Part shown: one piece after another, positions 1-64,000 of the stretch
How the letters are laid out: each line of letters begins with the position of its first letter
Numbering within the stretch: the stretch's first letter is position 1
Assembly: GCF_021353295.2 (NCBI RefSeq)
Contig: NZ_CP120635.1
Span: 1,282,001 to 1,346,000 of the forward strand
Length of the DNA stretch: 64,000 nt
Direction: 5' to 3'
From: Pseudodesulfovibrio thermohalotolerans
GTDB lineage: Bacteria; Desulfobacterota; Desulfovibrionia; Desulfovibrionales; Desulfovibrionaceae
Notes under the pieces: generated by a model
The model's input: the letters and a program-made list of their open reading frames with translations, nothing else
The model's database searches: none
What the model was told of the DNA's origin: nothing
Program-made: the position numbers and the translations under genes

Positions 1-488
1 AAGACTGCCATGTCCACGTCCAGAGAGACCGGAAGCTCTCCGGCCTTGATGCCGTTCTCGATGAGCTGGCGGAGGTACTTGGCGTTGGCCCCCCGGATTT
101 CGCCGAGAAAGCGTTCGCGCAACGGAAAATTCTCGTTGAAGAGCATCTTCAGATAGATGCGGTAAAGGTTGGGGTGCTCGTCCACGAACTTGGCCCCGGC
201 CAGAAAACTCTGCTCAATGCGCTCGAAGAAATCGAGGTCGGGCGTGGCGCGGATGGCTTTGAGCGGTTTTTTGAAACCGGCCACGGCGTGGCCGAAGATG
301 TGCTCGAACAATCCCTGTTTGGTGCCGAAATATTTGAACAGCGATCCCTTGGCGATACCCAGACGGTCCACAATGCGGTTGATGGACGCCTGATGATAGC
401 CGTGCTCGGCGAATTCTACCGTCGCTTCGTCCAGAACGCGACGTTGCTTTTCTTCCGGCAGGTTTTCAAAGGTTTTTTTTGTTGTCAT
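1..488 (-). CDS. TetR/AcrR family regulator (3' end cut by window edge)
   Basis: The reading frame opens at the ATG at 488 and runs off the left edge of the window with no stop, giving about 162 residues. Residues 1-60 form a typical TetR helix-turn-helix: ARVL-like helix, then INRIVDRLGIAKGSLFKYF and TKQGLF, where the recognition helix and the F-Y/F-K-Y motif of the family are clear. The rest is the helical ligand and dimer domain, whose ligand cannot be predicted. The gene is divergent from mqnD and a perfect palindrome lies between them (528-543), so autorepression is likely. Whether it also controls mqnD or a gene beyond the left edge is unknown. Confidence 0.85.
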   Translation of the reverse strand, partial: MTTKKTFENLPEEKQRRVLDEATVEFAEHGYHQASINRIVDRLGIAKGSLFKYFGTKQGLFEHIFGHAVAGFKKPLKAIRATPDLDFFERIEQSFLAGAKFVDEHPNLYRIYLKMLFNENFPLRERFLGEIRGANAKYLRQLIENGIKAGELPVSLDVDMAV

Positions 489-527
489 ACTATACGTACT
501 TGCGCTTTTCGTTTGCTTTCGTTAGTG

Positions 528-543
528 GTGACCAAGTGGTCAC
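528..543. promoter_or_regulatory. Palindromic operator in the tetR-mqnD divergent region
   Basis: GTGACCA-AG-TGGTCAC is a perfect inverted repeat with 7-bp arms and a 2-bp centre, 40 bp upstream of the tetR start and about 70 bp upstream of mqnD. Size and position fit a TetR-family operator. Binding by the adjacent TetR is inference. Confidence 0.6.
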
Positions 544-611
544 TTTGATTACAGGCACGCGGCAATCGTGTCAAGTATGGTGGTGAAAATCAGTAAAAGC
601 GGTATGTTGTG

Positions 612-1439
612 ATGCAAGAAACACTGACTCTCGGCTATTCTCCCTGTCCCAATGACACATTCATCTTTCATGCGCTTACAACCGGGCTTGTCCCATGGCC
701 GGGCGGGCTCGACGTGACTCTGGCTGACGTGGAGGAACTCAACGGACTGGCGGCGCAAGGCGCGTTGGACGTGGTCAAGGTATCCACGGCTGCCGCCGCG
801 TCCATTCTAGATGATTACGTGCTTTTGCGCGCGGGCGGAGCCATGGGCTACGGGGCCGGTCCCGTGCTGGTGGCGGGGAGGTCAAGGCCGTTCGCGTCCC
901 TGGACGGCTGCAAGGTGGCCATTCCGGGCGAGCGGACAACGGCCAATCTGATTTTCGGCCTGTGCTGTCGTGAGGTCAACATATCGGTCACGCGCTTGCC
1001 CATGGTCTTCGACGAGGTCATGCCCGCCGTCGAGGCGGGGCTGGCGGACGCGGGCGTGGTCATTCACGAGGGACGATTCACCTTCGCCGGGCGCGGTCTG
1101 TACCGGGTGCTTGATCTGGGGGCGTGGTGGGAGGCGCATACGGGACTTCCCATCCCGTTGGGTGCCATCGCCATCAAGCGGTCGCTGGGCGAGGAAACGG
1201 CTCGGCGCATGAACGAAGCCATTCGCCAGAGCCTGCTGTACGCCCGCCGCAAGCCCGAGGCCGGGCGTGACTATATTCGGGGGCACGCCCAGGAGTTGAG
1301 CCCCTCGGTCATCCGTACCCACATAGAGACCTTTGTTACGGACTACAGCTTGGATGTCGGAGAGGCCGGGATACAGGCGGTTTCGCGTCTGCTGACCGAA
1401 GCAGGCTGTGGACGCGAGGATATTTTCATCCGGATTTAG
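612..1439 (+). CDS. mqnD: 1,4-dihydroxy-6-naphthoate synthase (futalosine pathway)
   Basis: The 275-residue cytosolic protein has the MqnA/MqnD family fold of periplasmic-binding-protein type and begins with the diagnostic SPCPNDTF motif near residues 10-17. MqnD converts cyclic dehypoxanthinyl futalosine to 1,4-dihydroxy-6-naphthoate in the alternative menaquinone route used by many anaerobic Desulfobacterota. Length and the motifs GAGPV and PLGAIAIKR fit MqnD rather than MqnA. An in-frame GTG at 609 is an alternative start. No good Shine-Dalgarno is visible. The other mqn genes are not nearby. Its 3' end overlaps the convergent DMT transporter gene by 4 bp. Confidence 0.88.
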   Translation: MQETLTLGYSPCPNDTFIFHALTTGLVPWPGGLDVTLADVEELNGLAAQGALDVVKVSTAAAASILDDYVLLRAGGAMGYGAGPVLVAGRSRPFASLDGCKVAIPGERTTANLIFGLCCREVNISVTRLPMVFDEVMPAVEAGLADAGVVIHEGRFTFAGRGLYRVLDLGAWWEAHTGLPIPLGAIAIKRSLGEETARRMNEAIRQSLLYARRKPEAGRDYIRGHAQELSPSVIRTHIETFVTDYSLDVGEAGIQAVSRLLTEAGCGREDIFIRI

Positions 1440-2341
1440 TCGGTCGAAGCGGCTTTTTTCGACTTGGCGTCCTGGCTGACATAGACACCGGCGATGACCA
1501 GGGCCGAGGCCGCGTACTGCATCCAGTTGAGTCGTTCTCCCAGCAGGACAAACCCCATGCCCAAGGTGATGACCGGGATGAGGTTGATGAACGCCGACGC
1601 CTGGGCCGTGGGAATCTTGGACATCCCGTAGTTGTACATCCCATAGGCGCCGAGGCTCACGAATACTCCCAGATAGAGTACGGCGGCGACTCCGGTGAAG
1701 TCGAAGGCCGTGGGCAGCTCGGTGGAGGGCAGAAACAGGAGCGGGAAATAGAACGCCGAGCCCACGAACGCCTGGACCATGGTCAGGAACCACGGGCTGT
1801 AGCGGGGAGTGAGCTTCTTGAGGGAGATCATGTAGCCGCAGGCGCAGACCATGGCCAGAAACTCAAGGAAGTTGCCGAGCGTCGGGTTGGAGGCAGTGGC
1901 CGTTGGCTCGGCTACGCTGGACAGGATCACCGCGCCGACGATGGCCAGGCAGAATCCGGCGACGGTTCGCCATTTCAGCGGCTCCTTCAACGTCAGGCGG
2001 GCAGCCACGGCCACCATGAGCGGCAGCAGGGCGCAGATCATTCCGGCCTGAGAGGCGTCCGTGTAGGTCAGGGCCATGGCTTCGAATACGAAATAGAGCC
2101 CGGGCTCGCAGATGCCCATGAAAGCAAGCAGCTTCCAGTCGCCCGGCTGATAGTCGATCCTTCGCAGGTTCTTGAAGACCAGCAGAAAGCAGAGCGAGGC
2201 CACGAACATGCGGCCGAAAATGACCACCATGGGATCGAAGCGCTGAAAGGCGATCTTGAGAACTATAAACGAACTGGCCCACAGCAGCACAGCGGCCCAA
2301 AGTGCCGCCAATGCGCGCGTTTTCCCTTCGATAAACACCAT
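1436..2341 (-). CDS. DMT (EamA) family transporter
   Basis: The 301-residue integral membrane protein shows about ten hydrophobic segments in two EamA repeats, each ending in a helix followed by a short basic loop (for example GERLNWMQY in the second half). EamA proteins usually export amino acids or other metabolites, but the substrate here cannot be told. I chose the ATG at 2341 because AGGAG (2349-2353) lies 7 nt upstream. The frame is open to 2386 without a second ribosome-binding site. The gene converges on mqnD with a 4-bp overlap of the stop regions. Confidence 0.85.
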   Translation of the reverse strand: MVFIEGKTRALAALWAAVLLWASSFIVLKIAFQRFDPMVVIFGRMFVASLCFLLVFKNLRRIDYQPGDWKLLAFMGICEPGLYFVFEAMALTYTDASQAGMICALLPLMVAVAARLTLKEPLKWRTVAGFCLAIVGAVILSSVAEPTATASNPTLGNFLEFLAMVCACGYMISLKKLTPRYSPWFLTMVQAFVGSAFYFPLLFLPSTELPTAFDFTGVAAVLYLGVFVSLGAYGMYNYGMSKIPTAQASAFINLIPVITLGMGFVLLGERLNWMQYAASALVIAGVYVSQDAKSKKAASTD

Positions 2342-2454
2342 GAACATACTCCTGACAATGTGATCGAACCATCTAACATTGTTCATCTGTGAAGGGAATA
2401 GCGGCCGCCATCACATATTCGGATGAAGCGTATCGGCGGTTTCGGATTTTGAAA

Positions 2455-2492
2455 CGAGAAAAGGGCCCCGCTTTCGCTGGACCCTTTTCTCG
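2455..2492 (-). terminator. Rho-independent terminator after the small zinc-ribbon gene
   Basis: Fourteen-base arms (CGAGAAAAGGGCCC and its complement with one G-U pair) enclose a 10-nt loop. On the minus strand the hairpin is followed by a short T stretch. It lies between the 2513 stop and the start of the DMT gene. Confidence 0.7.
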
Positions 2493-2512
2493 GTGTTCTA
2501 TGAAATATGACC

Positions 2513-2782
2513 CTAGTGGGGGCAGACGGCGAGCACGTTGACCGGCTTGAATCCGTTGGCCGGGTCTTCCGCGTAGCGGCAACCCAGATGAGAATCGTCG
2601 CGTTTGTGCAGGATGTCGGTCTCGGAGCCGATATAGTGCGGGCAACTGTTGTTGTTGCAGATGAGGATGACCCCCCAACCCGTTTCAGGCGGCGCCAGCC
2701 AGGCGTCCAGCCGCTTTCCGCAATGCGGGCAATCCCTGTCGGGCAATTCCGTGACGATGCCGGCGTATTCGTGGATAACCAT
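2513..2782 (-). CDS. Small zinc-ribbon-like protein of unknown function
   Basis: This 89-residue soluble protein has a CPHCGK pair near residues 18-23, C-NNN-SC near 43-48, and further cysteines near the C terminus (LGC and VCPH), so it probably binds one or two metal ions. AAGGAG sits 9 nt before the ATG. It stands alone between two convergent or terminated units, with a terminator directly after it. No specific family is recognised, and a role in redox or nucleic-acid binding is only possible. Confidence 0.7.
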   Translation of the reverse strand: MVIHEYAGIVTELPDRDCPHCGKRLDAWLAPPETGWGVILICNNNSCPHYIGSETDILHKRDDSHLGCRYAEDPANGFKPVNVLAVCPH

Positions 2783-2922
2783 CTATATCATCTCCTTGGA
2801 TGCGGCGATCAGGCCGTCGTTGATTCAATAAGCAAAGATAATCCTTGAAACCCCGCCGTCAAGGCCCTCATCCGATTTTTCGGGTCTCCGGCGGCTGGAT
2901 ATGAAGCATTTTGATCGTCCGG

Positions 2923-3450
2923 TCAGTTCTCGTCCGGCAGACTGCGGAGAAGGCGAAACAGGGCGCGGGAATTCTTGGGGGGCTTGCCGTTGGCGTTTTC
3001 GCGGCGCGCGCCGAGGGTCAGTTGGCGGAGTTGCCGTCCCTCTTCCGGGTGGTGTTCGAAAAGGGTCTGGAGCAGGTCGTCGTCGCCGCCGACGAGGCGG
3101 TCGCGGAGGGATTCCACCCGTTTGAACTCGTTGGTTTTGATGGAGTGGCCAAGTTTGGCGGCCTCCACCAGCTCGCATACGTGGGTGGTGTCGAAGGTGC
3201 GCATGAGCTTGCCCACATACTGCATGTGGCGTCGTTTGGCCTCGTGCTTGGTCATGGTCTTGATGAGCAGCAGAGCCTTTTCCACCTCGGGAGGCAGGTC
3301 GGCTTCCTTGACGATCTTGTCGCCCAGCGCCGCCAGGTCGGCTCCGAGTTGTTGCAGGGCGATCATGTCGCGCTTGAGTTGGGAGCGGCTTGGGCGATCT
3401 TCGAACTCGTCGAATTCCTCAGGACGATAGGTGCTTTTTCTCTTGGCCAT
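2923..3450 (-). CDS. darP: DarP/YjgA (DUF615) ribosome-associated protein
   Basis: The 175-residue charged helical protein matches the YjgA family: N-terminal SRSQLKRDM, central PPEVEKALLLIK and RRHMQYVGKLMR, and C-terminal RALFRLLRSL. In E. coli this protein associates with late 50S precursors and helps large-subunit maturation. The start ATG at 3450 shares one base with the TGA of the upstream lipoprotein gene (TGATG), so translation is probably coupled and the gene belongs to the mla operon. The functional link to lipid transport is not obvious. Confidence 0.88.
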   Translation of the reverse strand: MAKRKSTYRPEEFDEFEDRPSRSQLKRDMIALQQLGADLAALGDKIVKEADLPPEVEKALLLIKTMTKHEAKRRHMQYVGKLMRTFDTTHVCELVEAAKLGHSIKTNEFKRVESLRDRLVGGDDDLLQTLFEHHPEEGRQLRQLTLGARRENANGKPPKNSRALFRLLRSLPDEN

Positions 3451-4067
3451 CAATCTTTGAGCGGCGCGGCGGCCATGTCGGTTTCAAGGTTTGCGTAAAT
3501 ATTTTGGACGGCCACGGTCATGGCTTGGACCAGGGCGTCCGGGTCGGTCGAGGACATCGGGATGCGTTCCTTGTACGACCCTGAAAAGACGATCGCGTTG
3601 TCCTGGGTGGACTCGTCCACCGCGAAGAACTGCATCTCGACCACGGCTGCGGGCTGTTCGGCGGAGTAGTCGCCGTACAGGGCGTTGACCGCCCCTTCCA
3701 CAGTCAGCCCCGGCACGACCATGCTGCCCGGTTCGATGACATGCTTGAACAGGCCGGACGCGCTCAGCCAGCGGCGTAGTTCCGTGGTCAGCATGTTGGA
3801 TGGGGGAACGAAGAACTTGTTGTAGAAGTCGGATTCGATATGCCCGTCGGCCCCCCTGTAGACCAGCTCGCGGGTATTGTACAGGTCGGAGGCCGACAGA
3901 CGGCGGACCAGAAGGATGATGTCCTTGGGGGCGTCGGCCTTTTGAGCGGTTCGCACAGGGGATATCTGGTAGAATCGCTTATCCAGGGGCTGAGCGCCCA
4001 GCTTGACGCAGGCGGACGCTGCCAGGGCCGCGATCAGCGCGGCGGCGAGTATGACGTATCGTTTCAT
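3450..4067 (-). CDS. PqiC-like ABC transport auxiliary lipoprotein
   Basis: The 205-residue precursor has a lipoprotein signal (MKRYVILAAALIAALAAS then Cys), with the lipidated Cys near residue 20. The mature part resembles the ABC_trans_aux/PqiC family found with MCE transporters: FYQISPV near the start, then LLVRRLSASDLYNTRELVYR. It would sit in an envelope leaflet and work with the MlaD/MlaE/MlaF proteins encoded just upstream. I preferred ATG 4067, with AGGG 8 nt upstream, over GTG 4076. It appears where an mlaC gene is found in the classical gammaproteobacterial operon. Confidence 0.82.
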   Translation of the reverse strand: MKRYVILAAALIAALAASACVKLGAQPLDKRFYQISPVRTAQKADAPKDIILLVRRLSASDLYNTRELVYRGADGHIESDFYNKFFVPPSNMLTTELRRWLSASGLFKHVIEPGSMVVPGLTVEGAVNALYGDYSAEQPAAVVEMQFFAVDESTQDNAIVFSGSYKERIPMSSTDPDALVQAMTVAVQNIYANLETDMAAAPLKD

Positions 4068-4079
4068 GGCGGACACCCT

Positions 4080-5231
4080 TTAGTTGTTCTCGGGGTGAGG
4101 TTTGCTCGGCGGAGTGCCGAAAAACAGACCGGACGGATACCGCTTGGCCTCGTCCGTGAGTTCCTTGACGTTCAGCATTATTTCCCTGGTGTCTTCAAGG
4201 ATGGAGCGGATGTTCGTCTCCTCGGAGGCGACAACCCCATTGAGGCGATTGACCAGGATGTGGACCTTGCCCACGGCTGCGGCCAGGGCCGCCGACGCCT
4301 TGGAAATGTTGTCCAGGGTGGGGGCTATGTTGTCCATGGCTTCGTCCATGCGGGGGTCGGCCATGGCCTTGCTCAGGTTGAGAGTGGCTTGCTTGAAGCC
4401 CGCGATGGCCTGTCTGGCTTCGGCGGCCGTTTGGATGATGTCGTCCGCCGATTCCTCGGTGATCCGGTTGACGTTTGCCAGGACCGAAGCCGTGTTCGGG
4501 ATGATGGTTTCGGCTGCGGGATCAGCGAGGATCTCGTCCGAGCGGGCCAGGATGCTTTCGGTGGATCGGAGGATGTCGAGGATTTTGGCGCCCGCTTCCT
4601 TGCCCCCCTCGGCCTTCATGAAGTTGTCGAGGGTGTTGACGATGGATTTGACGTCCGTGATGATGGATTCGATGTCTTCCTGTTTCAGGCCGCTCAGCGT
4701 CTTGCTGATGGTGGTGAAGGCTTCCTCGATCCGGCTCAGGGTGGACGGCACCGACGGGACATAGGCATATCTCGGGGTCCATTTGATGGGCAGGGGCGGA
4801 TTGGCCTTCGGGTCTTCGTAGATCGTGTTCAGGAAAAGCTGGCCGGTCAGGCCCAGGGAGGTGGTCCGGATGCGCATTCCGCGTTTGGTTTCTCGTTCGA
4901 TATGGGCGTTGAATTCCTTCTCGGTCATTTCCTCGAAGAGGTCCGGGTTGACTTCACACCGGACGTAGACGTAGCGCACTTCGTGGGTGTGGGAAAGTTC
5001 GTAGATGTTCGTCACGAAGTTGATCTCGGCCACGCGGCCTACCTGGACGCCGCGCAGTTTCACCGGGGAGCCGACGGACAGCCCGTTGACGGATTCGTCG
5101 AAGTAGGTTTCCAGGGGATAGGACGTCTGGAAGTAGCGTCCGGCTCCGAGGATGATGACGACCGCCAGGAGCATTCCCGTGCCGAGGACGATATAGAGTC
5201 CGAGCTTGAAGTAATCTTTTTTGCGTACCAT
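4080..5231 (-). CDS. mlaD: MCE-domain lipid transport protein (MlaD family)
   Basis: The 383-residue protein has one N-terminal membrane helix (residues 10-30), then an MCE domain (about 40-125, with GLSVGSPVKLRGVQVGRV), followed by a long helical region rich in hydrophobic heptads to the C terminus. MCE proteins form hexameric rings or tubes that pass phospholipids between inner and outer membranes. The long C-terminal helix region makes it larger than E. coli MlaD (183 residues) and closer to actinobacterial or chloroplast-type MCE proteins. It lies 3 bp after mlaF in one operon. Confidence 0.9.
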   Translation of the reverse strand: MVRKKDYFKLGLYIVLGTGMLLAVVIILGAGRYFQTSYPLETYFDESVNGLSVGSPVKLRGVQVGRVAEINFVTNIYELSHTHEVRYVYVRCEVNPDLFEEMTEKEFNAHIERETKRGMRIRTTSLGLTGQLFLNTIYEDPKANPPLPIKWTPRYAYVPSVPSTLSRIEEAFTTISKTLSGLKQEDIESIITDVKSIVNTLDNFMKAEGGKEAGAKILDILRSTESILARSDEILADPAAETIIPNTASVLANVNRITEESADDIIQTAAEARQAIAGFKQATLNLSKAMADPRMDEAMDNIAPTLDNISKASAALAAAVGKVHILVNRLNGVVASEETNIRSILEDTREIMLNVKELTDEAKRYPSGLFFGTPPSKPHPENN

Positions 5232-5234
5232 GGC

Positions 5235-6047
5235 CTATCCTTGGGCTGACGGTTGTTCGGCCGGATCGTGTTCGGGGACGCCTATGTTCGGCTGCCGGTG
5301 GAAGAATCGTTTGACGAACAGGTTGTCCGATGTGTCCCGCAACACGCGGGGATCGCCTTCGGCCACGATGGATTTGACCGCTTTGTCGAGCATGATGACT
5401 CGGTCCGCTATTTTGTAAATGCTTTCCAATTCATGGGTAACAATGACGAAGGTGATGCCGAGGTTTTTTGAAAGATCGAGGATCAGGTCATCCAGGACCG
5501 CGCTGGAAATGGGGTCCAGGCCCGCGCCTGGCTCGTCCAGAAAGAGGATGCCTGGATCGAGCGACATGGCCCGGGCGATGGCGGCCCGTTTTTTCATGCC
5601 TCCCGACAGTGCCGAGGGCATCTTGTAGGCCGCGTGCTCCATGTCTACCATGGCCAGCTTTGACAGGGCGACGAGTTCGATGGCCTCGGGCGGAAGGTCG
5701 GTGAATTCCTCCAGCGGGAGCATGACGTTCTGGAGTACGGACATGGACCCGAAAAGCGCGCCCATCTGATACATGACTCCGAATTTGCGCATGATGGCCT
5801 GACGCGCGTCGTCGCTGGCCGAGGTTAGTTCATCCTCGCCGAAATGGACCTGGCCGGACATGGGCTCCACCAGGCCGATCATGTTCTTGAGCAGGGTCGA
5901 CTTGCCGCAGCCCGAGCCGCCGAGGATGATGAAGACTTCGCCTCTGTGGACATCGAAGGTGACGTTGTCCACCACTACGTGGTCGCCGTAGCCGCAGGTC
6001 AGGTTGCGCACGCTGATGATTGGGGTTTCGTCCGTCATGCCGCCCAT
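5235..6047 (-). CDS. mlaF: ABC transporter ATP-binding subunit MlaF
   Basis: The 270-residue ATPase has Walker A GGSGCGKST (about 43-51), Q-loop region MYQMGALF, signature LSGGMKKR, Walker B ILFLDEPGAGLDP and the H-loop VTHE. The QMGALF and GMKKRAAIAR features are typical of MlaF rather than generic ABC subunits. It powers lipid movement with MlaE and MlaD. It begins directly after the mlaE stop. The first ATG (6047) and an ATG three codons later are both possible. Confidence 0.93.
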   Translation of the reverse strand: MGGMTDETPIISVRNLTCGYGDHVVVDNVTFDVHRGEVFIILGGSGCGKSTLLKNMIGLVEPMSGQVHFGEDELTSASDDARQAIMRKFGVMYQMGALFGSMSVLQNVMLPLEEFTDLPPEAIELVALSKLAMVDMEHAAYKMPSALSGGMKKRAAIARAMSLDPGILFLDEPGAGLDPISSAVLDDLILDLSKNLGITFVIVTHELESIYKIADRVIMLDKAVKSIVAEGDPRVLRDTSDNLFVKRFFHRQPNIGVPEHDPAEQPSAQG

Positions 6048-7187
6048 CTATATTCCCAAGTAGTAATACACCACGGCGAAGAGGCCGTCGGCAAAGGCTA
6101 TGAGGATGATGCCGGAGACCACGGCGCTGGTGGTGGACAGGCCCACGGCGCTTGCGCCGGAACGTGTCTGGATGCCCCGCAGGCAGCCCACGCCCGCCAC
6201 CAGGAAGCTGAAGACCAGTCCCTTGACCATGCCGCCCCAGAAGTCGGTCATGCTGAGGTAGGAGAAGACGCGCGAGGTGAATGTCACCAGGGGGTAGCCC
6301 ATGGAGAGCATGACCACCGCGCCGCCCACCAGGCTGGCCAGGTTGAAGAACATGGTCATCAGCGGGACCATGAGAATCGTAGCGATAATCTTGGGAACCA
6401 CAAGAAAACGCATGGGGGAAAGCCCCATGGTTGTCAGGGCGTCCAGTTCCTCATTGATCTTCATTGTTCCGATTTCGGCGGCGAAGGCCGAGCCGGAACG
6501 GGCCGCCAGGAGAATGGAGGTGACCAGCGGGCCCATCTCCCGAAACATGACCAGGCCGAGCATGTTGGGGACGAATATCTCGCCGCCGAACCGTTGCAGG
6601 CTGATGGCGGACTGGAAGGACATGATAAGCCCCATGAGGAAGCCTATGAGCACGATGATGAACATGGACTCCACGCCCACGTTGATGCAGGCCAGGGCTA
6701 CGTCTTTCCATCGGATCTGGCGCGGGTGGGCGATCACCTGGCCGATCAGGGAAAAGGATTCGCCCACGAAGGCGATCATTTCGCGGGTGTTGCGCCAAAG
6801 ATCTCCGGCCGAAGTCCCGTCGTCGGCGTCGCGCCTTTCCGTGTCACCGTCGCGCCGTTCCGGAAGAGTGGATTCCCAGGTCAGGGAAATCAGTCCCCTG
6901 TCCTCTTCGCTCAGGTTGGCGAGATCGATGGCGGCCTTTTTCCCGGCGCAAAGTTCTTTCAGTTTGAGGAGCAGGGCCACGCCCGAGCCGTCCATATAAG
7001 TCACTCCGCCGCAGTCGGCGATCAGCCTGGCAAATCCTGCGGAAGACGCGCCCTTGACGGCCTCGTTCCAGACCGAGGCCGTGCCCGCCGCATCCAGGCG
7101 GCCGGACAGGGCTATGGTCAGCCCGTCGCCCTGGACGGCGATGGAGACCTGCGCGTCGGTCCGGTTGTGGTTGTCTTTGGCTTTCAT
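6048..7187 (-). CDS. mlaE: MlaE permease with fused N-terminal STAS (MlaB-like) domain
   Basis: The 379-residue protein has two parts. Residues 1-100 are a STAS domain (VTYMDGSGVALLLKL matches the conserved STAS helix start). Residues 130-379 are an MlaE permease with five or so membrane segments and the family motif EIGTMKINEELDAL. In E. coli MlaB is a separate STAS protein that stabilises the MlaFE complex; here it is covalently joined. I chose ATG 7187, where the STAS domain begins. The frame continues upstream to 7319 but that part is low-complexity and overlaps the lrp promoter. Confidence 0.9.
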   Translation of the reverse strand: MKAKDNHNRTDAQVSIAVQGDGLTIALSGRLDAAGTASVWNEAVKGASSAGFARLIADCGGVTYMDGSGVALLLKLKELCAGKKAAIDLANLSEEDRGLISLTWESTLPERRDGDTERRDADDGTSAGDLWRNTREMIAFVGESFSLIGQVIAHPRQIRWKDVALACINVGVESMFIIVLIGFLMGLIMSFQSAISLQRFGGEIFVPNMLGLVMFREMGPLVTSILLAARSGSAFAAEIGTMKINEELDALTTMGLSPMRFLVVPKIIATILMVPLMTMFFNLASLVGGAVVMLSMGYPLVTFTSRVFSYLSMTDFWGGMVKGLVFSFLVAGVGCLRGIQTRSGASAVGLSTTSAVVSGIILIAFADGLFAVVYYYLGI

Positions 7188-7312
7188 GAGGCTCTGTGTC
7201 CTTTTTGGGGCTATGGGGTTGGCCCAACCCTGTCTATTTGTAAGATTATCCGAGGACGCGGAAAAAGAAAAGCTGTATGTGCGGCCGCGTTCTTTGGGGG
7301 GGCGGAAGATGC

Positions 7313-7341
7313 TTGACAAGATTGTGGAAGAATATTATTCC
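7313..7341 (+). promoter_or_regulatory. Predicted sigma-70 promoter of the lrp-putA unit
   Basis: A perfect -35 TTGACA (7313-7318) is followed by 17 bp and a weak -10 TATTCC (7336-7341). The predicted start would fall at about 7348, only 2 nt before the lrp ATG. An alternative TATTAT is spaced at only 14 bp. Confidence 0.45.
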
Positions 7342-7349
7342 TTTATTCT

Positions 7350-7823
7350 ATGAATAACAGAAAGATTGACAAATTGGATTTGGAGATTCTGAATATCCTT
7401 CAGGAAGACGGAAAGGTATCCAATGCCGAGATCGCCCGGAAGGTCGGCAAGGCTCCTTCGGCCGTTTTGGAGCGCGTGCGCAAGCTGAGGAAGAGCGGAA
7501 TCATCAAAGGCTATGAATGTATTGTCAACCACAAAGCTCTGGGGCGGGGCTTGACGGCCTTCACCTCCATCCGGGTGGAAGAGGGCGTGGGCGCCACCGA
7601 GGTCGGCGAGAAGCTGGCCGAGTTCCCCGAGGTTCTGGAGGTTCATTACACGGCAGGGCGGGATTCGTATTTGGTCAAGGTTCGGGTCGAGGACACCGAG
7701 GCGTTGCAGACGACGCTGGCCAAGTTCGGGACCATCGGGCCGGTCAGGGACACCAACTCGACCATCGTGCTAACCACGGTCAAGGAGTCGAGGATTATAC
7801 CGCTGCCCCACGAAAACGACTAG
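7350..7823 (+). CDS. Lrp/AsnC family transcriptional regulator
   Basis: The 157-residue protein has an N-terminal winged helix-turn-helix (KIDKLDLEILNILQEDGK, then VSNAEIARKVG and VLERVRKLRKSGIIKGY) and a C-terminal RAM/ligand-binding domain (VLEVHYTAGRDSYLVKVRVED). It lies 18 bp upstream of the proline-degradation gene in the same direction, so it is likely the proline-responsive regulator of that gene (inference). There is no Shine-Dalgarno before the ATG and the predicted transcription start is almost at the ATG, so the message may be leaderless. Confidence 0.87.
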   Translation: MNNRKIDKLDLEILNILQEDGKVSNAEIARKVGKAPSAVLERVRKLRKSGIIKGYECIVNHKALGRGLTAFTSIRVEEGVGATEVGEKLAEFPEVLEVHYTAGRDSYLVKVRVEDTEALQTTLAKFGTIGPVRDTNSTIVLTTVKESRIIPLPHEND

Positions 7824-7841
7824 ACGCACAAGGAGTCAGCA

Positions 7842-10800
7842 ATGTCCGCAACACCGACCTCCCTGGATCCGAGAATAATCGCTCGGGGCAGGGAGTTTTT
7901 TTCGTCCATTTCGGGAGAATCTCCTTCGGTTTTCAATAAGGGCTGGTGGACCGGAAAGGTCATGGACTGGGCCATGAAAAACGAAGATTTCAAGGTTCAG
8001 ATGTTCAGATTTGTTGACGTTCTTCCGTACCTGAACACGTCCGATTCCCTGTCGCGCCATATCGAAGAATATTTCGCGGGCGAAGATTCCAACATTCCCG
8101 ACGTGCTCAAATGGGGCGCCACCAAGACCAAGTTCGGCGGCGGCCTTGTGGCCAAGGTCCTGAACAAGACCATCCGCTCCAATATCGAGTCCATGGCCCG
8201 CCAGTTCATCATCGGCCAGGAGGCCAGGGAGGCGGTCAAGGGCATCAAGAAACTGCGCAAGGACGGTTTCGCCTTCGTCCTCGACCTGCTTGGCGAGGCC
8301 ACGGTCTCCGAAGTGGAGTCCGAGGCCTACCGCGACGGTTATCTGGAAGTCCTGGACGCCATACATAAGGAATTGGACAAGTGGAAACCGCTCGACGCTT
8401 CCTCCGGCGACCAGGATTGGGGTCATGCGCCCAAGGTCAACGTGGCGGTCAAGCCGTCGGCCTTCTATTCCCAGTCCAAGCCCGTGGACGTGGAGGGCAC
8501 CGTGGACGGCATGGTCCGCAGTATCGAGCCGGTGTACAGGAAGGTCATGGAGATGGGCGGTTTCATGTGCATCGACATGGAGCAGCTCAAGTACAAGGAG
8601 GCCACGGTCGAGCTCTACAAGCGGCTGCGGCTCAAGTACCCGAACTATCCGCATCTGGGCATCGTCTTCCAGGCCTATCTCAAGACCGTGGACGAGGATG
8701 TGCGCCTGTTCATCGACTGGGCCCGTGAGGCCGGTCTTCCGGTGTCCATCCGGCTGGTCAAGGGGGCCTATTGGGACTACGAAACCGTGCTGGCCAAGCA
8801 GAACGACTGGCCCGTGCCCGTCTGGACCCACAAGCCCGAGTCCGACATGGCCTACGAGCGCGTGTCCCGCTACATCCTTGAAAATCATGACATCTGCCAT
8901 TTCGCCTGCGCCTCGCACAACATCCGCACCATCTCCTCGGTCATGGAGAACGCGACGGAGCTGAAGGTGCCGGAGGACCGCTACGAGTTCCAGGTCCTCT
9001 ACGGCATGGCGGAACCCGTGCGCAAGGGGCTCAAGAACGTGGCCCGGCGCGTGCGTCTGTACTGCCCCTACGGCGATCTCCTTCCCGGCATGGCCTACCT
9101 GGTCCGGCGGCTGCTCGAAAACACGGCCAACGAGTCCTTCCTCAAGCAGACCTTCGCCGACGAAGCGGATATGGAGCGTCTGCTTGAAAATCCCTCGGAG
9201 ACCTTGCGCCGTCAGCTTGAGGGCAAGTGCAGGACCGGACAGGAAGAGCGCGAAGGGCTGCCCCGGTTCAGGAACTTCCCGCCCGCCGACTTCACCGTTC
9301 CGGCGGAGCGTGAAGCGTATCCCGCGTCCATCGCCCGAATTCGTTCCGCCATGGGCGGACGGGTTCCGCTTTTCATCAACGGCCGGGACGTGACCACCGA
9401 CGACGTGCTGGATTCCTACAATCCGGCAAACCCCGGGGAGATTGTCGGTTCCGTTTGCCAGGCGGGCGTGGCCGAGGTCGACGCCGCCGTGGAGGCGGCC
9501 AGGGTGGCCTATCCGGTCTGGCGCGACGTTCCGCCCGAGGAGCGGGCGCAGGTTCTGCTCAAGGCCGCTGCGCATCTCAAGGCCAACGTCCACGAAATGG
9601 CCGCGCTCCAGGTCCTCGAAGTGGGCAAGCAGTGGGATCAGGCTCAGGCGGACGTGGGCGAGGCCATCGACTTCCTCGAATACTACGCCCGCGAGATGAT
9701 CCGCCTGGGCAAGCCGCGCCGCATGGGCCGGGCTCCCGGCGAGATGAGCCACCTCTTTTATCAGGGCAAGGGCGTTGCCGCCGTCATCGCGCCCTGGAAC
9801 TTCCCCATGGCCATCTCCGTGGGCATGGTCTCTGCCGCCATCGTCTGCGGCAACCCCGTGGTCTACAAGCCGGCCGGTTCCTCGTCCTGCGTGGGACGTG
9901 CCCTGGTGGACATGTGGAAGGCCGCAGGTCTGCCCGACGGGGTCTTCAACTACTGCCCCGGCCGGGGTTCGGTCATGGGCGATCATCTGGTGGACCACCC
10001 CGACGTGGCGGTGATCGCCTTCACCGGCTCCATGGAGGTCGGCCTGCGCATTCAGGAACGCGCCGCCGTGGTTCAACCCGGCCAGCAGCACTGCAAGCGG
10101 GTTATCGCCGAAATGGGCGGCAAGAACGCTATCATCGTCGATGACGACGCCGATCTCGACGAGGCCGTGCTCGGCGTGCTTTATTCCGCATTCGGCTTCC
10201 AGGGACAGAAGTGCTCGGCCTGCTCCCGGGCCGTGGTTCTCGACGCCATCTACGACCGCTTCGTGAGCCGTCTCGTCGAGGCAGCCAAGTCCGTCAAGCT
10301 CGGCCCGGCCGAGAATCCGGCCAACTACATGGGGCCGGTGGTGGACGAGGCCGCCCGCAAGAACGTCATGCGTTACGTCGGGATCGCCGAGGAAGAGGGC
10401 AGCGTGCTCGTCAAGCGCGAGGTTTCCGACGATCTCAAGGCCTCCGGCGGCTGCTACGTGCCCCTGACCATCGTTGAAAATATCACAAAGGAACACCGCA
10501 TCGCGCAGGAAGAGGTTTTCGGCCCGGTGCTCTCGGTCATGCGTGCCGCAGACATGAATGCGGCCCTGGAGATCGCCAACTCCACCCGGTTTGCTCTGAC
10601 CGGGGCCATCTACTCCCGCAGTCCGCGCAACCTGGAACGGGCGTCCAGGGAGTTCCGCGTGGGCAACCTGTATCTGAACAAGCCTTCGGTGGGCGCGCTC
10701 GTGGAACGCCACGCCTTTGGCGGTTTCAAGATGTCCGGCGTGGGCTCCAAGTCCGGCGGCCCGGACTACCTGCTCCAGTTCATGGACCCGCGCCTTGTCT

Positions 10801-10862
10801 GCGAGAACACCATGCGCCGGGGCTTTGCCCCCATCGAGGAAGGCGACGACTGGCTGAGCTAG
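7842..10862 (+). CDS. putA: Bifunctional proline dehydrogenase / L-glutamate-gamma-semialdehyde dehydrogenase
   Basis: The 1006-residue protein contains a proline dehydrogenase FAD barrel (about 100-430; RLVKGAYWDYE and YGMAEPVRKG motifs) and an aldehyde dehydrogenase domain (about 500-980). The latter has the catalytic Cys791 in GQKCSAC, the general-base Glu757 in IAEMGGKN, and FTGSMEVG for NAD binding. It oxidises proline to glutamate, feeding electrons to the quinone pool. It lacks the N-terminal ribbon-helix-helix DNA-binding domain of E. coli PutA, so regulation probably falls to the adjacent Lrp protein. AAGGAG lies 7 nt before the ATG, and a terminator follows. Confidence 0.95.
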   Translation: MSATPTSLDPRIIARGREFFSSISGESPSVFNKGWWTGKVMDWAMKNEDFKVQMFRFVDVLPYLNTSDSLSRHIEEYFAGEDSNIPDVLKWGATKTKFGGGLVAKVLNKTIRSNIESMARQFIIGQEAREAVKGIKKLRKDGFAFVLDLLGEATVSEVESEAYRDGYLEVLDAIHKELDKWKPLDASSGDQDWGHAPKVNVAVKPSAFYSQSKPVDVEGTVDGMVRSIEPVYRKVMEMGGFMCIDMEQLKYKEATVELYKRLRLKYPNYPHLGIVFQAYLKTVDEDVRLFIDWAREAGLPVSIRLVKGAYWDYETVLAKQNDWPVPVWTHKPESDMAYERVSRYILENHDICHFACASHNIRTISSVMENATELKVPEDRYEFQVLYGMAEPVRKGLKNVARRVRLYCPYGDLLPGMAYLVRRLLENTANESFLKQTFADEADMERLLENPSETLRRQLEGKCRTGQEEREGLPRFRNFPPADFTVPAEREAYPASIARIRSAMGGRVPLFINGRDVTTDDVLDSYNPANPGEIVGSVCQAGVAEVDAAVEAARVAYPVWRDVPPEERAQVLLKAAAHLKANVHEMAALQVLEVGKQWDQAQADVGEAIDFLEYYAREMIRLGKPRRMGRAPGEMSHLFYQGKGVAAVIAPWNFPMAISVGMVSAAIVCGNPVVYKPAGSSSCVGRALVDMWKAAGLPDGVFNYCPGRGSVMGDHLVDHPDVAVIAFTGSMEVGLRIQERAAVVQPGQQHCKRVIAEMGGKNAIIVDDDADLDEAVLGVLYSAFGFQGQKCSACSRAVVLDAIYDRFVSRLVEAAKSVKLGPAENPANYMGPVVDEAARKNVMRYVGIAEEEGSVLVKREVSDDLKASGGCYVPLTIVENITKEHRIAQEEVFGPVLSVMRAADMNAALEIANSTRFALTGAIYSRSPRNLERASREFRVGNLYLNKPSVGALVERHAFGGFKMSGVGSKSGGPDYLLQFMDPRLVCENTMRRGFAPIEEGDDWLS

Positions 10863-10884
10863 TCTATTCGTCATTTGAAAAGCC

Positions 10885-10919
10885 AAGCCCTGCCCGATCT
10901 ACCGGGCGGGGCTTTTTTG
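10885..10919 (+). terminator. Rho-independent terminator after putA
   Basis: AAGCCCTGCCCG pairs with CGGGCGGGGCTT (one G-U pair) around a 6-nt loop and is followed by six Ts. It ends the lrp-putA unit. Confidence 0.88.
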
Positions 10920-11124
10920 TCGGAGTTCCTTTTGGTTGCCGGTCCCTGTCGTCCGTGACGATCTTTCTTTTCCTCCTCGTTTCATAGGATCTCCCGGCCG
11001 TGGTGCACTGAGGTGCTTTAGGCAGAAAAAACGGCTCGCCAAGGGGCAATTTTTTTCATTTTTTTTCTGTTAGGCCAATTCCGATGCCTCGACTTTTTCA
11101 ATGATATTATGGCCCTTGCTTGTG

Positions 11125-11146
11125 AAACTGAGTGTTTACTCAGTTT
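11125..11146. promoter_or_regulatory. TetR-type operator 1 upstream of the sulP operon
   Basis: Perfect inverted repeat with 9-bp arms AAACTGAGT / ACTCAGTTT and a 4-bp centre. It lies about 12 bp upstream of the predicted -35 box and shares its core with operator 2. Binding by the TetR protein encoded at 11239 is inferred. Confidence 0.65.
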
Positions 11147-11157
11147 AGCCCGTTTCT

Positions 11158-11187
11158 TTGACTTTGTGCCGTTTTATCCAGTATTAG
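11158..11187 (+). promoter_or_regulatory. Predicted sigma-70 promoter of the tetR-sulP operon
   Basis: TTGACT (11158-11163), an 18-bp spacer and TATTAG (11182-11187). It is bracketed by two copies of the same inverted repeat, as expected for a repressor-controlled promoter. Confidence 0.55.
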
Positions 11188-11193
11188 AGAAAA

Positions 11194-11213
11194 AACTGAG
11201 TGGACACTCGGTT
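11194..11213. promoter_or_regulatory. TetR-type operator 2 upstream of the sulP operon
   Basis: AACTGAGT / ACTCGGTT around GGAC, one mismatch to a perfect 8-bp inverted repeat, with the same ACTGAGT core as operator 1. It lies at and just beyond the predicted transcription start, and before the tetR ATG at 11239. Confidence 0.6.
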
Positions 11214-11238
11214 AGATTGGGAAAAAAGGATCAAAGGC

Positions 11239-11820
11239 ATGAAGAAGAAGGAAGCCATCCTCAAGGTCGCCACGTTCATGTTCGCTCACAAGGGGTTTGC
11301 GGACACGTCGGGGCAGGAACTTGCCCGCCTCACCGGGGTGGCCGAGGGGACGATCTTCTATCACTTCAAGACGAAGGAGGGCTTGCTGCTCGCGATCCTT
11401 GAGAAGACCAGGGACGAGATAGTGGACCAATTTGAACGGTTCTTGGAGAACAGGCCGTTCAAGTCGGGTCTTGAGATGACGGAGGAGGTCGTCTCTTTCT
11501 ATCTTTATCTGGCCGGTCTGATGGAAGATAAGTTCCTGCTCCTTCACCGTCACTTTCTCTACCAGTACTCCGAGTCGAATCCGGAGTTCAGGGCGAACCT
11601 GGAGGATATCTACAATTGCCTCGTGGACATCTTCGAGAAGGCTATCGTGACGGGGCGGGAGGACGGCTCCATCAGCTTGGAAATCAATCCCAGGAAATCG
11701 GCGCTCATTCTGTTTACGATGGCAGATGGTCTGGTTCGATTTAAAAACTACAACCTGTACGATGCGGGCGCGCTGTTCAACGAACTGATGCGCACATGCC
11801 GCAGGATGTTGCAGGCATAA
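11239..11820 (+). CDS. TetR/AcrR family regulator of the sulP operon
   Basis: This 193-residue protein has a TetR helix-turn-helix in residues 1-55 (KVATFMFAHKGFADTSG, then LARLTGVAEGTIFYHFKTKEGL) followed by a helical effector domain. I chose ATG 11239, with AAAGGA 8 nt upstream. A longer frame starting with GTG at 11200 would run through operator 2. It is the first gene of the unit, 17 bp before sulP, and probably represses its own operon through the two inverted repeats. The ligand is unknown; an anion or stress signal is only a guess from the operon content. Confidence 0.88.
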   Translation: MKKKEAILKVATFMFAHKGFADTSGQELARLTGVAEGTIFYHFKTKEGLLLAILEKTRDEIVDQFERFLENRPFKSGLEMTEEVVSFYLYLAGLMEDKFLLLHRHFLYQYSESNPEFRANLEDIYNCLVDIFEKAIVTGREDGSISLEINPRKSALILFTMADGLVRFKNYNLYDAGALFNELMRTCRRMLQA

Positions 11821-11837
11821 TCCAAGGAAGAGGCTGA

Positions 11838-13964
11838 ATGCTTTCACGGATAATCCCTTTCATCGGCTGGTTCAAAGGGTACAACATGGCGGCGCTCCGT
11901 GCCGACGCCATCGCGGGGCTGACCGTTGCCCTCGTGCTCATCCCCCAATCCATGGCCTATGCCCAGTTGGCGGGTATGCCTGCCTACTACGGCTTGTATG
12001 CGTCCTTTCTTCCCCCCCTGGTGGCGGCCCTGTTCGGCTCCAGCCGTCAATTGGCCACAGGGCCGGTGGCCGTGGTTTCGCTCATGACGGCTGCCTCCCT
12101 TGAGCCTTTGGCCACGGCAGGCAGCGAGGGATATATCGCCTACGCCATTTTGCTGGCCCTGATGGTCGGCATCTTCCAGCTCCTGCTCGGCGTGCTCAAG
12201 CTCGGCCTGGTGGTCAACTTCCTGTCCCACCCCGTGGTCAACGGTTTTACCAACGCCGCGGCCATCATCATCGCTTCTTCCCAGCTTTCCAAGATGTTCG
12301 GCGTTTATGTGGACAAGGCCGACCATCATTACGAGACCATCATCCGCGTGGTCGAGAGCGCGGTGCATTACACCCACTGGCCTACGCTGGCCATGGGAGC
12401 GCTCGCGTTCGGCATCATGATCGTGCTCAAACGCGTCAATCCGAAGATTCCCAACGTCCTCGTGGCGGTCGTGGTGACCACGGCCCTTTCCTGGGGACTG
12501 GGCTTCAATCACGACGCCAAGGCTCCGCTGGAGTCCATCCGCGTCCCCGCAGTCCACGAAGCCATCAACGGTTTCAACACCGCAGTGGCCGGGATCGATG
12601 ATCTGGCCACGCAGCGCACCGCTCTGGGCAAGGCCATGAAGGAAGCCGAGAAGGGTGGGGACCCGGTCGGGATTCTCGACATCGAGCACGATCAGAGCGT
12701 GGTCAACGTCAAGATGGCCCGTCTCAAGCTCCAGGCTCACGAACTGCGCTCCGAGCTTCGGGAGACCCTGCTTACCGGGGTTGAACAGCCCGACGGCAGC
12801 CTGCTTTTCTTTGCCAAGGACGCGATCCCGGCGGGCATGACCTCCGACGGACGCACCTGGCGGGTCAAGGTAGGCAACGGCAGGCTCGACACCGCTGCCC
12901 TGAAGATGATGGGCGGCGGGGCGGTCGTCGGTTCGGTGCCTTCCGGCATCCCGGCCATCAGCGCGCCTTCCCTCGATTTCGAGGTCATGTTGCACCTGGT
13001 CCCGTTCGCGGCGATCATTTCCCTGCTCGGCTTCATGGAGGCTATCTCCATCGCCAAGGCCATGGCCGCCAAGACCGGACAGCGTCTCGACCCCAACCAG
13101 GAGCTCATCGGCCAGGGATTGGCCAACATCCTCGGCGCCTGCGGCAAGAGCTACCCGGCTTCGGGCTCCTTCTCGCGTTCGGCGGTCAACCTGCAAGCGG
13201 GCGCGGTCACCGGCATGTCCAGCGTGTTCACCTCGCTGATGGTCGTCATCGCTCTGCTTTTCTTCACCCCGTTACTCTACCATCTGCCCCAGGCCGTGCT
13301 GGCCGCAGTCATCATGATGGCCGTCATCGGGCTTATCAACGCTTCGGGTTTCATTCACGCCTGGAAGGCGCAGTGGTATGACGGGGCCATCTCCATCCTG
13401 TCCTTCCTCTGCACCCTGGCTTTCGCCCCGCATCTGGACAAGGGCATCATGGTCGGCGTGGTCCTGTCCCTGCTTGTCTTCCTGTACAAGTCCATGCGCC
13501 CCCGCGTCGCCACCCTGTCCCGTTCCGAGGACAAGTCCCTTCGCGACGCCACGGCCTTCGGCCTCAGGGAGTGTCGCCACATAGCCCTGGTCCGCTTCGA
13601 CGGTCCGCTCTTCTTCGCCAACGCGAGCTTCCTTGAGGATCAGATCACCGAGCGGATGATGGGCAACGACAAACTTCGGCACATCATTATCGTGGCCAAC
13701 GGCATCAACGACATGGACGCCTCTGGCGAGGAAGCCCTGTCGCTGATCGTGGACCGCGTCCGGTCCAGCGGTCTGGATATCTCCCTGTGCGGCGTGAACG
13801 AGTCGGTCATGGCCGTGCTGGAACGCACCCACCTGCTGGAGAAGATCGGCAAGGATCACGTCTACGCCACCATGGAGAACGCCATCTGCGCCACGCACGA
13901 GAGTGCGCACCAGGATGGTCAGGAAGATAACTGTCCTCTCACCACTGTTTGCCGCCTGGCCTAA
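11838..13964 (+). CDS. SulP/SLC26 family anion transporter with STAS domain and large insertion
   Basis: The 708-residue membrane protein starts with the SulP signature region (ADAIAGLTVALVLIPQSMAYA, LPPLVAALFGSSRQLATGP) and ends with a cytosolic STAS domain (about 570-680, with NDMDASGEEAL). SulP proteins carry sulfate, bicarbonate or other anions, and the substrate is not readable here. About 130 residues (roughly 235-365), charged and predicted helical, are inserted just before the conserved GSVPSGIP loop that precedes a core membrane helix. From the usual SLC26 topology I infer the insertion is periplasmic. GGAAGAGG precedes the ATG. Signalling genes follow directly. Confidence 0.9.
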   Translation: MLSRIIPFIGWFKGYNMAALRADAIAGLTVALVLIPQSMAYAQLAGMPAYYGLYASFLPPLVAALFGSSRQLATGPVAVVSLMTAASLEPLATAGSEGYIAYAILLALMVGIFQLLLGVLKLGLVVNFLSHPVVNGFTNAAAIIIASSQLSKMFGVYVDKADHHYETIIRVVESAVHYTHWPTLAMGALAFGIMIVLKRVNPKIPNVLVAVVVTTALSWGLGFNHDAKAPLESIRVPAVHEAINGFNTAVAGIDDLATQRTALGKAMKEAEKGGDPVGILDIEHDQSVVNVKMARLKLQAHELRSELRETLLTGVEQPDGSLLFFAKDAIPAGMTSDGRTWRVKVGNGRLDTAALKMMGGGAVVGSVPSGIPAISAPSLDFEVMLHLVPFAAIISLLGFMEAISIAKAMAAKTGQRLDPNQELIGQGLANILGACGKSYPASGSFSRSAVNLQAGAVTGMSSVFTSLMVVIALLFFTPLLYHLPQAVLAAVIMMAVIGLINASGFIHAWKAQWYDGAISILSFLCTLAFAPHLDKGIMVGVVLSLLVFLYKSMRPRVATLSRSEDKSLRDATAFGLRECRHIALVRFDGPLFFANASFLEDQITERMMGNDKLRHIIIVANGINDMDASGEEALSLIVDRVRSSGLDISLCGVNESVMAVLERTHLLEKIGKDHVYATMENAICATHESAHQDGQEDNCPLTTVCRLA

Positions 13965-13984
13965 GGCGAGAAAAGGGAGTCAAT

Positions 13985-15202
13985 ATGTCTGTCATTACCG
14001 TTTTCAACGGATTGTTCTGCGAGGCCGGAGTGGTGGTCAAGCGCGTCGTTGACGCCACGGACTGCCGCCTGGTCACCGATCAGGAGATCGTGGCCGACGC
14101 CTCCAAGCTGTCCGGCCTGGCCGAGGACCGCATCGCACGGGCCTTTCAGGCCAAGGCCTCGGTCTTCAACGCCTTCAGCCATGAAAAGGAGCAGGCCATC
14201 GCCTGGATGCGCCTGGCCGTGGCAAAGAGGCTGATCGACGGCGAGAATATCATCATTCCCGGGTTCGCTTCCCAGTTGCCCGATCCCGAGATCGGCCACA
14301 TCCTCAAGGTTTGCCTCATTTCCGACATGAAGGCCCGCCTTGGCGTGGCCGAGCGTGAGGAGGGCTTCGCGGAGAAGCACGCCATGAAGCTCATCCGCAA
14401 GGACGACGAGGACCGCGCCGCCTGGGTCAAGGCACTGCGCGGCACCGACGACCCGTGGGCCGGCACCCTGTACGACCTGGTCCTGCCCGTGGCCGCCACA
14501 GGCGTTGAACGTTCCGCCGACCTCATCGTCGAGCAGCTCTCCAACGCCGTGGTCAAGGTCACGGACCGTTCCCGCGCAGCCGTGAAGGACTTCCTCTTGG
14601 CCGCTCGGGTCGAGACCGTGCTCGCAAGGGAGGGCCACAACGTCCTGGTGAGCGCAAGCAAGGGAACCATCACCCTGACCATCAACAAGCATGTGCTCCT
14701 GCTGGAGAAGCTGGAACGCGAGCTCAAGGGCATCGTCTCCGACGTGGAAGGCGTCCTGGCCGTGGAGTGTCAGGTGGGCAAGGGATTCCATCAGACCGAC
14801 ATCTATCGCAAGATGGACTTCGAAGTGCCTTCCAAGGTCCTGCTGGTGGACGACGAACGCGAGTTCGTCCAAACCCTGTCCGAGCGTTTGATGATGCGTG
14901 ACATGGGGTCGGCCGTGGTCTACGATGGCGAGTCCGCCTTGAATCTGGTCCAAGAAGACGAACCCGAAGTCATGATCCTCGACCTGAAGATGCCCGGCAT
15001 AGACGGCATCGAGGTCCTGCGTCGCGTAAAGCGTGAACATCCCGACATCGAGGTCATCATCCTGACCGGCCACGGTTCGGAGGACGATCGCAAGGTGTGC
15101 ATGGAATTGGGCGCGTTCGCCTATCTGCACAAGCCCGTGAACATCGACGTCCTGAGCGAGACGCTCAAGGCGGCCAATGAAAAGATCCGGGCAGGAAAGT
15201 AA
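13985..15202 (+). CDS. Cytidylate-kinase-like / BON-like / receiver fusion protein
   Basis: The 405-residue soluble protein appears to have three parts. Residues 1-185 resemble the cytidylate kinase-like family (PF13189 type), but the N-terminal P-loop is not intact: NGLFCEAGVVVKR stands where a glycine-rich GxGK[ST] loop would be. Residues 195-270 resemble a BON domain (KDFLLAARVETVL, then ASKGTITLTI and SDVEGVLAVECQV). Residues 283-405 are a receiver domain with VDDE, phosphoacceptor Asp333 (MILDLKMPG), ILTGHGS and LHKPV. I chose ATG 13985 behind GGGAG. It lies between sulP and the histidine kinase gene. The domain reading is by eye; the kinase-like part is probably a sensor or scaffold rather than an active enzyme. 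Confidence 0.78.
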   Translation: MSVITVFNGLFCEAGVVVKRVVDATDCRLVTDQEIVADASKLSGLAEDRIARAFQAKASVFNAFSHEKEQAIAWMRLAVAKRLIDGENIIIPGFASQLPDPEIGHILKVCLISDMKARLGVAEREEGFAEKHAMKLIRKDDEDRAAWVKALRGTDDPWAGTLYDLVLPVAATGVERSADLIVEQLSNAVVKVTDRSRAAVKDFLLAARVETVLAREGHNVLVSASKGTITLTINKHVLLLEKLERELKGIVSDVEGVLAVECQVGKGFHQTDIYRKMDFEVPSKVLLVDDEREFVQTLSERLMMRDMGSAVVYDGESALNLVQEDEPEVMILDLKMPGIDGIEVLRRVKREHPDIEVIILTGHGSEDDRKVCMELGAFAYLHKPVNIDVLSETLKAANEKIRAGK

Positions 15203-15223
15203 CCGCTAAAGCCGGGTGGCGTC

Positions 15224-16972
15224 ATGGCATTGTTCGAGAAGATACGACCGCAGTTCTGGGATACGGATGGCAACGGCGGAGCAGGCAAGAGCCTCTTCGA
15301 TTACCGGCGCATCTGGCGCTTCGCCATCATTTTGCTGGCATTGGTGGCGCTCATCCCTCTGATGGTGATGGCCTTCATCGACTACAACGTCACCCGGCAT
15401 TCCCTGGAGTCCGAGAACCTGCTTCGCGCGGCCAGGACCACCTCCAACACCCGGCGGTCCGTGGCCTACTTCCTGGAGGAGCGGTCCAAGGCTCTGGAGT
15501 TTCTGATTAAGAACCAGGGCATCGCGGCCTTGCGCGACGAGGATAACCTGGCCAAGGTCATGTCCTCCCTCCAACAGAGTTTCGGCGGGTTCGTGGATAT
15601 CGGCGTGATCGACGCCAAGGGCCAGCAGATCGCCTACATTGGTCCGTATGACCTGCTCGGCCGCGATTACAGCGGCCAGGAAGGGTTTGCCACAACCATG
15701 ACCCACGGCTCCTACATCAGCCGCGTTTTCCTCGGATTCCGCGACGAGCCGCATTTGGTCATTTCGCGCAAGGTCAGGGATGAACGGAACGGGCAGGACT
15801 ACATGCTCCGGGCCACCCTGGACACGAACCAGTTCAATTCCATCCTGACTTCCCTGGATCTGCCGGGCGGCGGCGATGCCTTCGCGGTCGACCGCGACGG
15901 CATCATCCAGACCCCGTCCAAGCAGCACGGCGCATTGTTGACAAAGGTGGACCTGACCATTCCCGGCTATTCCGATAAGACCAGCGTGCAGCAGGTCCGG
16001 GACGGGAACGGCGAGGAGTACACGGTCGGTTACGCCTACGTTCACGACACCCCGTTCATCGTTCTCGTGGTCAAGCGCACCCGTGAGCTGATGAAGCCGT
16101 TGCAGACCATACGCATGGAGCTGCTCTGGATACTCATAACGAGTATCGTCGTGATCCTGCTGGTCATCGTGGGCGTAGCCACTTATATGGTCAACAAGAT
16201 CTACATCGCGGATCAGACCCGGGCGCGCACCCTGCATCGCATGGAGCACACCAACCGCATGGCTTCCATCGGACGGCTGGCGGCGGGTGTGGCCCACGAG
16301 ATCAACAATCCGCTGGCCATCATCAACGAGAAGGCCGGATTGATCCGCGACCTGTTCGTCTACAGGCAGGAGTACGCCAACGACGATCGGCTGCTCGGGA
16401 ATATCGATTCCATCCTCAGTTCCGTGGCCCGGTGCGGCAAGATCACCAAGCGGCTGCTCAGCTTCGCCCGGCATATCGACGTGGAGATGGATGAGATCGA
16501 GTTCAACGATTTGGCCAATGAGGTCATCGATTTCCTGCGCAAGGAAGCCGAGTACCGTTCCATCTCCATCGAGATGGACGTGCCGGCAAACCTGCCTCCG
16601 TTCATCTCCGACCGGGGCAAGTTGCAGCAGATTTTTCTCAATCTGGTAAATAACGCCTTTCAGGCCATGAGCGATGGCGGTCATCTGTATATTTCCGCCA
16701 GGGAAACGGCCTGCGACCATCTGATTTTTGTGGTGGAGGACGACGGGTGCGGCATTCCTCAGTCCGACATCAAGCGCATTTTCGATCCGTTCTTCTCCAC
16801 GAAGAAGAAGTCCGGGGGCACGGGGCTCGGCCTGTCCATCACCTACGGTCTGGTCCAGGAACTGGGGGGGACCATGACTGTCGAGAGCGAGGTGGGCAAG
16901 GGCACGACTTTCACCATAGTCATGCCTCTCAAGGGGGCCAAGCCCGAAGACAACAGGAAAGACAAGGCATAG
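15224..16972 (+). CDS. Membrane sensor histidine kinase with Cache-like extracytoplasmic domain
   Basis: The 582-residue protein has a membrane helix near 35-55, a roughly 240-residue extracytoplasmic region of Cache type (VDIGVIDAKGQQIAYIGPYDL and YVHDTPFIVLVVKR), a second helix near 305-327, and a full kinase core. In the core are H-box GVAHEINNPLAII with His358, N-box IFLNLVNNAF, G1 EDDGCGIP, F-box FDPFFSTKK and G2 GGTGLGLS. It should autophosphorylate on a small-molecule or redox signal and pass phosphate to one or more of the receivers in the cluster. It is followed 1 bp later by a receiver gene. Confidence 0.92.
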   Translation: MALFEKIRPQFWDTDGNGGAGKSLFDYRRIWRFAIILLALVALIPLMVMAFIDYNVTRHSLESENLLRAARTTSNTRRSVAYFLEERSKALEFLIKNQGIAALRDEDNLAKVMSSLQQSFGGFVDIGVIDAKGQQIAYIGPYDLLGRDYSGQEGFATTMTHGSYISRVFLGFRDEPHLVISRKVRDERNGQDYMLRATLDTNQFNSILTSLDLPGGGDAFAVDRDGIIQTPSKQHGALLTKVDLTIPGYSDKTSVQQVRDGNGEEYTVGYAYVHDTPFIVLVVKRTRELMKPLQTIRMELLWILITSIVVILLVIVGVATYMVNKIYIADQTRARTLHRMEHTNRMASIGRLAAGVAHEINNPLAIINEKAGLIRDLFVYRQEYANDDRLLGNIDSILSSVARCGKITKRLLSFARHIDVEMDEIEFNDLANEVIDFLRKEAEYRSISIEMDVPANLPPFISDRGKLQQIFLNLVNNAFQAMSDGGHLYISARETACDHLIFVVEDDGCGIPQSDIKRIFDPFFSTKKKSGGTGLGLSITYGLVQELGGTMTVESEVGKGTTFTIVMPLKGAKPEDNRKDKA

Positions 16973-16973
16973 T

Positions 16974-17324
16974 ATGAAAGTACTTTTGGTAGACGACGAA
17001 GTGGAACTGGTTTCCGCCATGGCCGAGCGGCTCGGATTCCGCGGCCTGGAAGCGGACTGGACGGACAACGGTGAAACGGCCTTGGAGATGGCCGACGCCA
17101 ATGATTATGACGTGGCTGTTCTGGATATGAAAATGCCCAGGCTGAGCGGCCTGGATCTTATGGAGCGAATGGCCGCCAAGCATCCGGACATGAAGTTCAT
17201 TTTTTTGTCCGGTCACGGCTCCGAATCGGATTTCAAGGCGGGCTGCGCGGCGGGCTGTAATTATCTTATCAAGCCCATCCAGCTCGAAGACCTCGTCGCC
17301 CTGATCCAAAAGGCGACGGAGTAA
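16974..17324 (+). CDS. Single-domain response regulator (receiver only)
   Basis: The 116-residue protein is just a CheY-like receiver: acidic pair VDDE, phosphoacceptor Asp51 (VLDMKMP), Ser in FLSGHGSE in place of the common Thr, and Lys in LIKPI. It has no output domain, so it may relay phosphate or bind a partner. It starts 1 bp after the kinase stop, which makes it the most likely direct target of that kinase. Confidence 0.9.
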   Translation: MKVLLVDDEVELVSAMAERLGFRGLEADWTDNGETALEMADANDYDVAVLDMKMPRLSGLDLMERMAAKHPDMKFIFLSGHGSESDFKAGCAAGCNYLIKPIQLEDLVALIQKATE

Positions 17325-17340
17325 GGACAAAGGAGTGACC

Positions 17341-17991
17341 ATGAGCCAGACCCTCTGCGAGACCCGCGACGGGTTGCGTTTCTTCGGGCGTGTCAGCGCA
17401 TCCGTATCCCATGAGATCAAGAATGTGTTCGCCGTCATCAACGAGGCGGCCGGTTTGATCGAGGATTTCACGCTCATGGCCGAGCGCGGTATGCCCCTCC
17501 GGCCGGAGCGGCTGAAGAGCGCGGCCAACTCCATCCAGGGACAGATACAGCGAGGCGACGCCATCGTCAAAAACATGAATGCGTTCGCGCACTCCACCGA
17601 CGAGGATGTTCGTGAGCTTGATCTGGTCGAGGCCCTGAACCTGGCTGTGGCCCTGACCTCCCGTTTTGCCGATATGCGGCAGATCAAGCTGTCCATGGGC
17701 GACTGTGAGCCCGTGTCCATGGCCGCGTGTCCCTTTGATCTGACGCGGCTGCTGCACTCCTCCTTCGCGGCGGCCTTTGACTCCATGAAACCGGGCGACT
17801 CGCTGATTGCCGCTGTCGCGCCCGTTGAAGGCGGCGCATCGTTCTCCCTTTCCGTACCCGGAAAGGATGCGCCGCTGAGGAATGACGAACCGTTCGCCGA
17901 TCTGGCCCGGGCCATGGGCGTTCGTGTCGAGGTGAACGAAAGGACCGGGGCCAGTGAATTGCGGCTTGCCGCTACGGGCGCTCCCGCGTAA
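17341..17991 (+). CDS. Histidine kinase-like protein with H-box but no recognisable ATPase motifs
   Basis: This 216-residue soluble protein carries a clear dimerisation/phosphoacceptor segment (VSASVSHEIKNVFAVINE, His24) followed by a predicted two-helix bundle. The C-terminal half aligns in position with an HATPase domain but shows no N-box (LLHSSFAAAFDSM in its place), no DxGxG box and no glycine-rich G2 box. It probably cannot bind ATP as a normal kinase does. A role as phosphotransfer protein, phosphatase or receiver-binding decoy is inference. ATG 17341 is favoured because AAGGAG is 7 nt upstream. It lies between two receiver genes. Confidence 0.8.
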   Translation: MSQTLCETRDGLRFFGRVSASVSHEIKNVFAVINEAAGLIEDFTLMAERGMPLRPERLKSAANSIQGQIQRGDAIVKNMNAFAHSTDEDVRELDLVEALNLAVALTSRFADMRQIKLSMGDCEPVSMAACPFDLTRLLHSSFAAAFDSMKPGDSLIAAVAPVEGGASFSLSVPGKDAPLRNDEPFADLARAMGVRVEVNERTGASELRLAATGAPA

Positions 17992-18022
17992 GACAACTTC
18001 ATACCTGATCGGAGAAGTAAAA

Positions 18023-18451
18023 ATGGCAGAAAAAGTACTGCTTATCGATGATGAAGTGGAATTCCTCGAAGCTCTGTCCGAGCGGATGGAGATCCGGGGC
18101 ATGGATGTGACCACGGCCGAAAATGCCGACAACGCCGTCAACGCGATCAAATCGGGCGACTACGACGCCATAGTGCTGGACCTTCAGATGCCGGACATGA
18201 ACGGCATCGAGATGCTCAAGGTCATCAAGAAGGGCAACCCGGACATGCAGGTCATCCTGCTCACCGGCCAGGCCACTCTTGAAGCGGGCATTCAGGCCAT
18301 GAAGCTCGGAGCCATGGACTTCATGGAGAAGCCCGCGGACATCGACGCCCTGACCGACAAGATCAAGAAGGCTCAGGCCAAGAAGATGGTCATCGTGGAA
18401 AAGAAGACCGAGAAGAAGGTCAACGAGATTCTCAAGTCCAAGGGGTGGTAG
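18023..18451 (+). CDS. Response regulator with short lysine-rich tail
   Basis: The 142-residue protein has a complete receiver (IDDE, Asp53 in VLDLQMP, LLTGQAT, MEKPAD) and then about 25 residues rich in Lys and Glu (KKAQAKKMVIVEKKTEKKV) instead of a DNA-binding domain. ATG 18023 with GGAGAAGTAAAA upstream begins exactly at the receiver; the frame is open further 5' within the previous gene. It is the last gene of the sulP cluster, 31 bp after the kinase-like gene, and a strong terminator follows. Confidence 0.88.
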   Translation: MAEKVLLIDDEVEFLEALSERMEIRGMDVTTAENADNAVNAIKSGDYDAIVLDLQMPDMNGIEMLKVIKKGNPDMQVILLTGQATLEAGIQAMKLGAMDFMEKPADIDALTDKIKKAQAKKMVIVEKKTEKKVNEILKSKGW

Positions 18452-18471
18452 CCTCTCGGGCGGACAGCAAA

Positions 18472-18510
18472 AAAAGGCTGCCGGGATTCTTCCCGGCAGC
18501 CTTTTCGTTT
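18472..18510. terminator. Bidirectional terminator between the sulP cluster and the GNAT gene
   Basis: Perfect 15-bp arms AAAAGGCTGCCGGGA and complement around TTCT, with T tracts on both strands. It separates two converging units. Confidence 0.9.
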
Positions 18511-18527
18511 TTTCGAGGAGCGGTCTG

Positions 18528-19028
18528 TCAGTCCTCCAGCTCCAGGGTCATGGCGTGCCATACGGCTCCGCCGTGGGAGGAGCTGGACAATCCGTCGTCC
18601 GCGAAGCCGAAACGGGCGTAGTAGGGGACGAGCGGTTCCTTGCAGAGCAGCTTGATCGCGGCCTTGCCGAGGTCGCGAGCGTGTCCGATGAAGTTGGCAA
18701 GAAGTTTTCCGGCGATGCCTCGCCGCTGGAAATCAGGGTGCACGGAGAGCGAGAAGATGACCAGGTTGCGGCCTTCCGGATCGTGCCCGATGAGCTGCTT
18801 GAATTCCTCGTCCGTGATGTCGTCTTTATTGGTGGAGCCGGAGTTTACCTGGCCGACCACCCGGCCTTCGCATTCGGCCACCAGGAATCCGTCCGGGTAT
18901 TGCTCTATGCGGTTGCGCAGGCTGCTGGCCCATGCGGCTTCGGAGGGCGGGAAACAGTTGGCCTCGATGGTGTGACAGGCGGTCAGATCGTCCATGTCCG
19001 CGTGGCGGATGGTCAGGGCTTTCAGCAT
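18528..19028 (-). CDS. GNAT family N-acetyltransferase
   Basis: The 166-residue protein shows the GNAT fold: IRHADMDDLTACHTIEANCFPPSEAA at the start, then LSVHPDFQRRGIAGKLLANFI with the acetyl-CoA-binding R/Q-x-x-G-x-A/G motif (QRRGIAG, about 99-105), and YYARFGF near the end. The FPPSEAA segment and overall layout recall the bacterial arylalkylamine acetyltransferase-like subgroup. The substrate is unknown. Its ATG overlaps the uup stop (TGATG), so it is cotranslated with the ABC-F gene. Confidence 0.85.
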   Translation of the reverse strand: MLKALTIRHADMDDLTACHTIEANCFPPSEAAWASSLRNRIEQYPDGFLVAECEGRVVGQVNSGSTNKDDITDEEFKQLIGHDPEGRNLVIFSLSVHPDFQRRGIAGKLLANFIGHARDLGKAAIKLLCKEPLVPYYARFGFADDGLSSSSHGGAVWHAMTLELED

Positions 19029-20953
19029 CAGTCCAGCTCCACGCCCTCAAGGGCGGTTTCGAGTTTTTCCCAAGTCTCATAGGCGATTTCAAGATCCGAC
19101 TCAAGGGATTCCAGGCGTTGTTGATCCTTGGCCATCATTTCACCGGAATTCTTGTAATAATCGGCCGATGACATGCGTTTCTGCAACTCGCTGAGCTCGG
19201 ACTCCAGCCTCTCGATGAGAGCGGGCATTTCCTTGAGCCTGTCCCGTTTTTTCCCGAGTTCGAACTTTTCCTTGTAGCTCAGTTTTCGCTTGGACGACCT
19301 TGGCTTTTCCACGGGGGCGGCCTTGCAGCTTTTTGCCGGAGCCGGAGCTTCCTCCGGACGCTGGCGGAGCCAGTCGTCATATCCGCCCACATACTCGGCC
19401 ACCAGGCCGTTCCCCTCGAAGCCGATGGTCGAAGTGACCACGTTGTTCAGGAATTCCCGGTCGTGGCTGACCAGCAGCAGGGTGCCTGAATAGTCCATGA
19501 GCAACTCTTCCAGAAGGTCCAGGGTCTCGGCGTCAAGATCGTTGGTGGGTTCGTCCATGACGAGGACATTGAAGGGCCGGGTGAACAGCCGGGCCAGAAG
19601 CAGCCGGTTGCGCTCCCCGCCGGAGAGCACGCCCACAGGAACCTTGGAACGGTCCGGGGTGAACAGGAAATTCTTGAGGTGGGTCATGACGTGGACGCGG
19701 TTGCCGTTGATGTCCACGAAGTCGTTGCCTTCGGCCACGTTGTATCGGGCGGAGCGGGTCTCGTCGAGCTGCTCCCGAAGCTGGTCGAAGTAGCTGACTT
19801 GCAGGTTGACCCCGTGACGGATCGAGCCGGATTGCGGTTTCAGCTCGCCGAGCAGTATCTTGAGCAGGGTGGTCTTGCCCGCGCCGTTCGGTCCGATGAA
19901 GCCGACCTTGTCGCCGCGCATGATCGTGGCGGAGAAATTCGAGATAAGCGGAACGTCGTCGTAGCCGAAGCACAGGTCCTTGGCCTCTATGACCAGCTTG
20001 CCCGTGCGCTCCGCGTCCTGGACGGTCATCTTGACCGAGCCGACGCGCTCCCGCCGAGTCTTGCGCTCCTCGCGCATTTTCAGGAGGTCGCGCACCCGGC
20101 CCATGTTCCTGGTGCGGCGGGCCTTGATGCCCTGCCTGATCCAGGTCTCCTCCTCGGCCAGCTTGCGGTCGAAGTTGTGGTTCTGCTTGGCCTCGGCCGA
20201 CAGGGCGTCGTCCTTGCGTTGCAGATAGGTCTCGTAGTCGCATTCCCAACTCGTCAGCCGTCCCCGGTCAAGTTCCACGATGCGAGTGGCCAGACGGCGC
20301 AGGAAGGCGCGGTCGTGGGTGACGAAGAGCAGGGCCGTATTCCGCCGCAGAAGGAAGTCTTCCAGCCAGGCGATGGAATCTATGTCCAGATGGTTGGTGG
20401 GCTCGTCCAGGATGAGCAGGTCCGGAGTGGAGACCAGGGCGCGCGCCAGGAGCACGCGGCGTTTGGTTCCGCCTGACAGGGAGGCGAACAGCTCGTCTCC
20501 GTCGAGCTTGAGGTGGGAGAGCGCCGCTTCGATGGTCTGGTGGTGCGGCCATCCCCCGGCGTCTTCCAAGGCTAGCTGGGCGCGTTCCAGACGGTCCACA
20601 AGGGCTTGGTCCGGTTCCGGTGAATCGGCCATGGCGCGGGCGGCGTCATGATAGGCTGCCAGGTGCGCGCCCACATCGCCGAGCCCCTGGGCCGTGATGT
20701 TGTAGACCGTGCCCGCCAGCTCCTGCGGCACTTCCTGGGGAAGCATGGCCACTCGGGAACCGCGCGCATAGTCGATCGAGCCGGAATCCGGCTGGGTCAC
20801 GCCTTCGATGATGGACAGGAGCGTGGATTTGCCTTCGCCGTTGCGTCCGCGCAGGCAGACGCGTTCCCCAGGCTCGATCTGCATGGACACCTTGTCCAGC
20901 AGCACCGTTCCCGTGAAATTGATGGAAATATCTCGTAAACTGACCAGGGCCAT
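19028..20953 (-). CDS. uup: ABC-F family ATPase (Uup type)
   Basis: The 641-residue cytosolic protein has two ABC domains without membrane segments (Walker A GRNGEGKST near 36 and GPNGAGKTT near 345; LSGGTKRR and LSGGERNR signatures; two LDEPTNxLD boxes). It ends in an acidic and basic coiled coil (about 560-641) typical of Uup. ABC-F proteins act on ribosomes, and Uup also affects transposon excision and DNA structures. I chose ATG 20953 because the match to the family starts there; the open frame further upstream only reads through rpe. It is coupled to the downstream GNAT gene. Confidence 0.92.
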   Translation of the reverse strand: MALVSLRDISINFTGTVLLDKVSMQIEPGERVCLRGRNGEGKSTLLSIIEGVTQPDSGSIDYARGSRVAMLPQEVPQELAGTVYNITAQGLGDVGAHLAAYHDAARAMADSPEPDQALVDRLERAQLALEDAGGWPHHQTIEAALSHLKLDGDELFASLSGGTKRRVLLARALVSTPDLLILDEPTNHLDIDSIAWLEDFLLRRNTALLFVTHDRAFLRRLATRIVELDRGRLTSWECDYETYLQRKDDALSAEAKQNHNFDRKLAEEETWIRQGIKARRTRNMGRVRDLLKMREERKTRRERVGSVKMTVQDAERTGKLVIEAKDLCFGYDDVPLISNFSATIMRGDKVGFIGPNGAGKTTLLKILLGELKPQSGSIRHGVNLQVSYFDQLREQLDETRSARYNVAEGNDFVDINGNRVHVMTHLKNFLFTPDRSKVPVGVLSGGERNRLLLARLFTRPFNVLVMDEPTNDLDAETLDLLEELLMDYSGTLLLVSHDREFLNNVVTSTIGFEGNGLVAEYVGGYDDWLRQRPEEAPAPAKSCKAAPVEKPRSSKRKLSYKEKFELGKKRDRLKEMPALIERLESELSELQKRMSSADYYKNSGEMMAKDQQRLESLESDLEIAYETWEKLETALEGVELD

Positions 20954-20967
20954 GATGTCGCTCGAAT

Positions 20968-20995
20968 AAAAAAAAAGGGGCTGCCGGACAGCCCC
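20968..20995 (-). terminator. Rho-independent terminator after rpe
   Basis: On the minus strand GGGGCTG-TCCGG-CAGCCCC is followed by eight or more Ts, between the rpe stop and the uup start. Confidence 0.9.
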
Positions 20996-21015
20996 CTGTG
21001 AGAAAGTTGCCTTTG

Positions 21016-21666
21016 TTACTTGCAGGCGTCCTGGAACGCCTTGTGCCGTTCGCCGTAGGGCGGGTGCTTGAAGAACGCCGAACCGGATACGAGAACGTCC
21101 ACACCAGCCTGGGTCAGTTCGCGCGCGTTGTCCAGGGTCACGCCGCCATCGATCTGGATCAGGGTGTCGGCTCCGGCCCCGTCGATCAGGGCTTTGAGGT
21201 CGCGGACCTTGTCCAGGCAGAAGGGGATGAACTTTTGGCCGCCGAAGCCCGGGTTCACGGACATGAGCAGGACCATGTGGAGTTGCGGCAGAAGGTAGCG
21301 GATGCTCTCGGGCGGAGTGTGCGGATTGAGGGCCACGGCGGGCTTGGCCCCGGCCTCGGTGATCTGGGCGCAGACCCGCTCCAGGTGGGTACATGCCTCG
21401 GCATGGACGCAGATCAGGTCGGCCCCGGCGTCGGCGAAGTCGCCGATGTACCGGCCAGGGTCGTTTATCATCAAGTGGCAGTCGAAGAAGAGATTCGACT
21501 TGGCGCGCATGGCCTTGATGATCGGCGGGCCAAAGGTGATGTTGGGCACGAACATGCCGTCCATGACGTCCAGATGGACCCATTCAAGACCTGCTGCTTC
21601 CAGGGCTTTCAGTTCGGATTCCATGTTGGCGAAATCCGAAGAGAGCATGGAGGGGGAAAGAATCAT
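21016..21666 (-). CDS. rpe: Ribulose-phosphate 3-epimerase
   Basis: The 216-residue TIM-barrel enzyme interconverts ribulose 5-phosphate and xylulose 5-phosphate in the pentose phosphate pathway. Diagnostic segments are SPSMLSSDF, HLDVMDGMFVPNITFG with the metal-binding His and Asp, CHLMI, MSVNPGFGGQKF, and QIDGGV for phosphate binding. ATG 21666 (MILSPSML) is preceded by GGAG at 8 nt; the longer frame to 21729 is not supported. Its own terminator follows. Confidence 0.94.
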   Translation of the reverse strand: MILSPSMLSSDFANMESELKALEAAGLEWVHLDVMDGMFVPNITFGPPIIKAMRAKSNLFFDCHLMINDPGRYIGDFADAGADLICVHAEACTHLERVCAQITEAGAKPAVALNPHTPPESIRYLLPQLHMVLLMSVNPGFGGQKFIPFCLDKVRDLKALIDGAGADTLIQIDGGVTLDNARELTQAGVDVLVSGSAFFKHPPYGERHKAFQDACK

Positions 21667-21746
21667 TCGCGTCACTCCGCTTGGTGTTTTTGCTGGCAAA
21701 GGTGTACCCGCTCGCGGGCGGGACCGCAAGGTTTTCCGGGGCGCGG

Positions 21747-22073
21747 TCAGGGTTGGTCGGCGATCAGCCGTTCGGCTGTGTAGCCGAGCAGTCCGCCGAG
21801 GATCAGGGCAAAGCCGAGGACCTGGAGCACGCCGAGTGCATTCCCGGGGTGGAGCAGGATGCCGAGCGGCAGAGACGTGAGAATGGCGATGAACATGCCG
21901 GTTGCCCAGCTTTCGAGCGGCATACGGGCGTAGGCGATGATGATGCCCAGTCCCAGCCAGTGGAGCAGCACGGCCGCCACGGCCTGCCAGTCGGAGTCCA
22001 GGAAGACCATGGGGATGGCGTTCAGGATGCCGGCGGCCAGCCCGAGCAGCAAAATCTTGTACAACTTGTGCAT
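21747..22073 (-). CDS. Small four-helix membrane protein, unknown
   Basis: The 108-residue protein is almost wholly hydrophobic with four predicted membrane helices (about 5-25, 30-50, 55-75, 80-100) and few charged residues. GGAGGGG directly precedes the ATG. It is the last gene of the heme cluster, 17 bp after ahbB, and the next gene downstream (rpe) is a different pathway. No family is recognised; a link to heme handling is only suggested by position. Confidence 0.65.
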   Translation of the reverse strand: MHKLYKILLLGLAAGILNAIPMVFLDSDWQAVAAVLLHWLGLGIIIAYARMPLESWATGMFIAILTSLPLGILLHPGNALGVLQVLGFALILGGLLGYTAERLIADQP

Positions 22074-22090
22074 GGCCCCTCCATCTTCCC

Positions 22091-22540
22091 TTACTTGTCC
22101 ATCTTGAAGTCGACTTTGATCTTGAACAGCTTGTCCGCAGGAAGGTTGAGAACCTTGATGCCCGTGGCTTCGGTGATGGAGGCGAGGATCGCCTCGACCG
22201 CGTCCATGTCCGGCGCGATCAGCGCGAACCAGACATTGAATTCGTTCTCGCGCAGGTAGTTGTGCGTCACTCCGTCGTGCTTGTTCACCTCGGCCACGAA
22301 CTGGTCGAGTTTTTCCTCGGGCACGCTCGCCGCGCACAGTGTGGATTGCCAGCCCAGCGCCTTGGAGGTGAAGTTCGCTCCCATGCGCCGGATCAGACCG
22401 GACTCCTTCATGGCCCGTATCCGCTGGAGCACCTCGGCTTCCGGCAGGCCCACCTGTTTGCCGACCTCTTCGTAAGGCCGGGACGCCAGGGGGAAGTGGG
22501 ACTGGATGATGTCGAGTATCTGCTTGTCGTATGCGTCCAT
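22091..22540 (-). CDS. ahbB: Siroheme decarboxylase subunit (AhbA/AhbB type)
   Basis: The 149-residue protein is an AsnC/Lrp-fold enzyme: KQILDIIQSHFPLASRPYEEVG, then VLQRIRAMKESGLIRRMGANF, and a C-terminal ferredoxin-like half (THNYLRENEFNVWFALIAPD). AhbA and AhbB jointly convert siroheme to 12,18-didecarboxysiroheme in the alternative heme pathway. Which of the two subunits this is cannot be settled by eye; ahbB is chosen from gene order, and the partner is not in the window. ATG 22540 is preceded by GGAGG at 8 nt, and that site lies inside a dispersed repeat able to pair with a second copy upstream. Confidence 0.82.
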   Translation of the reverse strand: MDAYDKQILDIIQSHFPLASRPYEEVGKQVGLPEAEVLQRIRAMKESGLIRRMGANFTSKALGWQSTLCAASVPEEKLDQFVAEVNKHDGVTHNYLRENEFNVWFALIAPDMDAVEAILASITEATGIKVLNLPADKLFKIKVDFKMDK

Positions 22541-22547
22541 GGGGTAT

Positions 22548-22631
22548 GCCTCCGGCGGCCAGAGGGGAAACTTTTGAAAAAGTTTTCCCTCTGGACTCCC
22601 TTTCAAAACTTTTTATCGCGCCTTCGGCGGG
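22548..22631. repeat. Intergenic repeat, copy A, containing the ahbB ribosome-binding site
   Basis: It starts with GCCTCCGGCGGCC (22548-22560), continues into a hairpin with 17-bp arms (22559-22594, one mismatch), and ends with AAACTTTTTATCGCGCCTTCGGCG. The same start and end are found at 22707-22819 (inverted) and near 57408. Read on the minus strand, the first block supplies the GGAGG of ahbB. Confidence 0.6.
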
Positions 22632-22706
22632 TGCGTCGGTGCGCGGCCAATTCTCTTTCAAAAAATAGCTTCAGGTCAAGCTGTCCGACCTGACTTCCCA
22701 GCCCGT

Positions 22707-22819
22707 CCCTGCGAAGCGATATAAAAAGTTTAGGAAAAGGGAGAGATGGGAGTCCGAGGTAGGGAGGGAAGAACCCTTTACAAAGGGTTTTCCTCTCCCT
22801 TCCCCCGGCCGCCGGAGGC
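22707..22819. repeat. Intergenic repeat, copy B, inverted, directly after ahbD
   Basis: Inverted relative to copy A: GGCCGCCGGAGGC at 22807-22819, a short hairpin (AACCCTTT/AAAGGGTT near 22780), and AAACTTTTTATATCGCTTCGCAGGG read on the minus strand. It ends 5 bp from the ahbD stop codon. The 22632-22706 stretch between the copies shows no gene. Confidence 0.6.
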
Positions 22820-22823
22820 GCGG

Positions 22824-23975
22824 TTACGCCTTCGGCTTTTTTTTCGGGATGTAGGAGCACAGAGGCTCCTCTTTCAGGTAGTGGCCCTTCATGGTCTGGG
22901 CGCGGGCGCGGCAGCCGCCGCAGACCCTTTCGTATTCGCAGTGGCCGCACTTGCCGTCATAGACATCGGGATTGCGCAGGTTGAGAAACTCCGGGGAGCT
23001 TTTCCATATCTCCGGGAAGGGGATTTCGCGGACGTTGCCGCAGTCCAGCTCCAGATAGCCGCAGGGCTGGACCTGTCCCCGGTGGGAGATGAAGCAGAAA
23101 CCGACGCCGCCGAGACAGCCGCGCGAGACCGCGTCCAGGCCGAAGTTCTCGAAGGTGACGGGGATGCCGTCCTCCTTGGCCCGCTGGCGCAGGATGCGGT
23201 GATAGTGGGGCGCGCAGGTGGCCTTGAGCTGCATGTCCGTGGTCTTGCGGAAGTCGTAGAACCAGTTGAGCACATCCTCGTATTCCTCGGCGGTGATGAT
23301 CTCGGTGCCGAGTTCCACGGCCCGGCCCGTGGGCACGAGCAGGAAGATGTGCCAGGCGGAAGCGCCGATCCGCTCGCAGAGATGGAAGATGTCCTTGAAC
23401 AGATGGAGGTTGTTCTTGGTCACCGTGGTGTTGATCTGGAACTCGATGCCCGCGTCCTTGAGATACTGGATGCCGCGCATGGAGGCGTCAAAGGCCCCGA
23501 CCTCGCCGCGGAACTCGTCGTGCTGGACGGATTCGGGAGCGTCGATGGAGATGGAGCAACGTTCGATGCCCGCCGCCTTCATCTTCTGCGCGGTCTCGGG
23601 GGTGATGAGCGTGCCGTTGGGGGCCATGACGCAGCGCAATCCCTTGCTCTTGGCGTAGGCGATCAGTTCATAGACGTCGGCTCGCATCATGGGCTCGCCG
23701 CCGGTGAAGATGATGATCGGGGAGCCAACGTCCGGGAAGGTGTCGATGAGCGCCTTGGCCTCGTCGGTGGACAGTTCGCCCTCGTAGGGCTCGGGGTGCG
23801 CCTCGGCTCGGCAGTGCTTGCAGGCGAGGTTGCAGGACCGGGTCACTTCCCAGGCGATCAGGCGGCAGATGGGCGTGACGCCGTCGTCGAGGTACTTCTT
23901 GGGCGCATGTTCCGCGCCGGGGTGCATCTTGCCGTGGGGGTGGCCGCCGGGATGGCCTTTGGGATGTTCGCTCAT
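22824..23975 (-). CDS. ahbD: Radical SAM heme synthase AhbD
   Basis: The 383-residue enzyme starts with a His/Gly-rich stretch (residues 1-25, many HP and GH pairs, possibly metal binding), then a radical SAM core with Cys48-Cys52-Cys55 (TRSCNLACKHC) and GGEP, and ends with a cysteine-rich SPASM/twitch-type region (CGHCEYERVCGGC) for an auxiliary iron-sulfur cluster. AhbD oxidatively decarboxylates the two propionates of iron-coproporphyrin III to vinyl groups, giving heme b. It starts 1 bp after the hemB stop, so both are on one message. Confidence 0.87.
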   Translation of the reverse strand: MSEHPKGHPGGHPHGKMHPGAEHAPKKYLDDGVTPICRLIAWEVTRSCNLACKHCRAEAHPEPYEGELSTDEAKALIDTFPDVGSPIIIFTGGEPMMRADVYELIAYAKSKGLRCVMAPNGTLITPETAQKMKAAGIERCSISIDAPESVQHDEFRGEVGAFDASMRGIQYLKDAGIEFQINTTVTKNNLHLFKDIFHLCERIGASAWHIFLLVPTGRAVELGTEIITAEEYEDVLNWFYDFRKTTDMQLKATCAPHYHRILRQRAKEDGIPVTFENFGLDAVSRGCLGGVGFCFISHRGQVQPCGYLELDCGNVREIPFPEIWKSSPEFLNLRNPDVYDGKCGHCEYERVCGGCRARAQTMKGHYLKEEPLCSYIPKKKPKA

Positions 23976-23976
23976 A

Positions 23977-24957
23977 TTATTTCAATACCTTGAGTACGTC
24001 TTCGGTGAAGTAGGTGATTATCATGTCGGCCCCTGCGCGCTTGAAGGCGACCAGGGATTCCATGACCACGGCCTGTTCGTCGATCCATCCGTTGAGGGCG
24101 GCGGCCTTGATCTGCGAGTATTCGCCGCTGACCTGGTAAACGGCCACCGGGGTGTCGAAATTGTCGCGCACCTGCCGGACTATGTCGAGATAGGGCAGGC
24201 CCGGCTTGACCATGAGAATGTCCGCGCCTTCCTCGAAGTCGGCCACGGCCTCGCGCATGGCCTCGCGTCCGTTGGGCGGGTCCATCTGGTAGGTCTTGCG
24301 GTCGCCGAACTGCGGCGCGGACTCGGCGGCGTCGCGGAAGGGACCGTAGAATGCGGAGGCGTATTTGACCGCGTAGGACATGATCGGGACGTTGACCAGC
24401 CCCTCTTCGTCCAGGGCGGCGCGGATGGCGGCCACGCGGCCGTCCATCATGTCCGAGGGAGCGACCATGTCGGCCCCGGCCTTGGCCTGGGCCACAGCGG
24501 CCCGGGCGAGGAGGTTGAGGGTCGGGTCGTTTTGGACGTATTCGTTCTTCACCAGCCCGCAGTGGCCATGGGAAGTGTATTCGCACAGGCAGGTGTCGGC
24601 GATGACGATGAGCTCGGGCCAGCGGTCCTTGAGGAGCCGGATGGCCTGCTGGACGATGCCGTTGTCGTCGTATGCGCCGGAGCCGGTTTCGTCCTTGGCG
24701 GCGGGGATGCCGAAGAGGATGCACGCCTTGAGGCCTAGGGCCACGGCGGAGGCCACCTGTTTTTCCAACTCCTTGAGGGAGAGCTGGTACTGGCCGGGCA
24801 TGGAGGCGATTTCCTTGCGGAAGTTCGCATCCTCGGTTTCGACCACGAAATAGGGCATGATAAGGTCGTTGGCGGTGACCGTATTTTCGCGGACCATCTC
24901 GCGCAGGGCGAGGGAGGTCCTCAGGCGGCGGCCGCGGTGGAAATCAGCAGGTATCAT
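23977..24957 (-). CDS. hemB: Delta-aminolevulinic acid dehydratase (porphobilinogen synthase)
   Basis: The 326-residue enzyme condenses two 5-aminolevulinates to porphobilinogen, the first committed tetrapyrrole step. The active-site lysines are Lys198 ([12 protein letters not shown]) and Lys251 (LMVKPG). The three-cysteine zinc site is present ([13 protein letters not shown], Cys123, 125, 133), so it is the zinc-dependent type. ATG 24957 has GGAG 5 nt upstream; a TTG five codons earlier is less likely. It has its own predicted promoter with a palindrome over the start site, inside the ahb cluster. Confidence 0.95.
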
Positions 24958-24977
24958 AGTTACTCCGGACAAGCGTT

Positions 24978-24994
24978 TTCAAATTGAATTTGAA
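24978..24994. promoter_or_regulatory. Fur-like 8-1-8 palindrome at the hemB start site
   Basis: TTCAAATT-G-AATTTGAA is a perfect palindrome with the 7-1-7 / 8-1-8 layout of Fur-family sites. It begins 4 bp downstream of the predicted hemB -10 box and would cover the transcription start. Assignment to Fur or a heme-responsive repressor is inference. Confidence 0.6.
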
Positions 24995-24998
24995 GATT

Positions 24999-25027
24999 TC
25001 TATACGCTTTTTCAGCGGGCTCGCAAA
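24999..25027 (-). promoter_or_regulatory. Predicted hemB promoter
   Basis: On the minus strand TTTGCG (25022-25027), a 17-bp spacer and a good -10 TATAGA (24999-25004). The palindrome at 24978-24994 lies immediately downstream. Confidence 0.5.
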
Positions 25028-25086
25028 CATGTGCAAAGAGCGGAAGCCGCAGGGCCTGCATGGCTGTTCGCGGCGGAAAATCAGGA

Positions 25087-25132
25087 AGGGCGGCCGGGGG
25101 AATCTCTTTTGAGGAGTTCCCCGGGCCGCCCT
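25087..25132 (-). terminator. Strong hairpin after ahbC (possible terminator or attenuator)
   Basis: Sixteen-base arms (AGGGCGGCCGGGGGAA and complement, one mismatch) around a 14-nt loop lie 15 bp after the ahbC stop. There is no strong T tract, so it may stabilise the ahbC message or only partly terminate before hemB. Confidence 0.55.
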
Positions 25133-25146
25133 GGACTTCGTGTTAT

Positions 25147-26340
25147 TTACAGCTTTTCGCCGGTGATTTCTTCGTCGGTGAGGTAGCAGGCGGGGTCCTG
25201 GGCCCAGAAGTCGCCGTAGTAGGCTTCGGCGCGGGCGCGGAAGTTGCCGCCGCAGATGTTCAGGAACCGGCAGCCTGCGCAGCGTCCGCCCACATGGGGA
25301 CGCTTGTCCTTGAGCTTGTTGAGCAGCTCGATCTTCGGATCGGTCCAGATCTCGGAGAAAGGACGCTCCAGGACGTTGCCGAAGGTGTGGTGGCGCATGA
25401 ACTGGTCGGCGTGGACTTTGCCGTCCCACGAGATGCAGCCGATGCCGCGTCCGGAGGAGTTGCCCTCGTTCCACTTGAGCAGTTCGAGCACTTCCTTGGC
25501 GCGTTCCGGGTCTTCCTTGAGCAGGCGGTAGTAGACCAGGGGACCGTCGGCGTGGTTGTCCACGGTGAGGACTTCCTTGGGCAGTCCCTTGTCGAACAGG
25601 GCGCGGGTGCGGTCCATGATGAGGTTGACTACGTCGCGGGTTTCCTGGTGGTTCAGGTCCTCGTTGATAAGCTCGGAACCCCGGCCGGAATAGACCAGGT
25701 GGTAGAAACAGATGCGCGGGATGTCCATCTGCTCGATGAGGTCGAACAGGTGGGGAATCTCCACGGCGTTGCGCTTGTTGATGGTGAAGCGGAGGCCGAC
25801 CTTGAGGCCTTCGGCCTTGCAGTTCTCGACGCCCTTGAGGGCCTGCTTGTAGGCGCCCCGGACGCCGCGGAACTTGTCGTGAACGTCCTCGTTGCCGTCG
25901 ATGGAGATGCCCACATAGGACAGACCGACTTCCTTGAGCTCGCGGGCCTTGGTCTTGGTGATGAGCGTGCCGTTGGTGGAGATCACCGCGCGCATTCCCT
26001 TGGACGTGGCGTATTTGGCCAGGTCCACCAGGTCCTCGCGGACCAGGGGCTCACCGCCGGAGAACAGCATGACCGGCGCGCCGAACTGGGCCAGATCGTC
26101 GATCATCTCCTTGGCCTGATCCGTGGAAATGGGATCCTTGTGGCCGCTCGGGTCCACGGCCTGGGCGTAACAGTGTACACATTTGAGGTTGCACCGCTGG
26201 GTCATGTTCCAGACCACGACGGGCTTTTTGTCCTTGGAAAATTGAAGCAAATGGGACGGGAGCTGCCCGGATTCGCGGTTGTAACGCAGGGCGTCGGAAG
26301 CTTCAACGGCGCCGCAGTACAGTTTGGAAATGCCTATCAT
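25147..26340 (-). CDS. ahbC: 12,18-didecarboxysiroheme deacetylase AhbC (radical SAM)
   Basis: The 397-residue protein begins with the family's characteristic MIGISKLYCG, has the radical SAM Cys50-Cys54-Cys57 motif (QRCNLKCVHC) and FSGGEP, and ends with a second cysteine cluster (CAGCRFLNICGG). AhbC removes the acetate side chains of didecarboxysiroheme to give iron-coproporphyrin III, the step between AhbA/B and AhbD. ATG 26340 has AGAGG 7 nt upstream; a longer frame to 26439 crosses the terminator of the previous gene. It leads the ahbC-hemB-ahbD-ahbB cluster. Confidence 0.87.
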   Translation of the reverse strand: MIGISKLYCGAVEASDALRYNRESGQLPSHLLQFSKDKKPVVVWNMTQRCNLKCVHCYAQAVDPSGHKDPISTDQAKEMIDDLAQFGAPVMLFSGGEPLVREDLVDLAKYATSKGMRAVISTNGTLITKTKARELKEVGLSYVGISIDGNEDVHDKFRGVRGAYKQALKGVENCKAEGLKVGLRFTINKRNAVEIPHLFDLIEQMDIPRICFYHLVYSGRGSELINEDLNHQETRDVVNLIMDRTRALFDKGLPKEVLTVDNHADGPLVYYRLLKEDPERAKEVLELLKWNEGNSSGRGIGCISWDGKVHADQFMRHHTFGNVLERPFSEIWTDPKIELLNKLKDKRPHVGGRCAGCRFLNICGGNFRARAEAYYGDFWAQDPACYLTDEEITGEKL

Positions 26341-26348
26341 TAATATAC

Positions 26349-26377
26349 CTCTCAGGTGAAATGAAGGTCTCTCAGGT
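26349..26377. promoter_or_regulatory. Two direct CTCTCAGGT repeats upstream of ahbC
   Basis: CTCTCAGGT occurs at 26349-26357 and 26369-26377, exactly 20 bp apart (about two helical turns), within 40 bp of the ahbC start. The nearer copy overlaps the AGAGG ribosome-binding site. This spacing fits two half-sites for one regulator on the same DNA face, but part of the conservation may be the Shine-Dalgarno itself. Confidence 0.4.
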
Positions 26378-26406
26378 AGCACACAAAATGCGCGGTGTAA
26401 AAGACG

Positions 26407-26431
26407 AAAAAAGAGGCCGGGATTGGCCCCT
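26407..26431 (-). terminator. Terminator after the OmpA-family lipoprotein gene
   Basis: On the minus strand AGGGGCC-6 nt-GGCCTCT (one G-U pair) is followed by six Ts. It separates the OmpA gene from ahbC. Confidence 0.75.
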
Positions 26432-26494
26432 TGTTTCATTTGGCAAAGCGAAGGTAATAACTGTTGCTAAAAAGTCAAGAGCGTATTGCGTAGT

Positions 26495-27661
26495 CTAATC
26501 GGCGAATCTGATCTCAACCCTTCGGTTTCGTTGCTGATCCTTGGCTGTCGTGCCGGATGTCAGTGGGCGCGATTTGCCGAAGCCGACGGCTTCGATGCGT
26601 TCGGGAGCCACATTCCACTTGTTCACCAGGTATGCCTTGACCGCTTCGGCTCGTTGCCGGGAAAGGGTCAGATTGTACTGGATGGAACCTGCTGCGTCTG
26701 TGTGGCCGCCCACCAAGATCTTGCGTCCCGCGTAATCGGGCGATTTCAACGTCTCGCCCAAGGCGTCGAGCACGGCGTTGGATTCCGGCTTGACCGTGGC
26801 CTTGTCGAAGTCGAATTGGATGTTCAGGTCAAGGCCCGCGACCTCGGGCCTGGGGGTGCCGTCTTCGTCGGCCTCGGACTTGGCTCCGGGAATTGCCGAC
26901 CCCGCGTCGGGCCGGGCGGCCGCGCCGGTCGTCGAGGATTGTTCGGGCGGAAGGTTTTCGCCCTGCGCGTCCTGAGCGGAGTCCGGCATGAGGCTGCTCT
27001 TCACCGCCTCCGGGGTGGAGGCGTAGGGGTAGTTCGCGTTGGGATCGGGCAGCCACGCCTTGAGAGGAGTGGCCATATCCTTGGCGATGGAGCGGATAAT
27101 CATGTTGAACGGACTGTCGCTCATGCGGGTTTCATGGACGAAATAGACATAGTCGTCCGGGTTCCGCTGCTCTATGCGTCCGGACTGGAGCATGGTCCAC
27201 AGCAGGGTGCCGCTGCCCGCGGCATAGATGTTCACCTGGATGGTCACGGCCGAGTCGTCGAGCGTGGTCCCGTCGTAGAAATAGGGGACGCTGCCGAGGA
27301 CAAGCAGGTCCGCCCCCCGCCGGCGGGCTGTCTCCAGGGCTGAGGAAAGTCCCTGATAGCCGTAGCCGGGGGCCAGCTCCATGGTCGAGAACAACCGCTC
27401 CTCTGTCCAGGCATTGAAGAATATCCGGGTGAAGGAGGCGGACAGGGCCGCGTGGTCCGAGTTCTCCTGCTGGATGACGAAGGGGTGGAAATAGGCGGTC
27501 AGTGGCGTGTACTGCTTGCCCCTGGGGTGTATGGAGACCTGAAGCGCCGATTTCCTGACGGGCGCGTCCGTGTAGATTTTGGTCTGGTCCGTCAGGGACA
27601 AGTCCACGTGAGAGCACGCGGAGACAATCAGCAACATGCTGAAAAGAAGTGTTTTTTTCAT
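26495..27661 (-). CDS. OmpA-family outer membrane lipoprotein
   Basis: The 388-residue precursor has a lipoprotein signal (MKKTLLFSMLLIVSA then Cys, about residue 16). Residues 30-215 are a conserved unknown domain with VLGSVPYFYDG and IQVNIYAAGSGTLLW, resembling periplasmic lipoproteins that assemble at motility or secretion structures. After a Pro/Ala/Glu linker, residues 285-388 are an OmpA peptidoglycan-binding domain (IQFDFDKATVKPES, GGHTDAAGS, LSRQRAEAVKAYL, RRVEI). It likely anchors the envelope to peptidoglycan. ATG 27661 is used; the frame upstream is not signal-like. Confidence 0.85.
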   Translation of the reverse strand: MKKTLLFSMLLIVSACSHVDLSLTDQTKIYTDAPVRKSALQVSIHPRGKQYTPLTAYFHPFVIQQENSDHAALSASFTRIFFNAWTEERLFSTMELAPGYGYQGLSSALETARRRGADLLVLGSVPYFYDGTTLDDSAVTIQVNIYAAGSGTLLWTMLQSGRIEQRNPDDYVYFVHETRMSDSPFNMIIRSIAKDMATPLKAWLPDPNANYPYASTPEAVKSSLMPDSAQDAQGENLPPEQSSTTGAAARPDAGSAIPGAKSEADEDGTPRPEVAGLDLNIQFDFDKATVKPESNAVLDALGETLKSPDYAGRKILVGGHTDAAGSIQYNLTLSRQRAEAVKAYLVNKWNVAPERIEAVGFGKSRPLTSGTTAKDQQRNRRVEIRFAD

Positions 27662-27764
27662 ATCATTCACCGGCTGATGGTTGAAGCCGCCCGGTATGTC
27701 CCGCCGGAATTGCGACGGAGCCGGAATCCTCGGCGGGATCAAAGCAATATGTATGCCGGTGAAT

Positions 27765-28100
27765 CTATTGGAGGGTCTGGGTGGGCGAGGGGGCGGATTC
27801 GATGGATTCCAGGAGCTGTTCGCGCGATTCCTGGAGCCCCTGCCGGAGGAGCAGTTTCTTGCCGGTGGAGAGCTTTCGGAACTCGGGCCGGTCGGCCAGT
27901 TCCGAAAGCCGCTCCATCTCGACGATGATGCTGCGGATGAGTTTGTGGATGTCGCGCTCTCTGGGGTTGAGCTGGGAGGCCAGCAAGGCCAGATCGCGTA
28001 TCTCGATGGCCAGGCGCTTGAAGTTGCGTGGATCGGTCTGGCGAGCCAGTTTGCGGTGGGCCTTGGCGGTCTCGATTTTGCGCTTGAACCATCCGATCAT
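27765..28100 (-). CDS. Small helical protein of unknown function
   Basis: The 111-residue basic, predicted all-helical protein starts MIGWFKRKIETAKAHRK and has no signal peptide or metal motif. AGGAAA sits 6 nt before the ATG. The gene starts 9 bp after the stop of the zinc-ribbon/YIP1 gene, so the two are almost certainly cotranscribed. I do not recognise a family; the short amphipathic N-terminus could attach to the membrane near its YIP1 partner. Confidence 0.65.
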   Translation of the reverse strand: MIGWFKRKIETAKAHRKLARQTDPRNFKRLAIEIRDLALLASQLNPRERDIHKLIRSIIVEMERLSELADRPEFRKLSTGKKLLLRQGLQESREQLLESIESAPSPTQTLQ

Positions 28101-28109
28101 AAGCTTTCC

Positions 28110-29324
28110 TTAAATGGTCGCCACCTGGCCCTGAAGCATGAGCAGGGCCATAATCATGCCCAGGAGCAGGGGCAGCAAAAGAACCGGGATGATCTTGCTG
28201 TAGCTGGTCCTGTGGATGTGCTTGAGGCCGATGGCGGTGAGGACCAGCCCCCACACGGCATAAAGGAACATCCAGCCCGCCATGAATCCCACGGAAAACA
28301 TGGGAATGATGCCGGTCATCATGGGCGCGTAGGCATAGGCCACGGCTCTGAATGAACCCTCGAAGCCCTTGTCGCCCGCTTTGAGCACGCTGAGAATGGC
28401 GTGGTAGAAGCCGGAGATGACGAACAGGGACAGGGCCACGAAAGCCGGGGTGAGCAAAAGTTCGAACAATCCGTTGGTGGCGTCGTAGGGCACGGCCTGC
28501 AACCCCTGGCCGGAAACGTCCACACCGGGCGTCAGCCCGACAACGCCCCAGGCGTACTGGGCCACGGTCTGGATCATGGAGACCAGGATGGCGAAGGTCA
28601 GGGGCTTGGACAGTCCGTTGCCCACGGGCATGACCGAGAAGAACAGGCGCGGCGAGAGCAGGACCAGCTTGAGGGTCAGGAAGAGGCCGTGGAAAAAGCC
28701 GTAGCGGTCCAACTGCTCGAAGGGCGGCGGCACCTGCATGGACATTCCGTCCTCATCCTCGCTCATGAATTCTTCCTGCATGGGGTCCGGGAAGTCCTCG
28801 TTGAATTCTCCGGTCCAGCCGGGAACGGGTTCCTGCTCCTGGTTGTGTTCCTCCGCGTCGTAACGGTGGTCGTCGCCGGGTTCGTCCCGTACGGTGCGGC
28901 CCTTGTCGGGCGGAGTCATGGTATGCAGCCGCTGCCACAGGGCGTCGTTGGAATCGTCGTTGGAATCGTCGTCGGGGTCGGGCAGGTTGGGGAAGGCTTT
29001 TTCATGCTCCCTGTCGGCCGCCGTGGGGCGGGGCGACGCTTCGTGGTTGGGAACGCCGTTGTCTTCAGGCGCTTGTTTGGCCTGGGGCATGGGTTCGGGA
29101 GCCTGGCTGACCGCCGGTTCGGGTGCGGCGGGCGGCTCTGGGGCGGCGGAAGGTTCATGGGGAGCGGCCGGTTCGGATTCCTCCAGGAGAAACTCCTCTT
29201 CCGGCAGGTCGCGGAATTTGAACTTTGTCTGGCATTTGGGACAGGTCGCCACCTGCGAGCGGGCGGGAATCCTGTTCTCGTCCACCTCTCGGGTGAACCT
29301 GCATTCGGGACATGTTATTTGCAT
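28110..29324 (-). CDS. Zinc-ribbon / YIP1-family membrane protein
   Basis: The 404-residue protein begins with an MJ0042-type zinc ribbon (CPECRFTREV, then ATCPKCQTKFKF, residues 5-40). A long acidic, Pro/Glu-rich disordered stretch (45-200) follows, then a YIP1-type membrane domain of about five helices (220-400). Such zinc-finger plus membrane proteins are common in Desulfobacterota but their role is not known. AGGAACGACA precedes the ATG. It is upstream of the small helical gene in the same operon. Confidence 0.8.
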   Translation of the reverse strand: MQITCPECRFTREVDENRIPARSQVATCPKCQTKFKFRDLPEEEFLLEESEPAAPHEPSAAPEPPAAPEPAVSQAPEPMPQAKQAPEDNGVPNHEASPRPTAADREHEKAFPNLPDPDDDSNDDSNDALWQRLHTMTPPDKGRTVRDEPGDDHRYDAEEHNQEQEPVPGWTGEFNEDFPDPMQEEFMSEDEDGMSMQVPPPFEQLDRYGFFHGLFLTLKLVLLSPRLFFSVMPVGNGLSKPLTFAILVSMIQTVAQYAWGVVGLTPGVDVSGQGLQAVPYDATNGLFELLLTPAFVALSLFVISGFYHAILSVLKAGDKGFEGSFRAVAYAYAPMMTGIIPMFSVGFMAGWMFLYAVWGLVLTAIGLKHIHRTSYSKIIPVLLLPLLLGMIMALLMLQGQVATI

Positions 29325-29412
29325 TGTCGTTCCTTGAAGGACGTGTATTTCACGATGTACGCTCTATACACTTTGTAGGTCAGAATCAAGCGGTCTGCAA
29401 TCGGCTGCACCG

Positions 29413-30627
29413 TCAGGCCGGGTTTTCCTCCAGGAGGAGCATGGAGAGTGACCCCATGAGAAGAGAGGCTTCGGGCAGCATGGCGCGAGGCACGGTCGGG
29501 TAGTCCTCGTTGAGCACATGTTCGACGGCTCCTCCCCCGGTTTCGTCGAACCGCTTGAGCTTAGCGGCCAGTTCCTCGGGGGATTTGCGCAACCGGCTGT
29601 AGTGCAGGATGGGCGCATCCAGGACCAGGGCCGTGCGTCCAGTGATGCCGGTCAGCCGTTCGTGCACGGGGCGGTTGAATCGCACGGATTCTCCCTTGCG
29701 GAAGAGCCGCAGTTGCAGGTCGGGCCACAGCCCGTAGCCCGCCTTGCACCTGGTTTCGTCCGGGTACAGGGTCATGCGCGGGAACCAGCACGCCTCAAGC
29801 CGCTTGACGAGCATACAGGCGGTGAGCAGTCCCCAGACGTCTTCGCTGAACGATTCGTCGCCGTCCAGAAAGAGCGTCCATTCCCCTTCGCAGTGGTCGA
29901 GGGCGTGGTTGCGCTGAGAGGCGAAATCGTCCAGAGGGCGGGCCAGATGGCGTATCGGCGCGGCGCAGGCGAAGTCGCGGTCGGGCGCGCATTCGGCGTC
30001 CCATACCACCACCACCTCGCGGACCCATTCCGGGAACTGGGCGAAAAAGGTGTCTAGGCCGGGTTCGTCCGGGTGCAGGATGGCTCCCACGGAAAGGTCC
30101 GGGGCCTGGACGCCCACGTGGCTCAGGTACGAGCTGTTGATGGCCTGATGCGGCCGGGCGTTCATGAACAGCCTTTGCAGATGGCGGTATTCCGTGCGCT
30201 TGTCTTCGGGCAGGGCTGGGTTCAAGGCCATGGTGGCGTTGTCCGGGCGCACTCCGCTCATGTTCAATATATAGAGATGGGCCCAGGGCGATGTGTCGGC
30301 CAGAATCGAGGCGCGCGAGTCGGGATCGCTCCATTCGGGGGTCGCGGTCAGGAAGGCGCGAGCCTTGGCGGGATCGGTTTCGCAGACGAGCAGGCTTGTG
30401 CCCTCGGGCAGTTCCCGGGCCAGGGCCAGGGCGTGTTCGCCGTCTTCCAGCCCGAACAGGATCAGCGTTTCGCTTTCACTTTTTTCCAGGAGGCGCAGCG
30501 TCCGTTCGGCAAACGTCGCTGTTTCCTCCGCGCTCGGGACCGTGGCGGCGGGCGGGGCGTTTCCATCGCCCCGGAAACCGAATTCGAGAACGGCGTCGGT
30601 GTATCGTCTTATCATGTCATGGTTCAT
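29413..30627 (-). CDS. Glycosyltransferase with GT2 (WaaE-like) domain
   Basis: The 404-residue protein has a 180-residue N-terminal region without clear family, then a GT2 domain (about 185-390): VGAILHPDEPGLDTF, VVVWDAE, the DxD-like sugar-nucleotide site WTLFLDGDESF, and FNRPVHERL. The last motifs match the WaaE/KdtX-type subgroup. It likely adds sugar to a protein or glycolipid. Its ATG overlaps the stop of the GT4 gene (ATGA). Position next to fliS, fliD and flagellin suggests flagellin glycosylation, which is inference. Confidence 0.8.
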   Translation of the reverse strand: MNHDMIRRYTDAVLEFGFRGDGNAPPAATVPSAEETATFAERTLRLLEKSESETLILFGLEDGEHALALARELPEGTSLLVCETDPAKARAFLTATPEWSDPDSRASILADTSPWAHLYILNMSGVRPDNATMALNPALPEDKRTEYRHLQRLFMNARPHQAINSSYLSHVGVQAPDLSVGAILHPDEPGLDTFFAQFPEWVREVVVVWDAECAPDRDFACAAPIRHLARPLDDFASQRNHALDHCEGEWTLFLDGDESFSEDVWGLLTACMLVKRLEACWFPRMTLYPDETRCKAGYGLWPDLQLRLFRKGESVRFNRPVHERLTGITGRTALVLDAPILHYSRLRKSPEELAAKLKRFDETGGGAVEHVLNEDYPTVPRAMLPEASLLMGSLSMLLLEENPA

Positions 30628-31697
30628 TGCGTGATTCCTTTGCGCCGGAGCAGTTCCAGGTAGAGGGCCTCAAGCCGTCGGGTGATGGCCTGCATACGGT
30701 AAAGGCGTGCGGCCTTGTCCCGACCGGCCTGTCCCATCCTTCGCGCTTCGACCGGATGGGAAAACAGGTAGTTGAGGGCTTTGGCATACTCTTCCGCGCT
30801 GTTGGCCACAAGTCCGGTGACGCCGTGTTCCACCAGTTCAAGCTGCGCGTTGTCGCGCAATCCTTCGCTGGGGTGGGTCACGACGGGGAGGGAGCAGGCC
30901 ATGGCTTCGGCGATGGCCAGGCCGAAGGATTCGCCCGCATCGTTGCCGTGGGCCAGGACCGAGACACCGTTCAGGAAGGCGGCGATCTCCGCGTCGGTCT
31001 CCACTGGATCGTGGAGGACCACGTTGCGTTCCAGGCCGTGTTTGCGGACGAACTCCACGGCTTCGGGGATGGCCCCGATGATGTGGTAGCGGAAGTCGGG
31101 CACGTCCCGCACGAGCAGCGGGAGAAAATCCAGGGCCATTCGCGACCATTTGCCCGGATCGGGACGGGATATGCGTCCGGCAGCGGGAGCGTCGTAATCC
31201 CGGTCCGGCCTGGTCACCTTCGCGAAGAAGTCCGTGTCCACCGGGTTGTACAGGTAGGTGTACCGGCCCGGGTGCGGGCTGATGCCCGTGGCGTGGGAGA
31301 ACCGCGTCAGGCAGAAGCGGGAGACGAACAGGGTGTGGTCGATGACCGAGGCCTGGGGGCTCGGGTCGTGGCGGCCGAATACGTTGGTCTCCACCACTGC
31401 GGGCACACGGGCGCGCTTCAGGGGGACGAGCAGCTCTGGCTCGGGCCATCCGGCGCGGTGAACGTGCACGATCTGCGGTTTGAATCGGCCTAGCACGGAG
31501 AGGAGGTCTCCCCCGACGAATGTGTCCACGCCGGAGGCGCGGATTTGTTTCGCGCGCACGCCGTTCGCCGGGCTGTAGACAGCCGGCGTGAACCGGGACT
31601 GGTCGAGGTTGGTCACGAAAAACTGCATGACCTTTTCCGTGCCGCCCAGGCCCAGGGATTTGATAACGTGAAGAACGCGGACAGGGGATGCATCCAT
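30624..31697 (-). CDS. Family 4 glycosyltransferase
   Basis: The 357-residue GT-B enzyme starts VRVLHVIKSLGLGGTEKVM, the usual GT4 N-terminal donor loop. It carries AHGNDAGESFGLAIAEAMACSLPVV with the EX7E catalytic motif in the C-terminal half. I prefer ATG 31697 because the domain starts there and because a perfect palindrome (31710-31726) overlaps the earlier ATG at 31715; neither start has a clear Shine-Dalgarno. It is translationally coupled to the downstream GT2 gene. Probable role: modification of flagellin or surface glycan. Confidence 0.82.
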   Translation of the reverse strand: MDASPVRVLHVIKSLGLGGTEKVMQFFVTNLDQSRFTPAVYSPANGVRAKQIRASGVDTFVGGDLLSVLGRFKPQIVHVHRAGWPEPELLVPLKRARVPAVVETNVFGRHDPSPQASVIDHTLFVSRFCLTRFSHATGISPHPGRYTYLYNPVDTDFFAKVTRPDRDYDAPAAGRISRPDPGKWSRMALDFLPLLVRDVPDFRYHIIGAIPEAVEFVRKHGLERNVVLHDPVETDAEIAAFLNGVSVLAHGNDAGESFGLAIAEAMACSLPVVTHPSEGLRDNAQLELVEHGVTGLVANSAEEYAKALNYLFSHPVEARRMGQAGRDKAARLYRMQAITRRLEALYLELLRRKGITQ

Positions 31698-31709
31698 GGC
31701 GGAAAAGTG

Positions 31710-31726
31710 ACACATGCCGCATGTGT
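31710..31726. promoter_or_regulatory. Perfect 17-bp palindrome upstream of the glycosyltransferase pair
   Basis: ACACATGC-C-GCATGTGT, an 8-1-8 palindrome between the fliS terminator and the GT4 start. It could be an operator or a small hairpin in the 5' leader. No known regulator is assigned. Confidence 0.4.
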
Positions 31727-31750
31727 TGTAAATGACCGTCTATGGGCCAA

Positions 31751-31777
31751 GGAAATCGGCCCCCGCGAAGGGGGCCG
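31751..31777 (-). terminator. Terminator after fliS
   Basis: CGGCCCCC-GCGAA-GGGGGCCG hairpin 5 bp after the fliS stop, followed on the minus strand by a short ATTTCC stretch. The stem is strong but the T tract is weak. Confidence 0.65.
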
Positions 31778-31782
31778 GTCGT

Positions 31783-32406
31783 TTATCGATTGGCGTTGTT
31801 GTAGGCGTTGGCCGCCCGGAACTTGGCGGCCGCCGCTGCGGTCCGGAGTTGGGACGGCGCGGACGGCGCGGACGGCGCTGGTGTCGGTTTCGGCGCGGGG
31901 GTGGATTGCTTGGGAGTCTCGGTCCTCTGCGGAATCGGTGCTGCCGCCTGGACGGGCATGACCGGCTTCGCCAGGGGAGGCTGGGTCGGCTTGGGCGTGG
32001 TTCCGGTGGACACGGTATCGCCGGGGGCGGCCTTGCCGTCATGGATGGGCACGACCTGGGCATAGGCCGAGCGGAGTCCGTCCAGGATCTTGATGACGTC
32101 GTCGATCATCTTGTTGTCCAGGCGGATGTTGGCCTTGACCAGTTGGGTCGTGCAGAACATGTAGAGCTGGCCGAGCTTGGGGGTGATGTCTCCGCCCTTT
32201 TCCTTGTTCAAGCTCTCGGACAGCTCATGGATGATCGCCATGGCCTTGGATATGTAAATGCCCTTCTTGGCATAGTCCTTGTTGTCGATTTCCCGCTTGG
32301 CCCGCTTGAGAAATTTAATCGCCGCCTCATAGAGCATGAGGAGGAGTTCCCCCTGGGTAGTGGTTTCGACCTGGGTTGCCAGATATGCCTTCGCTGGGTT
32401 GGCCAT
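31783..32406 (-). CDS. fliS: Flagellar export chaperone FliS with long Pro/Ala-rich tail
   Basis: Residues 1-125 of this 207-residue protein match FliS (AYLATQVETTTQGELLLMLYEAAIKFLKRAK, then LNKEKGGDITPKLGQLYMFC), the cytosolic chaperone that holds flagellin unfolded before export. Residues 128-207 are an unusual low-complexity extension of Pro, Ala, Thr and Lys (PAPKPTPAPSAPSAPSQ); typical FliS is about 130 residues. AAGGAG lies 6 nt before ATG 32406. It follows fliD by 12 bp in the same transcript. Confidence 0.9.
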   Translation of the reverse strand: MANPAKAYLATQVETTTQGELLLMLYEAAIKFLKRAKREIDNKDYAKKGIYISKAMAIIHELSESLNKEKGGDITPKLGQLYMFCTTQLVKANIRLDNKMIDDVIKILDGLRSAYAQVVPIHDGKAAPGDTVSTGTTPKPTQPPLAKPVMPVQAAAPIPQRTETPKQSTPAPKPTPAPSAPSAPSQLRTAAAAAKFRAANAYNNANR

Positions 32407-32418
32407 CAATTACTCCTT

Positions 32419-34161
32419 CTATTCAAGCTGTGCCAATGCCGCTTCAAGCTGTCCCTGCTGAAGCTCGTACTGGCCGAGCAGGGAGTCGAGACGGGCGTAC
32501 TTCAAGCGCAGGTTTCGTTCCAGTTTTTCGATCCTGGTCTCCTCGTAGGCGATTTTGTCGTCGATGGAGTCCATGATGTCGTTGTAGTTGTTTTGCAGGA
32601 CCGCCAGCGGGCCGCCTTCATAGGTAAATTTGTTGTACGGTTTGGTCAACTGGGTCAATTCGTTGATCATCTCGGTGGCTTTGCCCGCCTTGACCGCAAC
32701 TTTTCCGCTGTAGGTTCCGGCTTCGGTGTTGTTCAGTCGCAGGGCCATACCTTTCGCCGAGCCGGTCAGTCCGGTGATCTCCCAGCCCGATACGGAGGCT
32801 TCTTCGCCGTTGATGGTGGCGCTGACGATCTGCGAGCCGTCGCTGACGATTTCAATGTTGTAGTCGCCGGGCATGGTCGTGCCGTCGATGAGCGAGGTGA
32901 AGGTGAAGTCCGTGGTCCGGCTGACCCCGGTAGGCTCAAGGGAGAAAAGTTCGGCCACTGCCGTGGGGTCGGATTCGAGAGCCTCTTCAAGTTTCTCGTA
33001 ATCGATGGTCAGCAGGCCGTAGGTGGCCGAGCCTTGTTCGGCGTCGGTCATGATACCGAGTTGCGACATGGCGGAATACTTGTCGCCCGAGAGAGTGTCC
33101 TCGTCCCATGGCGAGAAGCCGAGGCCGATGTTGGCCGTGATGTTTTTCAAATTCTGGGAGATGATGTCTATGCCGTAGTTGCCGGTCAGGATGGACCCCT
33201 TGGTCTCGGTCGTGTCCGTGAGCGAATTGCCGCCGGTGCTGGTGCCGCCCTTGGTTTCGTCCACCTTGGTCAGGGCGATGATTTGGGCCCGGATGGTGTT
33301 GACCGAATCCACGAAGTTCGTCACGTTCTGCGCGATGGAGTTGATGTCCGTGTTCACCGTCAGGCTGACGACCGAGTTCGGGGCGGCTTCCTTCAGGTCC
33401 AGTGTGATGCCGGAAATGATGTCGTCGATGGTGTTGGAGTCGCGCTCGATCCAGCCCGCATTGGAGGTAGGGAAGCCGTCCACACGAATCTGGCTGTTCT
33501 GTGCGTTTTGGGTCTCGGTGAAGCTGCCCGCGCCGAAGGTGAGCGAGCCCGCGTTGGAGATGACCAGTTGGTTGTCCGCGCCCAGTCCTTTGCCCGACAA
33601 TTGCAGGTGGTAGGCGCTGCCGTCGAATATGGTCGTGGCCTGGATCAGTCCTCGGGAATCAGGGTGGTTGTTGATGAGGTTGACGAAGCCCTCAAGGGTG
33701 GTGCCGGCCGGGATGTCATCGATGGTATAGGATTCTCCGCCGTAGGAGAATGTGAACGCGGTGTCCGACGAGGCGATGACCGTGTCCAGGGAGTTGGCGC
33801 CGGAAGTGGTGATCAGGATGTCGTTGGTGGCCAGTTGGTTGATGACCACGGTGTGGGTGGACTCCAGGGCCTCGGCGTCGGCCGTGGCGGTGAGCAGGTT
33901 GGTGTTGGAACTGGCCACGCCCTTGGATATGAATTCGTTCAGGGTGTCCATTCCCTCAAGGGTGGTCTTCAGGCTGAGCAGTTGGGTGTTGAGTTCCTGG
34001 AACTGTTCGTTTTTGGTCTCCCAGGTTGCCTTCCAGTTCTCCAGGCGCGTGATTCTGGTCCGCTCCACATCGACGAGTCCGTCGATGAGGGAGTTGAAGT
34101 CGGTCCCGTTCCCCAGACCGGTAAAGTTGATCGAACCTGATGTGTACGTGCTGTCTGCCAT
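32419..34161 (-). CDS. fliD: Flagellar filament cap protein FliD
   Basis: The 580-residue protein has the N-terminal FliD domain (GSINFTGLGNGTDFNSLIDGLVDVERTRI), a central flagellin-hook IN segment (IDDIPAGTTLEGFVNLIN), and a C-terminal coiled-coil region (YNDIMDSIDDKIAYEETRIEKL). It forms the cap that folds flagellin at the filament tip and helps adhesion. ATG 34161 has AAGGA 6 nt upstream; the frame to 34218 overlaps the promoter. A good sigma-54 site lies 53 bp upstream. Confidence 0.93.
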   Translation of the reverse strand: MADSTYTSGSINFTGLGNGTDFNSLIDGLVDVERTRITRLENWKATWETKNEQFQELNTQLLSLKTTLEGMDTLNEFISKGVASSNTNLLTATADAEALESTHTVVINQLATNDILITTSGANSLDTVIASSDTAFTFSYGGESYTIDDIPAGTTLEGFVNLINNHPDSRGLIQATTIFDGSAYHLQLSGKGLGADNQLVISNAGSLTFGAGSFTETQNAQNSQIRVDGFPTSNAGWIERDSNTIDDIISGITLDLKEAAPNSVVSLTVNTDINSIAQNVTNFVDSVNTIRAQIIALTKVDETKGGTSTGGNSLTDTTETKGSILTGNYGIDIISQNLKNITANIGLGFSPWDEDTLSGDKYSAMSQLGIMTDAEQGSATYGLLTIDYEKLEEALESDPTAVAELFSLEPTGVSRTTDFTFTSLIDGTTMPGDYNIEIVSDGSQIVSATINGEEASVSGWEITGLTGSAKGMALRLNNTEAGTYSGKVAVKAGKATEMINELTQLTKPYNKFTYEGGPLAVLQNNYNDIMDSIDDKIAYEETRIEKLERNLRLKYARLDSLLGQYELQQGQLEAALAQLE

Positions 34162-34213
34162 GTTGCATCCTTGATCGGAAGTTTTTTCCCATTCCATTAG
34201 GTATGAAATGGAT

Positions 34214-34229
34214 TGCAATCATGATGCCA
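34214..34229 (-). promoter_or_regulatory. Predicted sigma-54 promoter of fliD-fliS
   Basis: TGGCATCATGATTGCA on the minus strand matches the TGGCAC-N5-TTGCA consensus with GG and GC at the exact spacing and one base different. It fits RpoN control of middle flagellar genes. Confidence 0.7.
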
Positions 34230-34252
34230 CGCTGAAAATATGAGAAAAGCCT

Positions 34253-34290
34253 GAAAAAACAAAGGGCCGGGCCCTTTGGGAGCCCGACCC
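34253..34290 (-). terminator. Terminator after flagellin
   Basis: GGGTCGGGC-8 nt-GCCCGGCCC on the minus strand (one G-U pair) followed by TTTGTTTTTT. It separates flagellin from fliD. Confidence 0.88.
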
Positions 34291-34321
34291 GAAAGTCGCC
34301 TTGCAGCGATGCTTTTGCCGC

Positions 34322-35209
34322 CTAGCCGAGCAGGGACAGGGCCATTCTCGGCATGCTGTTGGCCTGGGCCAGCATGGAGACCGCGGACTGGGTCAGAATC
34401 TGGTTGCGCACGAATTCGGTCATCTCGGTCGCGACGTCGACGTCGGAGATGCGGGATTCGGACGCCTGGACGTTCTCGGCCTGGATTTCCAGGACGGTGA
34501 CGGTGTTTTCCAGGCGGTTCTGCAGCGAACCGAGGTTGGCGCGGATCTTATCCTTGGAGATGATCGCGTTGTTCAGGACGTCCAGCGATTGCTGAGCCAA
34601 CTGCTGGGTGGAGATGGAGCGTCCCGAGGTGCCCGTTGCGCCGAGGCCGACACCGAGAGCGGAGGCCGTGGCCGTGCCGATCTGGATGTAGTAGTAGTCT
34701 TCCGCGCAGTCGTTGCCGGTACCGAAGTGGACCTTCAGCTTGCCGGTGGCCTGGAGGCCGGAGCCGTCGTGGGTCGAGCCGGACAGGGCGCCGTTGAGCA
34801 GGTAAATGCCGTTGAAGTCGGTGGAGTTGGCGATACGGGTGATTTCCGAAGCCATGGCCTGGTACTCGGAGTCGATGATCAGGCGCTGGTCGGAGTTGTA
34901 GGTACCCGTGGAGGCCTGCATGGCCAGTTCCTTCATACGGATCAGTTTTTCATCGATAACGCCGAGGGCGCCGTCAGCCGTCTGGATGAGGGAGATGGCG
35001 TCGTTGGCGTTGCGGATGCCCTGCTGAAGGGAGCTGATGTCCGAACGCATCAGTTCGCGGACTGCCAGACCTGCGGCGTCATCCGCAGCCTGGGTGATGC
35101 GCAGACCGGAAGACAGGCGACGGGTGGACGTTTCCAGGTTTCCGTAAGAGACACCCAGGTTGCGCGCAGCGTTCATCGCCATCAAGTTGTGGTTGATAAC
35201 CAGGGACAT
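34322..35209 (-). CDS. fliC: Flagellin
   Basis: The 295-residue filament subunit has the conserved D0/D1 ends (SLVINHNLMAMNAARNLG, STRRLSSGLRI, and C-terminal RISDVDVATEMTEFVRNQIL, ANSMPRMALSLLG) and a short variable centre around residues 140-205 with two acidic and aromatic stretches (DCAEDYYYIQ). GGAGGAAATT precedes the ATG. Transcription starts from a near-consensus sigma-28 promoter about 95 bp upstream. Neighbouring glycosyltransferase genes suggest it may be glycosylated. Confidence 0.95.
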   Translation of the reverse strand: MSLVINHNLMAMNAARNLGVSYGNLETSTRRLSSGLRITQAADDAAGLAVRELMRSDISSLQQGIRNANDAISLIQTADGALGVIDEKLIRMKELAMQASTGTYNSDQRLIIDSEYQAMASEITRIANSTDFNGIYLLNGALSGSTHDGSGLQATGKLKVHFGTGNDCAEDYYYIQIGTATASALGVGLGATGTSGRSISTQQLAQQSLDVLNNAIISKDKIRANLGSLQNRLENTVTVLEIQAENVQASESRISDVDVATEMTEFVRNQILTQSAVSMLAQANSMPRMALSLLG

Positions 35210-35301
35210 AATTTCCTCCTTGAAATTGTTTTGGCTTCCATGCCTAGGTCATATCCCGGCGATATAAGGTTTTGCCGGGTAACCTTCTTTTGTTGACCAC
35301 T

Positions 35302-35328
35302 TCATCGGCGATGACAGGAAAAACTTTA
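35302..35328 (-). promoter_or_regulatory. Sigma-28 (FliA) promoter of flagellin
   Basis: TAAAGTTT, an exact 11-bp spacer and GCCGATGA on the minus strand, against the consensus TAAAGTTT-N11-GCCGATAA: 15 of 16 positions match. The leader that follows (about 85 nt) contains a CCGGC/GCCGG hairpin and several GGA triplets before the ribosome-binding site. Confidence 0.85.
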
Positions 35329-35501
35329 GGCTTCATGAACGATTTTTATCTTCTGTATTTCACACAGATGGCTATACTTTTCGACGGGTGCGGGACAGAC
35401 GCGGCATCAAAGGACGCGACAAAGTCCCCTGCGCCGCCGGAATGCGGCGGTTATACAGGCTAAAGAGGGAAAAATGTCGTTTAATCGGAGTGTTGCGCTG
35501 G

Positions 35502-37175
35502 TCAGCAGAACGTGTCGCGCATGATCGATAGGAGCTTTTTCAGACGGTTCTCGTAGGTGTGTTCGGCCAGAATGCGCCGCAGGGCGGCCCGGGCGATATC
35601 TTTTCGCGATGTCTCGTCGGCCGCGAATCGTTCCACCATGTCGGGAATATCCTCCACGCGCCGATAGACCGCGGCTTCGCGATCCAGGTCGAAGAGATCC
35701 TCCATCTGTTCGCGGTGGTCTGTCAGAAGGAATCCTCCGCAGGCCGGGACGTCGAAGACCCGCTGGTTGACCGCGCCCTTCATTTGGCGGCTGGTGCAGT
35801 TGAAATTGATGTCGGCGCAAGGGTAGAAACGCGGAAGGTCTTCATAATAGCCGAGAGGCGGCAGGAGCCTCGCTCCGGTGTTTCCGAGGAGCCCGGCCCA
35901 GCCGTCGTCGCCCACGATGAGCGGGGCATAGGGGAGGGTGGCCCGTACACAGGCCAGCCGGTATTGCCGGGTTGCCTCCCAGGTGAGCAGGGATTCGGCG
36001 GCCAGACGTTGCTCGCGGACGGGCAGGCCGTGCAGCGCGTTAAGCCAGTCCGGCCGCTCGGCTCCGAGAAATCGTTCCACCGAGGTCTCGCCTGAGTCGC
36101 CGAACGCAGCGGCCACGGCTTCGTATTCCCCGGCCAGGGGAGCGGGCAGGTCGGCAAGAGTGAGGCTTCTGGCCACCGGGCCGGTCATGGAGCTGCCCAC
36201 AAAGGATATCCCGGCTTTCCATTCCGGACGCCCGGAGCCCGCGTTGGGATGAAATCTGTGCGGGTCCGTGGCCAGTGGCAGGTAGTGCACATGCTTGAAG
36301 CCTTTGTCACGCATATCGTCCAGATTGCCCGCGTCAAAGGTGAAGATGGCCGTGTTGTCCGCACCGGGATGGGTGTAATCGAAGAGGATGAGGTGCGGGT
36401 TGTCCACGAACCAGGACGCGAGCGGCAGGCCAAGGTCGTCGAGCAGGCCTGCCAGCTTGCCTTCGCGGTCCAGGCCGAAGTGGTTGACCGTCAGCACGAA
36501 GTCCGGCCGGAAGTCCACCACCGCCTTGAGAAGTCCCTCGATGAATTGGCTGCTGCCGGTTTCGCGGTCGTCCAGCCGTAGGGGGCGGCATGGTATATCA
36601 AGACGCAGCAGGGCGGCCTGTATTTCCCGGCAGAGGAAATAATCGGAGTCGAAGAAGAGCGTGCGCGGACGGGACGACCGGAATTTCGGGTAGCGGGCCA
36701 TGGACCAGAAATCGGTGGGCGCGCCTTCCTTGAGTGTTTGGGCCAGCGCGCCGTAGTAGGCCCGGTCGAGCCTCTGGTACAGGGGGAGGACCACCGGAAC
36801 GAGGGGACGGCCGCCGTGCTCCTTCCGCCACGCCGTCAGCCTGTCAAGGGCGCGGGCCGGGTTCGGGGCGTCGATGTGCAGGCAGGATTCGGGAGCGCGG
36901 CCGTCGAGCGCGCCGGTCAGGGCGAGCAGTTCGGTCTCGCGGTCCGCCACGGCCACGGGCAGCCCCCGTTCGAGCAGCAGGTTCAGGCAATGCCCAAGGC
37001 CCGCGCCAAGGAGCACGGGCAGGCCGTTGTCGGGCACGGCCCGGGCCAACTCGGATTCCCGCTTCAGGCCGCTTCGGCCCCAAAGGTGCCAGGTCTTGCC
37101 CTGGGTGCGGATGCGCAGGTCCGCAAGGGCGTCGTCTTCGAGGACCGGTTCGGCCGTATACGGGATGGAAGGCAT
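35502..37175 (-). CDS. CgeB-family glycosyltransferase-like protein
   Basis: The 557-residue protein shows the two halves of the CgeB family. The first includes [40 protein letters not shown] and ASWFVDNPH. The C-terminal GT1-like part includes [28 protein letters not shown]. CgeB proteins are linked to spore or flagellar surface glycans and probably transfer sugars. It lies directly upstream of flagellin in the same direction, with a 292-bp gap holding the flagellin promoter, so a role in flagellin modification is the best guess. ATG 37175 is used. Confidence 0.8.
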
Positions 37176-37225
37176 GATTGGGACCTTTACTGTATTTGCC
37201 GCGTGTCCGGCAAGGGCGGCCGCCG

Positions 37226-37262
37226 AAGAAAAGGGCCGCCCCGGCGTTTGCCGGAGCGGCCC
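37226..37262 (-). terminator. Terminator after the AsmA-like gene
   Basis: GGGCCGCTCCGGC/GCCGGGGCGGCCC (13-bp arms with one G-U pair) around 4 nt, followed by TTTTCTT on the minus strand. Confidence 0.85.
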
Positions 37263-37285
37263 GTGACTGCTCTAATCGTCGCGCG

Positions 37286-38059
37286 TTATTCGGACCCGCC
37301 GAACAGCCCCTTGATGGCGCCGCCAACGGATTCGCCCGCCTTGCCCGCGCCCTCAACGGCCTTGCCGAGGGCCTTGGAGAGCTGCTTGCCGACTTCGGTT
37401 ACGGCACCGGAGACGTCGCCGGTCATTTCGCCGAGGACCTGGGCGAAGGCTTCCGCCGGGGTGGTCTCCTTGTCCTTGCCGATATCCTTCATGTGGATGT
37501 CGGGGAGGGGGATGCCCATGCCCTTGTCTCCAAAGGCGTCGAGCATGGAGCCGCCCAGGTTGATCTTACCGTTTCGGACGATGAAGTCATTGATCTGGAT
37601 CGTCTTTTCGGCTCCGGTCTTTTCTTCCTCCGCCTTGGCCTCCTGCTTCTTTTCGCTGGCCACGGTCTGCTTGATGTTGTTGACGATGGTTTGGAAGTTG
37701 TCGGTGTTGCCCCGCTTCTCATAGCTGATGACCGGGCTGTCCACGAAGACTTCCTCGATGATGATCTTGTCCTTGGTCAAGGAGCTGGTATCCACCTTGA
37801 TGCGGATGGTTCCGCATTCGATGGCGCTGGGCATTTTGAACCCGTCGGGGTTGCCCAGGTAGAAATCGGACAGGGTCCCCGATCCGGATAAGACGGAGAT
37901 ATCCGCGGAATCGAGCCGGACTTCGGTTTTGGTGATGGGCGGGCCGAACTCTTCAACGGCGGTCTTCACCAGGCTGCCGAGGTTGAGGATGACGAGCACT
38001 ACGGCGGCGATTACGCCTGCGATGAGAACTCCGGTGCCTATAAGGATGAATTTTTTCAT
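37286..38059 (-). CDS. AsmA-like envelope protein
   Basis: The 257-residue protein has a membrane anchor (residues 5-28), then a beta-rich region similar to AsmA/DUF748 proteins (VRLDSADISVLSGSGTLSDFYLGNPDGF, IRIKVDTSSL, IIIEEVFVDSPVISYE), a charged Glu/Lys stretch (135-150) and a Gly/Ala-rich C-terminal tail ending GGAIKGLFGG. AsmA-like proteins are thought to aid lipid transfer or outer membrane assembly. It is a single-gene unit with its own terminator. Confidence 0.78.
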   Translation of the reverse strand: MKKFILIGTGVLIAGVIAAVVLVILNLGSLVKTAVEEFGPPITKTEVRLDSADISVLSGSGTLSDFYLGNPDGFKMPSAIECGTIRIKVDTSSLTKDKIIIEEVFVDSPVISYEKRGNTDNFQTIVNNIKQTVASEKKQEAKAEEEKTGAEKTIQINDFIVRNGKINLGGSMLDAFGDKGMGIPLPDIHMKDIGKDKETTPAEAFAQVLGEMTGDVSGAVTEVGKQLSKALGKAVEGAGKAGESVGGAIKGLFGGSE

Positions 38060-38127
38060 TACGGCTCCTGGTTGAGGATGGAAATTATTGGCAAACTATA
38101 CCGTATCCCAATTGTTTGGGCAATAGG

Positions 38128-39114
38128 TCATCGAAAATGTTGCGGGAGCTTCGGAAACAGGTCCCCGGCCATGTGGCGCATGTCCCGGGTACCTGTGCCG
38201 TGCCTTCCCGAATCGAGGGACGGGCCGGGTTCGGGCAGGACGTCTTCGGCCCGATCGAACACCGCTGGTTCAAGGCGGCGGCACAGCTCGGCGGCCCGGT
38301 CGGCGGCCCGGTCCATGAGTTCGGCCAGGCTGTCCTCCCTGGGGTCGCCGGAGACAGGGTCGAGATAACGGATGGGACCCTGAACGCGGTCGGCCTGATC
38401 GAGCCAGCGGGGGGAGTAGAACAGGGCCGCGATTTCCCTTGCCGTGTCAGGGAGCCATGCCGACGCCGCGAACAGGGTTTTGGACAGCGCGCTGGACGGG
38501 AAAAGCGATTGGAAGCGGGCAAAGACCCCGAAGGCCGAGGCCAGCGCCGGAGCGGCCTTGGCTTCCCGGACGTCGGCAAGGTCGGCCAGTCCGGCCAAGG
38601 GCAGGGCAGTGTACAGGGGCGGGCCGAGGACGGCGAGCTGGTTCCGGATGCGGTAGAGCGGGCGGCCGATCATCTCGGGGCAGGCGGTCATGTCCATGAG
38701 CGATTCCAGGGCGCGGTGGCGCTGGCGGGCCAGGGACTTTTCGCGGCGGGAAGCGGCGTAATAGTCGCCGGTCAGATGCCAGACCATGGGGTGCATGACC
38801 GTGTCCGCCCACAGATGGGAGGCCATTCCCACCAGCAGGGCGGCGGCCAGGCCCCGGTCAGGGGCGGTTGCCGCGTGGCGGGCCTGGAGTCGGAGCAGGG
38901 CGTGGGTGTCCTCGCCTTTCGCCCCGTGAATGCGGTGGGCCATTTTGGCCATGGGCAGGGCGCGTGGCGTGGCCCCGAAGAACAGGGCGTCGTGGAACAC
39001 GGCCCCGAGGAACAATCCCTGGGGACGGGCCGCGATTCCCGGCGCGAATCGTGTGTCGGCAAGTCGCGCCGCGGTCTTTTCGGCGGTTTTGAAGTGGACG
39101 AGTTCCTTGGGCAT
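38128..39114 (-). CDS. Zinc-dependent phospholipase C family protein
   Basis: The 328-residue protein begins MPKELVHFKTAEKTAARL and carries a possible metal-binding His/Asp pattern (LGAVFHDALFF near 40; AALLVGMASHLWADTVMHPMVWH near 95-115), as in the PF00882 zinc-dependent phospholipase C group. There is no signal peptide, so it probably acts in the cytosol or is not secreted in the classical way. The substrate is unknown. It is divergent from the small P-loop gene at 39200. Confidence 0.72.
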   Translation of the reverse strand: MPKELVHFKTAEKTAARLADTRFAPGIAARPQGLFLGAVFHDALFFGATPRALPMAKMAHRIHGAKGEDTHALLRLQARHAATAPDRGLAAALLVGMASHLWADTVMHPMVWHLTGDYYAASRREKSLARQRHRALESLMDMTACPEMIGRPLYRIRNQLAVLGPPLYTALPLAGLADLADVREAKAAPALASAFGVFARFQSLFPSSALSKTLFAASAWLPDTAREIAALFYSPRWLDQADRVQGPIRYLDPVSGDPREDSLAELMDRAADRAAELCRRLEPAVFDRAEDVLPEPGPSLDSGRHGTGTRDMRHMAGDLFPKLPQHFR

Positions 39115-39199
39115 GGCGTTCGGTTTATGGTTTGCCTTGCGGCCATCCTACTTGATACTGTCCCCGTGGCAATAAAAACATTAAACGGTCGAGGAGAGC

Positions 39200-39727
39200 A
39201 TGGCCAAATATCTCATCAACGAAGAGTACGAAGTGAAGGATGGCGGTGCGGTCAAGGCCTATGGCCGGGGCGAGCGGCGCGAGGACTATGCGGACACGTG
39301 GAAGGATACCGGTAACGTCGTTCTGCTCGGGCTGCCCGGTTCGGGACGGCGCGAGTTGGCCCGGTTGCTGGCCGAGCGCACCGGCAAGCCCGCGATTGTC
39401 CCCGAGGATGCGCAGGGTGCGGCCGAGGCGTTGCGGGGGAGCGGAGCGATCATTGTTCTTGAAGACCGCCTTGTCGACGCTCCCGAGGTAGGGTCGCTTA
39501 TCCATTCCGCAGGCAAGGTCTTTTATCTCATGGCCGACACCCGCCTGCTTTCGAACAGGGTGGCCGAACGCGACGGGGTCGCGGATGCCGATGATTTGTG
39601 GCGCACCCTTTCGGCCCGGCTGGCCGAAGTGGAACCTGTCTTCTACAGCGTGCTTCATTTCATCCTTCAGGCCTCGGAACGACCGCAGGACCTGCTGGAC
39701 GACGCCATGGAGAAGATCGGCTACTAG
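39200..39727 (+). CDS. Small P-loop protein resembling shikimate kinase
   Basis: The 175-residue protein has a Walker A loop GLPGSGRREL (about 44-53; the usual Lys is Arg in GSGRR, an odd change for a kinase) and later a lid-like stretch LLSNRVAERDGVADADD. It resembles AroK-type small kinases in layout but lacks clear shikimate-binding residues, so the substrate is uncertain and it may not hydrolyse ATP normally. GAGGAGAGC precedes the ATG. It lies 91 bp before thyX in the same direction. Confidence 0.72.
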   Translation: MAKYLINEEYEVKDGGAVKAYGRGERREDYADTWKDTGNVVLLGLPGSGRRELARLLAERTGKPAIVPEDAQGAAEALRGSGAIIVLEDRLVDAPEVGSLIHSAGKVFYLMADTRLLSNRVAERDGVADADDLWRTLSARLAEVEPVFYSVLHFILQASERPQDLLDDAMEKIGY

Positions 39728-39818
39728 CGGTGCGCGGGGGGCTGGTGACAGTCCCGCCGGTTTGCGGTAAGCAGAGACACCTTTTCACCTACCTACATAT
39801 ATTATTGGAGCCCAAGAC

Positions 39819-40553
39819 ATGCCGGAAAAGCAACTCAGGGTCGAGTTTCTGTCCATGACCCCCAATGCCCTGTCCCTCATCTACGCCGCGTTTCGCCAGT
39901 GCTACCACGCCGGATTCGTGGCCGACATGTGGCCTCGGCTGCTTTCCGGAGAGATCGATCCGCAGGTCCAGGCGGACTTCGTGTCCAAAACCATGGAGTC
40001 CGGACACGACAGCCCCATCGAGCACGTGTCCATGACGTTCGCCGTCGAGGGCATTTCCCGCGCTTGTTCCCATCAGATCGTCAGGCACCGCATCGCTTCC
40101 TATTCCCAGCAAAGTCAGCGGTACGTGGCCGAAAACGACATGGACTACATTCTGCCTCCCGCCATCGCCAAAATCCCTGAAGCCAAGGAGCGGTTCGAGG
40201 CGTTCATGGCCGAGGTGCAAAGCGCCTACTCCGACCTGCGGGACATCCTGGTGGCCCATGGGCGGCAGTCCAAGGCCAACGAGGACGCGCGGTTCGTATT
40301 GCCCCAGGCTGCCGAGACCAAGATCGTCATGACCATGAACTGTCGCAGTCTGCATCATTTTTTCCATCTGCGCTGTTGCAATCGCGCTCAGTGGGAGGTG
40401 CGGGCCATGGCAAACGCGATGCTGGCCGTCTGTAAGGACAAGCTGCCCGCCATTTTCGCCAACGGCGGAGCGCGATGCGAGCAGCTTGGATATTGCCCGG
40501 AATCACCAAAATTCGCCTGCGGAAAATACCCCACACGCCACGAAGCCGACTAA
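39819..40553 (+). CDS. thyX: Flavin-dependent thymidylate synthase
   Basis: The 244-residue enzyme makes dTMP from dUMP using methylene-tetrahydrofolate, FAD and NADPH. The ThyX motif RHRIASYSQQSQRY (about 88-101) has the RHR-x-x-S start and the family's conserved Ser/Arg; DSPIEHVSMTF and MNCRSLHHFFHLR are further hallmarks. No thyA or folA is nearby. TTGGAG lies about 8 nt before the ATG. Confidence 0.95.
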   Translation: MPEKQLRVEFLSMTPNALSLIYAAFRQCYHAGFVADMWPRLLSGEIDPQVQADFVSKTMESGHDSPIEHVSMTFAVEGISRACSHQIVRHRIASYSQQSQRYVAENDMDYILPPAIAKIPEAKERFEAFMAEVQSAYSDLRDILVAHGRQSKANEDARFVLPQAAETKIVMTMNCRSLHHFFHLRCCNRAQWEVRAMANAMLAVCKDKLPAIFANGGARCEQLGYCPESPKFACGKYPTRHEAD

Positions 40554-41163
40554 TGAATTTTCCATAGACCGGGAATTTTTCCCGCCGCCGGGAGGCCTTG
40601 TCCTCCTTGCAGTTTCGGTCGTTTTGTGAAAAATATTATTTAATTCAGATTGTTGTGCGTGTTCGTAACGGTCGATTCCCCGGCAGCCCTTGTGTTCCGG
40701 GGTTTTTGGGGGATATCGAAATGACGGTTGCAGACGTTTGCTTTATACAGGAATGATTGTTATTTTTTTATATCAAATTATTACAATAGGTTGTGTCGAC
40801 ATATCCTGAATTACTCCTGATTGCGTAGGAAACAGGATGTCACAAATTGAAAATAAAGAAGGCGAAAAATAGTGAAATCGTGGAGAATTAGACAAAAAAT
40901 CGTCCGAAGCATGTTTAAAAAGTTTTCAACAGTTGTTTAAAATATGGCATTCTAGAGATCTTCGAGCCCCTGAAAACCCTTGTTACACCGATGTTTCAAA
41001 CCGGACGGGCCTGAAACGTCGGCGCTCTGTGGCTTTTTAAATAAATAAATATATTACAGTATGTTATTTGTTCAGTGAACTGTCGATAACCTGTTCTGGT
41101 CTTCGGCGTTTCATTGAATAATGCGAATTGTTTCTTCCACCCTGATACATTATCTCCCACAAC
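40554..41163. other. AT-rich 610-bp gap upstream of dnaA (possible origin or regulatory region)
   Basis: No gene of credible length is present. Composition is much more AT-rich than the flanks, with AAATAAATAAATATATTA at about 41039. There is a GGGAA-TTT-TTCCC palindrome at 40571-40583, one TTTTTCACA (minus strand, 40625-40633) that fits TTWTNCACA, and a 10-bp-arm hairpin at 40989-41021. A cluster of canonical DnaA boxes is not visible, so an origin is possible but not shown. Confidence 0.4.
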
Positions 41164-42525
41164 ATGATCGACACTGCCTGGAAGCAAATACTCTACTCTC
41201 TTGAGAAGAGCCTCAACGCTGGTCTCTTCACCGTCTGGATTAAACCCCTGAAAGGTCGCGTGGACGGCAATCGTCTCACCCTGACCGCGCCCAACGAGTT
41301 CGTGGCCAACTGGGTGCGCGACCGCCTGCTCCAGGTTATCCGCGAGTCCGCTGCCGAGGTGCTCGGCGTGGAACCGCGAATCACCATCAACATCGCCGCG
41401 CGGCAGCCCGGCACGAAAGTGGTGGCCCCGGCCGGCCGCAAATCGGCCGTCGCGGAGCGTGCCCCCCGGCACATGGGCCTGCCCCTTGGACAGACCCTCA
41501 AGCCCGTGACGGTTTCAAACTGGCGGTTCTCCTTTGACGATTTCGTCGTGGGCCCCTCCAACGAACTCGCCTGCGCGGCCAGCAAGTCCATCGGCTCCAC
41601 TGCCTTCAACTCCGACCATCTGTTCCTTAGCTCCGGTCCCGGACTGGGCAAGACGCACCTGCTGCAATCGGTGGGTAACGAGCTGTGCCGCACGTCCAAC
41701 CGCAAGCACCTCAAGGTAGCCTGCCTTTCCTCCGAAGAGTTCGCCACTCGCTGGGTGTTGGCCTTCAAGGGCGGTCAGGTGGATCAGTTCAAGGCTCAGT
41801 TCCGTGAGTCCCTCGACGTTCTGCTGCTTGAAGACGTCCACTTTTTCCAGGGCAAGGAGAAGATGCAGGAAGAACTGCTCTGCACTCTCAACGCCCTGCG
41901 CGATCGCGGTTCCAAGGTGGTCCTGACCAGCTCGTTCATGCCCAAGGAGTTTTCCAAGGTGGATGATCGATTGGTGTCCCGGTTCTGCTCGGGCTTTTTG
42001 GCGCACATCAACAGGCCGGACATGGAAACCCGCCGCCGCATCCTTCTGGACAAGGCCCGCCGGTTGCAGGTCGCCGTCCCGGTGGAGGTCTCCGAGCTGC
42101 TGGCAGAGCGGATCACCACTGACATCCGCCAGTTGGAGAGCTGCCTGAACAACCTGGTTCTCAAAGCGCGTCTGCTCAATCGCGACGTGACCATGAATCT
42201 GGCTTGGGAAGTGCTTGAGAACTACGCGGTTCAGAATGCCTCTCCGGATTTTCCGCACATCATTCAGTTCATCTGTAAATGCTACGGCTTCTCCGAAGAG
42301 GAGTTGCGCTCCAAGAGCCGCAAGCGCGATATCGTCCTGGCCCGCAACACCGCCTTTTATCTTGCCCGGAAGCATACCGAGCTGTCGCTTAAATCCATTG
42401 GCGAGCGTTTGGGCCGCAGGCATTCCACTGTGCTCAAAGGTATCACCAAGGTGGAACGGGAAATTTCCCTGCAGACGCCTCTGGGACGTCAGATCGAGAA
42501 CACTACCCAGCGGCTCACTCCGTAA
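41164..42525 (+). CDS. dnaA: Chromosomal replication initiator DnaA (variant domain IV)
   Basis: The 453-residue AAA+ protein has domain I (1-80), a short linker, an ATPase domain (P-loop GPGLGKTH near 158-165, Walker B LLLEDVHFF, box VII RLVSRFCSGF) and a C-terminal helix-turn-helix domain. It opens the replication origin. The DNA-binding signature reads LGRRHSTVLKG (about 416-426), one residue shorter than the usual GGRDH[ST]TVLHA and without its Asp. No Shine-Dalgarno precedes the ATG. dnaN, recF and gyrB are not adjacent; thyX and arsC are. Confidence 0.88.
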   Translation: MIDTAWKQILYSLEKSLNAGLFTVWIKPLKGRVDGNRLTLTAPNEFVANWVRDRLLQVIRESAAEVLGVEPRITINIAARQPGTKVVAPAGRKSAVAERAPRHMGLPLGQTLKPVTVSNWRFSFDDFVVGPSNELACAASKSIGSTAFNSDHLFLSSGPGLGKTHLLQSVGNELCRTSNRKHLKVACLSSEEFATRWVLAFKGGQVDQFKAQFRESLDVLLLEDVHFFQGKEKMQEELLCTLNALRDRGSKVVLTSSFMPKEFSKVDDRLVSRFCSGFLAHINRPDMETRRRILLDKARRLQVAVPVEVSELLAERITTDIRQLESCLNNLVLKARLLNRDVTMNLAWEVLENYAVQNASPDFPHIIQFICKCYGFSEEELRSKSRKRDIVLARNTAFYLARKHTELSLKSIGERLGRRHSTVLKGITKVEREISLQTPLGRQIENTTQRLTP

Positions 42526-42537
42526 TACGCCCCCCGC

Positions 42538-42599
42538 ATATTCTCCCGGCAACGCCTTCGGCATCAGTCACATGGTCGAGCCGCGCCAAGGGAGAATAT
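42538..42599 (+). ncRNA. Structured 3' segment of the dnaA transcript, possible small RNA
   Basis: Ten-base arms ATATTCTCCC (42538-42547) and GGGAGAATAT (42590-42599) enclose about 42 nt that includes GCCTTCGGC, a C-UUCG-G type tetraloop hairpin. A classic terminator follows 3 nt later. It may be a 3'-UTR stability element or a small RNA; no known RNA family is recognised. Confidence 0.4.
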
Positions 42600-42602
42600 T
42601 TC

Positions 42603-42632
42603 AGGCCGGTCTGCATGACCGGCCTTTTTTTT
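42603..42632 (+). terminator. Terminator after dnaA
   Basis: AGGCCGGTC-5 nt-GACCGGCCT followed by eight Ts, a textbook intrinsic terminator. Confidence 0.92.
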
Positions 42633-42653
42633 GTTTCATGCCGCATGGGGCGG

Positions 42654-42670
42654 ACTTGGCAGAGCCAAGT
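42654..42670. other. Short hairpin in the dnaA-arsC intergenic region
   Basis: ACTTGGC-AGA-GCCAAGT, a perfect 7-bp stem. No T tract follows on either strand. The remaining sequence to 42806 shows no gene that I can support. Confidence 0.3.
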
Positions 42671-42806
42671 TCATGTGCATGCGTGTGGTGAAAATTAGTT
42701 GAACCGAACGGCAGTTGCGGAGGCTGGGCAAGGTCTGCCGAGTCGATTCCGCGGAGCCGCCCGGCCTCGTTCCCGGTTTGCACGCGGCAAGGCTACGCCT
42801 TGGACG

Positions 42807-43250
42807 TCATGATCCGAGGGGGGTGGTCTGATCGTGGAGGAAGCGGATGACCTGGGTGCGGATATCGTCGCGGATGGCGCGGGCGGCGGCCAGTTGTTCC
42901 TCGGACGACCCGGTGACAAGTTCGGGATCGGGGAAGGCCCAACTGAGGCTGACGGTGTCGCGCGGCAGCGGCGGCAATTTCGAGAGGGTGTCGGGACCGC
43001 AGGTGCTGATGACGTAGTTGTAGGGCGGATTGTCGCGGAGCTGGTCACGGACGTTGTCCGCAACGTTGTTCGCAAGGTCGAAGCCGTCTTCGCGCATGAC
43101 GTTCATGACAAGGGGGGTGACAGCGGTGGGAGCGGTCCCGGCGCTTTGAACCTCGAAGCGGTCCTGGCCGAGGCTGCGCAGAAATGTTTCGGCGATCTGG
43201 CTTCTTCCGCTGTTGTGCACGCAGATGAAGAGCACGCGTATGGGGGGCAT
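42807..43250 (-). CDS. arsC: Arsenate reductase (LMW protein tyrosine phosphatase type)
   Basis: The 147-residue cytosolic enzyme has the N-terminal phosphate-binding loop VLFICVHNSGRSQIAE (catalytic Cys near residue 10), the DxxR-like acid segment and ending of the thioredoxin-coupled ArsC group. It reduces arsenate to arsenite using paired cysteines and thioredoxin; Cys near 83 (STCGPD) could be the second cysteine. A plain phosphatase is also possible. No arsenite exporter is nearby. Confidence 0.85.
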   Translation of the reverse strand: MPPIRVLFICVHNSGRSQIAETFLRSLGQDRFEVQSAGTAPTAVTPLVMNVMREDGFDLANNVADNVRDQLRDNPPYNYVISTCGPDTLSKLPPLPRDTVSLSWAFPDPELVTGSSEEQLAAARAIRDDIRTQVIRFLHDQTTPLGS

Positions 43251-43347
43251 GTCGGCAACTCCTTATGGGAATTGCTCTAGCCCCGCAAAGTTACGGACGT
43301 AGGACGGTCTGGTGGCTGGAGTGTATCAACTTTTCGGTAACAGGACG

Positions 43348-44928
43348 TCATGAATTGTTCGGTTCGCCGTATCCACCGCCTCCGGGAGTCTCCATACGTA
43401 CGCGGTCACCGGCCCGCACGGCGCGGTGGAATTTGCCCGGTTCGGTTTTCGCGACGCCTCGGCTGATGACGACATTTTCGCCGGGTGATCCCGGCTGGCC
43501 GCCGTTCACGCCGAAGGGGGCGTGTGCGCGGCGTTCGGATAGAACGGTGATTTCAGCGTCAGCCAGCATTTCCAGCTCGCGGACCAGCCCGTCGCCGCCG
43601 TCGTATTGTCCCTGGCCGCCCGTGCCGCGCCGGATGGCGTATTCCCGGACCCGGAACGGATAGGCGTATTCCAGCGCCTCGATAGGAGTGTTCAGGGTAT
43701 TGGTCATGTGCGAATGCACGGCGGATTCGCCGTCGTGGGCAGGACCTGCGCCCATGCCGCCCCCCAGCGTCTCGTAGTAGGCGAAGGGGGTGTTTTGATT
43801 GCGGCCGCCGATGGTCAGGTTGTTCATGGTCCCCTGGCTCGCGGCGGGCATGGTTCGGGGCAGGGCCTGCGCCAGCGCGCCGAGCAGCACGTCCACCAGC
43901 CGTTGAGAGGTCTCCACGTTGCCTCCGGCAACGGCGGCCGGAAATGCGGCGTCCACCACCGAGCCGGGCCGGGTCATCACGGTAAGCGGGCGCATACACC
44001 CGGCGTTGGCCGGGATGTCCCGTCCCGCAAGGGCGCGGAATACGTACAGCACGGCGGACAGGGTGATGGCCCTGACCGCGTTGACGCTGCCGCGCACCTG
44101 ATCGTCGCTGCCCGAAAAGTCCAGCTGGACATGGTCACCTTCCACGGTCATGGTCAGGCGGATGGCGATGTCCGTGGTTCCCTGGCCATCGTCCTCAAGA
44201 AAGTCCTCGAAAGAATAGGTCCCGTCCGGGATGGACGATACGGCCCGCCGGGTGATGCGTTCGGAATAGTCCATGAGAGCGCGGGCGTAGTGGGCGCAGG
44301 TGTCGAGTCCGTATTTCGCGATGCATTCGGTCATGCGCCGGACCCCGGTGACGTTGGCCATGAATTGGGCCGAAAAGTCGCCTTCGCGCTCAAGCGGGGT
44401 GCGCACATTGTTGAGGATGAGGCGCATGAGCTCCGTGTCCGTCTTTCCGCCCCGAACGATGCGCACCGGGGGGATTATCAGCCCCTCTTGGAAGAGGGAG
44501 ACGGACAGGGGCATGGAGCCGGAGGCCATGCCGCCCACATCGGCGTGGTGCGCGCGGTTGGCGACGAAGAATGCCGGTTCGTTCTCTTCCGAGGCGAAGA
44601 CCGGAGCCACGATGGTGATGTCCGGAAGATGGGTGCCGCCCTTGAACGGGTCGTTGAGCATAACCATGTCGCCCGGGGCGAATCCATCCTGTTCTTCCAT
44701 TGCGGCCATTGCGGCTTTGACGGACAGGGGCATGGAACCGAGGTGCACCGGAATGTGCGCTGCCTGGGCGATCATGTCGCCATTCGCGTCGAAGACCGCG
44801 CAGGAGAGATCCCGGCGTTCCTTGATGTTGGGCGAAAAAGCCGTGTGGGTCAGGGTGACGCCCATCTCCTCGGCGATTGAGGAGAAGCGGTTCTTGAAGA
44901 CTTCCAGGAGGATGGGGTTGGTCTGCAT
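43348..44928 (-). CDS. Hydantoinase B / oxoprolinase family protein
   Basis: The 526-residue protein matches the HyuB family (MQTNPILLEVFKNRFSSIAEEM, KERRDLSCAVFDANGDMIAQ, DVMMLNDPFKGGTHLPD-like region, NRAHHADVGG, TPGGGGYG at the end). HyuB subunits hydrolyse hydantoins or 5-oxoproline with HyuA, but no hyuA gene is adjacent here. ATG 44928 is favoured over a TTG at 44946 because the family alignment begins there. It lies 48 bp from tsaB with no sign of co-regulation. Confidence 0.85.
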   Translation of the reverse strand: MQTNPILLEVFKNRFSSIAEEMGVTLTHTAFSPNIKERRDLSCAVFDANGDMIAQAAHIPVHLGSMPLSVKAAMAAMEEQDGFAPGDMVMLNDPFKGGTHLPDITIVAPVFASEENEPAFFVANRAHHADVGGMASGSMPLSVSLFQEGLIIPPVRIVRGGKTDTELMRLILNNVRTPLEREGDFSAQFMANVTGVRRMTECIAKYGLDTCAHYARALMDYSERITRRAVSSIPDGTYSFEDFLEDDGQGTTDIAIRLTMTVEGDHVQLDFSGSDDQVRGSVNAVRAITLSAVLYVFRALAGRDIPANAGCMRPLTVMTRPGSVVDAAFPAAVAGGNVETSQRLVDVLLGALAQALPRTMPAASQGTMNNLTIGGRNQNTPFAYYETLGGGMGAGPAHDGESAVHSHMTNTLNTPIEALEYAYPFRVREYAIRRGTGGQGQYDGGDGLVRELEMLADAEITVLSERRAHAPFGVNGGQPGSPGENVVISRGVAKTEPGKFHRAVRAGDRVRMETPGGGGYGEPNNS

Positions 44929-44976
44929 ACCCGAGACTAGCCGCAAGGGGGCTGGTCTGGCAACCTCTTCACGGGC

Positions 44977-45765
44977 TTACGCTTGGCGCAGGGCTTCGAG
45001 CTTCCGGCGGGCCTCATCCGGATTCAGGCCGCGTTTGGCCGCGATCTGGTCCAGGTTGGCCTCGGCGTCGGAGGGGCGCACGTAGACGGGGTCGATGGAT
45101 TCACTGGAGAATTCGGCCAGATCCGCTGCGGCCAGGAGACGTTCCGGCGCGGGGTTGTCGAAGGCCGTGTTGAGCAGAACGTAGCCGGGATTGGCTCCGG
45201 TGAGCTCTTCGAAGAAGGGGGCGTTCTTGCGCAGGCCGGTGCCCATGAGGTACGCCTTTTCGCCGAACTCGGCCATGCGCGAAGCGGCCTGTTCAAGGGA
45301 GAGGGCGTCCAGGGGAGCGATCTCGGCCAGATCCGGGCAGCGGAAGGACTGCATGTAGACCAGTCCGCGCCGGGCGTACGTCAGGACGTGCAGCGGCCCG
45401 TCGAGCAACGGCCCGGGGCCGGAGGCGAGCAGGGGCAGGTAGTCGATACCCGCCAGGGGCAGGCTCAGCCCGGCGGCCAGTCCTTCGGCGGCGGCCAACA
45501 CAAGGCGCAGGCCGGTAAAGCTGCCGGGACCGCGCACGCACGCGATGCGGGCAAGGGCCTTCGTGGTCAGGCCGAACTCGGCGAGCACGGATTGGAGTCC
45601 CGGAACGAGGAATCGTACGGACTGGCCTGGTACGGTCCATTGGCGCGAGGCGAGCAGCCAGTCGCCGTCGGGGCCTGGTTGGCCCAGCGCGAGCTGGAGT
45701 CGTTCTTCGGCTCCGGCAAGTACCAGGGTCAGGTCGTGAGGCGTGATGGTCTTGGGTGCGGCCAT
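44977..45765 (-). CDS. tsaB: tRNA threonylcarbamoyladenosine biosynthesis protein TsaB
   Basis: The 262-residue protein belongs to the TsaB/YeaZ branch of the ASKHA fold (IACVRGPGSFTGLRLVLAAAEGLAAG, LPLAGIDYLPLLA), and acts with TsaD and TsaE in making the t6A37 modification of tRNA. The N-terminal LALDTS-type motif is weak (LTLVLAGAEERL), as accepted for the non-catalytic subunit. AGGA lies 6 nt before ATG 45765, just after the rseP stop. It is the last gene of the pyrH-rseP series. Confidence 0.82.
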   Translation of the reverse strand: MAAPKTITPHDLTLVLAGAEERLQLALGQPGPDGDWLLASRQWTVPGQSVRFLVPGLQSVLAEFGLTTKALARIACVRGPGSFTGLRLVLAAAEGLAAGLSLPLAGIDYLPLLASGPGPLLDGPLHVLTYARRGLVYMQSFRCPDLAEIAPLDALSLEQAASRMAEFGEKAYLMGTGLRKNAPFFEELTGANPGYVLLNTAFDNPAPERLLAAADLAEFSSESIDPVYVRPSDAEANLDQIAAKRGLNPDEARRKLEALRQA

Positions 45766-45773
45766 TGATTTTC

Positions 45774-46832
45774 CTAGCCCAGGAGCCGGCGGACATCGTT
45801 GAAGATGGCCAGGGACATGAGCAGAAGCAGAACGAGCAGGCCCACACGCATGGACATGGCCTTCCAACGTTCGCTGAGCGGTCTGCGGAAGACAATCTCC
45901 AGCCCGAAGAAGAGGATGTGGCCGCCGTCCAGAACGGGAATGGGCAGGAGGTTGATGATCGCCAGGTTGATGGAGATGAGCGCCATCATGCCGAGCAGAT
46001 CGAAGAAGCCGTTTTGTGCCGACTGGTGGACCATCTGGGCGAGCATGATCGGGCCGCCAACGGATTCCACCGGGATGAGCCGTTCGATGATGGAGAGGAA
46101 TCCCTTCACCACCACCTCGGACATGTACCAGGTATGCGCCAGGGCGGGCCAGATACCGAGGCCGTCAATGGGCTCGTAACGCATCTGTCCGGCCTGATTG
46201 ATGCCGACCATGGGGACGGTCACATCCTCGCCGAACAGGTTCTTGAAGGTGTTCACCTGGGGGGTGACGGTCAGGGACAGCGTTTCGCCGGTCCTATCCA
46301 CCACTACCTTGAGGGGTTTGCCTTCGGCGGCGCGGATGGTCTCGACCATCTGCGTCCAGGAGTTTACGGGCACGCCGTCTATGGCCGTAATGACGTCATC
46401 CTTGACGAATCCGGCTTCGGCGGCCGGGGAGTCGGGCAGGACGCCGCCCACTACGGGCAGCATGACGGCCTGTCCCTGGGCCAGGGCCAGGAACCAGTAG
46501 ATCAGGAAGGCCAGCAGGAAATTGAAGAAGGGACCGGCGGCAACCACGCAGAGGCGTTGCCAGGCCGGGCGGTTCTGGAAGAGCTGGTCATCGGGGAAAT
46601 CGGATTCCTCCTCGCCCTGCTCACCAGCCAGGGCCACATAGCCGCCCAGGGGGATGATGGAAATCTTGTAGTCGGTCTTGCCAGAGGTGAAGCCTGCCAG
46701 CTTCGGCCCGAAGCCCAGCGAGAAGGCCTTGACCCCCATGCCGAATATCCGGGCCACAACAAAGTGGCCGAGCTCGTGAAAGAAGATAAGTCCGCCCAGT
46801 ACCAGGACAATGGCGATGGTGCTCGTGATCAT
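45774..46832 (-). CDS. rseP: Site-2 protease RseP (intramembrane zinc protease)
   Basis: The 352-residue membrane protease has the HExxH zinc site in FFHELGHFV (about 18-26), one PDZ domain (VVGGVLPDSPAAEAGF, VITAIDGVPVNSW), and the third active-site region NLLPIPVLDGGHILFF. It cleaves anti-sigma factors or signal peptides within the membrane. There is one PDZ domain rather than the two of E. coli RseP. ATG 46832 has GAGGAATAC upstream; the longer frame is not supported. It sits between dxr and tsaB. Confidence 0.92.
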   Translation of the reverse strand: MITSTIAIVLVLGGLIFFHELGHFVVARIFGMGVKAFSLGFGPKLAGFTSGKTDYKISIIPLGGYVALAGEQGEEESDFPDDQLFQNRPAWQRLCVVAAGPFFNFLLAFLIYWFLALAQGQAVMLPVVGGVLPDSPAAEAGFVKDDVITAIDGVPVNSWTQMVETIRAAEGKPLKVVVDRTGETLSLTVTPQVNTFKNLFGEDVTVPMVGINQAGQMRYEPIDGLGIWPALAHTWYMSEVVVKGFLSIIERLIPVESVGGPIMLAQMVHQSAQNGFFDLLGMMALISINLAIINLLPIPVLDGGHILFFGLEIVFRRPLSERWKAMSMRVGLLVLLLLMSLAIFNDVRRLLG

Positions 46833-46905
46833 GTATTCCTCGTGTCGCCGCGTTGGTGAAAAAAGCGTGCGGCTCCGATAACTATAACCATTTTCGGATG
46901 GCTGG

Positions 46906-48108
46906 CTAGAGGCGCGCCTCGGTTTCCCGCCGGACCTCCCGATCGAGGGCCAGCACCGTCTCCGGCGTGGATACGTCCACAGGGGCATGACGGTCAAGTC
47001 CGGCTTCGATTATGGCCGGGATGTCGGTGAACCCGATGCGTTCCTTCAGGAAGGCGTCAACCGCGATCTCGTTGGCCGCGTTGAGTACGATGGGGTGGCT
47101 CGGCCCGGCGTCGAAGGCCTCGCGGGCCAGCCGCAGGCAGGGGAAGGCGTCAAGGTCGGGCTCTTCGAAGGTCAGTGTGCCCACCGAAGCGAGTTGGAGA
47201 CGCGGCACGTCCACCGTGACCCGTTCGGGGTAGCAGAGACAGTGGGCGATGGGCACCTGCATGTCGGGGTTGCCCATGTGGGCGAGCTGGGAGCCGTCCA
47301 CATACTCCACCAGGGAGTGGACGATGGATTGGGGATGGACCACCACGTCCACCATTTCGGGCGGCAGGCCATAAAGATGGCAGGCCTCGATGAGTTCGAG
47401 TCCCTTGTTCATCAGGGTGGCCGAGTCGATGGAAATTTTCGCACCCATGTTCCAGTTGGGATGGGCCAGCGCCTGTTCGCGAGTAACGGTTTCGAGGAAC
47501 GCCCGGTCTTTGCCCCTGAACGGGCCGCCTGAAGCCGTCAGGATGAGCCGTTTCAGCTCCTCGTCCCTGCCGTGTCCGGCCAGCCCCTGGAACAGGGCGT
47601 TGTGTTCGGAGTCCACGGGCAGGATCACGGCTCCGGTTCTGCGGCAGGCCGCCCGGATGAGGTGGCCGCCCAGCACCAGGGATTCCTTGTTGGCCAGAGC
47701 GATCATCTTTCCCGCCTCGGCCGCGGCCAGGGTGGGCTCGAAACCGGCGGCACCCACAATGGAGGAGAGGACCAGGTCCACCTCGTCCATGGCGGCCAGC
47801 CGGACATACGCGCCGGGTCCGACCAGCAGCTCGGGGGCATAGCCCTCGGGCAGGTTTTGGAGAAATTCCTGCCCGGCCTCTTTGGTCAGCACGGCAGCGT
47901 ATTCAGGTCGGAATCTGGCGCACAATTCGGCCAGCTTGCGTCCATTGCGTCCGCCCGCCAGCGCCTTGACCGTAAACCGTTCGGGGTGCTTGGCCGCGAC
48001 TTTGAGCGCCGAGTCGCCGATGGAGCCGGTGGCCCCGAGAATGGCGAGCCTGCGCGGGAACGACGGAGTGGCGACCGATGCGGGCCAGGAAGATATGTAG
48101 GTTTTCAT
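46906..48108 (-). CDS. dxr: 1-deoxy-D-xylulose 5-phosphate reductoisomerase
   Basis: The 400-residue NADPH-dependent enzyme makes methylerythritol 4-phosphate, the second step of the MEP isoprenoid pathway. Motifs: LAILGATGSIGDSAL (NADPH), ANKESLVLGG, PVDSEHNALFQ with the metal-binding Asp and Glu, ASGGPFRG, and HPNWNMGAKISIDSATLMNKG. It is cotranscribed after cdsA and before rseP, the same order as in many bacteria (uppS-cdsA-dxr-rseP). Confidence 0.95.
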   Translation of the reverse strand: MKTYISSWPASVATPSFPRRLAILGATGSIGDSALKVAAKHPERFTVKALAGGRNGRKLAELCARFRPEYAAVLTKEAGQEFLQNLPEGYAPELLVGPGAYVRLAAMDEVDLVLSSIVGAAGFEPTLAAAEAGKMIALANKESLVLGGHLIRAACRRTGAVILPVDSEHNALFQGLAGHGRDEELKRLILTASGGPFRGKDRAFLETVTREQALAHPNWNMGAKISIDSATLMNKGLELIEACHLYGLPPEMVDVVVHPQSIVHSLVEYVDGSQLAHMGNPDMQVPIAHCLCYPERVTVDVPRLQLASVGTLTFEEPDLDAFPCLRLAREAFDAGPSHPIVLNAANEIAVDAFLKERIGFTDIPAIIEAGLDRHAPVDVSTPETVLALDREVRRETEARL

Positions 48109-48123
48109 GGTCGGTCCCGGGAA

Positions 48124-48933
48124 CTAGGCGAAGAAAGGCTGGAACATGGCGATCAGCCCGTAACAGGGGGTGACGAGAAGCAGGCTGTCCACCCGGTCGA
48201 GCAGGCCGCCGTGGCCGGGGAGGATGACGCCGGAGTCCTTGATGTCCAGGGAGCGTTTCAGGGCGGACTCGAAGAAGTCGCCGAACTGGGCGGCGATGTT
48301 CAGGGCCATGCCGAGCAGCAGCCATTTCCACCAGACCACGTCGGGCAGACCGAAGATCAGGCCCCAGGCAAGGGTGGCGGCGGTGCAGGCACACAGGCCG
48401 CCGATGGAACCGGCCCAGGATTTCTTGGGACTGATTCGCGGCCAAATCTTGCGCTTGCCGAACCATGTCCCGGCGTAGAAGGCGGCGGTGTCGGACACCA
48501 CGGCCGCTCCGAGGACCAGCAGGATTTCCACCCTGTTGTAATGGAGTAAAAAGTGCAGATTTAGCGGGATGTAGAACAGCCCGGCCAGGAAGATCGCCGC
48601 ATGACGGTAAGATGCGGCCACGTCCTTGTTGTAGCGCAGAAGGAAGATCATGGCCGACGCCCAGAAGGCCGCTGCCAGAATGATCGCCGGATAGCGAAGA
48701 TCGTCGGTGGTGTATGCGCCCATGAGCAGAAAGGTGCAGGCCGCTCCCAGCGATTTGAAGGCGGTCATGGACTGTACGGGCCGGAACATGGAGTAGAACT
48801 CCCACAGGGTCAGGACACTGAAAAGGGCGAGAACCGCGAAGAGAACCCATCCCTGGAAGAACAGGGCGAGAGCCGGAAGTATGGCCAAGACGCCACTGGT
48901 GGCGATTCGTTGCTTGTGAGGGGAGTTTTCCAT
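48124..48933 (-). CDS. cdsA: Phosphatidate cytidylyltransferase
   Basis: The 269-residue inner membrane enzyme has about eight hydrophobic segments and makes CDP-diacylglycerol for all phospholipids. The C-terminal CdsA signature is clear: SDTAAFYAGTWFGKRK, SPKKSWAGSIGG, and LPGHGGLLDRVDSLLLV. Its start lies 101 bp after uppS with only a small TGGATT/AATCCA hairpin in the gap. Confidence 0.93.
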   Translation of the reverse strand: MENSPHKQRIATSGVLAILPALALFFQGWVLFAVLALFSVLTLWEFYSMFRPVQSMTAFKSLGAACTFLLMGAYTTDDLRYPAIILAAAFWASAMIFLLRYNKDVAASYRHAAIFLAGLFYIPLNLHFLLHYNRVEILLVLGAAVVSDTAAFYAGTWFGKRKIWPRISPKKSWAGSIGGLCACTAATLAWGLIFGLPDVVWWKWLLLGMALNIAAQFGDFFESALKRSLDIKDSGVILPGHGGLLDRVDSLLLVTPCYGLIAMFQPFFA

Positions 48934-49034
48934 AGGTGAATTCAGCGGTTAGTGATGTTTATGGATTTAAGCGAATCCATTCCCTCTACGCTATTTGCCG
49001 GGCGGGGGCAACAGGGAGGGCCGTCCGTCGGCGG

Positions 49035-49751
49035 CTAGGTATTGTCCACCTGCTCCCCCGTCTTGCCGAAGCGTCGCTGGCGGCCGTTCAGGTCCTCAAT
49101 GGCCTTGTCCAGCTCGGCCGGGGTAAAGTCCGGCCAGTAGATGTCCGTGAAGTAGAACTCCGCATAGGCGGACTGGAAAAGGAGGTAGTTCGACAGGCGC
49201 AGCTCCCCGCTGGTGCGGATGACCAGATCCGGGTCCGGCTGACCTCCGGTCCACAGCTCGGCGGCGAAGGTCTCCTCGGTGATCGCTTCGGGGGGAACCC
49301 CCTTGGCTGCCAGGTTTCTGGCCGCACGGACGATCTCCTCCCGTCCCGAGTAGTTCAGGGCCAGGTTGAGGGTCATTTCCGAGCATTTCGCGGTCTGGCG
49401 CATGACGTGCCTGAGCACCTGGCGGACCGCCATGGGCATGTCGTCGATCTCGCCCAGGACGTTGAGCCGGATACCCTGTTCCTTGAGGCTTGCCTCCTCC
49501 CGTTTCAAAAAGGTGGTGAGGAGGTCGAAGAGCGTTTTGATCTCGTCCTTGGGACGGGACCAGTTCTCCTTGGAGAAGGTATACAGGGTCAGGTGTCGAA
49601 CGCCGAGCTCGCGGCAGCGGGTGACCACGGCGCGGGCCGCCTCGGTCCCGGCCCTATGGCCGTCGGATCGTTGCAGCCCGCGCTGTTTGGCCCACCTGCC
49701 GTTGCCATCCATGATGATGGCTATGTGGGTGGGGATTTGCATATTGCTCAA
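49035..49751 (-). CDS. uppS: Isoprenyl transferase (undecaprenyl diphosphate synthase)
   Basis: The 238-residue cytosolic enzyme builds undecaprenyl diphosphate for cell wall and glycan synthesis. Landmarks are HIAIIMDGNGRWAKQRG with the catalytic Asp near residue 14, GHRAGTEAAR, LTLYTFSKENW, TSGELRLSNYLLFQ and DIYWPDF. It starts 11 bp after frr in the pyrH-frr-uppS-cdsA-dxr-rseP-tsaB series. Confidence 0.94.
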   Translation of the reverse strand: MSNMQIPTHIAIIMDGNGRWAKQRGLQRSDGHRAGTEAARAVVTRCRELGVRHLTLYTFSKENWSRPKDEIKTLFDLLTTFLKREEASLKEQGIRLNVLGEIDDMPMAVRQVLRHVMRQTAKCSEMTLNLALNYSGREEIVRAARNLAAKGVPPEAITEETFAAELWTGGQPDPDLVIRTSGELRLSNYLLFQSAYAEFYFTDIYWPDFTPAELDKAIEDLNGRQRRFGKTGEQVDNT

Positions 49752-49762
49752 GAAATGTCCCG

Positions 49763-50317
49763 CTAGATTTCGAGGATTTCTTTTTCCTTGGCGGCCATGA
49801 CTTCGTCGGCCTTCTTGACGTATTCGTCGGTCATCTTCTGGACATCGCCTTCGCTGCGGCGCAGGTCGTCTTCGGAGATTTCCTTGTCCTTTTCCATTTT
49901 CTTGATGACGTCGTTCATGTCGCGCCGCACGTTGCGGATGGCGATCTTGGCGTCTTCGGTGTATTTCTTGGCCACCTTGACCAGCTCCTTGCGGCGCTCT
50001 TCGGTCAGGGGCGGGATGGTGATACGGATGATCTTGCCGTCGTTGACCGGGTTCAGGCCCAGATCGGAGGTCTGGATAGCCTTTTCCACGGCACCGAACG
50101 CGCCCTTGTCCCAGGGCTGGATGGTGATGGTCTTGGAGTCGGGCACGGATACGGAGGAGAGCTGGCTGATGGGCGTGGGCGTGCCGTAGTAGTCCACCTG
50201 GATGGAATCCACCAGAGCGGTGGTGGCGCGGCCAGTGCGCAGCTTGCCGAATTCTTTTTCAAGGGAGCCGATGGCTCCGGCCATTCTCTTTTTGCCGTCG
50301 TTGAGTACGGTTTGCAT
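49763..50317 (-). CDS. frr: Ribosome recycling factor
   Basis: The 184-residue factor splits post-termination ribosomes with EF-G. The family's features are present: [51 protein letters not shown], and the C-terminal helix [24 protein letters not shown] 50317 is 1 bp after the pyrH stop. A longer upstream frame simply reads through pyrH. Confidence 0.95.
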
Positions 50318-50318
50318 A

Positions 50319-51038
50319 TTAGTCTCCTTGAACAGTCGTTCCGATGGTTTCACCGTTGGCGGCCCTGCGGATATTGCCTTCCTTGTGGAGGTTGAAGACG
50401 ATGATCGGCAGGTTGTTGTCCCTGGCCATGGAAATGGCGGTGGAGTCCATGACGCCCAGCCGCTTTTCCAGGGTCTCCATGTATGAGACCGTTTCATATT
50501 TGACCGCGTCGTCGTATTTGGCGGGGTCCTTGTCGTATACGCCGTCCACCTTGGTGGCCTTGAAGATGGCGTCGCACTTGAGCTCAAGCGCGCGCAGAGC
50601 GGCGGCCGAGTCGGTAGTGAAATAGGGGTTGCCGGTTCCTGCCGCACAGATGACCACCCGGCCCTTGTCCATGTGCCTGAGCGCACGGCGGCGGATATAC
50701 GGTTCAGCAACGTCGGCCATGGAGAGGGCGGTCATGACCCGGGTGTCGCAGCCGTTTTTCTCAAGGGCGTCCTGAACTGCCAGGGCGTTCATGACGGTGG
50801 CCAACATGCCCATGTAGTCGCCTTGGGCGCGGTCCATGCCCTTGGCCGAGGCGGCCATGCCGCGAAAGATATTGCCGCCGCCGATGACGAGAGCCATCTG
50901 CAGGCCGGTGGCGGCCACCTCGGCAATCTCTTTGGCGAATTGGCCGATTGCGCCCGGCTCGATGCCGAACTGCTGTTCCCCGGCGAGAGCTTCGCCGCTC
51001 AGCTTCAATAAAATCCGCGAATAACGCGTCTTGGTCAT
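50319..51038 (-). CDS. pyrH: UMP kinase
   Basis: The 239-residue cytosolic enzyme phosphorylates UMP. It has the amino-acid-kinase fold motifs [43 protein letters not shown] and [13 protein letters not shown] 51038 (MTKTRYSRI) behind GGGG is preferred to an upstream frame start. A terminator separates it from tsf, so it probably heads a new transcript with frr and the lipid genes. Confidence 0.95.
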
Positions 51039-51105
51039 TGTTACCCCTGGGTGTCGAATGGTTGCGATACGGTCTCGCCACAAGGCGATAGCATGTTTTC
51101 CGGAC

Positions 51106-51134
51106 AAAAAAAACGGGCCGTGAGGCCCGTTTTC
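51106..51134 (-). terminator. Terminator after rpsB-tsf
   Basis: ACGGGCC-TCAC-GGCCCGT on the minus strand followed by eight Ts. It lies between tsf and pyrH. Confidence 0.92.
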
Positions 51135-51152
51135 AATTTTTCGGCAGTTCGG

Positions 51153-51962
51153 TTACTCGGCCTTTTCACCGAGCGCCAGTCGGTGGAAACTGGCCACGGC
51201 ACCGCCTTTCAGGATCTGCTTGATGGTCTGCTTGTCGTCCTTGATAAAGGCTTGCTCGACCAGGCAAACGTCCTTGTAGAACTTGTGCAGGCGGCCGGAA
51301 ACGATCTTCTCGGCGATGGCTTCGGGCTTGCCCTCGTCCATGGCCTGCTTGAGGTACAGGGTCTTTTCCCTTTCCAGAATTTCGGCAGGCAGCTCGTCGG
51401 GAGTGATGCAGGCCGGATTCATGGCGGCCACGTGCATGGCCACGTCCTTGGCGACATCAACGTCGTCGGTGCCGGTCAGCTCGACGATGGCGCCCAGCTT
51501 GTTGTTGGAGTGGATGTACACGCCGAGCACGCCGTCGGTGGCAATTTTGGCGAAGCGGCCAACGCCCATGTTCTCACCGAGCTTGGCGATGAGGTCGGTA
51601 ACGTCGGTCACCGCTTCGGGCAGGTCGGAGGCGTCGCCGGAGGTCACGTCCAGACCGGCGATCTTTTCGGCCAGGGCCTGGGCAAAGGCCTGGAAGTCGT
51701 CGCCCTTGGCAACGAAGTCGGTCTCGCAAAGCAGCTCGGAGATGACGGCGGTCTTGCCGTCTTCGGAAACGTAGGGAGTGACCAGGCCTTCGGAAGTGGC
51801 TCGGCCGGCCTTCTTGGCGGCTTTGGACAGACCCTTCTCGCGGAGGTACATGACGGCCTTTTCCTCGTCTCCTCCGGACTCGGCAAGGGCCTTCTTGCAA
51901 TCCATCATGCCGGCGCCGGTTTTTTCGCGCAGGGCCTTAACTTGTGCAGCAGTGATCGACAT
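51153..51962 (-). CDS. tsf: Translation elongation factor Ts
   Basis: The 269-residue guanine-exchange factor for EF-Tu has AAQVKALREKTGAGMMDCKKAL at the N terminus, the family signature, and CETDFVAKGDDF. Its ATG shares a base with the rpsB stop (TAATG), so the two are translated together. Length is slightly below that of E. coli EF-Ts. Confidence 0.95.
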   Translation of the reverse strand: MSITAAQVKALREKTGAGMMDCKKALAESGGDEEKAVMYLREKGLSKAAKKAGRATSEGLVTPYVSEDGKTAVISELLCETDFVAKGDDFQAFAQALAEKIAGLDVTSGDASDLPEAVTDVTDLIAKLGENMGVGRFAKIATDGVLGVYIHSNNKLGAIVELTGTDDVDVAKDVAMHVAAMNPACITPDELPAEILEREKTLYLKQAMDEGKPEAIAEKIVSGRLHKFYKDVCLVEQAFIKDDKQTIKQILKGGAVASFHRLALGEKAE

Positions 51963-52771
51963 TATTTGTTCTCCTCGGTAGCGACCTCGGCGGGAGCTTC
52001 GGCCTTCTCTTCGGTTTGCTCGGCGGGAGCGGTCACGTCCTTGGCGGTGGACTTGGCTTCGGCTTCGGCCTTGGCCGCGAAGTCCTTCTGCATGGCGCCG
52101 CCTTCGATGCAGGCGTCGGCCATGTGGGTGGCGAACAGCTTGATGGCGCGGATGGCGTCATCGTTGCCCGGGATGATGTAGTCCACCATGTCGGGATCGC
52201 AGTTGGAGTCAACCACGGCGACGACGGGGATGCCGAGCTTGCGGCATTCCTGGATGGCGATCTGCTCGCGCTTGGGATCAATGACGAAAACGGCCTGAGG
52301 GGCTTCGGTCATGTCCTTGATGCCGCCCAGAGCCAGGTTCAGCTTCTTGATCTCACGGTTCATGCCCACTGCTTCCTTCTTGGTGTAGCGGGAGATGGAA
52401 CCGTCCTCGAACATCTGCTCAAGGGTCTTCAGGCGGTCGATGGAACGCTTGATGGTCTGGAAGTTGGTCAGGGTGCCGCCCATCCAGCGGTGGGTGACGA
52501 AGTACATGCCGGCGCGCTCGGCCTCGGCCTTGACGGATTCCTGAGCCTGGCGCTTGGTGCCGATGAACAGAACCTTGCCGCCCTTGGCGACGGTGTTGAC
52601 GATGAAGTCATGGGCGGTGGCAAACATCTTGACGGTCTGCTGCAGGTCCATGATGTGGATGCCGTTGCGGGCGCCGAAGATGTAGGGGCGCATTTTGGGG
52701 TTCCAACGGCGGGTCTGGTGGCCGAAGTGGACGCCGGTCTCCAGCATCTGCTTCATAGTAACGTAAGCCAT
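51962..52771 (-). CDS. rpsB: 30S ribosomal protein S2
   Basis: The 269-residue protein matches S2 ([68 protein letters not shown]). The last 35 residues form an Ala/Glu-rich tail ([16 protein letters not shown]) not needed for the core fold. AGGAG is 6 nt before the ATG. A large hairpin in the leader (52795-52856) may bind S2 for feedback control. Confidence 0.95.
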
Positions 52772-52794
52772 GATGATCTCCTGGGTTTTTCGTC

Positions 52795-52856
52795 CATCCC
52801 GCGGTCCAGTAAGGAGCCCGTGCCATCACGGGCCACCCGGAGTTATGGGCGGGATG
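52795..52856 (-). promoter_or_regulatory. Structured rpsB leader, candidate S2 autoregulatory element
   Basis: On the minus strand CATCCCGC and GCGGGATG form the closing stem. Inside, GCCCGTG-ATG-GCACGGGC makes a second stem and CCA/TGG a possible junction. It ends 23 nt before the rpsB start. E. coli rpsB is controlled by S2 binding to its own leader; homology of this structure is inference. Confidence 0.55.
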
Positions 52857-52953
52857 TGTGAATTTAAAGTCGGGGGTAGTTAACGCATTGCTCCGCGATT
52901 GGCAAGGGGGAAATCGTGTTTTTCCCCGGTTTGCAACGTTCTCGGGAGCTTCA

Positions 52954-54063
52954 TCATTCGCCGAAGGCGCGATTCATGAGCCGTTTGCCCAGCCCGCCGA
53001 AATCCTGTGGCGCATAGCCGAAGACCTCGCGCCAGACTTCGGTGGACTCCATGCAGAAGTACAGCTGTTCCTCCATGCCGTGGGCGCGCAGCCGGTCGAC
53101 CATGAACTTGAATTGCTCAACGCGCAGGGGCCGCAGCAGGCGGGCCTTGCCGTCCAGCCCGGGGACAAATTCATTATATATGTATGTGGTCTCCGGGAAC
53201 TTGTCTTCGATGATCGGGTTGAGCTGAGGCATACAGCGGAAGGAGCCCATGGACATGTAGGCGATCTGTTCCGGCCTGACGTAGTCGAAGATGCGGTCGA
53301 TGATCTCCGCGTACCCTTCACGCCAGCCGTCGAAACGGATGATCGGGTCGAAGTGCAGGCATACCTTGAAGCCCGCTTCGGCGCAGGTTCGCGCCGCCTC
53401 CAGCCGTTCCGTCAGGGTGGAGACATCGAACTCCTCGTGCTCGTTGACGAACGGGGCGTTCAGCGACCAGGCGGGCAGGACTCGGTCCGTGCGGGTGGTC
53501 CCGTCCATCCAGGAGAGGTCCACCACTTTGGACTTCAGTTCCAGGACCACGTTGTCGTAGTCCTCCAGGAAACGCACCAGGTCTTGGCTGTAGCCGGTCA
53601 GGTGTTCGAGGGCCAGGGAGTCGGTGAACTCGCCGGTGCCCACCCGGAAACGGGTGGTCCGGTCCGCGCCGAATCCGTCCGCCAGCTCCCGGAACAGGTC
53701 GTCCTGATTGGCCCATATCTTGAGCACCCGGTCCTGGAAATACGCTTGAAGTATGCAGTAGGAGCAGGCCATGGGGCAGTTCTCGCCGATGTGGATGATC
53801 CGATAGCCGCAGCAATGGTAGGCGCGGGTGCCCGGGCAGAACCTCAGGAACTTTCCCTTGTATTCCTTGAGGTACAGGGCCTGGGTTTCGCCTTGCTCGA
53901 AGATCACCCGGTCCTGGTCTGGCGGAATCACGGTCCAGGGGATATCTCCCTTGCCGCCTTCGGCCAGCCGTTCGCGGACGCGCTGCACCATGGGAACGTT
54001 CGTCATGGATTCATCCACGAACACTTGGCCGATCTTGCGCAGGTGGGCGGGCAGCCTATTCAT
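52954..54063 (-). CDS. splB: Radical SAM protein of the spore photoproduct lyase family
   Basis: The 369-residue enzyme has the radical SAM motif CPMACSYCILQAYF (Cys near 95, 99, 102) preceded by CPGTRAYHCCGYR, and later FRVGTGEFTDSLALEHLTGYS and CLHFDPIIRFDGW, which match the SPL family. SPL repairs spore photoproduct thymine dimers in spore formers. These bacteria are not known to sporulate, so the lesion or substrate here is uncertain. Its first 8 bp overlap the ParB-like gene end, so they are translated together. Confidence 0.85.
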   Translation of the reverse strand: MNRLPAHLRKIGQVFVDESMTNVPMVQRVRERLAEGGKGDIPWTVIPPDQDRVIFEQGETQALYLKEYKGKFLRFCPGTRAYHCCGYRIIHIGENCPMACSYCILQAYFQDRVLKIWANQDDLFRELADGFGADRTTRFRVGTGEFTDSLALEHLTGYSQDLVRFLEDYDNVVLELKSKVVDLSWMDGTTRTDRVLPAWSLNAPFVNEHEEFDVSTLTERLEAARTCAEAGFKVCLHFDPIIRFDGWREGYAEIIDRIFDYVRPEQIAYMSMGSFRCMPQLNPIIEDKFPETTYIYNEFVPGLDGKARLLRPLRVEQFKFMVDRLRAHGMEEQLYFCMESTEVWREVFGYAPQDFGGLGKRLMNRAFGE

Positions 54064-55018
54064 CTTCGCCGCCCGGATTGAAAACGGTTTGCCAGGCCGG
54101 GGAATCGGCCATGGCCCGCAGTTCCTCGATGGCCTTGGCGAGCTGGGCCTTGTCGGCGATCCGCACGGACAGCTCCGCGCCGTTGGTCTCGAAACTGTCG
54201 GGTTGGATCAGCCGCCAGGATGTGCCGCTCGTCACGGTTCGCGCCGCGGCGTCGAAACAGTCGCGCAAGCGGGTCAGCTCGGGGTATCGGGCCTGACGCG
54301 CAGCCGCGCACAGCCGCGCGATGGCGTCCTTGGGAGACAACCCCTGGTCGGGCAGGGCGTCCATTCCGGCGCGGGTCATGACCTCCGCCACGGAACATCC
54401 GGCCATTCGACCGGCTTCAAAGAGCCATGTGAGCAGGTTGACCGCGTTGGAGCGGGACCAGGACATGGCCGAGAAAAGCGGCAGGACCGCGTCGCGGTCG
54501 GCGTCGGACATGCGCCCGAGAACGGTTCCCGCGGCAAGGGGCAGGAATCCCCGGCCGAGCAGCGCTTGCCATTCGGCGGGCAGTTCGAGCCAGTCCATGA
54601 ACAACCGGGCGTCCTTGGATTTCGGCCGCACCCCGAGGCGGGGCAGGATATCGCGTTTCAGGGCTTCGGTGTCCATGAGCGGGCGGAAGTATTGTAACGC
54701 CTTGAAGCGCATGGCGTCGTCGGGCTGCCGATGGGCGTTGTCCGCCAGATAGAGCAGGCCGAGCCCCACAGCGTCCGCGTCTTCGACCAGACGAGCCAGG
54801 ACGGGCCTGCCGAGTTCGGCCAGAACGGTCAGTCGGGCCGCGCCCGCGGCCAGTTCCAGCCCGTCGCTTCCCGCATAGGCCAGGACCGGCGCGGATTGCC
54901 CCAGCTCCTCAATGGAGTTCCTGAGTGATTCGGTAATATTGTCGGCCCAGAACAGGTGGCTGCCCTCGGCCCGGATGGCCTCGGCGGAGGCCGTGAAAAT
55001 CTCGTTCGTCAGATGCAA
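54056..55018 (-). CDS. ParB-like domain protein coupled to the SPL-family gene
   Basis: The 320-residue protein has a ParB/Srx-like N-terminal part (SLRNSIEELGQSAPVLAY, LELAAGAARLTVLAELGRPVLARLV, about 30-80), which in ParB binds CTP or DNA, then a long helical region with an HTH-like piece (LPAEWQALLGRGFLPLAAGTVLGRM). There is no ParB CTPase GxxRxxA-type GERRWRA motif; AGAARLTV stands in its place. It starts with TTG 55018, behind AGGAG at 6 nt. The role is unknown; the overlap with splB suggests both act on the same substrate. Confidence 0.72.
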   Translation of the reverse strand: MHLTNEIFTASAEAIRAEGSHLFWADNITESLRNSIEELGQSAPVLAYAGSDGLELAAGAARLTVLAELGRPVLARLVEDADAVGLGLLYLADNAHRQPDDAMRFKALQYFRPLMDTEALKRDILPRLGVRPKSKDARLFMDWLELPAEWQALLGRGFLPLAAGTVLGRMSDADRDAVLPLFSAMSWSRSNAVNLLTWLFEAGRMAGCSVAEVMTRAGMDALPDQGLSPKDAIARLCAAARQARYPELTRLRDCFDAAARTVTSGTSWRLIQPDSFETNGAELSVRIADKAQLAKAIEELRAMADSPAWQTVFNPGGEDE

Positions 55019-55157
55019 TGTGGACTCCTGAAAGTTTCTCTCTTTGTCGCTTCAACGGATTGATATTGTTTGCGAAAGAGGGTATTTTAAGGCGAAGCTT
55101 GTAAAAAAGTGACTGTATTTCAAGTGTTTGAAGTAAAGTTGGAGAGCACGTCACGAC

Positions 55158-55187
55158 TTGACATTCTCGCGTTGGTCTTCCTATAGG
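55158..55187 (+). promoter_or_regulatory. Predicted sigma-70 promoter of the EF-G-like gene
   Basis: TTGACA (55158-55163), 18-bp spacer, TATAGG (55182-55187), about 90 bp before the ATG at 55282. The rest of the 263-bp gap is AT-rich with no gene. Confidence 0.7.
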
Positions 55188-55281
55188 ACTAAACCCGTTA
55201 AAAACCAAGTGCCGTGCTTTTCGCGGGGCAGACGGCTCCGCGATTCCGATAAGGACAACCAGAAACGATGTGGAGTGAAGT

Positions 55282-57342
55282 ATGCCTGACCTCAAGACCC
55301 AAAGAACGTATGCACTCGTCGGTCACGGCGGTAGCGGCAAAACCACCGTCGCCGAGATGCTGCTTTTCAACTCGGGAGTTGTAAACCGCCTCGGCAAAGT
55401 CGAAGAGGGGAACACCGTACTCGACTTCGAGCCCGAGGAAATCAAGCGTCGCGGTTCGATCCAGCCCGGTTTCGCCAGCTTCAAGTGGAACAAGAACGAC
55501 CATTTTCTCATCGACACTCCCGGCGACTCCAACTTCGCGGGCGATCTCTCCTACTCACTCACAGCGGCCGACGGCGTGGTCATGGTCATCGACGCCGTGG
55601 ACGGCGTCAAGCCGCTGACTCGCAAGGTCTGGGCCCGGGTTCAGGACATGGGCCTTCCCTCCATGATCGTCATCAACAAGATGGACCGCGACCGGGCCGA
55701 CTTCGATATGGCCTTCCACGGCATTTCCGAAGCCTTGGGCGCGCGTCCGGCACTGCTTTACTATCCCATCGGTTCCAAGGAGAATTTCAAGGGCGTGGTG
55801 GACATGATGTCCGGCAAGGCCCTCATGTTCGGCGACGACGGCGCGGTCGCCGAGGGGGAAATCCCCGGTGATATCGCCGACGAGGTCGAGACCATCCGCG
55901 AGACCATGATCGAGAACATCGCCGAGAGCGATGAGGACCTCATGGAAAAATACTTCGAGGAAGGCGAGCTTTCTCCCGAAGACATCACCAAGGGCCTTCA
56001 GGCAGGCGTCGCTTCCGGCGAGCTGGTCCCGGTTGTGGTGAGCGCGGCGTTGAATTGCCAGGGCGGCCAGATGATTCTGGATACCGTCCAGAATTTGCTC
56101 CCCGGACCTCTGGACCACAAGCCGTGGCAGGGCGAGGACGGCAGCGAGCTGGCCAGTTCCTCGGACGAGCCCCTGGCCTGTTTCGTCTTCAAGACCCAGG
56201 CCGATCCCTTTGCCGGGCAGTTGACCGTGATCCGTGTCCTTTCCGGCGAGCTTTCCCCTGATTCGCAGCTCGTGAATACTTCCAACGGCGAGAAAGAGCG
56301 TGTGGGACAGCTCCTGGCCATGAACGGCAAGGAACAGGCTCCGGTGAAGACCCCCATGGGGCCCGGTGCCATCGTCACCCTGGCCAAGCTCAAGAACACC
56401 CACACGGGCGACACCCTGGTGGAGAAGGGCGAGTTCAAGCTCGCCAGGCCCGAAAAGGCGCCGCAGCTCATCACTTTCGCACTTGCGCCCGAGGAAAAGG
56501 GCGAAGAGGACAAGGTCTATGCCGCCGTGGCCAAGCTCCTCGAAGAGGATATCACCTTGACCCTGTCCCGCGACGAGGAATCCGGCGATATTCTGCTTTC
56601 CGGAATGGGCCAGAACCACATCGAAATATCGGTCGAAAAGGCCAAGCGCCGCTACAAGACCGCCATCGTGCTCAAGACCCCCAAGGTTCCGTATCGCGAG
56701 ACCTTCAAGACCGGCGCGCGGGAGATTCAGGGACGCCACAAGAAGCAGTCCGGCGGGCGCGGCCAGTTCGGCGACTGCTGGATTCACGTGGCCCCCAAGG
56801 GCTCCGGCGAAGGCTACGAATTCGTGGATCAGATCGTGGGCGGCTCCATCCCGCGCCAGTTCATCCCCGCCGTGGATAAGGGTATCCAGGAAACCGCCGC
56901 TCGCGGCGTGCTCGCCGGGTATCCCGTCATCGATTTCCAGGTGACGCTCTATGACGGCAGCTACCATAACGTGGATTCCTCGGAAATGGCCTTCAAGGTG
57001 GCCGGTTCCCTGGCCTTCAAGAAGGCTTGCGAAAAGGCCAAGATGGCCCTTCTCGAACCGATCATGCTCGTCACCGTGGCCGTGCCCGACGCCTTCATGG
57101 GCGACGTCATCGGCGACCTCTCCTCGCGGCGCGGCAAGGTGCTCGGCTCCGACTCCCAGGCAGGCCTCACCGAGGTCAAGGCGCATGTGCCCATGGCCGA
57201 AATGCTTCGCTATGCCCCGGACCTCAACTCCATGACCGGCGGACAGGGAACCTTCTTCATGGAGTTTGCCGCCTACGAGGAATGCCCGCCCCAGGAAACC
57301 GAAAAAGTCATCGCCGCCCATAAAAAGGCCGTCGAAGAATAA
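55282..57342 (+). CDS. EF-G-like translational GTPase (second-type EF-G)
   Basis: The 686-residue protein has all five EF-G domains: GTPase (1-270), domain II (about 290-375), and III-V with QSGGRGQFGDCWIHV and a domain IV of normal length. The G1 loop is GHGGSGKTT (14-22), not the GHVDHGKTT of canonical EF-G, and the G3 motif is DTPGDSNF with Asp82 replacing the catalytic His. Such changes mark the EF-G2/EF-G-like group, which may have slow GTP turnover and a role other than main elongation. It sits alone with a strong promoter and terminator. Confidence 0.88.
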   Translation: MPDLKTQRTYALVGHGGSGKTTVAEMLLFNSGVVNRLGKVEEGNTVLDFEPEEIKRRGSIQPGFASFKWNKNDHFLIDTPGDSNFAGDLSYSLTAADGVVMVIDAVDGVKPLTRKVWARVQDMGLPSMIVINKMDRDRADFDMAFHGISEALGARPALLYYPIGSKENFKGVVDMMSGKALMFGDDGAVAEGEIPGDIADEVETIRETMIENIAESDEDLMEKYFEEGELSPEDITKGLQAGVASGELVPVVVSAALNCQGGQMILDTVQNLLPGPLDHKPWQGEDGSELASSSDEPLACFVFKTQADPFAGQLTVIRVLSGELSPDSQLVNTSNGEKERVGQLLAMNGKEQAPVKTPMGPGAIVTLAKLKNTHTGDTLVEKGEFKLARPEKAPQLITFALAPEEKGEEDKVYAAVAKLLEEDITLTLSRDEESGDILLSGMGQNHIEISVEKAKRRYKTAIVLKTPKVPYRETFKTGAREIQGRHKKQSGGRGQFGDCWIHVAPKGSGEGYEFVDQIVGGSIPRQFIPAVDKGIQETAARGVLAGYPVIDFQVTLYDGSYHNVDSSEMAFKVAGSLAFKKACEKAKMALLEPIMLVTVAVPDAFMGDVIGDLSSRRGKVLGSDSQAGLTEVKAHVPMAEMLRYAPDLNSMTGGQGTFFMEFAAYEECPPQETEKVIAAHKKAVEE

Positions 57343-57367
57343 TCTCGTTATTGTCTGTGACCCCAAA

Positions 57368-57399
57368 GGGCGACGGCTTGGCCGTCGCCCTTTTTTTTT
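57368..57399 (+). terminator. Terminator after the EF-G-like gene
   Basis: GGGCGACGGC-TTG-GCCGTCGCCC followed by nine Ts. Confidence 0.93.
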
Positions 57400-57407
57400 G
57401 TGGGGAT

Positions 57408-57580
57408 GCCTCCGGCGGCCCCCCAACCCCTTCCTTTCCTGAACTTTTTCGTGCCGCTTTGCGGAGGCGTGGGGGGCTGGATATTTCTATTTTGCGGATT
57501 GTTGGGGTTAGGCTTTCTTTTGAAAAGAAGTTAATCTCCTCGTTGACCTTCGACCGCGCGGATGCGCCTCTAAAAAGTTT
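57408..57580. repeat. Intergenic repeat, copy C, with inverted right end
   Basis: GCCTCCGGCGGCC (57408-57420) and GAACTTTTTCGTGCCGCTTTGCGGAGGC (57441-57468) repeat the ends seen in copies A and B. An inverted AAACTTTTTAGAGGCGC lies at 57564-57580, so the unit is itself flanked by partial inverted repeats. No ORF is credible within it. The gap to plsC holds no other gene. Confidence 0.5.
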
Positions 57581-57703
57581 CGGAGGGTGAGAGGGGATAA
57601 GGGGGGCCAGGAGGCTTCTCCGGCAATGCACGGATTTTTCTTTTCTTGTTTCATGCAGTGTTTTGGTTTAGTTACGGGGGAGTTTGCACAATAAGGACGG
57701 ATC

Positions 57704-58426
57704 ATGCTTCGACGACTGTTTTTCATCATACTGCTCGTTCCCGTAACTGTTTGGTATTCATTAAAAATGCTTAAGGTGGACCCGGAGACCTCCACGCCTG
57801 CCGAGTACGACCGCTGGGGGTTGGCCTGGGGCGCGGCCGCAGTGAAGCTTTCCGGCATCCGGATTGAAGCGGACATGGGCGAGGTGGACCCGAACGGGCA
57901 TTACGTATTCATCGGCAACCATCAGTCCAATCTGGACATTCCGGTCCTGTTCAAGCTGTTGAAGGGTAACCGCATCCGGTTCGTGGCCAAAAAGTCCCTG
58001 TTCGAGATTCCTCTTTATGGCAAGGCCCTGGCTCACGCGGGCCATATCTGCATCGACCGGGAGAACCGGCGTGCGGCCATGAAGTCTCTGAATGAGGCGG
58101 TGGAGACCGCCAAGAGCGGCATTTCGCCGGTCATTTTCCCGGAGGGAACGCGGAATACGAAGCTGGACGAACTGATGGAGTTCAAGATTGGAGCCATGAT
58201 TCTGGCGCTCAAGGCGGGGCTGCCCGTGGTCCCGATCGTCATGACCAACACCGGGCGCGTCATGGGGAAGGGCGATTTCTTCATCGACAACCGGCCTGTG
58301 GTTCGGTTCAAGGCCTTGCCCGTCATCGATCCGTCCAGGTACACCCTCAAGGAGCGTGAGCAGTTCAAGAACGATTTGTATGCCATGATGAATCAGGCGT
58401 ACAAGGAACTGCTGGCAAAAGGGTAG
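57704..58426 (+). CDS. plsC: 1-acyl-sn-glycerol-3-phosphate acyltransferase
   Basis: The 240-residue membrane-anchored enzyme has one N-terminal hydrophobic helix (4-22), the catalytic HX4D motif in GNHQSNLD (about 72-78) and FPEGTRN (about 146-152) for substrate binding. It makes phosphatidic acid, which CdsA then activates. AAGGACGGATC precedes the ATG. It is followed 7 bp later by rnj in the same direction. Confidence 0.92.
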   Translation: MLRRLFFIILLVPVTVWYSLKMLKVDPETSTPAEYDRWGLAWGAAAVKLSGIRIEADMGEVDPNGHYVFIGNHQSNLDIPVLFKLLKGNRIRFVAKKSLFEIPLYGKALAHAGHICIDRENRRAAMKSLNEAVETAKSGISPVIFPEGTRNTKLDELMEFKIGAMILALKAGLPVVPIVMTNTGRVMGKGDFFIDNRPVVRFKALPVIDPSRYTLKEREQFKNDLYAMMNQAYKELLAKG

Positions 58427-58433
58427 GTGCGAT

Positions 58434-60089
58434 ATGGCTGAACAGTCCTTTACATTGTATCCGCTGGGCGGGCTCGGCGAGATAGGCATGAACTGTATGC
58501 TCTACCGGAGCGGGAAATCCCTGGTCATGGTGGACTGTGGCCTGATGTTTCCGGAGGATTACCATTTCGGCGTGGACGTGGTCATTCCCTGCTTCGATTT
58601 CGTCATGCGCCACAAGGACCAGCTCAACGGCATCATCGTGACCCACGGCCATGAGGACCACATCGGCGCGCTGCCCTGGCTGTTGCAGAATGTGGACGTT
58701 CCCGTCTACGGCTCCGAGTTCACCCTCGGGCTGGTGGAGAACAAGCTCAGGGAGCATGACCTGGACCGTTGGGCCGATCTGCGTCCCGTGCGTCCCTATG
58801 ACCGTCTGCTGCTCGGTGATTTCCGTTTCCATTTTTTCCCGGTCTGCCACTCCATCATCGAGGGGTTCGGCCTGGGCATCGAGACCCCGGCCGGGAGGGT
58901 GGTCCATACCGGCGATTTCAAGATCGACCGCAATCCTTTGGGCGGCCATGCCACTGATCTTGGCGCATTCCGCAAATTTTCGGAAGAGGGCGTGCGGCTC
59001 ATGCTCTCCGACTCGACCAACGTGGGCAACGAAGGGTTCGCCCTGACCGAGCGGGAGATCAAGGTCTCCCTGCGCGAGATATTCAACACGGCCAAGGGGC
59101 GTATCCTGGTGTCCCTTTTTTCCAGCCACATCCAGCGCATCCAGGAAATTTTCGACCTGGCCGACGCAGAGGGCCGCAAGGTGGCCGTGTCCGGCAAGTC
59201 CCTGCACCGAAATATCGAGCTGGCCCGAGAGCAGGGCCACCTCAAGGTGCCCAAGGGGACGTTCATCGAGCTGGATTCCCTGGACCAGTATGGGGATTCC
59301 CAATTGGTCCTCCTCGTGACCGGGTCGCAGGGCGAGCCGTTGGCGGCCCTGTCCCGCATCGCCATGGGCGAGCATCGGCAGCTCTCCGTCCGGCCCGACG
59401 ACCTGTTCATTCTTTCTTCGCGGTTCATTCCCGGCAACGTCAAGGCCATTAATCGGGTCATCAACAATCTGTATCGCCTCGGGGCCGAGGTCCTGTATGA
59501 AAAGATGCATGGCATCCACGCTTCGGGCCATGCCCATGCGGGCGAGCTGACCCTTATGCTTGAAACCGTGCGGCCCGAATATTTCATTCCGGTGCATGGC
59601 GAGTATCGCCATCTGGTCAAGCATGGCAGGCTGGCCGTGGACTGCGGTGTGGAACAAGAGAAATCCCTGGTGGTGGAGAACGGTCAGCCCGTGACCTTCC
59701 ACGATGACGGGACTATCGAGTTTCTGCCCCGCATCGCGGCGGAAAAAATTCTGGTGGACGGCAAAGGCGTGGGCGACGTGGGCCAGAGCGTGCTCAAGGA
59801 ACGCCAGCTTCTTGCGGGTGAGGGCATGGTCATCGTGGTCCTGGTGGTGGACGAAGCCTCGGGCGAGATATCCATGGGGCCGGACATCATGAGCAAGGGG
59901 TTTGTTTTCGAGCAGCAGTACATGCACCTGTTGGACGATGCCAAATGCATCGTTCTGGATGTGCACGAAAATATCGCGCCGGGCGATACGGTCAAGCTCA
60001 AGGAGCGCATCCGCTCGGCCCTGCGGCGGTTTTTCCGCAAGGTGCTCGGCCGCGATCCGGTGGTCGTTCCCTTGGTCATTTCGATCTAG
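58434..60089 (+). CDS. rnj: Ribonuclease J
   Basis: The 551-residue metallo-beta-lactamase-fold RNase has the zinc site HGHEDHIG (about 71-78), the GLGEIGMN start, beta-CASP segments (SGKSLHRNIELAREQGHL, TGSQGEPLAALSRIA), HASGHAHAGEL and the C-terminal domain. RNase J degrades and matures mRNA from the 5' end. This lineage uses it in place of, or besides, RNase E. It is the second gene after plsC. Confidence 0.95.
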   Translation: MAEQSFTLYPLGGLGEIGMNCMLYRSGKSLVMVDCGLMFPEDYHFGVDVVIPCFDFVMRHKDQLNGIIVTHGHEDHIGALPWLLQNVDVPVYGSEFTLGLVENKLREHDLDRWADLRPVRPYDRLLLGDFRFHFFPVCHSIIEGFGLGIETPAGRVVHTGDFKIDRNPLGGHATDLGAFRKFSEEGVRLMLSDSTNVGNEGFALTEREIKVSLREIFNTAKGRILVSLFSSHIQRIQEIFDLADAEGRKVAVSGKSLHRNIELAREQGHLKVPKGTFIELDSLDQYGDSQLVLLVTGSQGEPLAALSRIAMGEHRQLSVRPDDLFILSSRFIPGNVKAINRVINNLYRLGAEVLYEKMHGIHASGHAHAGELTLMLETVRPEYFIPVHGEYRHLVKHGRLAVDCGVEQEKSLVVENGQPVTFHDDGTIEFLPRIAAEKILVDGKGVGDVGQSVLKERQLLAGEGMVIVVLVVDEASGEISMGPDIMSKGFVFEQQYMHLLDDAKCIVLDVHENIAPGDTVKLKERIRSALRRFFRKVLGRDPVVVPLVISI

Positions 60090-60165
60090 CGTCTGGACTT
60101 CTCGTTGCGCTTGGGATAGAGAGGCCGATAAACTGCAAGTGATGTTTTTCGAGGGGGCTTTCGAC

Positions 60166-60636
60166 ATGAAACGGATTTTGACGGCAACGGTCATGACGGT
60201 CATGGTTTTTCTGCTCGCCGCTTGTGGGGCTCAGAAAAACGATCTCGACACGGGTTATGGGCTGGTCCGCCAGGGCGACTGCGCCGGGGCCCAGGTCTAT
60301 CTGGACAACACCATCGCGCAGCCCCGCAGCGCCATGGACATGGCCTACGCCTATTTTCTCAAGGGCCGGTGCGCCGAGCAGGCTTCCGATTATGAAACCG
60401 CCTACGAAAATTTTTATGCGGCAAAGGTCTTGGTCTGCTACGCGGTCAGCACCAGCACCCACGTCAATTGGGATACCTACGCGCGCAGCGAGTATTGTCA
60501 GAAGATAATACCCGAGAAGCTTGAGGCTCTTTCGGCCAAGATCGGTGATCCGGCCAAGGTTGAAGCCATCAAGGGCAGGGTAAACGGAATACTTCGAGCC
60601 GACTACCTCAAAAGATTTGACAAGAAGCCGAACTAA
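60166..60636 (+). CDS. TPR-like lipoprotein
   Basis: The 156-residue precursor has a lipoprotein signal (MKRILTATVMTVMVFLLAA then Cys). The mature part has TPR-like helices (LVRQGDCAGAQVYLDNTIA, YFLKGRCAEQASDYETAYENFYAAK) and two extra cysteines. It likely sits in the outer or inner membrane as an assembly or scaffold factor. ATG 60166 is behind GAGGGGG. It has its own terminator and is not obviously tied to rnj. Confidence 0.78.
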   Translation: MKRILTATVMTVMVFLLAACGAQKNDLDTGYGLVRQGDCAGAQVYLDNTIAQPRSAMDMAYAYFLKGRCAEQASDYETAYENFYAAKVLVCYAVSTSTHVNWDTYARSEYCQKIIPEKLEALSAKIGDPAKVEAIKGRVNGILRADYLKRFDKKPN

Positions 60637-60644
60637 TGTTGACG

Positions 60645-60670
60645 ACGCCCCGCCTCGCGGGGCGTTTTTT
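60645..60670 (+). terminator. Terminator after the TPR-like lipoprotein gene
   Basis: ACGCCCCGC-CTC-GCGGGGCGT followed by six Ts. Confidence 0.92.
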
Positions 60671-60698
60671 GTTGTCCACCTTTAACCGGGAGAACGGC

Positions 60699-61166
60699 AT
60701 GGCGTTGGCGGATTATACGGCGAATGTGGAACATCTACAGGAAAAACTCGGCAAGGCCTTCGGGGTCAGGCCCTGGCTGCTGAACATGCCGGGGCGGTCC
60801 GTGGCCTGCAAGATCGACCAGCATTACTATTTCGCAATCATGCCCGGCTTTCTCGAAGCCCTCGGCCGCGTGGGCGGTATGTTGCCCGCCAAGGTCCTCG
60901 AAGCCTTGATTAAGACCGGCAACCTCATAACCAGAGCCCCGGAACGCGATCCGCACATTCCCCTTACCGTGAATTGGGGAGCCCGGGCCGTCACGCTTGC
61001 AGGCGCATTCGTGGATGCCGATTTCATCGACCGCGCCGTCAAGACATACGGCGGTCTCGGCTGCATTCTCAACGTCTCGAATCTCAAAATTTCCACAGCC
61101 GATCGGGAGCGCGTCGAAAGCCTTTTCAAGTATAAAACCCCGCCCCAGCGGCTCGCGTATTTTTAA
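60699..61166 (+). CDS. Conserved protein of unknown function
   Basis: The 155-residue protein shows no signal peptide and no recognised family. A hydrophobic central patch (residues 45-80: HYYFAIMPGFLEALGRVG) and a C-terminal ILNVSNLKIS stretch suggest a compact globular fold. I chose ATG 60699 (MALADYTANV) behind GGGAG; the earlier start inside the terminator at 60636 is unlikely. It lies alone after a terminator. Confidence 0.6.
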   Translation: MALADYTANVEHLQEKLGKAFGVRPWLLNMPGRSVACKIDQHYYFAIMPGFLEALGRVGGMLPAKVLEALIKTGNLITRAPERDPHIPLTVNWGARAVTLAGAFVDADFIDRAVKTYGGLGCILNVSNLKISTADRERVESLFKYKTPPQRLAYF

Positions 61167-61323
61167 CGCCTTCGGAGGCCGCGCGGGGATGCCTGACGAC
61201 CTGTCCCGTTTGTCGGGGGGAGTCGGAAGCTTCTTCCGAGAGAATTTGGTGTGAACGCCTTCGCGGGATTTGCGAAGCGGCGGGGTGAATTTTTCGGCAA
61301 GGAAGACAATGTGGCCGGGGCAT

Positions 61324-61366
61324 GAAAAACGCCGTCCGCAGGTGAGACCTGCGGACGGCGTTTTTC
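61324..61366. terminator. Perfect 20-bp inverted repeat terminator after cyuA
   Basis: GAAAAACGCCGTCCGCAGGT (61324-61343) and its perfect complement (61347-61366) around GAG, with T/A tracts on both sides, so it can act in both directions. The 61167-61323 stretch before it shows no gene. Confidence 0.93.
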
Positions 61367-61388
61367 GTGGTCTGGTCGACTTCGACTG

Positions 61389-62705
61389 CTAGACGTCGGA
61401 GAATCGTTTTTCGAGCATGATCTGAAGGATGGTCTGGTCGGTTTGGATCATGCCGTCCACGGCGAGGGTGCCGACGTTTCGCATGGTGTCTTCGGAGGAG
61501 AGGCCGATGATGCCGTCGGTGTGGTGGACGTTGACGCCCTGGAGCGAGAAAAGGGCGGCCTGGACCGCAGTGCCCGCTGCCGTGGCGAGTTTGAGGGCGC
61601 AGCCGGTCTTTGCACCGTCGCAAATGATCCCGGCCAGGTCTTCGAGGAGATTCTTGATGGCCCCGGCGATGTGATGGGCGTCGCCGCCCAGGAGGTAGGT
61701 GATCCCGGCGGTGGCTCCCGCTCCCGCAGCCACGGAACAGCCGCAGATTGCTGATAGCCGTCCTGTGTGCGCTTTGACGAAGGCGGTGACGATGTGCGAG
61801 AGGGCCACGGCTTCGAGCACGGCCCTGGTCTCGACGCCCTCGACGTAATCCTTGACGGCCCAGATGGGCAGGATGGCGGTCAGGCCGTGGTTGCCGGACC
61901 CGGCGGAGGACATGGCGGGCAGGGACGCGCCGGACATGCGCGCGTCGGCGGCGGCCGAGGCGAGGATACGCGCGGCGAGCATCATGTCCTTCTTGATGAG
62001 CCCCTGTCGGCAGAGCCGCTCCAGGGTCTTGCCCACGCCCAGTCCGAGGCCGTACTTGAGGCCTCGTTTGGCCAGGCGCATGTTCACGTCCACCCCCTTC
62101 TGGAGGAAGGCGTAGTCGTCCTCGTCCAGTTGTTCGGTCAGGGCCATGAGTTCGTTGAGGGTCAGGGTCTTGAGCCATGCTTCCATGGCCGCCACAGGGG
62201 AAGGCTCTCCGTCGGTGCGGGTGCGGATGAGCGGACTGTCCACCGGACGGCCGTTAAGGGTCAGGGAGACGATGTTGTCGTGCAGGCCCTCGATGACCGA
62301 TTCGGCCACGTCATCTCCGGCCTTGGCCTTGGTGCGGATGAGCAGCCCCTGATGCTCCTTGATGAGGGTGACGTCTATCCGGCCTTCGGCCAGGGCCCGC
62401 TTGGCGGCCTTGACGTCCTCGTCGGTGACGGTCTGGAGCACTTCGAGACGCAGGGCGGGATCGCCGCCGCTCGCGCCCAGGGCCGCGGCCGTGTCCAGCC
62501 CGGACAGCCCTTTGGCTCCGGGAATGGATACGGCCAGGCCGTTCTTGTACACGTTGGGGTCCACGGCCACTTCAAGGGCGTCGTATGCCTTGGACGGGAG
62601 CAGGGACACGGCCGCGGCCGCCCCCAGTGCGATAGCCACCGGCTCGGTGCAACCCAGCGCGGGGGCGACCTGGATGGAGAGGACGTCCTTGACCGTGAAA
62701 CTCAT
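61389..62705 (-). CDS. cyuA: L-cysteine desulfidase family protein (CyuA/UPF0597)
   Basis: The 438-residue protein matches the UPF0597/CyuA group related to the serine dehydratase alpha chain: VAPALGCTEPVAIALGAAAA at the start, SSAGSGNHGL, and the iron-sulfur cysteines in ICGCSVAAGAGA and CDGAKTGCALKLATAAGTA. CyuA breaks cysteine to pyruvate, ammonia and sulfide. It starts 2 bp after the unknown gene 62708-63229, with which it forms an operon, and a terminator follows. Confidence 0.87.
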   Translation of the reverse strand: MSFTVKDVLSIQVAPALGCTEPVAIALGAAAAVSLLPSKAYDALEVAVDPNVYKNGLAVSIPGAKGLSGLDTAAALGASGGDPALRLEVLQTVTDEDVKAAKRALAEGRIDVTLIKEHQGLLIRTKAKAGDDVAESVIEGLHDNIVSLTLNGRPVDSPLIRTRTDGEPSPVAAMEAWLKTLTLNELMALTEQLDEDDYAFLQKGVDVNMRLAKRGLKYGLGLGVGKTLERLCRQGLIKKDMMLAARILASAAADARMSGASLPAMSSAGSGNHGLTAILPIWAVKDYVEGVETRAVLEAVALSHIVTAFVKAHTGRLSAICGCSVAAGAGATAGITYLLGGDAHHIAGAIKNLLEDLAGIICDGAKTGCALKLATAAGTAVQAALFSLQGVNVHHTDGIIGLSSEDTMRNVGTLAVDGMIQTDQTILQIMLEKRFSDV

Positions 62706-62707
62706 GG

Positions 62708-63229
62708 CTAGCTCCTTGTCGTGCTCTTGGGACAGTTGGCGCTGAGGTGGCAGACCTCGCAGCCGCCGGTGTAGGGATAGGGGGTGAGGACCGCGTATTT
62801 GCGGTTGACCGAGCCTTCTTCGTTCCAGGTCAGGCCGAGGGTGTCGAAGGCTTCAAGCACGCCTTTGCCCGGGCGGGGCAGGGGAGCGCATTTGCCTTCC
62901 TGAAGCTCGGGGACGAATCCCTGGGCGGAGCTCATGACCATGGTGATGGCCAGGGCGTGGAAGAGCAGCCCGTGGGTCGGGGAGTCCTGCCAGATACCCT
63001 CGATGGCTTCCTCCGCAGCCTGGTCCAGGAAGATGAGCACGAATTTGCCTTCGCCCTCGGTATTCTTTAGTTCATATGCCTTGAGGCTTTCGGCGGCCCA
63101 TTTGTCCCAGAATTCCTCGAATTCTTCGAGGATGTCGCCGTCGATGCGGGTTTCACCGGCGACTTCCATGAAATACATCATGTCGAAATCGGGATTGGGG
63201 GTCATGGGGGTGATGTCGTATTTTGCCAT
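62708..63229 (-). CDS. Unknown protein with C-terminal CX2CX5C motif, upstream of cyuA
   Basis: The 173-residue acidic protein has helical segments (DGDILEEFEEFWDKWAAESLKAYEL) and ends in GGCEVCHLSANCPKS, a CX2CX5C motif that may bind zinc or an iron-sulfur cluster. Another Cys lies near 120. GGAG precedes the ATG 63229. It is the first gene of the operon with cyuA, so it may help cluster loading or sense cysteine, but this is inference. No family is recognised. Confidence 0.68.
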   Translation of the reverse strand: MAKYDITPMTPNPDFDMMYFMEVAGETRIDGDILEEFEEFWDKWAAESLKAYELKNTEGEGKFVLIFLDQAAEEAIEGIWQDSPTHGLLFHALAITMVMSSAQGFVPELQEGKCAPLPRPGKGVLEAFDTLGLTWNEEGSVNRKYAVLTPYPYTGGCEVCHLSANCPKSTTRS

Positions 63230-63417
63230 ATGGTTTTCTCCGTAAAGGGGATTGAGTTCATCAGGGAGGCTTTGCTTACCCTTTTTCCCGATTCCGCTCA
63301 AGTTTTCCGGTCAATTCGTTGCGCTCGCCGGGAAAGTGAGGTTAGTATCGAAGGCAAGGAAGATAGGCCCCCATCGTACGTAGTCAACACCGTCCCCCGG
63401 AGCGATTTGGAGATTCA

Positions 63418-64000
63418 ATGGCCCCCGAACGAAGTGAACCGCTCTTCCTCAAACTCAGGCGGCCCAATGTACGCTTTTTGTTCCTGGCCATCATCATTGG
63501 CGTTCTGGCCGGGTACGGCGCGGTTCTGTTCAAGCTGATCCTCAAGTACATGCAATGGGTGTTCTATCAGAACACCGATGACTGGCTGTCCTTTGCCGGG
63601 ACCGTCCCGCTATGGATGAAAATCGTCATGCCGACGGCTGGCGGATTGGTTGTCGGCCTGGTGGTCAGCTTCTTCGCGTCCGAAGCCAAGGGACACGGCG
63701 TGCCCGAGGTCATGCAGGCCATCGCGCTGCGCGGCGGGCGCATCCGCAAACGGGTGGCCGCGGCCAAAATTTTCGCCTCGGCAGTGACCATCGGTTCGGG
63801 CGGCTCGGTGGGGCGCGAAGGGCCAATGGTCCAGATCGGCTCCTCCATTGGGTCGTCCGTAGGGCAGATGTTCAAAATCCCCAGGGTGCACATGAAGACC
63901 ATGGTTGGGTGCGGAGCGGCGGCAGGAATCGCCGCCACCTTCAATGCGCCCATTGCCGGAGTGCTCTTCGCGCTGGAAATTATCATCGGTGACTTCGGGG
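63418..64000 (+). CDS. ClC family chloride channel/antiporter (3' end cut by window edge)
   Basis: The first 194 residues are in the window and no stop is reached. After a short cytosolic N-terminus there are several hydrophobic helices. The selectivity-filter motifs are KGHGVPE (in place of GSGIP) and GSGGSVGREGP with the gating Glu in GREGP, then FNAPIAG. ClC proteins carry chloride, fluoride or exchange it for protons. TTGGAG lies about 5-8 nt before ATG 63418. It is divergent from the cyuA operon, with 188 bp between them and no visible palindrome. Confidence 0.88.
   Translation, partial: MAPERSEPLFLKLRRPNVRFLFLAIIIGVLAGYGAVLFKLILKYMQWVFYQNTDDWLSFAGTVPLWMKIVMPTAGGLVVGLVVSFFASEAKGHGVPEVMQAIALRGGRIRKRVAAAKIFASAVTIGSGGSVGREGPMVQIGSSIGSSVGQMFKIPRVHMKTMVGCGAAAGIAATFNAPIAGVLFALEIIIGDFG

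Follow-up and report, generated by a model that had tools for sequence, protein, structure and literature searches.

The window, a stretch of 64,000 nucleotides from the genome of the sulfate-respiring bacterium Pseudodesulfovibrio thermohalotolerans, contains a unit (11126-18451) of seven same-strand open reading frames, separated by gaps of 17, 20, 21, 1, 16, and 31 bp and flanked by terminator-like hairpins at 10885-10914 and 18472-18505. The gene order is TetR, SulP, CKR, Cache histidine kinase, R2, HisP, R3. Here, CKR denotes a fusion of cytidylate-kinase-like, BON-like, and receiver domains; HisP, an H-box protein with a degenerate ATPase; and R2 and R3, receivers. The first-pass annotation had described seven genes in one direction with gaps of 1 to 31 bp. 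The reading frames lie where it placed them, and its observation is confirmed, with small corrections. The features are as follows:

11126-11145, no strand assigned: putative upstream palindromic operator, AACTGAGTGTTTACTCAGTT
11158-11187, + strand: possible promoter between the operators, TTGACT-18-TATTAG, read by eye
11194-11213, no strand assigned: putative downstream palindromic operator, AACTGAGTGGACACTCGGTT
11239-11820, + strand: TetR-family repressor (ATG start preferred; frame opens at GTG 11200)
11838-13964, + strand: anion transporter of the SulP/SLC26 type, containing a STAS domain and an additional segment of ~135 residues
13985-15202, + strand: CKR (cytidylate-kinase-like, residues 4-167; BON-like, about 194-264; receiver, 285-394)
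15224-16972, + strand: membrane histidine kinase (dCache_1, HisKA, HATPase_c) whose catalytic boxes retain their key residues
16974-17324, + strand: R2, receiver only (Response_reg, 84.5 bits)
17341-17991, + strand: HisP, combining a DHp hairpin (His24, Asn28) with a degenerate CA-like domain
18023-18451, + strand: R3, receiver with a C-terminal tail of ~27 residues (Response_reg, 100.5 bits)
18472-18505, + strand: terminator-like hairpin of 15 pairs, followed by a T run

The first protein displays both features of TetR membership: a TetR_N domain (49 bits; Pfam cut-off 24) and a palindrome at its own promoter. The two palindromes start 68 bp apart. When the 3.89 Mb genome was searched with up to 3 mismatches allowed, they were the only matches with 0-1 mismatch; all others have 3. 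Within 200 bp upstream of tetR, a palindrome-type site is present in 54 of 57 loci, compared to 71 of 2850 shuffled upstream regions, and thus exceeds chance; two sites spaced 66-70 bp occur in 30 of the 57. The same scan gave few matches upstream of SulP (2/58), CKR (0/67), R2 (0/60), HisP (1/60), and R3 (0/58). The 17 matches (in 60 loci) upstream of the kinase gene were rejected as operators: all lie inside the CKR coding sequence, and most are variants of CCTGAGCGAGACGCTCAAG. Translation of tetR more likely starts at ATG 11239 than at GTG 11200, which falls inside the second palindrome. Of the palindrome-flanked promoter proposed initially, the matching palindromes hold up; the promoter itself is a by-eye reading, absent from the output of a consensus promoter scan.

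The SulP protein contains both SulP/SLC26 domains, Sulfate_transp (346.7 bits) and STAS (57.9 bits), and matches TIGR00815 at 443.1 bits (cut-off 380.45). Its extra segment (residues about 223-359) divides the transport domain into its halves. An insertion of 132-138 residues is kept at this position in all 60 aligned rows, and draws only sub-threshold Pfam matches. The same segment is also present in SulP proteins from genomes where CKR has no match. Specific residues required for sulfate and H+ in SULTR4;1 (PMC8298490, in the portion available) are conserved here, which is not decisive for sulfate transport: Glu401, Ser446, and Arg447 are found in all 60 rows, and Gln37 and Tyr41 in all but one, where there is a gap. 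The protein is likely a sulfate transporter. A conserved CPLTT-like C-terminal tail was evaluated as a docking site and rejected, because SulPs without a CKR neighbor (L125, L127, L128, L134, and L136) also keep it.

CKR matches Cytidylate_kin2 (PF13189; 54.5 bits, cut-off 28) and Response_reg (98.7 bits). The standard for comparison is the glycine-rich nucleotide-binding motif of active cytidylate kinases. Inspection by eye of one in two alignment rows revealed no recognizable P-loop or glycine-rich loop at the CKR amino terminus, and Met1 is the sole invariant column of the N-terminal region of the alignment. We read the middle domain as BON-like from its predicted α-β-β-α-β order; Pfam gives only sub-threshold matches there. 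A PDB sequence search with the kinase-like part returned nothing relevant, and two structure look-ups listed matches to the receiver domain only, with none for the other two domains. In its receiver, the acidic pair and phospho-acceptor Asp are kept in 69 of 69 aligned rows.

The kinase sensor domain matches dCache_1 (79.8 bits; cut-off 45), for which a PDB search yielded nothing useful. The kinase retains its phospho-accepting His, N-box Asn, and G-box residues in 59 of 59 rows. R2 and R3 likewise retain the acidic pair and phospho-acceptor Asp (59/59 and 55/55 rows, respectively). Across these rows R2 spans 114-128 residues and R3 130-143, too few to accommodate a DNA-binding domain of ordinary length as well; Pfam matched no such domain in CKR, R2, or R3, in line with the first-pass annotation. 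In helix α1, the three unit receivers resemble one another (0.50-0.55) more than they do other receivers (0.33-0.36), a contrast that is indicative only: among the 23 control sequences are the fused SulP receiver and some proteins that do not qualify as clean receivers.

HisP matches HisKA alone in Pfam, at 22.7 bits and thus below the cut-off of 26.9. HATPase is not among the matches listed at E values up to 10, where filters drop most matches above about 0.1. Nor do the listed matches include a Pfam family of ChpT-type transferases; with HisKA as the sole listed family, HisP is not filed as ChpT by sequence. ChpT was also absent from the matches listed in other look-ups with HisP, an absence that excludes nothing. 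The AF2 model (pLDDT 92.6) predicts a hairpin plus an α/β domain. His24 and Asn28 are kept in 59 of 59 rows, within the motif H-[E/D]-x-x-N. HisP is about as similar to its own kinase (0.47) as to kinases of other loci (0.46); cluster kinases score higher than either (0.55) against a control of nine kinases, some of them plainly close paralogues. HisP therefore likely descends from a kinase of the unit-kinase kind, but not from that very gene. It resembles a former kinase that now serves as phosphotransferase or phosphatase. For this step only, a role as phosphatase or sink for the receivers, not phosphotransferase, is a serious minority possibility. The H-[E/D]-x-x-N motif is of the type found in phosphatase-competent kinases. 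Moreover, PhyT was initially taken for a phosphatase (PMC5898713, in the portion available). Nevertheless, the degenerate kinases PhyT, ChpT, and Spo0B are phosphotransferases (PMC5898713 and PMC3433190, as far as available), and the presence of several single receivers in one operon suggests a relay.

The gene set stays together, as a check proposed with the first-pass annotation revealed: of 68 distinct loci compared, 51 have all seven genes in the same order. CKR is the most constant neighbor of SulP, which lies immediately before it in 59 of the 68. Among 40 selected loci, no match was found for R2 in L200, L204, L207, L210, L229, and L235; for HisP in L209, L212, L216, L226 (contig end), and L234; or for the kinase in L216 and L234. 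A linear relay is therefore not obligatory. L234 also provides one counter-example to the absence of an intact DNA-binding output: the gene after SulP-CKR there encodes an NtrC-type regulator that has a DNA-binding domain.

Relay proteins also adjoin other transporters. Pfam-checked DASS-type neighbors are found in L101, L103-L106, L217, and L229, their best Pfam match being Na_sulph_symp in L217 and L229 and CitMHS in the others. TauE is adjacent in L101 and L106.

Some SulP proteins, one of them from Desulfatibacillum, carry a receiver at their carboxyl terminus. Scoring 8 candidates from each of 291 genomes, in a capped list, revealed at least 4 genomes with such a fusion. Among homologues of one fusion, 18 of the 120 listed, out of 2917, are fused as well. 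Of these 18, 17 retain the phospho-site residues, and the other sequence is cut. In a tree that took in four fusion loci, the fused receivers form one clade (100/97) inside the CKR-receiver group (100/89). Eleven of the 18 share 50% identity or more with the CKR receiver, and seven are not clearly CKR-type. Because a link of the chain is fused to the pump in these relatives, the pump itself may be the target of the signal. Fusion indicates proximity, not gating, and also fits a transporter that signals to the relay. The first-pass suggestion that the relay acts on protein targets, perhaps the STAS domain, thus gains favor with respect to the transporter as target; nothing singles out STAS.

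Together, these observations give roughly even odds to a model in which this is a sulfate-uptake unit, with a relay acting at the transporter and TetR as local repressor. TetR would bind the two palindromes around its own promoter and repress the whole unit until released by a small ligand. The Cache kinase would sense a periplasmic ligand, possibly sulfate. Phosphate would then pass from the kinase to R2, to HisP, and to CKR and R3, presumably in that order, with no DNA-binding end. The output would be protein contact: phosphorylation of a CKR-type receiver would alter its contact with the transporter, thereby tuning SulP activity to supply. We infer the direction of phosphate flow, the phosphotransferase role of HisP, sulfate as both substrate and signal, and gating as the output. 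A broader proposal is more tentative, and we hold it at somewhat less than even: that a transporter-dedicated His-Asp phosphorelay directly gates secondary anion transporters, with a pseudokinase-BON-receiver protein as its hub and this kind of receiver fused to SulP in several lineages; and that sulfate reducers reuse the same relay for transporters of the SulP, DASS, and TauE types.

Control might instead be transcriptional and PhoRB-like: the kinase would sense external sulfate, response regulators would alter transcription of the transporter genes, and TetR would form a second layer. PMC11887813, in the portion available, reads both its sulP and its DASS clusters in this way; the NtrC-type regulator of L234 points in the same direction, as do the PAS/sigma-54 activators with HTH_8 that L103 and L217 encode close to their DASS-type units. 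Given that the receivers of the window have no matched DNA-binding domain, that R2 and R3 are receiver-length, and that SulP-receiver fusions are hard to account for through transcription alone, we regard this as unlikely.

It also seems improbable that SulP, with its extra segment, is a sensor of flux or sulfate, and that CKR relays to a metabolic or nucleotide-linked target elsewhere. The kinase already has its own Cache sensor, and the SulP-fused receiver is a phospho-acceptor, more likely therefore an input to the transporter; these points stand against the constancy of CKR as the SulP neighbor, the insertion kept in every row, and the PPDK_N proteins that L101, L102, and L106 encode within their CKR units. 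That SulP moves another anion, such as bicarbonate, in a unit not about sulfate is quite doubtful: SulP also gives sub-threshold matches to carrier models for bicarbonate and C4-dicarboxylate, and the available part of PMC8298490 offers no clear residue pattern behind sulfate selectivity, but relay proteins also accompany DASS-type transporters and TauE, the host genome contains dsrA, and a SulP protein is called abundant in a sulfate reducer (PMC11887813, in part).

If the relay acts on the transporter, as we prefer, a flux of global importance would be under rapid, post-translational control. Receiver-fused SulP proteins would allow control of the transporter to be tested directly within one polypeptide. 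Sulfate respiration begins with the uptake of sulfate, a context in which PMC5840216 is cited.

Several known systems share elements with this unit. ChpT, Spo0B, and PhyT have a DHp domain with a conserved His and function in relays between receivers, and ChpT and PhyT have a degenerate ATPase-like domain (PMC3433190 and PMC5898713, in the portions available). HisP has the same DHp His and degenerate CA domain, but HisKA is the only Pfam family listed for it. A receiver without a DNA-binding output is also seen in single-domain response regulators with enzymes as targets (PMC12802240, as far as available); the target there is a glycan enzyme, whereas an ion transporter is proposed here. AtSULTR4;1 and other SLC26/SulP proteins share the transport core, STAS domain, and sulfate/H+ site residues with the window SulP (PMC8298490, in part). 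However, the ~135-residue segment is absent from the three solved relatives aligned, and relatives include a receiver-fused form.

No description of CKR, HisP, or SulP-receiver fusions was found among the open-access papers listed, and the available portions of PMC9239204 and PMC3333781 contain nothing on this unit. Nevertheless, the initial view that no system of this composition had been described holds only in part. PMC11887813 (Sci Adv 2025), in the portion available, presents a sulP cluster of Desulfobacteraceae with two-component genes, a Cache kinase, and a TetR repressor with palindromic operator, all of them present in the window unit, along with a DASS cluster with CBS proteins and similar kinases. 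Its response regulators are worded as WalR-type. The word "cytidylate" is absent from its main text, and its section 14, as available, mentions no HisP-like protein and no SulP-receiver fusion. Relative to that work, the new elements are receivers without a matched DNA-binding domain; HisP, which by its sequence looks like a kinase-derived phosphotransferase or phosphatase; the reuse of relay proteins beside DASS-type and TauE transporters; and the fusion of receivers to SulP.

The unit (11126-18451) comprises seven co-directional genes with gaps of 1-31 bp, bounded on both sides by terminator-like hairpins. The genome (3.89 Mb, one contig) has Pseudodesulfovibrio as the source of its nearest named proteins, and carries dsrA. 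Pfam searches assign the seven products, in order: TetR; SulP with a STAS domain; CKR, a Cytidylate_kin2-receiver fusion; a dCache_1 histidine kinase; the receiver R2; HisP, with a weak HisKA match only; and the receiver R3. These ORFs and assignments bear out the parts list of the first-pass annotation. Its observation is confirmed, and its interpretation, that the phosphorelay acts on protein targets, is partly supported. The seven genes are best read as serving sulfate uptake, with a phosphorelay that ends at the transporter rather than at DNA.

Directly before the unit lies a large PutA-like ORF (window 7842-10862; named by eye for its proline dehydrogenase/aldehyde dehydrogenase look) with a terminator at its end. 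It holds the same position in the closest relatives. Elsewhere in the window, ARAGORN called one unusual tRNA-like element whose anticodon has four bases (47323-47414), and an Rfam scan gave nothing over gathering scores.

Of the 297 genomes in the class, 89 have a match to the first 280 residues of CKR (E<=0.001), some of them through kinase-type relatives without a receiver. Within the genus 32 of 34 genomes matched, the own genome counted and G268 weakly. Neighbourhoods were compared at 60 of the matched places and 17 named loci. Left out before counting were receiver-only matches (L046, L047), a paralogue (L107), a CKR match that is too short (L093), and five loci that duplicate a contig already represented (L055, L056, L066, L070, L077), leaving 68 loci. 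The gene set is kept together in relatives: 51 of the 68 loci contain all seven genes, and SulP lies immediately 5' of CKR in 59. The 17 incomplete loci are those at contig ends (L031, L033, L038, L042, L084); L044, without TetR; L085-L087, without an R3 match; L094 and L095, with CKR but no SulP, kinase, R2, or HisP; and L101-L106, with other transporters. Beyond the class, complete units include L039 and L040 (Desulfobacterales), L041 (Syntrophobacteraceae), and L043. The L107 paralogue (L107:6402-7898), a second cytidylate-kinase-like protein in a close relative, lies apart from SulP and has an incomplete receiver match (Response_reg starting at profile position 17).

In the class of Desulfatibacillum, the profile of the CKR amino-terminal part matched 246 of 291 genomes (E<=0.001), receiver-less relatives included. 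Unit composition is more variable in the 40 loci chosen there (by hand, a non-random sample) than in the first set. Among these 40, matches are absent for R2 in L200, L204, L207, L210, L229, and L235; for HisP in L209, L212, L216, L226 (contig end), and L234; and for the kinase in L216 and L234. SulP and CKR are placed 3' of the kinase, R2, and HisP in L199, L203, L205, L206, and L211. L202 has just a short SulP-like fragment between TetR and CKR, reflecting either a disrupted transporter gene or an assembly error.

Two palindromes lie upstream of tetR:
11126-11145, first palindrome
11194-11213, second palindrome
In a genome-wide search these are the sole sites with 0-1 mismatches. Of the 57 loci in which sufficient sequence is available, 54 have a similar palindrome 5' of tetR (versus 71 of 2850 shuffles), and 30 have paired sites 66-70 bp apart. 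Upstream regions of the other genes gave 0-2 matches each, except for the kinase (17/60, all within the CKR coding sequence). Conservation and uniqueness of these sites make it very probable that the target of TetR is its own operon, with few others repressed. Fatty-acid regulators are the best matches for TetR in both NCBIfam and the PDB, the NCBIfam score falling far under the cut-off.

The phosphorelay residues are retained throughout: the kinase His, N-box, and G-box residues (59/59 aligned sequences, with a few adjacent positions variable); the acidic pair and acceptor Asp of all receivers (CKR, 69; R2, 59; R3, 55); and HisP residues His24 and Asn28 (59/59). In the aligned sequences, R2 (114-128 aa) and R3 (130-143 aa) are of receiver length, and CKR has 400-418 aa. 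The predicted CKR structure (pLDDT 90.8) includes an alpha-beta-beta-alpha-beta middle domain, which we read as BON-like. A conserved glycine-rich loop was not found in the CKR sequences inspected, which makes "pseudokinase" a likely description of the kinase-like part. For HisP, the predicted structure (pLDDT 92.6) joins a long helical hairpin to an alpha/beta domain; the solved structures that it matches are histidine-kinase cores, and no HATPase profile is among the Pfam matches listed. In its DHp helix, HisP shares 0.47 identity with the kinase next to it (58 loci), 0.46 with these kinases when compared across loci, and 0.32 with nine other kinases; against those nine, the cluster kinases reach 0.55. 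Receiver helix alpha1 is 0.50-0.55 alike among CKR, R2, and R3 versus 0.33-0.36 to other receivers, as expected if partners are shared. Outside this helix the excess is smaller (0.31-0.39 versus 0.27-0.32; small control set for both comparisons).

SulP retains the sulfate/proton residues of SULTR4;1: Gln37 and Tyr41 in 59 of 60 sequences (one gap), and Glu401, Ser446, and Arg447 in 60/60. According to the SULTR4;1 paper, the residues that confer selectivity cannot be told from any clear pattern (PMC8298490). An extra segment between the transport halves, presumably periplasmic, measures 132-138 aa in 60/60 sequences; alignments place no such segment in three solved relatives. Genomes in which CKR has no match also contain SulPs with this segment. 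Two more ORFs of the SulP family are present in the genome that carries the unit. In L122-L124, three genomes with no match to CKR, the SulP homologue has other neighbours and lacks a CPLTT-like tail; in two of them a second SulP-like ORF lies beside it.

In Desulfatibacillum alkenivorans, transporter and receiver are joined:
L044:7844-10384, SulP-receiver fusion, a single ORF of 846 residues (Response_reg 722-831, E 6.6e-29)
This gene is followed by those for CKR, kinase, R2, HisP, and R3. SulP with a fused carboxyl-terminal receiver also occurs in L196, L197, and L198. The STAS-to-receiver stretch matched end to end in at least four of 291 genomes (8 candidates scored per genome), the matches listed being the query's own genome, one with 91% identity, and two with 64%. 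This stretch has 2917 homologues, and the best 120 include 18 that combine transporter, STAS, and receiver, one of them labelled as a Myxococcales MAG protein. Identity to the CKR receiver is 50% or higher for 11 of the 18 receivers. Of the other seven, four give their highest score with R3 (P0351, P0354, P0359, and P0360; the margin is about 2 bits for P0359), and three with CKR (P0353, P0356, and P0358; 39-41% identity). The phospho-site residues (acidic pair, acceptor Asp, Thr/Ser, and Lys) are retained in 17 of 18; P0340 ends early, after the Asp. The extra segment has 133-167 aa in fused proteins, and 69 aa in the truncated P0356. In a receiver tree (n=68; just 115 columns, midpoint root), the four fused receivers tested form one clade (100/97) inside the CKR-type group (100/89).

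Relay proteins also neighbour DASS-type, TauE/SafE, and PPDK_N genes (L101-L106, L212-L229). DASS-type transporters adjoin CKR, mostly with kinase and R2 also. The Pfam call is limited to seven named loci: CitMHS is the best match in L101, L103, L104, L105, and L106, with Na_sulph_symp also above cut-off, and Na_sulph_symp is best in L217 and L229; other loci have similar membrane ORFs. TauE adjoins CKR in L101 and L106.
L106, single strand: TetR, R3, TauE, unassigned ORF, PPDK_N protein, CKR, kinase, R2, HisP, DASS-type transporter
This reuse beside DASS-type and TauE transporters supports the link between relay and transporter. At L217:12135-14049, two proteins are encoded 5' of the DASS-type relay genes: one has a NifX-type match that stays below threshold, the other is a receiver-less PAS-sigma54-HTH activator.

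Four findings count against a relay that ends at the transporter: an NtrC-type regulator takes the place of the relay in L234; some DASS-type units have sigma-54 activators nearby; relay parts are without a match in some loci; and SulP of this type can occur without CKR.

HisP, as modelled, is built like a kinase whose ATP site has been lost, as are ChpT and, by its description, PhyT. Among the open-access matches listed there is no description of CKR, HisP, or SulP-receiver fusions. The first-pass annotation knew of no described system of this composition. PMC11887813, however, presents a sulP cluster of Desulfobacteraceae and Dv. salexigens in which two-component genes and TetR are accompanied by a 16-bp palindrome; by that account, the unit as such is already known. 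A second cluster in the same taxa contains DASS with two-component and CBS proteins. Similar Cache kinases were noted for both clusters, sulfate was suggested as the common effector, and a PhoRB-like scheme was proposed for both (PMC11887813). L217 and L229, in which a CBS-domain gene follows DASS, look like this published DASS cluster.
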